Source: a virus
IMG/VR virus record: IMGVR_UViG_3300021425_000193
Location: 1 to 23,766 of that record
Direction: 5' to 3' (one strand)
Length of the DNA stretch: 23,766 nucleotides
Positions 1 through 23,766 of this stretch are shown one piece after another. Numbering within the stretch: the stretch's first letter is position 1; every line of letters starts with the position of its first letter. The position numbers and the translations under genes are program-made. The notes under the pieces are model-generated. The model saw only the letters and a program-made list of their open reading frames with translations. It was not told the DNA's origin and did not search any database.

Positions 1-161
1 AGCCTCTTCTAAAGCCCTGCTACCTGACAGGAATGAACACGACATACAATGGAGAGACTACATCATTTCACCATGATGGTAAGTTTACTCAAACAACTAT
101 TTCTATGTCTTTCCAAGAAGAGCACAACCTTGTCAGAAAAGATATTGAGGAAGGATTCTAA
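1..161 (+). CDS. Baseplate tail-tube cap protein, gp48-like (C-terminal end only)
   Basis: An open frame enters from the left edge and stops at the TAA at 159-161, giving about 52 residues that end in MSFQEEHNLVRKDIEEGF. The order of elements (a Cys-containing beta strand, an aromatic loop with FHHDG, then a strand of the MSFQE type followed by a charged helix) is the usual C-terminus of T4 gp48/gp54-type tube-initiation proteins, which cap the baseplate hub and start tail-tube polymerisation. The stop overlaps the start of the next gene by one base (TAATG), and the next gene is gp53, as expected for a baseplate operon. gp48 rather than gp54 is preferred by this neighbour, but the fragment is too short to separate them firmly. 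The start lies outside the window. Confidence 0.6.
   Translation, partial: PLLKPCYLTGMNTTYNGETTSFHHDGKFTQTTISMSFQEEHNLVRKDIEEGF
147..154 (+). promoter_or_regulatory. Strong ribosome binding site for gp53
   Basis: GAGGAAGG lies six bases before the ATG at 161, inside the end of the preceding gene. It fixes the gp53 start at the TAATG overlap. Confidence 0.7.
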
Positions 162-1366
162 TGGCTTACTTTGAAAACTTTCCACTGATCGACTACTACT
201 TTGGTAACAAGGTAAAGCCTGTAAAGTTTACAGACATGAACGTCTATGTCGATCTAATCGATCAGATTAAAGACGATGTTGGTTCTTATACGTACTACGA
301 TATCATGGACGGTGACCGACCGGATCAGGTATCGCAGTATCTCTACGATACTCCTGAATTCTACTGGACATTCTACTTAATGAATGATAGCATCAGGCTT
401 CACGGCTGGCCGCTCAGCGATCAACAGGTAACTGAGAAGGCTAAAAAGGATTATCCAAATACCGTCATCATCACGAATAATAACTTAAGTGATGTGTTTA
501 AAAGGGGCACGGAGGTTCACGGCAGAACTTCTGGTGCAAGAGGAACCGTAGTTACAAAGAGACTTGATCTTAACCAGCTTATCATATCTAAGACTGATAG
601 CCTGTCGTTCATTGAAGGTGAGGTTCTTGAAGATGTGAGTACCGCTGCAGAAGTTATCATCGGTTCTGTGGTTCTGGAATATAATGCTGTACATCACATT
701 CTAAACTCTCAAGGCGACTATGTGGATGCAAACTCAAGCTTTGCACCTTCTATCTCATCAAATACAAAGTACGTCCTGTATGATACTACAGCCGAAGACT
801 ACAATCTTGATACTATATACGATACCATGACTCTTGCAAACGCTGATGCAGAAGGCGATGAAGTTGGAAGAGAAGTTACTTTCTACACCATCATCAATAA
901 TGACGGAGAAGATACAAGCAACACTCCAAGTGGGTTCTATTATTATAATCCTGATACAAGTCAATATGAGCTCTATAACAACGTCAGTACCTATGTATCA
1001 AGCGCGACTGACTATGTAACTGATGATTATGTTCCTGAAGGATTCATTGGTTACGATGACACTCAAACGTTTTCTACTGAAGCTGCGGCTCAGAACTATT
1101 ACAGCACTCAGCTTCAGTCGTACATCAAGGATAACTTTAATACACTGACACCAGTACTCTTTGAGCCTATAACTTTCTTAGAAAGGGTCAAGGATCAGAA
1201 CGATGCAAAGCTTCAGCTTAAAGTCATTAAGCCAGACGTGATTAATCAAGTCATCAATTCATATAACCAGGTTGTTTTAGAAAGTCAGGATGTGGCTCAA
1301 GAAAACATTGTCACTAGAGCTCAGCAGGGACTAGGCACATACACTGCCACTGCAGTAAGTGGATAA
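161..1366 (+). CDS. gp53: Baseplate wedge protein gp53, enlarged
   Basis: gp53 joins baseplate wedges to one another during T4 baseplate assembly. The first ~100 residues carry the family pattern: a FPLIDYYFG start, then DGDRPDQVSQYLYDTPEFYW and FYLMNDSIRLHGWPLS (the 'G-RPD-VS-LY-YYW-F-LIN' signature). The C-terminal ~80 residues (FEPITFLERVKDQND, then LKVIKPDVINQVINSYNQVV) fit the family's closing segment. T4 gp53 is about 196 residues; this one is 401. The extra length sits in the middle: residues ~114-160 form a GTEVHGRTSGARGTVV type beta module that recurs in gp8 and in the 1717-residue protein, and residues ~250-285 contain a Tyr-rich stretch (SGFYYYNPDTSQYELY). It overlaps the preceding gene by one base and ends three bases before the hub gene. 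Confidence 0.85.
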   Translation: MAYFENFPLIDYYFGNKVKPVKFTDMNVYVDLIDQIKDDVGSYTYYDIMDGDRPDQVSQYLYDTPEFYWTFYLMNDSIRLHGWPLSDQQVTEKAKKDYPNTVIITNNNLSDVFKRGTEVHGRTSGARGTVVTKRLDLNQLIISKTDSLSFIEGEVLEDVSTAAEVIIGSVVLEYNAVHHILNSQGDYVDANSSFAPSISSNTKYVLYDTTAEDYNLDTIYDTMTLANADAEGDEVGREVTFYTIINNDGEDTSNTPSGFYYYNPDTSQYELYNNVSTYVSSATDYVTDDYVPEGFIGYDDTQTFSTEAAAQNYYSTQLQSYIKDNFNTLTPVLFEPITFLERVKDQNDAKLQLKVIKPDVINQVINSYNQVVLESQDVAQENIVTRAQQGLGTYTATAVSG

Positions 1367-1369
1367 CAG

Positions 1370-2704
1370 ATGGCCACTGGATTATACAGCTCACCTTATG
1401 ACTATGGTAATCAGAAGATTGAGATCAGGTCTCCGGCCGGAAGGTTTGAGACTATCGACATCTCTCTTCAGGTAGTAGAGTTCTCTTTCTTTGAAAATGT
1501 TGCAACGCCATATGTGACAGGCAATATTGTCATATCTGACTCAAGTAACATGTACAATCATGTTAACTTCATTGGTCAGGAAGCAATAGACTTTATAATC
1601 AACGATGTTAATGATAAAACTTTCTTAAAGAAAAGCTTTGTTATCACTGGTGTTGAAAGGTACAAGAAGGGAAATGACTCTGTTGCATATATTGTACTGA
1701 ACTTCACTGAGGAGCACCAGCTTACATCTGAAATAACTAGGTTTAGTAAGACCTATCAAGGTAAGATTGAAACCATCATCTCTAACATCATATCTGAAAA
1801 TTTAAACAAGCAGGTTGAAGTTGAGTCTTCTTTTCAAAATGCAATCAGGTACCTTGCGCCTTATACTATGAGTCCTATTGAAATGAGTAAGATGCTGGCT
1901 GGTAGGATCACCACGGCTAAAGGATCGCCGTTCTATCTCTACTCATCGCTAGCAGAAGAATCCCTGAGGCTCCAGTCTCTTGAAAGCATGCTGGCTGATT
2001 CTCTTTATCCTTCATTAGAATTTATGTACATATCACCTACGTCTATACACGAGTCAGATCTTGATACTTTAGGAACTATCCTTCTTGCGATGTCAATGTC
2101 TAAGAATGAAAATGTTATTGGATTGATGAGAAACAACGTGTTTGGATCTCAGCACTTGTGGTTAGATACTAACAAGACGATATCAACTGAACTTCGCCAT
2201 AGGTTCGATCAGAGTGTCAATGACTTGCCTAGGATCAACGGTACAACTAACTACGATTTCGACTTTGCGGTGAACTCAAAGGCATATCACCAGGGCGTTT
2301 CTTCAATGTGCTCATACGTCACAACAACGGGTCTGTTTGATAATGTCAACAGCCTGCATGAAGAAACGGTATCTGATAATCACCAGAAGAAGGTTCAGTC
2401 CAAGTCCTTTAAATCACTGATCGGAAAGACTCAGATGGATGTGACTATTCCCGGTTATCACTTTATGAAGTCTCCAACTCGCATTCTTGGAAAGATGATC
2501 AGGATGTATGTTCCTAAGAACATCGTTCCTACAGATGAGGCAAATGTCAGCAGGAATAGCCTGGCAGATAAGAAGCTGACCGGAAAATATCTAGTGTTTG
2601 CTGCGAGACATGTATTTAAGAATGGTAAATATCACGTGACTACTAACGTGAGTAAGTATGATAATCTAAACAATCTTTCAAAAGAGAGGTTGAATGTAGT
2701 GTAA
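1370..2704 (+). CDS. gp27: Baseplate central hub protein, gp27-like
   Basis: 444 residues with the layout of T4 gp27 (391 residues), the trimeric hub that sits between the tail tube and gp5. The N-terminal domain has alternating strands (FETIDISLQVVEFSFFENV, then TPYVTGNIVISDSSNMYNHV) like tube/hub beta-barrels. It is followed by a strand with FVITGVERYKKG, a helical part (KIETIISNIISENLNKQVEV), a segment PFYLYSSLAEESLRL, and a second barrel near the C-terminus (GYHFMKSPTRILGKMIRMYV, then GKYLVFAARHVFKNGKYHVT). The assignment rests on this fold-like pattern and on position directly before the gp5 OB-fold gene, as 27 and 5 interact in T4. Its stop overlaps the next ATG by one base (TAATG at 2702-2706). 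Primary sequence similarity to T4 gp27 is low by eye. Confidence 0.72.
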   Translation: MATGLYSSPYDYGNQKIEIRSPAGRFETIDISLQVVEFSFFENVATPYVTGNIVISDSSNMYNHVNFIGQEAIDFIINDVNDKTFLKKSFVITGVERYKKGNDSVAYIVLNFTEEHQLTSEITRFSKTYQGKIETIISNIISENLNKQVEVESSFQNAIRYLAPYTMSPIEMSKMLAGRITTAKGSPFYLYSSLAEESLRLQSLESMLADSLYPSLEFMYISPTSIHESDLDTLGTILLAMSMSKNENVIGLMRNNVFGSQHLWLDTNKTISTELRHRFDQSVNDLPRINGTTNYDFDFAVNSKAYHQGVSSMCSYVTTTGLFDNVNSLHEETVSDNHQKKVQSKSFKSLIGKTQMDVTIPGYHFMKSPTRILGKMIRMYVPKNIVPTDEANVSRNSLADKKLTGKYLVFAARHVFKNGKYHVTTNVSKYDNLNNLSKERLNVV

Positions 2705-3252
2705 TGAAGAACTTTTATGGTGACAGCACAAGATGGTTCATAGGAATCGTTGAGGATAACATGAATGATCCTCTTCAGTTGGGAAGAGTCAGGGTCAGGG
2801 CATTTGGGATTCACTCTCCTTTTCTATCTGACATTGCAACAGAAGATCTTCCATGGGCTACAGTGATGGTGCCTGCTACAGAAGGTGGCATATCTGGAGT
2901 AGGAAGAACACCAACTGGAATCGAGCAAGGTGCCTGGGTGTTTGGTGTATTTTTAGATGGAGAAGCATCTCAGAACCCGATGGTGATGGGAACCCTGCCA
3001 AAGATCGAGCTTCCTCAGGAAAATATCAATCCACTTCCTACTACACCTAATGCAGGTCACGGGGATGTTAACTACTCGCAGCCATTGAGAGGGAACAGCA
3101 ACGCTGAAAAGACATTCAACGCTGCATTGGATAATGGATTCAGTGATGTGGTTGCAGCCGCTATCGTCGGTACGCTGGCCACTGCCTCTAACACTGAGCT
3201 CAACCCTCAACTAGAAACTTTTATTGAATCTGCTATTGAAGGACTTGTGTAA
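2704..3252 (+). CDS. gp5: gp5-type OB-fold hub protein with the front half of a degenerate tail-lysozyme domain
   Basis: Residues 1-~100 match the N-terminal OB-fold of T4 gp5/VgrG proteins: RWFIGIVEDNMNDPLQLGRV, FGIHS, EDLPWATVMVP, GAWVFGVFLDGEASQNPMVM and a GTLP end. This domain plugs the gp27 trimer and anchors the spike. T4 gp5 (575 residues) continues into lysozyme and a beta-helix; here the protein ends at residue 182. After a Pro/Asn linker (104-133), residues ~134-182 resemble the first half of phage tail-lysozyme domains: VVAAAIVGTLATAS followed by ELNP aligns with the family's 'AAGIVGNLxxES..xNP', with the catalytic Glu position occupied by Ala (residue 161). The rest of that domain seems to lie in the next gene, whose ATG overlaps this stop. 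The OB assignment is firm; the lysozyme part is inference. Confidence 0.8.
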   Translation: MKNFYGDSTRWFIGIVEDNMNDPLQLGRVRVRAFGIHSPFLSDIATEDLPWATVMVPATEGGISGVGRTPTGIEQGAWVFGVFLDGEASQNPMVMGTLPKIELPQENINPLPTTPNAGHGDVNYSQPLRGNSNAEKTFNAALDNGFSDVVAAAIVGTLATASNTELNPQLETFIESAIEGLV

Positions 3253-3551
3253 TGGCTAAGACACAAAAATTTGGAATTGCTGGATGGTCCGGAGAAAGAC
3301 TTAAAGATTTCTTCGAGTTCTGTTCAACTAATGTTCTTGATCCATATAAGATTGAGACTCAGATACAATACGTTCTATATGAGTTAAAGACTAAACCAGA
3401 GCTGAACTCAGGTAAGCTGGCCGCAGCCAAGTCAGTGGAAGAGGCAGTTGACATCTTTACTAAGGAATACTTAAAAGTCACTGACTCTAAAGAGATAGCT
3501 AAGACAAAGAAGTCATACTCATATGATGCGTTTGAAAGGTTCGGCCAGTAA
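3252..3551 (+). CDS. Small hub-associated protein resembling the back half of a phage tail-lysozyme domain
   Basis: 99 residues, soluble, Lys-rich, no signal or membrane segment. Residues 8-24 (FGIAGWSGERLKDFFEFC, from F7) correspond to the 'GIAQWTG-R-..L..FA' segment of phage tail lysozymes. Residues ~35-73 (TQIQYVLYELKTKPELNSG, then AAAKSVEEAVDIFTKEYL) correspond to the 'EAQL-YLLYELK...L-A-SVEEAA-.F...Y' helices. The front half of such a domain, with the catalytic Glu position, is absent here but appears at the end of the preceding protein. The two genes join at a TAATG (3250-3254) that falls where the family has a loop. No slippery heptamer is visible near the junction, so coupled translation of two chains is more likely than frameshifting. 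It is probably structural rather than an active hydrolase by itself. Confidence 0.6.
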   Translation: MAKTQKFGIAGWSGERLKDFFEFCSTNVLDPYKIETQIQYVLYELKTKPELNSGKLAAAKSVEEAVDIFTKEYLKVTDSKEIAKTKKSYSYDAFERFGQ

Positions 3552-4834
3552 TGCTCTTGAATGTACTTTCCATTGGATCAAAGGTCGCTTCTCTTGTAGG
3601 TGCAGGAGGAATCTCTTCTTTACTTAGCAATGTAGTTAACATTGCAGGTCTGGCAAAGAGCCAGTTTGAAAAACTCAGGAACTCTCCGCTTGATGCTTTA
3701 AGAGGTATCAATAAGCTCGGAGTAAACGTTGAGTTTGTTTCAGATGAAAGGTATGACAGTAACGGTGAGCTTCAAAGAAGGTTCAGTGTTGGTCTTGTCG
3801 GAGACAACGTAGAGAACTTTCAATCTTTATTTAAGAATCCTACAGTAGAAGGTGCAGCCGACTTCTATAGAAGCACCTTAGGTGGAGCCAACTTAAACCG
3901 GACTATCACGGCAGTTACAACGGACGGGGCCAAGAGCGCAGTATCAAAAGTTATTGCAAGAGATCCAGACCAGAACTATACGACAAAAGTATTTACGGAT
4001 AAGCTCGTGGACTTTTCAGAAAGGCTTTATGATGGAGTCTCTGACGGCTCGACTAAGATCGGTCTTCTTAATCAAGCTGCGGCTGAGATCGCTAAGGCGG
4101 AAGAGGTGATTGAAGACACTATATCCAAAGGCGAGTCTCTGACTAACAGCATCTTAGGCGATGCAACTTCTACTGAGAACCTAAGTGATAAGATTGAGCT
4201 CGATCCCAAGTCCGATGTCTTTGGTCTTTCAAGCATCGAGACTGTTGATATGAAGAACCTAAGCAGCAAGACTATCCTTAAGACGTATGAAGAGATGGAA
4301 GCTGCAATAAGATCCAGCACTCGTGAAATCACTGAAGTCGTTGTGCACCATACGGATACCTTTGAAGATCAGCCTGTAGACTATGACGATGTATATAAGT
4401 GGCACAGCGCCAGGAACTTTTCAGATGTAGGTTATCACTTCCTCATCCTTCGAAGTGGAGACTTACAGGTCGCACGTCCTATATCCAAAAAAGGTGCGCA
4501 CTGCCTTAAAGGGCATAATAACTACTCTATAGGAATCGCATTTGTAGGCGGAAGAGTAGGATCATCTAAGAACGGTGGATCAAAGAGAAGCTCAACCACC
4601 TTTAGACCTGAGCAGTGGAACACGTACAAGGCATTCATGAGAGCCTTCTATTCAGTCCATCCAGGCGGGCAGGCGTGGGGCCACAACGATATTGATCCTG
4701 AAAGAAGATCTGATCCAAACTTTGATGTTGTAGCATATGTCGAAAACAGCTTTGGTAAAGAAAACGTACAGACCCCTGAACAGGCTAGATCTACAGGCGG
4801 TCTATCAATCGATGAGATTATAGAGAGACAGTAA
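3551..4834 (+). CDS. Hub-region protein with C-terminal AmpD/PGRP-type N-acetylmuramoyl-L-alanine amidase
   Basis: 427 residues. Residues ~1-45 are apolar and probably helical (VLSIGSKVASLVGAGGISSL), followed by ~200 residues I do not recognise. Residues ~258-412 form an Amidase_2-type domain that would cut the MurNAc-L-Ala bond of peptidoglycan. They carry EVVVHHTDT (H266/H267), GYHFLILRSGDLQVARPISK, GAHCLKGHNNYSIGIAFVGG, FRPEQWNTYKAFMRAF and GHNDIDPERRSDPNFD. The zinc ligands H266 or H267, H378 and D388 are present, and H378 to D388 is ten residues, the same spacing as H154-D164 of AmpD. The Lys two before the Asp in AmpD is Arg386 here. The gene sits between the gp5 OB gene and the spike gene with one-base overlaps on both sides, so the enzyme is likely carried on the tail tip to breach the cell wall. 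Confidence 0.85.
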   Translation: MLLNVLSIGSKVASLVGAGGISSLLSNVVNIAGLAKSQFEKLRNSPLDALRGINKLGVNVEFVSDERYDSNGELQRRFSVGLVGDNVENFQSLFKNPTVEGAADFYRSTLGGANLNRTITAVTTDGAKSAVSKVIARDPDQNYTTKVFTDKLVDFSERLYDGVSDGSTKIGLLNQAAAEIAKAEEVIEDTISKGESLTNSILGDATSTENLSDKIELDPKSDVFGLSSIETVDMKNLSSKTILKTYEEMEAAIRSSTREITEVVVHHTDTFEDQPVDYDDVYKWHSARNFSDVGYHFLILRSGDLQVARPISKKGAHCLKGHNNYSIGIAFVGGRVGSSKNGGSKRSSTTFRPEQWNTYKAFMRAFYSVHPGGQAWGHNDIDPERRSDPNFDVVAYVENSFGKENVQTPEQARSTGGLSIDEIIERQ

Positions 4835-6570
4835 TGGCTGGTACTATTGCATATACAGAGATCTTAGGATCCGGCAGCTTTAAAGATAAATCCGGCGGAT
4901 TTACTAAAGTTCGACTGGCCGATGGAACTATTCAGACATTTGAAGGTGACCGAGCCTTTAGAAACAATAATCCGGGAAACCTGACTGGTACTGCAAGAGG
5001 TGCAGAGAATCTTGGCGCCATAGGTGTAGACTATGGTGGTAACTATATCTTCTCATCTATGCAGAACGGCTTTAATGCGCAGAGGCAGTTCGTACTGAGA
5101 GAGCAAGGAGACAAGACTCTTGCCGACATGGTTGCGACATATGCTCCTCCTGGTGCAGACAACGATCCGTTTGACACCAACAAGACTTATCCTGAGTACT
5201 TAAAGGGTAAAGGGTTTGACCTCAATACTAAAGTAAAAGATCTTCCTATCGCAGAACAGGAAAGACTCCTGGCCGTAATGATTCAAAAAGAATCTAAGCT
5301 GTCTGATGAGATCCTCGCACTGGTCAACGTTGGAGACAGGTCTAACTTAATATCAGGCCAGCAGAGAGCCGAAGCTGAAGAAGGTGAAGACGGTGTCAGC
5401 TCACTTTCAGACGATGGAATCTCTGGTACAACCGAGCAGAGAAACGATCAGTCCTTAGCGCCTGAGACTGTAGGATTCAAAGATCCGTTTAAAAACTTTC
5501 CTAGGCAGGACTACTACAATGAGGCCACAACCAACAAGGCAGCCAGAGGCCAGTGGGAACCTAAGCTGCAGATGGGTGGTGGAAGCTATAAGGGCGGATC
5601 TTTGTTTCCTACCGAAGCTAATCCAGAATACCCCTACAATAAAGTAACTGAGACATCGAGCGGCCACAGGATTGAACTGGATGACACTCCAGGGAAAGAG
5701 CGTGTTACGATGGTGCATACTGTAGGATCTGGCATGGAGTTTCATGCTGACGGTATGGTTGTATTGAATGCACATGATAAGATGGTGCAGGTTGTAGGAG
5801 ATGACTTTACTGTGTATGTCAGAGGTAACGGTGATGTTACCTTTGAAGGAAACCTGAACATGCATGTTACAGGTGACTATAAGCTCAAGGTGGATAAGAA
5901 CTTTATCTTAGAGGTAGACGGCAAGTATATTCAGACTATCGGTCAAGGAAAGAACGAGACTGTAGAGGCAGATAAGATCAGTACTGTTGTAGGTAACCTT
6001 TCCGAGTCTATTACTAAGAACTCTACAAGGATGAGTTTAGGTGGTGCAAATGTGATCACTAAAGGTAACTTCAACCTGTGGACAGACGGTAATGCAGAGT
6101 ATGGAACTTCAGGCTCAACTCACCTTTCTGCTCAGACTGAGATTGATATCGCAACACTTGACTTTAATATGACATCTGAGTACATGGCTCTCGTTGCGCC
6201 TGACGGAAAGGTTGGAGGAGAGAACATTACAGTCACCGGTGATACCTTTTCAGGTCAGACATATCTCGGTGATGTTTTCTCTGGAACTGCAAAGGCTGCA
6301 TACTCAGCGGCCATATGGCCAGATGTTAGTGTCTTAGATCCTGGGGATCTTGCTAAACTGGCCGCAGCCAGCCTGGATATAGTGACTGATACATTAGGAA
6401 ACTCCAATAAGGGTATCTTAAAGATCGATGTAGATCCGGAAGAAAAGATCCTGCAGAACTTAGATCTGAGGGAGATGAGCACTGTAGGTGAAAACACATC
6501 CACAACATCTAAGCCTAGTAAGTACAGCTTAGAAAATACTCTAAACACTATTAACAACCTGGTGCCATAA
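4834..6570 (+). CDS. Tail spike: NPGN peptidoglycan-type domain fused to a gp5/VgrG-like beta-helix
   Basis: 578 residues. Residues ~35-165 hold AFRNNNPGNL (41-50), GNYIFSSMQNGFNAQRQFVL and YAPPGADND, the pattern of a phage structural domain usually described as lysozyme- or transglycosylase-like. I cannot confirm catalytic residues by eye. An acidic linker (~178-215) follows. Residues ~270-410 are the C-terminal gp5/VgrG element: ETSSGHRIELDDTPGKERV (273 on), HTVGSGMEFHADGMVVLNAH, then short strands of the V-G-D-N type (VRGNGDVTFEGNLNMHVTGD, KLKVDKNFILEVDGKYIQTI). These would form the triple-stranded needle that pierces the outer membrane. T4 gp5 carries OB, lysozyme and helix in one chain and is cut after assembly; here the OB part is a separate gene three ORFs upstream. 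The C-terminal ~150 residues are low-complexity and unassigned. Confidence 0.8.
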   Translation: MAGTIAYTEILGSGSFKDKSGGFTKVRLADGTIQTFEGDRAFRNNNPGNLTGTARGAENLGAIGVDYGGNYIFSSMQNGFNAQRQFVLREQGDKTLADMVATYAPPGADNDPFDTNKTYPEYLKGKGFDLNTKVKDLPIAEQERLLAVMIQKESKLSDEILALVNVGDRSNLISGQQRAEAEEGEDGVSSLSDDGISGTTEQRNDQSLAPETVGFKDPFKNFPRQDYYNEATTNKAARGQWEPKLQMGGGSYKGGSLFPTEANPEYPYNKVTETSSGHRIELDDTPGKERVTMVHTVGSGMEFHADGMVVLNAHDKMVQVVGDDFTVYVRGNGDVTFEGNLNMHVTGDYKLKVDKNFILEVDGKYIQTIGQGKNETVEADKISTVVGNLSESITKNSTRMSLGGANVITKGNFNLWTDGNAEYGTSGSTHLSAQTEIDIATLDFNMTSEYMALVAPDGKVGGENITVTGDTFSGQTYLGDVFSGTAKAAYSAAIWPDVSVLDPGDLAKLAAASLDIVTDTLGNSNKGILKIDVDPEEKILQNLDLREMSTVGENTSTTSKPSKYSLENTLNTINNLVP

Positions 6571-7418
6571 TGATTATTCGCAGAGACACTATTACAACTA
6601 GAGAAGTCAGGTCTAAGTTGAGGGAAAAGAACAACAGGAACGATGATCTGTTCATTTCTTTCTGCATATCTCTGGGAGTACTTGACTCTAACTTTAAGAC
6701 TGCCGCGCCAGCAAGCATTTCTAGAATCATTAACAAAGAGCCTAAGGGTAAGTTTGGAACCAGGAAGTATGGACAAGGCACGACTGTAAAAGGTAAGTTT
6801 AAAGAAAGCCTGCAGCTAAATAGAATCATTCCTGAAAAGCAGTATAATCCAGTTAAAAAGACGGAGATCTTATCTGCAACTAAGCTGGCCAAAGGTGTGC
6901 CGTTAGCTAGATTTGTATCAACCAACGCCTCTTCACAGGCAACTCTTAATGATTTTCCAGATCTGGCTGATAGAAAGAATCTGGCCAAGCACTACTATAT
7001 GTTTGCACAGATGATGAACGGCGCTGCTAACCTTAGGGACAGGTTCGGCGCAGGATACTCGATCTCTGTAACTGAAGGTCTATATCTACCCGAGACGACT
7101 GAGACATTAACCGCCGGAGGGATCAAGGATCTTGCAACTAAAGGTAGGGCATGTGTCTTTGAAGTCATGGACAGGAATGGTCTCAATGCCATCGAGAAGA
7201 CATTTGAGCTAGCTGTGTACTGGAAAGACAATCATCTATTCGATAATTTAATCATGAGCTACGACACTGTAGATCCAAACACAGATCTAAACGCTCAGAT
7301 CGTAGTCACTATGCCGGAAGTCTCTGACACCTTTACTGGAAACTTCAGCCGAAACGTAAGCACTGAATTCAACTATAAGACTTTAATCGATAATGCAATT
7401 GCAGAATGCGGCGTATAA
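6570..7418 (+). CDS. Baseplate-region protein with a degenerate peptidase-M15-like domain
   Basis: 282 residues with a very basic N-terminus (residues 1-25). Residues ~130-250 follow the layout of M15-type D-Ala-D-Ala carboxypeptidase domains carried by phages. LRDRFGAGYSISVTEGLY (155-172) stands for 'LRE.FG..I.ITSGYR', KGRACVFEV (191-199) for 'H..G.A.DI', and FELAVYWKDNHLFDNLIMSY (212-231) for 'IA.WI.DNLPFDQLI.E'; then IVVTM (244-248) stands for the final 'WVHVS' strand. In this alignment the His and Asp of the SxHxxGxAxD motif and the final His are all replaced, so no zinc site remains. If correct, this is a non-catalytic, structural descendant. It overlaps the spike gene by one base, and its stop codon lies inside the late promoter for gp25. 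Family assignment is by eye only. Confidence 0.55.
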   Translation: MIIRRDTITTREVRSKLREKNNRNDDLFISFCISLGVLDSNFKTAAPASISRIINKEPKGKFGTRKYGQGTTVKGKFKESLQLNRIIPEKQYNPVKKTEILSATKLAKGVPLARFVSTNASSQATLNDFPDLADRKNLAKHYYMFAQMMNGAANLRDRFGAGYSISVTEGLYLPETTETLTAGGIKDLATKGRACVFEVMDRNGLNAIEKTFELAVYWKDNHLFDNLIMSYDTVDPNTDLNAQIVVTMPEVSDTFTGNFSRNVSTEFNYKTLIDNAIAECGV

Positions 7419-7421
7419 ATA
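7414..7421 (+). promoter_or_regulatory. T4-type late promoter upstream of gp25
   Basis: A perfect TATAAATA, the T4 late-promoter -10 box read by host RNA polymerase with gp55/gp33 and the sliding clamp. It contains the stop codon (7416-7418) of the preceding gene and lies 24 bases before the gp25 ATG at 7446. Confidence 0.8.
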
Positions 7422-7445
7422 AACTTAAAAACAAGGCAACTATTC

Positions 7446-7895
7446 ATGGCAGTAAGAAGAAGCTTTTCGGTAGAAGACACTAATCTCAATAACACTTCGG
7501 TTATTGTTGCGTCTAGACCTGAAAACTACTCTGACATCGACTTGACTCTGGACACTAAACCTTCCGGAGACATCTTCAAGAAGACAGACGCTGCCTCAGT
7601 CAAGCAGTCTATTAAGAATATCCTGCTGACTAATCACGGTGAAAAGCCTTATGATTACTTTTTTGGAGCAAACTTAGCATCCTATCTGTTTGAACTCAAT
7701 GATCCTAGTATCGTGAGAGAGATGGAAAAGGACATTAAGTTCGCTGTAGAGAACTATGAACCGAGAGCTGAGATTCTAGAGATCCAAGTGATCAACAACA
7801 TTGATGTAAATGATGTAAGAGTTGTTGTAAAGTTTAAAATTATTTCTACAGATGAGGTTGTTGTTCTTACGACTTCCCTTACAAGGATCAAATAA
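7446..7895 (+). CDS. gp25: Baseplate wedge protein gp25
   Basis: 149 residues, close to T4 gp25 (132) and to the GPW/gp25 family, whose lysozyme-like-sized fold binds the gp6 dimer and helps initiate sheath assembly. Family marks are DLTLDTKPSGDIFKKTDAAS ('F..n..tGDi....d..aVkqSI.NLLLT..GErpf'), SVKQSIKNILLTNHGEKPYD, FFGANLASYLFELNDP and a C-terminal strand pair ending VVLTTSLTRIK; the ILLTNHGEKPYDYFFG stretch is the core signature. It is the first gene after the late promoter at 7414 and is followed two bases later by gp6. A weak AAGG at 7433-7436 is the only visible ribosome site. Confidence 0.92.
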   Translation: MAVRRSFSVEDTNLNNTSVIVASRPENYSDIDLTLDTKPSGDIFKKTDAASVKQSIKNILLTNHGEKPYDYFFGANLASYLFELNDPSIVREMEKDIKFAVENYEPRAEILEIQVINNIDVNDVRVVVKFKIISTDEVVVLTTSLTRIK

Positions 7896-7897
7896 CA

Positions 7898-9772
7898 ATG
7901 GCACTACCAGCAAAGCAGACCATACATACTTCAAGCTTAGACTTTGATAACATCAAGGCGAGCATCAAGGAGTACTTAAACGGTCAGACAGAGTTTCAAG
8001 ATTACGACTTTGAAGGGTCTGGTCTCTCTGTACTACTTGATGTACTGGCCTTCAACACTCATCAGAACGCGCTGCTGGCCAACTTTGGATTGAATGAGTC
8101 TTTTCTGACAACTGCTCAGACACGATCAAGCATGATCAATCACGCCCTAAACTTAGGATACGTACCTAGATCTAAGTCTGGCGCAAAGGCTACGGTGAAC
8201 CTCTCGGTCAATCTTGCAGGCGTGTCTCCTAAACCAGCAACCATCACTATTCCAGAATTTACTTCTTTCACATCCGTAGTTGATGGTGTAACGTATACCT
8301 TCTACACTCTAGATGAGTACATCGGATATGACAGGACCGGCACAGGAATCTATACCTTTGAGGTCAAGTCCGGAGATAAGAACATCGTTATCTCTGAAGG
8401 CCAACTTAAGACTAAGACGTTCAAGTGTAATGACGCTGCAGAGAGACAGGTGTATGTCATTCCTGACAAGAACTTAGACATCTCTACACTCAGCGTAACG
8501 GTGTTCGACTCCCCTACATCCGAAGAGTTCGAGATCTATGAGAGAAACAACGACATTAAAGAGTACAACGAAGATACCAAGCTGTTCTTACCGGTAGAGA
8601 CATATAACGGGTTCTATGAGATCAGCTTTGGTGACGGACAAGCAACGGGACGAGCTCCAGTTCCAGGTAACGTTATCAAGGCACAATACCTTGCATCTAA
8701 CGGAGTCGCTGCTAATACTGCAAACGTGTTCAGCCCAACAGATCAGATTGAAATCAACTCTCAGTCCTACAACATTATCGTGACTACAGTATCTAGAGCA
8801 GGTCTAGGTGCAGAGAAAGAATCAGTGGAGTCTATCAGGAACAACGCCCCGTTAAATCTTCTGACTTCATCCAGATTGGTTACTTCTGGAGATTATAGAA
8901 CTATCATTCAGTCTCGTATTCCTGGAATCAAGTCTGTAAACGCCTGGGGTGGAGAGGATAATGTTCCGGCAAAGTACGGTAAGGTTCTCGTGTCTCTCAT
9001 CTTTGAAGATGATGTTGATGCAACTCAGAAGGCTTTGATTCAAAACACTATTACTGAAGACATTACAGACAACCTTTCAATCATCTCAGTTGGGATGGAG
9101 TTTGTGGACCCGACATTTACATACTTAAACACTATCACTGAAGTTAAGTATGACGAGTCCTTGACAAACCGAACTCCTCAAAGTATTGAGAACTTAGTAA
9201 AGACTAATGTATCGACATTCTTTAATAATAACTTAGGTAAGTTTAATGATGTCTTTAGAAAGTCAAAGCTGACTACTTCTATTGACAACACTGACAATGC
9301 TATCTTATCTTCAAACGTATCGATTGAGATGGAGTCAAGATTTAATCCTGTCATTAATCCTAATACTAATCAAATCGTTTCTTCGGATTACGAGATCTCA
9401 TTTGTAAATCAGATCTCACAACCGACTTCTTCTGCTCCTGTAGTTAAGAGTGACTTCTTTACATTTAAGGGTGTACTCTGTAATATTCAGAACAAGCTTG
9501 GATCAACTAAGCTGCAGATCTTTGATCAAGAAGGCAAGATCCGACAGGACAATGTTGGCGAGTATGTACCTGATTCCGGTAAAGTGAAGCTCAAAGGCTT
9601 TACTCCAGTGTCTATCTCAAGTGGAAACTCTTTCTTAAAGATTAAAGCTACTCCAAAAAATGATTCTACTATCAAGCCTTTAAGAAACAACGTTGTTACT
9701 TTAGGTGAAAACTTAGTTACTGCAGTGGCTGATGTAGATGCTGCTAACTCTACAGTAGGTACAACTGACTAA
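7898..9772 (+). CDS. gp6: Baseplate wedge protein gp6 (baseplate J-like)
   Basis: 624 residues, similar to T4 gp6 (660), which dimerises to form the continuous inner ring of the baseplate. The N-terminal part has the family signature: SLDFDNIKASIKEYLN, FQDYDFEGSGLSVLLDVLAF, NTHQNALLANFGLNESFLTT, AQTRSSMINHALNLGYVPRS. A middle beta domain has YEISFGDGQATGRAPVPGNV ('FGDG..G..p..G..V...YL'), and the J-like helical segment follows (GAEKESVESIRNNAP, LVTSGDYRTIIQSRIPGIKS, VNAWGGEDN). The C-terminal third is Asn/Ser-rich and variable. It follows gp25 by two bases and overlaps the gp7-like gene by one base (TAATG), so gp25, gp6 and the next protein are probably made together. Confidence 0.92.
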   Translation: MALPAKQTIHTSSLDFDNIKASIKEYLNGQTEFQDYDFEGSGLSVLLDVLAFNTHQNALLANFGLNESFLTTAQTRSSMINHALNLGYVPRSKSGAKATVNLSVNLAGVSPKPATITIPEFTSFTSVVDGVTYTFYTLDEYIGYDRTGTGIYTFEVKSGDKNIVISEGQLKTKTFKCNDAAERQVYVIPDKNLDISTLSVTVFDSPTSEEFEIYERNNDIKEYNEDTKLFLPVETYNGFYEISFGDGQATGRAPVPGNVIKAQYLASNGVAANTANVFSPTDQIEINSQSYNIIVTTVSRAGLGAEKESVESIRNNAPLNLLTSSRLVTSGDYRTIIQSRIPGIKSVNAWGGEDNVPAKYGKVLVSLIFEDDVDATQKALIQNTITEDITDNLSIISVGMEFVDPTFTYLNTITEVKYDESLTNRTPQSIENLVKTNVSTFFNNNLGKFNDVFRKSKLTTSIDNTDNAILSSNVSIEMESRFNPVINPNTNQIVSSDYEISFVNQISQPTSSAPVVKSDFFTFKGVLCNIQNKLGSTKLQIFDQEGKIRQDNVGEYVPDSGKVKLKGFTPVSISSGNSFLKIKATPKNDSTIKPLRNNVVTLGENLVTAVADVDAANSTVGTTD

Positions 9773-10833
9773 TGGCTGAAACACTCGTTGATCTTGACCG
9801 CAATGACTTAATATATAATCAACCTATAGTTGATAATGTACTGCCTCAGTACTTTCAAGATCAGTATCCGCAGTTTGTCAGCCTTTTGGATAAGTACTAC
9901 GACTGGCTAAGAACGTATACAGATTCCGACGGCAGGACTCCTATAGGAGAGCTTGAGGATATTGCATACCTTAAGGACAGAGAGATCACTCCGGAAAGAT
10001 TCTTAGACTTTATCTATGATGAGCTTACAGTTGGTTTGTCCTCAGATAACTTTACTCAGTCTAGATTCTTTGCTAAGTTCTTGCCATTCTTTTATAAGAC
10101 AAGAGGAACTGCAGTATCTGCTGAAGGCTTCTTAAAGTTCTTAAATGGAGATGACATCGAGCTGTCTTATCCAAAAGATCAGACCTTTGTTGTAGGTCAG
10201 TCTGAACTTGGCTCTGAATCTTTGAGGTTCATCCAAGATTCTTATTACTATCAGATCTACTCTATCCTAGTCAAGTCTCCAGTTCCTGTTTCCGAATGGA
10301 AAGATCTCTACAAGCAGTACATTCATCCTGCCGGTTGGGAGATATTCTCAGCCCTATTCATTGAAGGTATCGCTAGCAATGTAGGCATTGTAAATCCAAT
10401 GCCGACTGCTGTAGAAGAAGCCGCACCTCTCATCGTATCTAGCTTGGCTGAATTTGATGTTCAAGCGATTGGATCTAGATCCAACATCACTGCAGTTGAT
10501 GCTACTATTCAGAAGCGTATGTATGTTGACGGTGAGTACAACTACTACACTGCACAGGAAGAAATTCTGTACGATTCACCGTACAATCAGTACAATGATC
10601 TCAGTGAGCCTCTTGATCCTAACTCAAGACTGTTCAGCTCAACTGACGATCAGACTTACCTCAACTTTAACTTGGCCAACTCTGATGGAACTCACACCAT
10701 GGATGATTCCGACAGCGCCGGCGGATCGACTATCTTTACTCTTGATAGATTGAATGTCTTTAAGACTATCGACTTCTCCAACACTATTGAGACATTCGAT
10801 GAAGCCAAATTTGATTATTACAGTGACTCTTAA
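9772..10833 (+). CDS. Baseplate wedge protein in the gp7 position
   Basis: 353 residues, much shorter than T4 gp7 (1032). The N-terminal part has VDNVLPQYFQDQYPQFVSLL followed by DKYYDWLRTYTDS, EDIAYLKDREITPERFLDFI and TQSRFFAKFLPFFYKTRGTA. This 'LP.FF...YP.F..FL..YYEWL ... K...FYK.RGT..s...F' pattern recurs in proteins directly after gp6 in marine T4-like phages. Residues ~140-210 (ELSYPKDQTFVVGQSELG, YYYQIYSILVKSPVPVSEWK, KQYIHPAGWEIF) complete that core. The last ~130 residues are acidic, Tyr- and Ser-rich and look like an extended attachment arm. Order after gp6 suggests the gp7 role (connecting wedge to periphery), but I cannot show homology to T4 gp7. It is followed by a late promoter, so it ends the gp25 transcription unit. 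Confidence 0.6.
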   Translation: MAETLVDLDRNDLIYNQPIVDNVLPQYFQDQYPQFVSLLDKYYDWLRTYTDSDGRTPIGELEDIAYLKDREITPERFLDFIYDELTVGLSSDNFTQSRFFAKFLPFFYKTRGTAVSAEGFLKFLNGDDIELSYPKDQTFVVGQSELGSESLRFIQDSYYYQIYSILVKSPVPVSEWKDLYKQYIHPAGWEIFSALFIEGIASNVGIVNPMPTAVEEAAPLIVSSLAEFDVQAIGSRSNITAVDATIQKRMYVDGEYNYYTAQEEILYDSPYNQYNDLSEPLDPNSRLFSSTDDQTYLNFNLANSDGTHTMDDSDSAGGSTIFTLDRLNVFKTIDFSNTIETFDEAKFDYYSDS

Positions 10834-10846
10834 CTCAACATGTTGT

Positions 10847-10854
10847 TATAAATA
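10847..10854 (+). promoter_or_regulatory. T4-type late promoter upstream of the tail-fibre cassette
   Basis: A perfect TATAAATA in the 52-base gap after the gp7-like gene, 31 bases before the fibre ATG at 10886. A second AT-rich TATAAAAG lies at 10866-10873 but departs from the consensus. Confidence 0.8.
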
Positions 10855-10885
10855 ATTTAAACACTTATAAAAGGTCTCCTCTCAA

Positions 10886-12667
10886 ATGCCTTTAACATAT
10901 TTAGATTCAGACTACATTCTTGATCGCGGTCTTATCGCCAACGATAACCTGGGTGATACTTTACGTGAGGCTGCCTTTAAGATCAATAACAACTTTGAAG
11001 ATCTGGACTCTGCAATCAACCTAGTGGCAACCACTCCTTTAGGTACCACTTCAAAGTACTCGGTTGCCCTTAATCTTCTTGACTCTGTAGGTAGAGCCGG
11101 AACGCTCCTTACAGATCGTCTGGGTGTAGGTGATCCTGTCTACTACGATACTTCTTCCGGGCTATGGACGGGTGCATATGCAGACTCCGAAAGATATGCA
11201 ACTCACGTTATTGTAAGGTATCGCTCCATCGACAGTGATCAGATCTTTGAGATTGCAAGTACCGGCACGTTTGATCTGGACTCAGACAGCGCATCTCCTA
11301 CTCTGACTGCAAACAGAGAGTATTACTTACCTGACTCTGCAGGTGGAGCTCCGTCCACTGTAAAGCCTCTGAGCGGTGATTATCAAGAGCTCTACTACGC
11401 TCTTGACTCCGACACCATCGATGTAAATATTGGCACTCATAGTGAGCGTAGAGTATACTTCGAGCAGGTACCTAGTATTTCTGGAGGGCAAACACTCCTT
11501 TCTGGATTAGATTCAGTGAATGTATCTGATCTTGACGTCTATAAGAACGGTATACTTCTTTCTAAGTCTCTTGACTATGTGGTCAACAGCGAGACTCAAA
11601 TCACAATGATTACTTCTCTTGATGATTCAGATATTGTAAGAGTCAGATCAAATACCAGCGAAAGGGTGGCTTCTTCAGGTGGTGGAGGTGCAACTATCCT
11701 TTCTGATGGATCAGATATCGGCGTTTCATATGGAGTAGGCGGCCAGTCAGTTACACTTAGCTTTGACAGTGCAGCGTATGTTAAAGCTGGGGCAGCTGGT
11801 CAGCCAAATGGTGTTGCGCAGCTGAATGCTTCAAGTGTAGTTCCAGTAGCTCAGATTCCTAATCCAGTTCCAAATGCAACTAATGCAACCTTTGCGACTA
11901 GCGCGACTAACGCTGACAGCGCCAATTTTGCGACGACTGCAGGAACAGCTACAAATGCTACTAACGCTACGAATGCCGACAGCGCGGGGCAGGCTACAAA
12001 GTGGACCATTGCTAGAACCATTACTTTCGGTGGAGACTTAACCGGAAGCTTCAGTATAGATGGTTCTCAAGATGTAACGGCCAGCGCGACAGTCTCTGGC
12101 AGCGGATCGGGTGGATTTGTATCTGGAACTAAGATGCTCTTCCAGCAGGCTGCCGCTCCGACCGGCTGGACTATTGACACTACTCATAACAACAAGGCAC
12201 TGAGAATCGTAAATGGAACCGTGACTCCTAGCAGCGGAGGGTCAGTTGCCTTTACTACAGCATTTGCATCTTCTAGAACGGTGTCCGGATCTGTTGGTGG
12301 AACTTCCTTGACAGAGGCTCAACTGCCATCACATGACCACGGAGATGGAAATCTTTCAATCAGCAATCACTCCCATGATATGGATGACGCATCGCAGGGT
12401 ATCACTAACTTCAATGTGTCAGTCAACGCTAATACTATTGGAGTGAACACCACCTCTGGTCCTTTTACCGCACTCTCCGGCATTTCTTCCGTAAACGTCA
12501 ATAGCGTAAGCAGGTTAGGGAACAGCATGAATACCGGTAACCAATCTGCGAATATCAGTGGTAATACAGGCAATGCTGGATCCGGAAACACCCACACTCA
12601 CTCTTGGTCCGGTAGCGTCAACGTTGGTGTACAGTATGTAGATTTTATCATTTGCACTAAAACTTAA
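10886..12667 (+). CDS. Tail fibre with collar-type, His-rich receptor-binding tip
   Basis: 593 residues. Residues ~17-45 (ANDNLGDTLREAAFKINNNF) are the 'ND..GD.LR.A..KIN.NF' module seen at the start of many marine-phage tail-fibre proteins, here also in the gene at 14646. A beta-rich body follows. Then comes an Ala/Asn/Thr/Asp repeat stretch (NATNATFATSATNADSANFA, TNATNATNADSAGQA) leading into a phage-fibre repeat (WTIARTITFGGDLTGSFSID). From M417 (MLFQQAAAPTGWTID) the C-terminal domain is of the collar type found at the tips of T4 gp12-like and gp37-like fibres, with EAQLPSHDHGDG, ISNHSHDMDD, THTHSW and a final VQYVDFIICTKT. The clustered His residues could bind metal in the trimer, as in gp12. 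It is the first gene of the cassette after the late promoter; its ribosome site is weak (AAAAGG at 10869-10874). Confidence 0.85.
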   Translation: MPLTYLDSDYILDRGLIANDNLGDTLREAAFKINNNFEDLDSAINLVATTPLGTTSKYSVALNLLDSVGRAGTLLTDRLGVGDPVYYDTSSGLWTGAYADSERYATHVIVRYRSIDSDQIFEIASTGTFDLDSDSASPTLTANREYYLPDSAGGAPSTVKPLSGDYQELYYALDSDTIDVNIGTHSERRVYFEQVPSISGGQTLLSGLDSVNVSDLDVYKNGILLSKSLDYVVNSETQITMITSLDDSDIVRVRSNTSERVASSGGGGATILSDGSDIGVSYGVGGQSVTLSFDSAAYVKAGAAGQPNGVAQLNASSVVPVAQIPNPVPNATNATFATSATNADSANFATTAGTATNATNATNADSAGQATKWTIARTITFGGDLTGSFSIDGSQDVTASATVSGSGSGGFVSGTKMLFQQAAAPTGWTIDTTHNNKALRIVNGTVTPSSGGSVAFTTAFASSRTVSGSVGGTSLTEAQLPSHDHGDGNLSISNHSHDMDDASQGITNFNVSVNANTIGVNTTSGPFTALSGISSVNVNSVSRLGNSMNTGNQSANISGNTGNAGSGNTHTHSWSGSVNVGVQYVDFIICTKT

Positions 12668-12680
12668 CATGGAGAATTGA

Positions 12681-12995
12681 ATGAAGCACCAGCCAAAACA
12701 GAATTGCCCTTTGAATAAGTTTAAACCATGCAAGCAGTTTGATTGTGGATGGTACATTCAGGTAAGAGGAGTAGATCCGAACACTGGACAAGAGGTTGAT
12801 GATTGGGGATGTGCCATGCAGTGGCTCCCAGTCCTTATGATTGAGAATTCTAGTAGACAAAGAGAGACTGCAGCTTCAGTCCAGTCCTTTAGAAATGAAG
12901 TTGTAAGTATTAATGAAGCAAACGCACTTCTAGCGTTTCAAGAACAAAACAAGAAAGAGCAGCCACCTAAGCTGATCGATAGTAAAGAGGAATAG
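12681..12995 (+). CDS. Conserved Cys-containing phage protein of unknown function
   Basis: 104 residues. The first half has four Cys in a compact pattern: NCPLNKFKPCKQFDCGWYIQ and DDWGCAMQWLPVLMIENSSR (C-x7-C-x5-C, then C about 28 residues later), which could hold a metal or Fe-S cluster or form disulphides. The second half is predicted helical and polar (ETAASVQSFRNEVVSINEAN), ending in a Lys/Glu-rich tail. I recognise the 'CPLNKF-PCKQFDCGW' and 'WGCAM-WLP-L-IEN' style from hypothetical proteins near tail-fibre genes of marine and other T4-like phages, but no function is known to me. It lies 13 bases after the fibre gene with GGAGA at 12671-12675 as its ribosome site, so it is probably co-expressed with the fibre. 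Confidence 0.75.
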   Translation: MKHQPKQNCPLNKFKPCKQFDCGWYIQVRGVDPNTGQEVDDWGCAMQWLPVLMIENSSRQRETAASVQSFRNEVVSINEANALLAFQEQNKKEQPPKLIDSKEE

Positions 12996-13000
12996 AACGG

Positions 13001-13186
13001 ATGTCAAGAGCTAATGATCTAGCATCACTTATTAAGAGCGGTACTGGGATTGATTCTGATGGAGTCGGCATTGGTGCTATCTCTGAGCAGAAGATTAAGA
13101 ACGGCGCAGTAACAGCTCAGAAGCTGGCGCCGGGAGCGGCAGCAACTACAGGTAAAGCGATCGCTATGTCGATCGTATTTGGATAA
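13001..13186 (+). CDS. Small fibre-like structural protein (61 residues)
   Basis: Short frame preceded by AGAGG (12986-12990) and starting five bases after the previous stop. The sequence is Gly/Ala/Ile-rich: IGAISEQKIKNGAVTAQKLA (residues ~23-43) has the 'I...I.NGAVT..KLA.GA' style that appears as a repeat or terminal segment in tail fibres, followed by TGKAIAMSIVFG. It could be a fibre-tip or joining peptide made as a separate chain, or a broken-off end of an ancestral fibre. It is embedded between two convincing genes with correct spacing, which supports translation. No other function is visible. Confidence 0.6.
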   Translation: MSRANDLASLIKSGTGIDSDGVGIGAISEQKIKNGAVTAQKLAPGAAATTGKAIAMSIVFG

Positions 13187-13188
13187 TT

Positions 13189-13195
13189 AAGGAGA
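13189..13195 (+). promoter_or_regulatory. Near-perfect Shine-Dalgarno for the 128-residue structural protein
   Basis: AAGGAGA seven bases before the ATG at 13203 is the best ribosome binding site I see in the window. It predicts high expression of that protein and settles its start. Confidence 0.75.
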
Positions 13196-13202
13196 GTAAC
13201 CA

Positions 13203-13589
13203 ATGGCAGCGCCAAACATTGTCAACGTATCTAGTATCTACGGCAGCACTGTAGGGAAAAATATTAATAATACTGCAGACTCTGACGTCACAGTCTTAGA
13301 AGGTCGTGCTAATAAAGTCTTAAAGGTGAACATTATTCGTGCAGCCAACGTTCATCCTACTGAGAACGACAGCCTGACGATTAACTTTGTTGACTCTGCC
13401 TCCAACTCATTTTCTCTCGTGCAAGACATGGAGATTGCAATCCGTCAGGCTTTACCTGCGCTGGAAGGAAGCATCTATCTTTCTGAAAGTGATAAAATTA
13501 CAATGAGAAGATTAAACAACGGTAACCTTGCATCTGACTCTGCAACTATTCACGGCATCATTTCATTTGAAGAGCTGGATGACGCATAA
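13203..13589 (+). CDS. Small virion structural protein, marine-phage type
   Basis: 128 residues, all-beta in appearance with no Cys or membrane segment. The start MAAPNIVNVSSIYGSTVGKN, the middle NKVLKVNIIRAANVHPTEND, and the end ALEGSIYLSESDKITMRRLN plus HGIISFEELDDA match a style of small structural protein I know from marine T4-like phages ('MAAPNIVNV..I.GKT...', 'KV.KVNS...ANV', 'IYL.EGD.L.......L......YEEI'). Those proteins are found near tail-fibre genes; the exact location in the virion is not known to me. A strong ribosome site suggests many copies. The stop overlaps the propeller gene start by one base, so the two are probably coupled and may be partners. Confidence 0.7.
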   Translation: MAAPNIVNVSSIYGSTVGKNINNTADSDVTVLEGRANKVLKVNIIRAANVHPTENDSLTINFVDSASNSFSLVQDMEIAIRQALPALEGSIYLSESDKITMRRLNNGNLASDSATIHGIISFEELDDA

Positions 13590-14611
13590 TGGGACGTAAC
13601 TCTCAACTCAATGGGGGATTTAATTTAGGCTCTCCTATGGTCTACAACGAAGCTCTTAGAGAACCTAGTTTTGCTTCAGTCGGAACAAGACACCGTAGAT
13701 CTACGAGATTTCTTCCAGGAAAAGATTGGGCATACTACAATGGCCTGACTTCAGACACTACAGTCAATGCAAATAACGAATTGACATTAACACCAGATCT
13801 TGGAGATTCTTTCGGAATCCACATGGCATATGATGGAAGTCGGTTTTTGATGTTAGATGAAAACACTGGAACCGACACTGTTAAAGTTTATGTGCTGTCA
13901 ACTCCATACGATATTTCAACTGCAACTGAAGTTGTAGGTAACAGATTTACATCTTCTATAACTAACGGCTCGTGTTCTCTTTGGGCTAGCCCAGACGGAA
14001 CGCGTCTTTCTATTTCAACAAATGATAACAGTACTGGCGCAGAAAGAATTCGGACATATACGACTACAACTCCTTGGGATTTTTCTACTGTAACTAATAC
14101 TGGAGCGACGTCGCTGGGTAACATCAACACACATGGACATTCATGGACCAGCGATGGGAGATATGTTGTAGTTGCGGCAAACACGGTAGGTAGTTACAAT
14201 ACTACTAGTAATGCTTTAATTCTATTTGGTCCTACTTCTACTCCATATGAGTTTGGTGCAACTACAGTGGCGACTTATCAAGAAGCAAGTATGCTTGCTT
14301 TAACCAACGCTAGCCCAGTAGGAAACGTCGCGACACCTGAAGGGGTGCACATTTCAGATGATGGAAGAAAAATTCTGACGCTTGATAGTAGCGCAGGTCG
14401 TATTAATGAATTTACTATGTCTACTCCATTTGATCTTTCAACGCTGTCTGTCTCCGATTCAGCTTGGCTAGCGCGAAGTACAACTTCCTCTTTATATATT
14501 GAAAGAGACATGTCTGTTAAGGCTGATGGAACAAGGATCTGGGTGAGTGGAAATTATCAAGATGTATATCATTATATTACTGGCGGGAGCCAGAATCAGC
14601 TCAAACCTTAA
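13589..14611 (+). CDS. Beta-propeller virion-associated protein, likely receptor-binding accessory
   Basis: 340 residues. Five repeats end in a 'DG.R' turn followed by a hydrophobic strand: YDGSRFLMLD (81-90), SPDGTRLSIS (134-143), TSDGRYVVVA (187-196), SDDGRKILTL (256-265) and KADGTRIWVS (311-320). Between them lie four copies of a '[ST]TP[YWF][DE]' element: STPYDIS (104), TTPWDFS (160), STPYEFG (217) and STPFDLS (278). This is the layout of a bladed beta-propeller of about 53-69 residues per blade, and similar 'STPYDISTAT' repeats occur in phage tail proteins. Residues 1-40 (MGRNSQLNGGFNLGSPMVYN, then basic RHRRSTR) may be the attachment part. Isoleucine is written mainly ATT (9 of 13), against mostly ATC in gp6, which suggests separate acquisition. 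Role in host binding is inferred from the neighbouring fibre genes. Confidence 0.72.
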   Translation: MGRNSQLNGGFNLGSPMVYNEALREPSFASVGTRHRRSTRFLPGKDWAYYNGLTSDTTVNANNELTLTPDLGDSFGIHMAYDGSRFLMLDENTGTDTVKVYVLSTPYDISTATEVVGNRFTSSITNGSCSLWASPDGTRLSISTNDNSTGAERIRTYTTTTPWDFSTVTNTGATSLGNINTHGHSWTSDGRYVVVAANTVGSYNTTSNALILFGPTSTPYEFGATTVATYQEASMLALTNASPVGNVATPEGVHISDDGRKILTLDSSAGRINEFTMSTPFDLSTLSVSDSAWLARSTTSSLYIERDMSVKADGTRIWVSGNYQDVYHYITGGSQNQLKP

Positions 14612-14617
14612 TAAATA
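14610..14617 (+). promoter_or_regulatory. Possible weak late promoter (one mismatch)
   Basis: AATAAATA differs from the T4 late box TATAAATA at the first base. It overlaps the stop codon of the propeller gene and lies 29 bases before the ATG at 14646, a placement like that of the three perfect boxes. Confidence 0.4.
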
Positions 14618-14645
14618 AACAAAAGAATTATTAGAGTTAGGAAAC

Positions 14646-15080
14646 ATGGTTCGACAAATTATTTCAACAGGAACTACAGCAAATGACGGAACCGGAGATG
14701 ACTTAAGATCCGGAGGGATCAAGATCAATTCCAATTTCGAAGAGCTGTACACCTTTATGCCGGGTGGACTTGTTCAGAACATTACCGGGGAAGCAGTAGT
14801 TTCTCTAGACTCTAGCACATTGTATCTGTTCAACATGGACAGCACTCCTGCCGGAAGCTTTACACTTTCAGATGGAAGCTCAGTGGGAGAGATTAAGAGA
14901 ATCATCAATAAGTCTGACTCTGATGTAGATGTCTCTATTACAATCGGTTCAAGTGGACTGGCGTATCCTAAGTCCTCTACCGGTCTCACCATTACAAATA
15001 AGATCGCCTTTGATCTCATGTGGGATGGTACTGAATGGCACTTAGATAGAGACTCAGATTCAAGACTAACGATAACCTAA
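14646..15080 (+). CDS. Small tail-fibre-like structural protein with the ND-GTGD-KIN-NF module
   Basis: 144 residues. Residues ~1-38 (RQIISTGTTANDGTGDDLRS, then GGIKINSNFEELYTFM) are the same N-terminal module as in the tail fibre at 10886, and in a form closer to the common 'IxxGTTANDGTGDxLRxxxxKINxNFxELY' consensus. The rest is a compact beta domain (VVSLDSSTLYLFNMDSTPAG, SFTLSDGSSVGEIKRIINKS) ending in a conserved-looking FDLMWDGTEWHLDRDSDSR; WDGTEWHL resembles the closing strand of small phage capsid/tail decoration domains. The shared module probably directs attachment to the same baseplate site or to the same partner. A ribosome site TTAGGA lies at 14636-14641. The next gene is gp8. Confidence 0.68.
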   Translation: MVRQIISTGTTANDGTGDDLRSGGIKINSNFEELYTFMPGGLVQNITGEAVVSLDSSTLYLFNMDSTPAGSFTLSDGSSVGEIKRIINKSDSDVDVSITIGSSGLAYPKSSTGLTITNKIAFDLMWDGTEWHLDRDSDSRLTIT

Positions 15081-15092
15081 CGGATTAGATAG

Positions 15093-16457
15093 ATGACAGC
15101 AATCGCAACACCATCATTTAAAAAAGCAATCATCGAGAATCTGATAACTGATCTAGCAGATTCCGGAGAGACTTACTACTTGGCTATCGGTAAGTCTGAT
15201 GCTTGGGATGAGAATGAAACTGTACCGACTACGGTTAATACTAGAGAAGAAGAGCGCAAGTTCAGGTCTAACATGCAGTCGATCAAGAAGATCTCTGACG
15301 GGACCTTCGCTGCAACAAGATACAACTGGTCTTCCGGTACAGTCTATAAAGCATACAGCGATGCAGTAACTCTAGCATCTCTCGGTGCATACTACGTATT
15401 CACTGAATCTCAAAGAGTCTATGTCTGCATGGAGCAGGGCAAAGATGATGCCGGTGTTACTCAGATCTCGTCTGTCAATCCAGACACTGTAGGCACCGGT
15501 ACAGATCCTGTAAGAGCCGCAGACAACTATGTATGGAAGTACCTCTTCTCTATCACTTCTGTAAACACCAACAAGTTCCTTTCGGCTAACTTCATTCCTG
15601 TGAGCTTGATTCTTACTGCCGGTAATCTTATTGAGACTGAGCAGCTGAATGTTCAAAACTCGGCTGCAGCAGGATCTATCATTGGATACCGAGTAGTTAC
15701 ACCGGGTACCGACTATCCAGATAGCTGCCAGCAAGTCTCTGTTGTAGGTAATGGCTCCGGAGCAGGGGTGACTATTAAGACTCTTAACGGCGCAGTGGTC
15801 AAGGCTACTATTGAAGACTCGACTGATGGCTCTCTCAAGATCGGCTCTGGGTATGACTTTGCTGATGTAGTTATCGGTGACTCCAACAATGGAGCCGCAG
15901 TCATCAGGCCAATCGTTTCTATTAAAGGTCTTGGTGCAGATCCAAGAGAGGATATTAATGCCAATCATATCATGTTCAACTCGCAGCCTTCAGGCAGCGA
16001 ATCAGGAGACTTCCTGGTAGGTACAGGGGCTGACTTCCGCCAGGTTGGAATCTTAAGGAATCCAAAGAACTTCAATAATTCTGACTTTACTGAAACGACT
16101 GGATCTACGTTGAGAAAGCTTCAGTTGAATCCTGCGTCTGTAACCGGAACGTTTCCTGTAGATGCAGTGATCAGAGGGCAGAGCTCAAGTGCAGCTGCTT
16201 ATGTAGATAAGTATGATGCTGCAAATAACATCATTTATTTCCACCAGAATGAAGGTACTGGGTTTACTCAATTCTCTAACGGAGAGGCTATTGTAGACTC
16301 AGATAACTCAGCTTCTAACCAGGCAAACCTTTCAAGTGTGGATTCTGATGGTGAAGTCAATGCATTTAGCGGAGACGTTCTCTACATTGAAAATAAGAGT
16401 CCTGTTTCTAGAGATGCGGCTCAGACAGAAGATATTAAGATAATCTTTAAGCTTTAA
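15093..16457 (+). CDS. gp8: Baseplate wedge protein gp8
   Basis: 454 residues against 334 in T4 gp8, the wedge component that binds the gp10/gp7 complex. The C-terminus, FSGDVLYIENKSPVSRDAAQ then TEDIKIIFKL, matches T4 gp8's end ('SGEMIYMENRPPI..A.DQTEEINILFTF') almost position by position. The N-terminal part also fits: YYLAIGKSDAWDENETVPTT ('FITFGRSEPWS'), a segment on ISDGTFAATRYNWSSGTVYK ('.VIPRRDW..GT.Y'), VYVCMEQGKDD and DNYVWKYLFSI ('GYVWEYLFEI'). The additional ~120 residues include beta modules near 205-255 (TPGTDYPDSCQQVSVVGNGS) and near 352-405 (GTFPVDAVIRGQSSSAAAYV). The latter is the same 'SGA' module seen in gp53. It is separated by the accessory cassette from the gp7-like gene that would adjoin it in T4. 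Confidence 0.92.
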   Translation: MTAIATPSFKKAIIENLITDLADSGETYYLAIGKSDAWDENETVPTTVNTREEERKFRSNMQSIKKISDGTFAATRYNWSSGTVYKAYSDAVTLASLGAYYVFTESQRVYVCMEQGKDDAGVTQISSVNPDTVGTGTDPVRAADNYVWKYLFSITSVNTNKFLSANFIPVSLILTAGNLIETEQLNVQNSAAAGSIIGYRVVTPGTDYPDSCQQVSVVGNGSGAGVTIKTLNGAVVKATIEDSTDGSLKIGSGYDFADVVIGDSNNGAAVIRPIVSIKGLGADPREDINANHIMFNSQPSGSESGDFLVGTGADFRQVGILRNPKNFNNSDFTETTGSTLRKLQLNPASVTGTFPVDAVIRGQSSSAAAYVDKYDAANNIIYFHQNEGTGFTQFSNGEAIVDSDNSASNQANLSSVDSDGEVNAFSGDVLYIENKSPVSRDAAQTEDIKIIFKL

Positions 16458-16466
16458 GGTACTCAG

Positions 16467-19400
16467 ATGACTGACTTTACAAACACGACATTTCAAAACA
16501 CTTATAAGGATGATTTTGTCGATTCTGATAACTATCACCGCATCTTATTCAATTCTGGTAGGACTCTTCAGGCGCGTGAACTTACTCAGCTCCAGACAAT
16601 CATTCAGACCGAAGTGTCCAGGTTCGGGGATCATGTATTTAAAGACGGCTCCTTAGTCATTCCTGGAGGCCTTTCCCTCGATACAATTGAGTTTGTAAAG
16701 CTTGATGGTAACCCTGACATCTCTGCCTTTGCTGTAGGCGACGTCATCACTGAAGATGTCAGCGGCGTAAAGGCCAAGATCTTACGAATCGAGCAGTACG
16801 TCAGCTCTTCTGAACCTGCAACCTTTTACATCACGTATACAGATGCAAACGGCCAGGTACCTACTACATCTCCTATCAGGTTCACTCCATACAACTCCGG
16901 TACGGGTATCGGCGTACTCAGAAAGTCCGGAGCATCTGTAAATGTTCAGGTGACAAACACTACAGAAGATCCTGCTGTAGGAGCTGGAACGGCCGTATCG
17001 GTTGCAACAGGAAGCTTCTATGCTCTTAAGCACTTTGTCCAGTGCAATCCTCAGACAGTCATGGTTGCTAAGTACAGCGCAACTCCTACAGTCGATATCG
17101 GGTTCAAAGTCACTGAAAGCATAGTCACCGCAGAAGATGAGTCTGCACTCTACGATAATCAGAACGTTCTTCCTAATGAGACTGCACCAGGTGCTGACAG
17201 GTACAAGATCAATCTTGAACTCACTACATCTGATGCTATTGACTCAGATGAAAACTTTATCTACTTGAACCGATTAGTAGAAGGTGAGTTCTTAAAAGAG
17301 ATCGACAGAAGCACATACAATATTATCGGAGAAGAGTCTGCACTTCGTACATTTGAAGAGTCCGGCGACTATATCGTTGAGAGCTTAGACTTAGACTTTA
17401 CTCCTGATTCAGACGCAGGCTTAGTAGCTGAGCTTGGACCAGGCATTGCATACATCAAAGGTTATAGATTTAACCAGCAGTCGACTCTTCCTATTAAAGT
17501 AAACAAGGCAAGAGACTTCCAAGAGATTGAGAACGATACTGTATCTGCGTTTTTTGGAAACTACCTGAACATCGATGGAACTACTATCAAGGGAGTGCCG
17601 AACATCGATGTGTTTGAAGTTCAGACTCTTTATGATAACGTTAACTTAGGCGGCGCCAATATCGGTACTGCCAGGGTACGTCAGGTTGAGCAGAACGGTG
17701 CAGACTATAAGTACTACCTGTTTGATGTTAACATTAGTCCTGGATACAAGTTCACTGCAGCTAAGAGTATCGGAACTAGCTCTACAAGCTACGGCAACAT
17801 CATTACAGAGAACAATGCAGCTGTACTTAAAGAGGCTGATGAGAATAACCTGTTCTTTGATCTTCCTAGAATTCGCCCCAAGTCATTTGACGATATTCAG
17901 TTTGTCGTCCAGCGTAGAATCTCTGGTCTGACAACCGACGGCAGTGGTATTGAAACTATCGATGTAGATGTTTCTGGATCTGAAGCATTCACTAACACTA
18001 CTACCTGGATCGCAGCATTTGACTCTGATGGTGGGCACGTTGCACCTGTAATCACCCTTCAGCAGGTAACAAACGCAAATGACCGAGCACAGCTGGACTT
18101 TGGAGCTACATATGCCAACAAGAACTTTGAGGTTCTGGTTGCAGTTCAGAAGTCTTATACTCCGGCAAGTGCAGTTATCAGATCGAAGACTATCACAAAC
18201 ACTACAGTGACTACTACAATTGATTCTGATGGAAGCGGTATCCTCTATATTCCTCTGTCTAAAGCAGACATTTACAATGTAACTAGAGTCACTGACTCAG
18301 ACTCAGATGGAGTAGACCTGTCCGGATTCTTTACACTAGATAATGGACAGAGAGATAACTTCTACGGTGAGGGTAGACTCATCCTCAACACTGGAGTTAC
18401 AGCTCCATCCGGAAACGTATTCGTTAGATACGACTACTTTGCACATGGGACAGGCCACTTCTTTGGTCCTACATCCTACACTGGATTGAACCTGGACAGT
18501 ATTCCTACATACACCACAAAGCTCGGTGAAGAAGTTGAATTAAGAAACGTATTAGACTTTAGACCGAGAAAAGGTGACGGAGACACTGAGTACTCCACCG
18601 GCACCGCGATTGTCAATGAGATTCCTACAAATACTAGCCTGATCACTTCAGATATCGAGTACTATCTTCCTAGAAGAGACATCTTGGTTCTTACTGCAAA
18701 CAATGAAGTCGAGTACATTGAAGGAACCAGCTCTTTTAATCCAGTGTACCCAACTACACCTAATGATGCAATGAAGATCTATGAGATTGATCTTGAAGCT
18801 TACACTGATGATGAAGACGATGTAGACTTCTCTTCCATCGGTAACATCAGGTACACTATGGCAGATATCGCTAGACTTGAAGACAGGATTGAAAGGGTAG
18901 AAGAGACTACTACTCTCAGCCTTCTTGAGTTAAATGCAGCAAACATTGAAGTTCTCGATGACAGTGGGAACAACCGGTTTAAGAACGGGTTCTTTGCTGA
19001 TAACTTTGAGACTAATGATTTTGTAGATATCAGCACCGGCGAGTTCTTTGCTTCCTTTGATGAAGATCAGGATTTGATCCAGCCTCTGTTTACGAGTAAG
19101 AGTGCAAACCTCTTTGTAGACTCCGGAGCATCTTCTGGAGTGACTGTAGCCGGAGAGCTTGTCATGCTTTCCTATAACGACTCCGCAGTCATCTCTCAGC
19201 TGGTAGCATCTGAGACTGAAAACGTCAATCCATTCGCAATCATCTCTCATGTAGGTTCTATTGAGATGGTGCCTTCGGTTGACAACTGGACTGAAGTCAA
19301 TGAGGTCAGAAACGGCCGGTTGATCGTTCAGCCTAGAAGAGTAGCTCAAAGAGTTCAGTTAAGAAGAAGAGCAATTGCTAGTATTGACTGGCGCAGAACT

Positions 19401-21620
19401 AGAAATGGAAGGCTTGTTGCTAGAAGACGTATTCGTCGTAGACTTCCATTCTCTATTAGAGCTATCATTTTAAGAAACAGAAGAAATGCAAGAAGGATTC
19501 GTCCTTTACCAGAGGTGAACCAACAGTGGAACGTAACTTCAACTACAAGAAGAACTCAAGCCGGTACCACTATCACCACTGTAAGAGAAAGAACTGAGCT
19601 TTCTGACTTTATCAGACCTAGACTAGTATTCTTCCGTGCACGAGGCCTGCGTCCACGCAGCAGACACTTCGCTTTCTTTGATGGTACTTCTGTGACCAAC
19701 TTTGTTCGCCAAGAGTCATCTGTAAACAGAAACTCTATTAGAAGGTTGGTTGGTGGACGCTTCCGCGGATCTATAAATCACCCTGATGGAGACACTGTAC
19801 TTACAAGTGACAGCGCAGGAGAACTTATCGGATCGTTCTTTATTCCTGCAAACAGGTTCCAGACCGGCGACAGGGAGTTCAAGCTGATTGATATCAGTGT
19901 AGATGATGAAGATGCTGCTCTTTCTCATGCCAGCAGCACTTACAGTGCCAATGGTACAGTGATTACTAGAGAGATCAGCACTCGATTCATTCCTCGTCCA
20001 AGACCAAGAAGACGTCGTAGAAGATCCAGAAGAAGAGATCCTCTGGCGCAATCGTTCCAGCTTCCAATGGAAACGGGTGGATTCATCAGCAAGATCGACG
20101 TATTCTTCAAGACACGTCCGACTGAGAACATTCCGATTAGAATGCAAATTCGTCCTATGATTGCCGGTGTTCCTTCTGAGGAGTTCCTTGCTGAGACTAC
20201 AGTGTTTAGAGATGAAGTCCAGATCCCTGGAGATCTGGATGACATGACGACAATCGCATCTAGTCCTACTAGCTTCCCATTCGAAGAGCCTGTGTACCTG
20301 CAGCCCGAAACTGAGTACTGCTTTGTCCTCTTAGCAGATACTAATGATTATAATGTCTACGTTGCAAAGGCAGGCGACTTTGAGATCGGTACTACTGAAA
20401 GAAGAATCAGGCGTCAACCTACCCTCGGATCTATGTTCTTATCACAGAACTCTAGAACCTGGACACCTGACCAGTCCAGAGACCTGATGTTTGAGATCTA
20501 TGCAGCATCCTTTAGCACTGGTACCACTGGCACTGCATACTTAAGAAATGATGACATTGAACCGGATCTTCTTGGTAACAACCCAATCTTTATCGATTCA
20601 GGCGAGACAGATGTATTCATCAGGCACCCTAACAGTGGATTGATGAAAGGTGACACAGTTGTTATCGATGGATTAGATTCCAGCGGAGACTACGGAGGAA
20701 TTACTGGGACCTCTATCCTTGGCAACAGGACAGTTCAGCGTGTAGACGGATACGGAATCCTGATCACTGCAGATTCTGCTGCAACTTCATCCACCGTCAC
20801 TGGAGGAGACTCAGTCACTGCTACTCAAAACATGATGTTTGACAGGGTTGTACCTAACATCGAAACGTTTATTCGACCAGAAGTATCCTTGACCCTGTCA
20901 GCTAACTTTATCAACGGTGTATCGCTGTCTAGGGCAAATGAAGTGACTCAGACAGTAGGATACTCTGCGTCTACTACAAACCACATCTTTGACGGAAACG
21001 AGCCTATCATCCTTGAAGCTCCATCGATGGTTGCCGGCAGAACCCTAGAGGTAACTAACTTAGGTGCAAATAGATCTGCCAATATAACTGCAAGCTTCAG
21101 CACTACTAACAAGTGGCTGTCTCCAGTCATCGATATGCAGACGGCTGAGTTAGGCCTATTCAACAATATCATTGATGACCAAGTGGACTCAGCGGGGCTG
21201 GAAACGGCCCTGACCAATGCTCCAGTTAGCTACGTTGCGGAAACAGATCCTGTTGACGGGACTGCTCTTGCTAAGTATGTTTCTTCAAACATTAATCTTG
21301 AGGAGCCAGCGGTAGGGCTTAAGATCTTCATCGGTGCAAACAGACCTTCTGGCTCTAATATCGATGTTTACTACAAGCTGGTATCTGCAGGTGAAGACAC
21401 TGCTATCGAAGATATCAATTGGGTATACATCAGTGAAGAGAGTAATAATCCTACAGATGATGATCCATCGGTCTACAGAGAGTATGAGTACCTGATCGGC
21501 GGAAACACTGGAACTCTTGATCCATTCTCTACCTTCAAGATCAAGGTAGTGTTTAGATCTGGAAATACATCTAAGGTCCCAAGACTTAGAGATATCAGGG
21601 CAATCGCTTTAGGAACATAA
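16467..21620 (+). CDS. Giant baseplate/fibre-attachment protein (DUF4815-like) with arginine-rich inserts
   Basis: 1717 residues, the largest protein in the window. The N-terminus (DNYHRILFNSGRTLQARELT, QLQTIIQTEVSRFGDHVFKD, GSLVIPGG) is the signature of DUF4815-type structural proteins of marine T4-like phages. They follow gp8 and take the place of T4 gp9/gp10 at the baseplate periphery. Residues ~86-115 repeat the small beta module of gp53. The body is beta-rich (~120-830), then a probable coiled coil (RLEDRIERVEETTTLSLLEL). Residues 948-1014 hold 25 Arg in 67 residues and no Lys; residues 1177-1190 hold 11 Arg in 14. Between them is the conserved-looking RGLRPRSRHFAFFDGTSVTN. After the second cluster, DPLAQSFQLPMETGGFISKI opens the C-terminal domains, ending SKVPRLRDIRAIALGT. 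Its ribosome site AAGG (16456-16459) overlaps the gp8 stop. Confidence 0.82.
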   Translation: MTDFTNTTFQNTYKDDFVDSDNYHRILFNSGRTLQARELTQLQTIIQTEVSRFGDHVFKDGSLVIPGGLSLDTIEFVKLDGNPDISAFAVGDVITEDVSGVKAKILRIEQYVSSSEPATFYITYTDANGQVPTTSPIRFTPYNSGTGIGVLRKSGASVNVQVTNTTEDPAVGAGTAVSVATGSFYALKHFVQCNPQTVMVAKYSATPTVDIGFKVTESIVTAEDESALYDNQNVLPNETAPGADRYKINLELTTSDAIDSDENFIYLNRLVEGEFLKEIDRSTYNIIGEESALRTFEESGDYIVESLDLDFTPDSDAGLVAELGPGIAYIKGYRFNQQSTLPIKVNKARDFQEIENDTVSAFFGNYLNIDGTTIKGVPNIDVFEVQTLYDNVNLGGANIGTARVRQVEQNGADYKYYLFDVNISPGYKFTAAKSIGTSSTSYGNIITENNAAVLKEADENNLFFDLPRIRPKSFDDIQFVVQRRISGLTTDGSGIETIDVDVSGSEAFTNTTTWIAAFDSDGGHVAPVITLQQVTNANDRAQLDFGATYANKNFEVLVAVQKSYTPASAVIRSKTITNTTVTTTIDSDGSGILYIPLSKADIYNVTRVTDSDSDGVDLSGFFTLDNGQRDNFYGEGRLILNTGVTAPSGNVFVRYDYFAHGTGHFFGPTSYTGLNLDSIPTYTTKLGEEVELRNVLDFRPRKGDGDTEYSTGTAIVNEIPTNTSLITSDIEYYLPRRDILVLTANNEVEYIEGTSSFNPVYPTTPNDAMKIYEIDLEAYTDDEDDVDFSSIGNIRYTMADIARLEDRIERVEETTTLSLLELNAANIEVLDDSGNNRFKNGFFADNFETNDFVDISTGEFFASFDEDQDLIQPLFTSKSANLFVDSGASSGVTVAGELVMLSYNDSAVISQLVASETENVNPFAIISHVGSIEMVPSVDNWTEVNEVRNGRLIVQPRRVAQRVQLRRRAIASIDWRRTRNGRLVARRRIRRRLPFSIRAIILRNRRNARRIRPLPEVNQQWNVTSTTRRTQAGTTITTVRERTELSDFIRPRLVFFRARGLRPRSRHFAFFDGTSVTNFVRQESSVNRNSIRRLVGGRFRGSINHPDGDTVLTSDSAGELIGSFFIPANRFQTGDREFKLIDISVDDEDAALSHASSTYSANGTVITREISTRFIPRPRPRRRRRRSRRRDPLAQSFQLPMETGGFISKIDVFFKTRPTENIPIRMQIRPMIAGVPSEEFLAETTVFRDEVQIPGDLDDMTTIASSPTSFPFEEPVYLQPETEYCFVLLADTNDYNVYVAKAGDFEIGTTERRIRRQPTLGSMFLSQNSRTWTPDQSRDLMFEIYAASFSTGTTGTAYLRNDDIEPDLLGNNPIFIDSGETDVFIRHPNSGLMKGDTVVIDGLDSSGDYGGITGTSILGNRTVQRVDGYGILITADSAATSSTVTGGDSVTATQNMMFDRVVPNIETFIRPEVSLTLSANFINGVSLSRANEVTQTVGYSASTTNHIFDGNEPIILEAPSMVAGRTLEVTNLGANRSANITASFSTTNKWLSPVIDMQTAELGLFNNIIDDQVDSAGLETALTNAPVSYVAETDPVDGTALAKYVSSNINLEEPAVGLKIFIGANRPSGSNIDVYYKLVSAGEDTAIEDINWVYISEESNNPTDDDPSVYREYEYLIGGNTGTLDPFSTFKIKVVFRSGNTSKVPRLRDIRAIALGT

Positions 21621-21621
21621 T

Positions 21622-21822
21622 ATGTCATTGATTAAAGTTGAAGGGCACGATTATCTTTACAGAAATGGAAGTGGTGCCATCGTTAACATGAATAAAAAAG
21701 GTCTGGCTCAGGCCAAGATGCAGAAGAAGAAAAGAGAAAAAGAAAAGAGACGTATCGAGAATCTTGAGGAAGAAGTTTCACAATTAAAAAGAATGATCCA
21801 AACAATTATCGATAAGCAATAA
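21622..21822 (+). CDS. Small coiled-coil phage protein
   Basis: 66 residues. A short N-terminal element (VEGHDYLYRNGSGAIVNMNK) precedes a highly basic helix (QAKMQKKKREKEKRRIENLE) and a heptad-like end (EEEVSQLKRMIQTIIDKQ). The 'VEG...LYR...GAIVN' opening followed by a charged coiled coil is a pattern I recognise in hypothetical proteins beside the large baseplate gene of marine T4-like phages. It starts one base after the giant gene's stop, with AGGA at 21611-21614 as a ribosome site. It may be a chaperone or a short fibrous connector that trimerises through the coil; no specific function can be claimed. Confidence 0.72.
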   Translation: MSLIKVEGHDYLYRNGSGAIVNMNKKGLAQAKMQKKKREKEKRRIENLEEEVSQLKRMIQTIIDKQ

Positions 21823-21834
21823 TAAATTGAAGAA

Positions 21835-21842
21835 TATAAATA
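21835..21842 (+). promoter_or_regulatory. T4-type late promoter upstream of the last gene group
   Basis: A perfect TATAAATA in the 57-base gap after the coiled-coil gene, 37 bases before the ATG at 21880. Confidence 0.8.
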
Positions 21843-21867
21843 AGTATATTATTTTACGCGAGTATCT

Positions 21868-21873
21868 GAAGGA
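21868..21873 (+). promoter_or_regulatory. Ribosome binding site for the 119-residue protein
   Basis: GAAGGA six bases before the ATG at 21880 supports that start, which is the first gene of the late-promoter unit. Confidence 0.65.
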
Positions 21874-21879
21874 ATAACA

Positions 21880-22239
21880 ATGGCTCAGAAAAGAGACCTT
21901 ACAGTTGATCAAGGAAGTGATGTTGCTATTGAACTTCACTTAGTGGAGGAAGACAATACTCCTAAAGATATTGAAGGCTACTTTGTCAGCGGAATGATTA
22001 AGAAGACGTATAACACTACTGATAGTGATTACATCTTTAATTTTTCTGTAAGCTATGGGCAACCTTTGACTGACGGGATCATTAACCTCTTCTTAGATAA
22101 GAGTGTGACTGGTTCCATGAAGGCCGGAAGATACGTTTATGATGTTGAATTAAGAAATACTGATGGTATTGACAGCGCTACAACAATCGAAAGAATCCTA
22201 GAAGGAAAACTGACAGTAACACCTTCGGTGACGAGATAA
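21880..22239 (+). CDS. Small Ig-like/BppU-style structural protein
   Basis: 119 residues with an all-beta pattern: KRDLTVDQGSDVAIELHLVE, PKDIEGYFVSGMIKKTYNTT, a middle strand IFNFSVSYGQPLTDGIINLF and MKAGRYVYDVELRNTDG, closing ERILEGKLTVTPSVTR. This 'DLTI.QG..F...L.L....G.P.DLTGY...G.IRK.Y' to 'GRYVYDVE......V.R.LEG.LTVTP.VTR' design is shared by small phage proteins and by the N-terminal domain of BppU-type baseplate proteins, which attach receptor-binding proteins. It sits directly upstream of a tail-fibre gene under a late promoter, which suits a fibre-attachment or baseplate-adaptor role. That role is inferred. Confidence 0.72.
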   Translation: MAQKRDLTVDQGSDVAIELHLVEEDNTPKDIEGYFVSGMIKKTYNTTDSDYIFNFSVSYGQPLTDGIINLFLDKSVTGSMKAGRYVYDVELRNTDGIDSATTIERILEGKLTVTPSVTR

Positions 22240-22241
22240 AC

Positions 22242-22595
22242 ATGCCAACTTATGTAAGTGAACTAAGACGAACTAAAGAGGCTAAGAAAGTCAAGGTAGA
22301 ATATAAGAACACTACCTTAGTCGAAAAGATTGTTATTGGTAGTCCTGTAGGGACTCTTAGGACTGCTGCCAGAACTGACTTGTCCATCATCAATGCTCAA
22401 GATGCTTTTGACAGTGATGGTAATGCTTTGCAGGGCATCGCCAACAATACCCTTAGAGCTTCTCAGGGATTATCTGAGATTAAAGATGGCAGTATATTAA
22501 CGTTTAATGATGATGCTTCTAGCGGCGCTAGTTATCGTGGATGGAGAGCGAAAGTAGTATTAGATAAACAGACGATTAACGGGGGCAAGTTCTAA
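22242..22595 (+). CDS. Small fibre-linked structural-style protein, unknown function
   Basis: 117 residues, starting two bases after the previous stop and ending directly before the next ATG (TAA 22593-22595, ATG 22596). The N-terminal third is basic (ELRRTKEAKKVKVEYKNTTL). The rest contains VEKIVIGSPVGTLRTAARTD, LRASQGLSEIKDGSILTFND and a closing RAKVVLDKQTINGGKF. The 'LS.I.DGSIL.Y(F).....W.A...LD...I.GG.F' pattern is similar to the closing segments of marine-phage tail-fibre proteins. The tight spacing on both sides suggests coupled synthesis with the fibre that follows. I do not recognise a named family. Confidence 0.65.
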   Translation: MPTYVSELRRTKEAKKVKVEYKNTTLVEKIVIGSPVGTLRTAARTDLSIINAQDAFDSDGNALQGIANNTLRASQGLSEIKDGSILTFNDDASSGASYRGWRAKVVLDKQTINGGKF

Positions 22596-23766
22596 ATGGC
22601 TGCCATAATTCTTTTAAAACGTTCGGACTCGGCGACTGCTCCCGCAGATGATGCCCTTCAGCGGGGTGAACCGGCATATACCTTTGCCACATCAACAGGC
22701 GGTGCACCGAATCCTAGCGTAATCGCTGGTGATAGATTATTCATCGGTGTTCCAGACGGAACTGGAAGCAGAGCAGCTATCATTGGTGGTGAGTACTACA
22801 CCAAGAAGATGGACCATACTCCAGGTGTTCTTCAAACAACGTTGGCATCTGATAACAACTACGGTACGGTCGTTCTTGTAGATAGTGAAGGTGTCATTGA
22901 CAAGTGGAGAGTAGATAATCTTCGCTTTGGTGAAAATGATAGCAACACAATTACGACCGCTAGCGGAAACCTGATTTTAAACTCACAGACAGGTGTAATT
23001 GAATTCAGCGGAGCCGTGCTGGACAGCATCAGCAGTGTCACTGCAGACTCCGCAACTTTTGACAAGATCACTGTAACTGGAACTGGCGCTAACATTACTG
23101 TTGCCAATCTAAATGTTACTGATTCTGCCAACATTGCGTTCTTTACAGCAGACTCCGCAAAGATCGATTCGGCAGAGATTGATGTTCTATACGTAACGGA
23201 CTCGGCATACGTAGTCAATAGAATCCGCACAGCATATGTCCTTGCAGACTCTGCAAAGATCGGCAGCCTGATATTTGACGGCACTAATATCCAGTCCACT
23301 TCAGACAGCGGTACGATTACGATTAATCCATGGCCAGTTGGAGATTCTGGCGAAGTAATCATTAAAGGTAACCTCAGGGTAGATGGTACCACTACAACTA
23401 TCAACTCAACTGAGCTTACTGTAAATGACATTAAGATCATTCTCGGCGACTCTGCTGGTCAGGCATCTGATCTCCAAGGTGCTGGTATTCAGATCGGTGA
23501 CTCAGCTAGCTGGGCAGGAGAAACTAACACTACACCACCTCAGCTTCTGTGGGATGATGGCAATGATAGGTTTGACTTTAATAGAAATGTTAGAGTCAAC
23601 AATGAGATTAATACTAACACTCTACGAGCAATCAATGTCATTACAACCGGTGTAGCTACTCTTGCCGGCCTGAATGTAAGTGACTCTGCGTATATTCCTA
23701 ATCTTAGAGCTGACAGCGCACATTTAGTAGATGTAGATATTGATTCTGGTCACGCTATTAGATTTA
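22596..23766 (+). CDS. Long tail-fibre-like protein, N-terminal part (runs off the window)
   Basis: An open frame from the ATG at 22596 has no stop to the right edge (390 codons). The start is MAAIILLKRSDSATAPADDA followed by LQRGEPAYTFATSTGG, the 'I.LKRS...A..P....L..GE.AYN' head of marine-phage tail fibres. Then comes YYTKKMDHTPGVLQTTLASD with DSEGVIDKWRVDNLRFG, again the fibre pattern 'YFT.L.DHTPG.L......DSN.KID...VDNL'. From ~145 on, short segments each end in a DSA tag (TADSATF, TDSANI, ADSAKI, TDSAYV, ADSAKIG, SDSAYI, ADSAHL). Nested in them is a segment of the type TTTINSTELTVNDIKIILGD, GAGIQIGDS and LLWDDGNDRFDFNRNVRVNN. These repeats suggest a trimeric fibrous shaft. The receptor-binding end is not in the window. 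Confidence 0.82.
   Translation, partial: MAAIILLKRSDSATAPADDALQRGEPAYTFATSTGGAPNPSVIAGDRLFIGVPDGTGSRAAIIGGEYYTKKMDHTPGVLQTTLASDNNYGTVVLVDSEGVIDKWRVDNLRFGENDSNTITTASGNLILNSQTGVIEFSGAVLDSISSVTADSATFDKITVTGTGANITVANLNVTDSANIAFFTADSAKIDSAEIDVLYVTDSAYVVNRIRTAYVLADSAKIGSLIFDGTNIQSTSDSGTITINPWPVGDSGEVIIKGNLRVDGTTTTINSTELTVNDIKIILGDSAGQASDLQGAGIQIGDSASWAGETNTTPPQLLWDDGNDRFDFNRNVRVNNEINTNTLRAINVITTGVATLAGLNVSDSAYIPNLRADSAHLVDVDIDSGHAIRF
23035..23725 (+). repeat. Degenerate DSA-tag repeats in the fibre shaft
   Basis: A short coding repeat around GACTCYGC (Asp-Ser-Ala) recurs irregularly, for example near 23047, 23152, 23203, 23251 and 23685, with a GACAGCGC variant near 23713. Units are spaced roughly 15-60 bases, with a gap where the 'TTINST..GAGIQIG' segment is inserted. 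The repetition is at the protein level; codons vary, so it is not a recent tandem duplication. Confidence 0.6.

Follow-up and report, generated by a model that had tools for sequence, protein, structure and literature searches.

Phage T4 gp5 is synthesized as one chain and is then cut between its lysozyme and its spike, leaving two associated pieces; its lysozyme has the T4L-type fold. We analyzed a DNA sequence of 23,766 nucleotides (IMG/VR record IMGVR_UViG_3300021425_000193; hereafter the window), which comes from an uncultured tailed phage, a T4-like virus of bacteria, and forms part of a T4-type baseplate operon. It resembles the T4 gp5 system in that an OB domain follows gp27, a lysozyme-type module lies behind it, and a beta-helix spike is encoded in the same operon. 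In contrast to T4 gp5, the break in the window lies within the lysozyme domain and coincides with a gene boundary, and the spike has a gene of its own, which also encodes a further hydrolase-like domain.

The lysozyme domain itself is likened to a different enzyme, the N-terminal lysozyme of phi29 gp13 (Pfam Phage_lysozyme2, PF18013), with which it shares a fold as judged by profile matches and by the predicted structure of a natural fusion (see below). It differs from phi29 gp13 in being made of two chains instead of one, in having lost the catalytic Glu, the Gln of GIAQW and the YERP motif, and in belonging to a T4-type hub. Gp5 of Caulobacter phage Cr30 (AGS81101.1) likewise combines an OB domain, a Phage_lysozyme2-like domain and a beta-helix, but there the domains form one chain that retains both Glu and Gln, and its C-terminal extension looks peptidase-like by eye. 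In Anabaena phage A-1(L), the endoglucanase and peptidase domains of the hub protein gp15 have been reported as lytic and lie beside a lysozyme-like domain (PMC10966104). The hubs of the window and of A-1(L) are alike in that further wall-cutting domains are stacked with one of lysozyme-like type, whereas gp15 carries all its domains in one chain and has another hub architecture (PMC10966104). The short gene that follows gp5 in phage C48C1 contains, by eye, no lysozyme half, and our search of the open-licence literature turned up no split gp5 lysozyme.

Organization of the baseplate operon

The coordinates of the features discussed here are collected in Table 1. The gp5-like protein encoded directly after gp27 contains an OB domain at residues ~1–110 (PF06714, E 1.3e-15). 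OB domain, lysozyme and beta-helix, which in a T4-type gp5 form one polypeptide, are spread over the genes starting at 2704, 3252 and 4834. The spike gene matches phrog_430 and phrog_27932, and PF22178 with an E-value of 8.7e-5 that lies under the cut-off of that family. The open reading frames of the OB protein and the 99-residue protein overlap by one base in the sequence TAATG. An identical overlap is found at 2704, 3551, 4834 and 6570, joining the genes from gp27 through the spike.

Table 1 Features of the window and of related loci (coordinates refer to the window unless a locus is named)
Feature	Position	Strand	Remarks
gp53-like gene	161–1366		
gp27-like hub protein	1370–2704	+	phrog_350; immediately 5′ of the gp5 OB gene
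gp5 N-terminal part, 182 aa: OB domain and start of Phage_lysozyme2	2704–3252	+	
Ala161, codon GCC	3184–3186	+	Catalytic Glu column; Glu in 18/18 active-looking relatives
Shine-Dalgarno-like AAGGA	3239–3243	+	Precedes the second-half ATG by 8 bases
99-aa protein: remainder of the Phage_lysozyme2 domain	3252–3551	+	PF18013 positions 48–129, E 1.3e-8
Hub amidase: unknown N-terminal part and Amidase_2	3551–4834	+	PF01510, E 4.6e-12
NNPGN domain (residues ~28–176) fused to gp5 beta-helix (spike)	4834–6570	+	
gp25	7446–7895		
gp6	7898–9772		
Free-standing Phage_lysozyme2-like protein between gp5 OB and amidase	L129 578–976; L130 536–943; L131 5858–6265		

A lysozyme domain spread over two adjacent genes

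The original prediction was that a tail-lysozyme fold is divided between the end of the OB protein and the 99-residue protein. Consistent with this, the two proteins match consecutive parts of PF18013, a profile of 140 positions with a gathering cut-off of 28.2 bits. The 99-residue protein by itself exceeds this cut-off with 35.6 bits. Residues 133–169 of the OB protein match positions 2–36 (E 0.0064), and since this first half scores weakly alone (17.1 bits, under the Pfam cut-off, and 10.0 bits against the second profile described below), its assignment leans mainly on the related loci L003, L006 and L088, which have the same segment. Concatenation of the two proteins, the check proposed with the prediction, gave a single match that runs across the junction from position 2 to 129 of 140, with 57.9 bits and an E-value of 1.7e-15. 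We also built an independent profile of 144 positions solely from single-chain relatives with an active-looking lysozyme, by which we mean that the motifs are intact in the sequence. Against this profile the concatenation scored 60.2 bits over positions 7–141, junction included; 4,000 shuffles reached 9.8 bits at best. Sequence searches with the 99-residue protein returned no match among cultured phages and none in the PDB, and a DNA search with the junction returned no match in phages.

The related locus L006 encodes the same domain in one intact chain of 270 residues, which matches PF18013 at positions 2–133 with 68.4 bits and is 75% identical to the window in the gp5 part. In its AlphaFold model, the lysozyme helices on either side of the junction are predicted with moderate confidence (block-mean pLDDT ~71–90), and residues 162–176, corresponding to the site of the break in the split phages, form a loop with a pLDDT below 50. 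Foldseek matched this model to the lysozyme domain of phi29 gp13 (3csr; probability 1.00, E 3.7e-3, TM 0.56 by target), as well as to phi29 gp13 3csq and, in the OB part, to T4 gp5. The lysozyme fold is therefore recognized in a predicted model of the natural fusion rather than of the window pair itself. The break had been placed in a loop, at the TAATG overlap; the low-confidence loop of L006 agrees with the former, but TAATG is the usual junction in this operon, so that the overlap does not single out the lysozyme break.

The linker DNA of L006 that codes for SKEVSAG (~5505–5525) contains a Shine-Dalgarno-like string, TAAGGA, where the split relatives start their second gene; this could be left over from re-fusion or could have arisen by chance.

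The break is maintained in several lineages

An identical break is present in L003–005 (three contigs with 2–6 base differences in 10.5 kb), L088–090 and L010, and several contigs with 77% protein identity share it. Because the frame is offset only slightly within a domain that otherwise continues, and because the fused L006 exists, one might take the break for a sequencing error or for a frameshift, either recent or programmed, and suppose that a single protein is made, but we regard this reading as highly improbable. Sequencing error was ruled out because the break is common to several contigs. Programmed frameshifting was ruled out because every split lineage starts its second half at a separate ATG and because the frame offset varies, being +2 in the window and L003 and +1 in L088 and L010, which speaks against a conserved frameshift. 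Also against a single product are the linker, which is expanded in the core split forms relative to L006 and the active-looking relatives, and a 5-base Shine-Dalgarno core ahead of the second ATG in the window and L003; a match of at least 5 bases precedes 22 of the 456 ATGs in the window. L088–089 have a 4-base match at a long spacing of 13 bases, and L010 has a poor match only.

Both halves are under purifying selection. Between L088 and L089, which differ by few substitutions, dN/dS was ~0.09 for the OB domain, ~0.14 for the N-terminal half and ~0.10 for the C-terminal half. Between the window and L003, the C-terminal half is the better conserved, with 21 of 99 residues differing compared with 18 of 52 in the N-terminal half. 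Furthermore, the module can stand free: in L129–131, an OB protein of 118 residues is followed by a whole but shrunken lysozyme-like protein of 132–135 residues (up to 33 bits against PF18013), an intact amidase and the NNPGN domain. These two observations would suit a 99-residue protein that has left the hub and acts alone, for instance as a chaperone, a regulator or a Spackle-like inhibitor, with the tail helices of gp5 as remnants. We consider such a departure unlikely, as the N-terminal half is kept in all core split lineages with its hydrophobic helices, and the gene order from gp5 to the amidase is constant.

Loss of catalytic residues

To define the expected motifs, we used the 18 single-chain, active-looking relatives (L014, L108–123 and Caulobacter phage Cr30), several of which are near-duplicate loci. 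In all 18, GNLxxES has its Glu and GIAQW its Gln and Trp, and all have ERP except Cr30, which reads ERA, and one truncated locus. In the window, GTLATAS of the OB protein aligns with GNLxxES and places Ala161 in the catalytic Glu column, as originally proposed. The 99-residue protein reads AGW in place of the AQW of GIAQW, with Gly11 (codon 3282–3284) replacing Gln, and YERP reads YLK, with LKV in place of ERP. The lysozyme domain of the window is thus probably inactive, as judged from its motifs, and the case is firmer than first argued, since the Gln of GIAQW and ERP have gone along with the Glu.

The Gln of GIAQW and ERP are lost in every member of the window clade. The Glu column is more variable: the sister locus L003, whose break matches that of the window, retains Glu although Gln and ERP are gone; L006, which is fused, and L088, which is split, have Gln in place of Glu; and L010 has Asp by eye, although the aligner leaves this column gapped. 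The free-standing proteins of L129–131 keep Glu and are missing the whole GIAQW hairpin. As L003 is split with Glu and L006 is fused with Gln, loss of the Glu and splitting are separate events, and we dismissed the suggestion that they are coupled.

Some relatives may be active, since L003 and L129–131 retain Glu. Together with the purifying selection on both halves, this retention could also suggest that the two chains of the window form a working lysozyme that uses different catalytic residues. This seems improbable to us, given the replacement of all three motif elements in the window, the absence of the hairpin from L129–131, and the presence of two other hydrolase-like modules in the adjoining genes.

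Putative wall-cutting modules beside the lysozyme domain

The amidase encoded next to the 99-residue protein has its three zinc ligands, His, His and Asp, intact (VVHHT, GHND and RRSD). These are kept in the window, L003, L006, L088 and L129–131, and are lost where the lysozyme looks active (L014 and L109–L123), with one His remaining in L114-type loci. The NNPGN domain shows a related distribution: it occurs only in the clade with a decayed lysozyme, and the spike is without it where the lysozyme looks active. NNPGN domain and intact amidase ligands occur together in the window, L003, L006 and L088. In L007 and L010, both lysozyme and amidase have decayed, the latter with its ligands lost, and the NNPGN domain is kept. 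That lysozyme and amidase decay in complementary fashion amounts to approximately one transition on the tree; we take the pattern as suggestive and not as statistically independent evidence.

In T7-like phages, relatives of the NNPGN domain form the N-terminal part of internal virion protein D (“with endolysin domain”), and the domain also occurs in a gene with an endolysin annotation. This occurrence fits a virion-borne wall-cutting enzyme. AlphaFold was of low confidence over the motif, Foldseek returned no homologue, and no Pfam family or fold was recognized for this domain. In the window, this domain of T7-like internal virion proteins is fused to a T4-type gp5 beta-helix spike.

Evolution of the split domain

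The domain takes three forms in the decayed clade: fused, internally split and detached as a whole. Every relative whose lysozyme looks active has it in a single chain. In the best tree inferred from gp27, OB and spike, in which some nodes are weak (support 56–76), parsimony counts four changes of connectivity, and an alternative placement of L006 reduces these to three. A single ancestral split with L006 as a basal fused form was marginally disfavored (AU p 0.055).

Taking these results together, we think it likely that the two genes of the window encode two pieces of a decayed tail-lysozyme domain, now a dead two-chain piece of the hub, and that wall cutting has moved to its neighbors. The OB protein would supply the first two helices and the 99-residue protein the remainder, both being translated side by side from one translationally coupled operon. 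In the hub, next to gp27 and the spike, the pieces would most likely come together as a single helical domain. This paired domain would no longer cut peptidoglycan and might act as a structural filler or docking surface, with wall cutting most likely passed to the amidase and/or to the NNPGN domain on the beta-helix spike.

More generally, we propose, with about even expectation of being right, that baseplate hubs exchange their wall-cutting modules through complementary decay. After take-over by a new hydrolase (the NNPGN domain on the spike, either alone or along with the amidase), the old lysozyme would stay as a dead scaffold whose chain continuity is dispensable, so that it is repeatedly fused, split within the fold or detached and yet assembles non-covalently. 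The loci offer a natural series of one enzyme domain of a well-understood molecular machine, from active-looking and fused through decayed and fused to decayed and split inside or decayed and detached. Such a series makes it testable whether a dead enzyme domain persists solely for its structural role, and in what way a machine exchanges one cutting tool for another; it would illustrate how such machines can swap a blade while the old one stays as a building block.

Other features of the locus

Two further proteins of the window are notable. The gp53-like protein has ~400 residues, and its match to gp53 is confined to the first 100. In its relatives (L088 1056–2693; L131 2385–4154), the inserted part varies and the protein reaches up to 589 residues. 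The other is a DUF4815 protein of 1717 residues (16467–21620), which contains very Arg-rich stretches around residues 955–1200, with up to 23 Arg per 60 residues (for example, RPRPRRRRRRSRRR); these look odd for a fibre-type phage protein.
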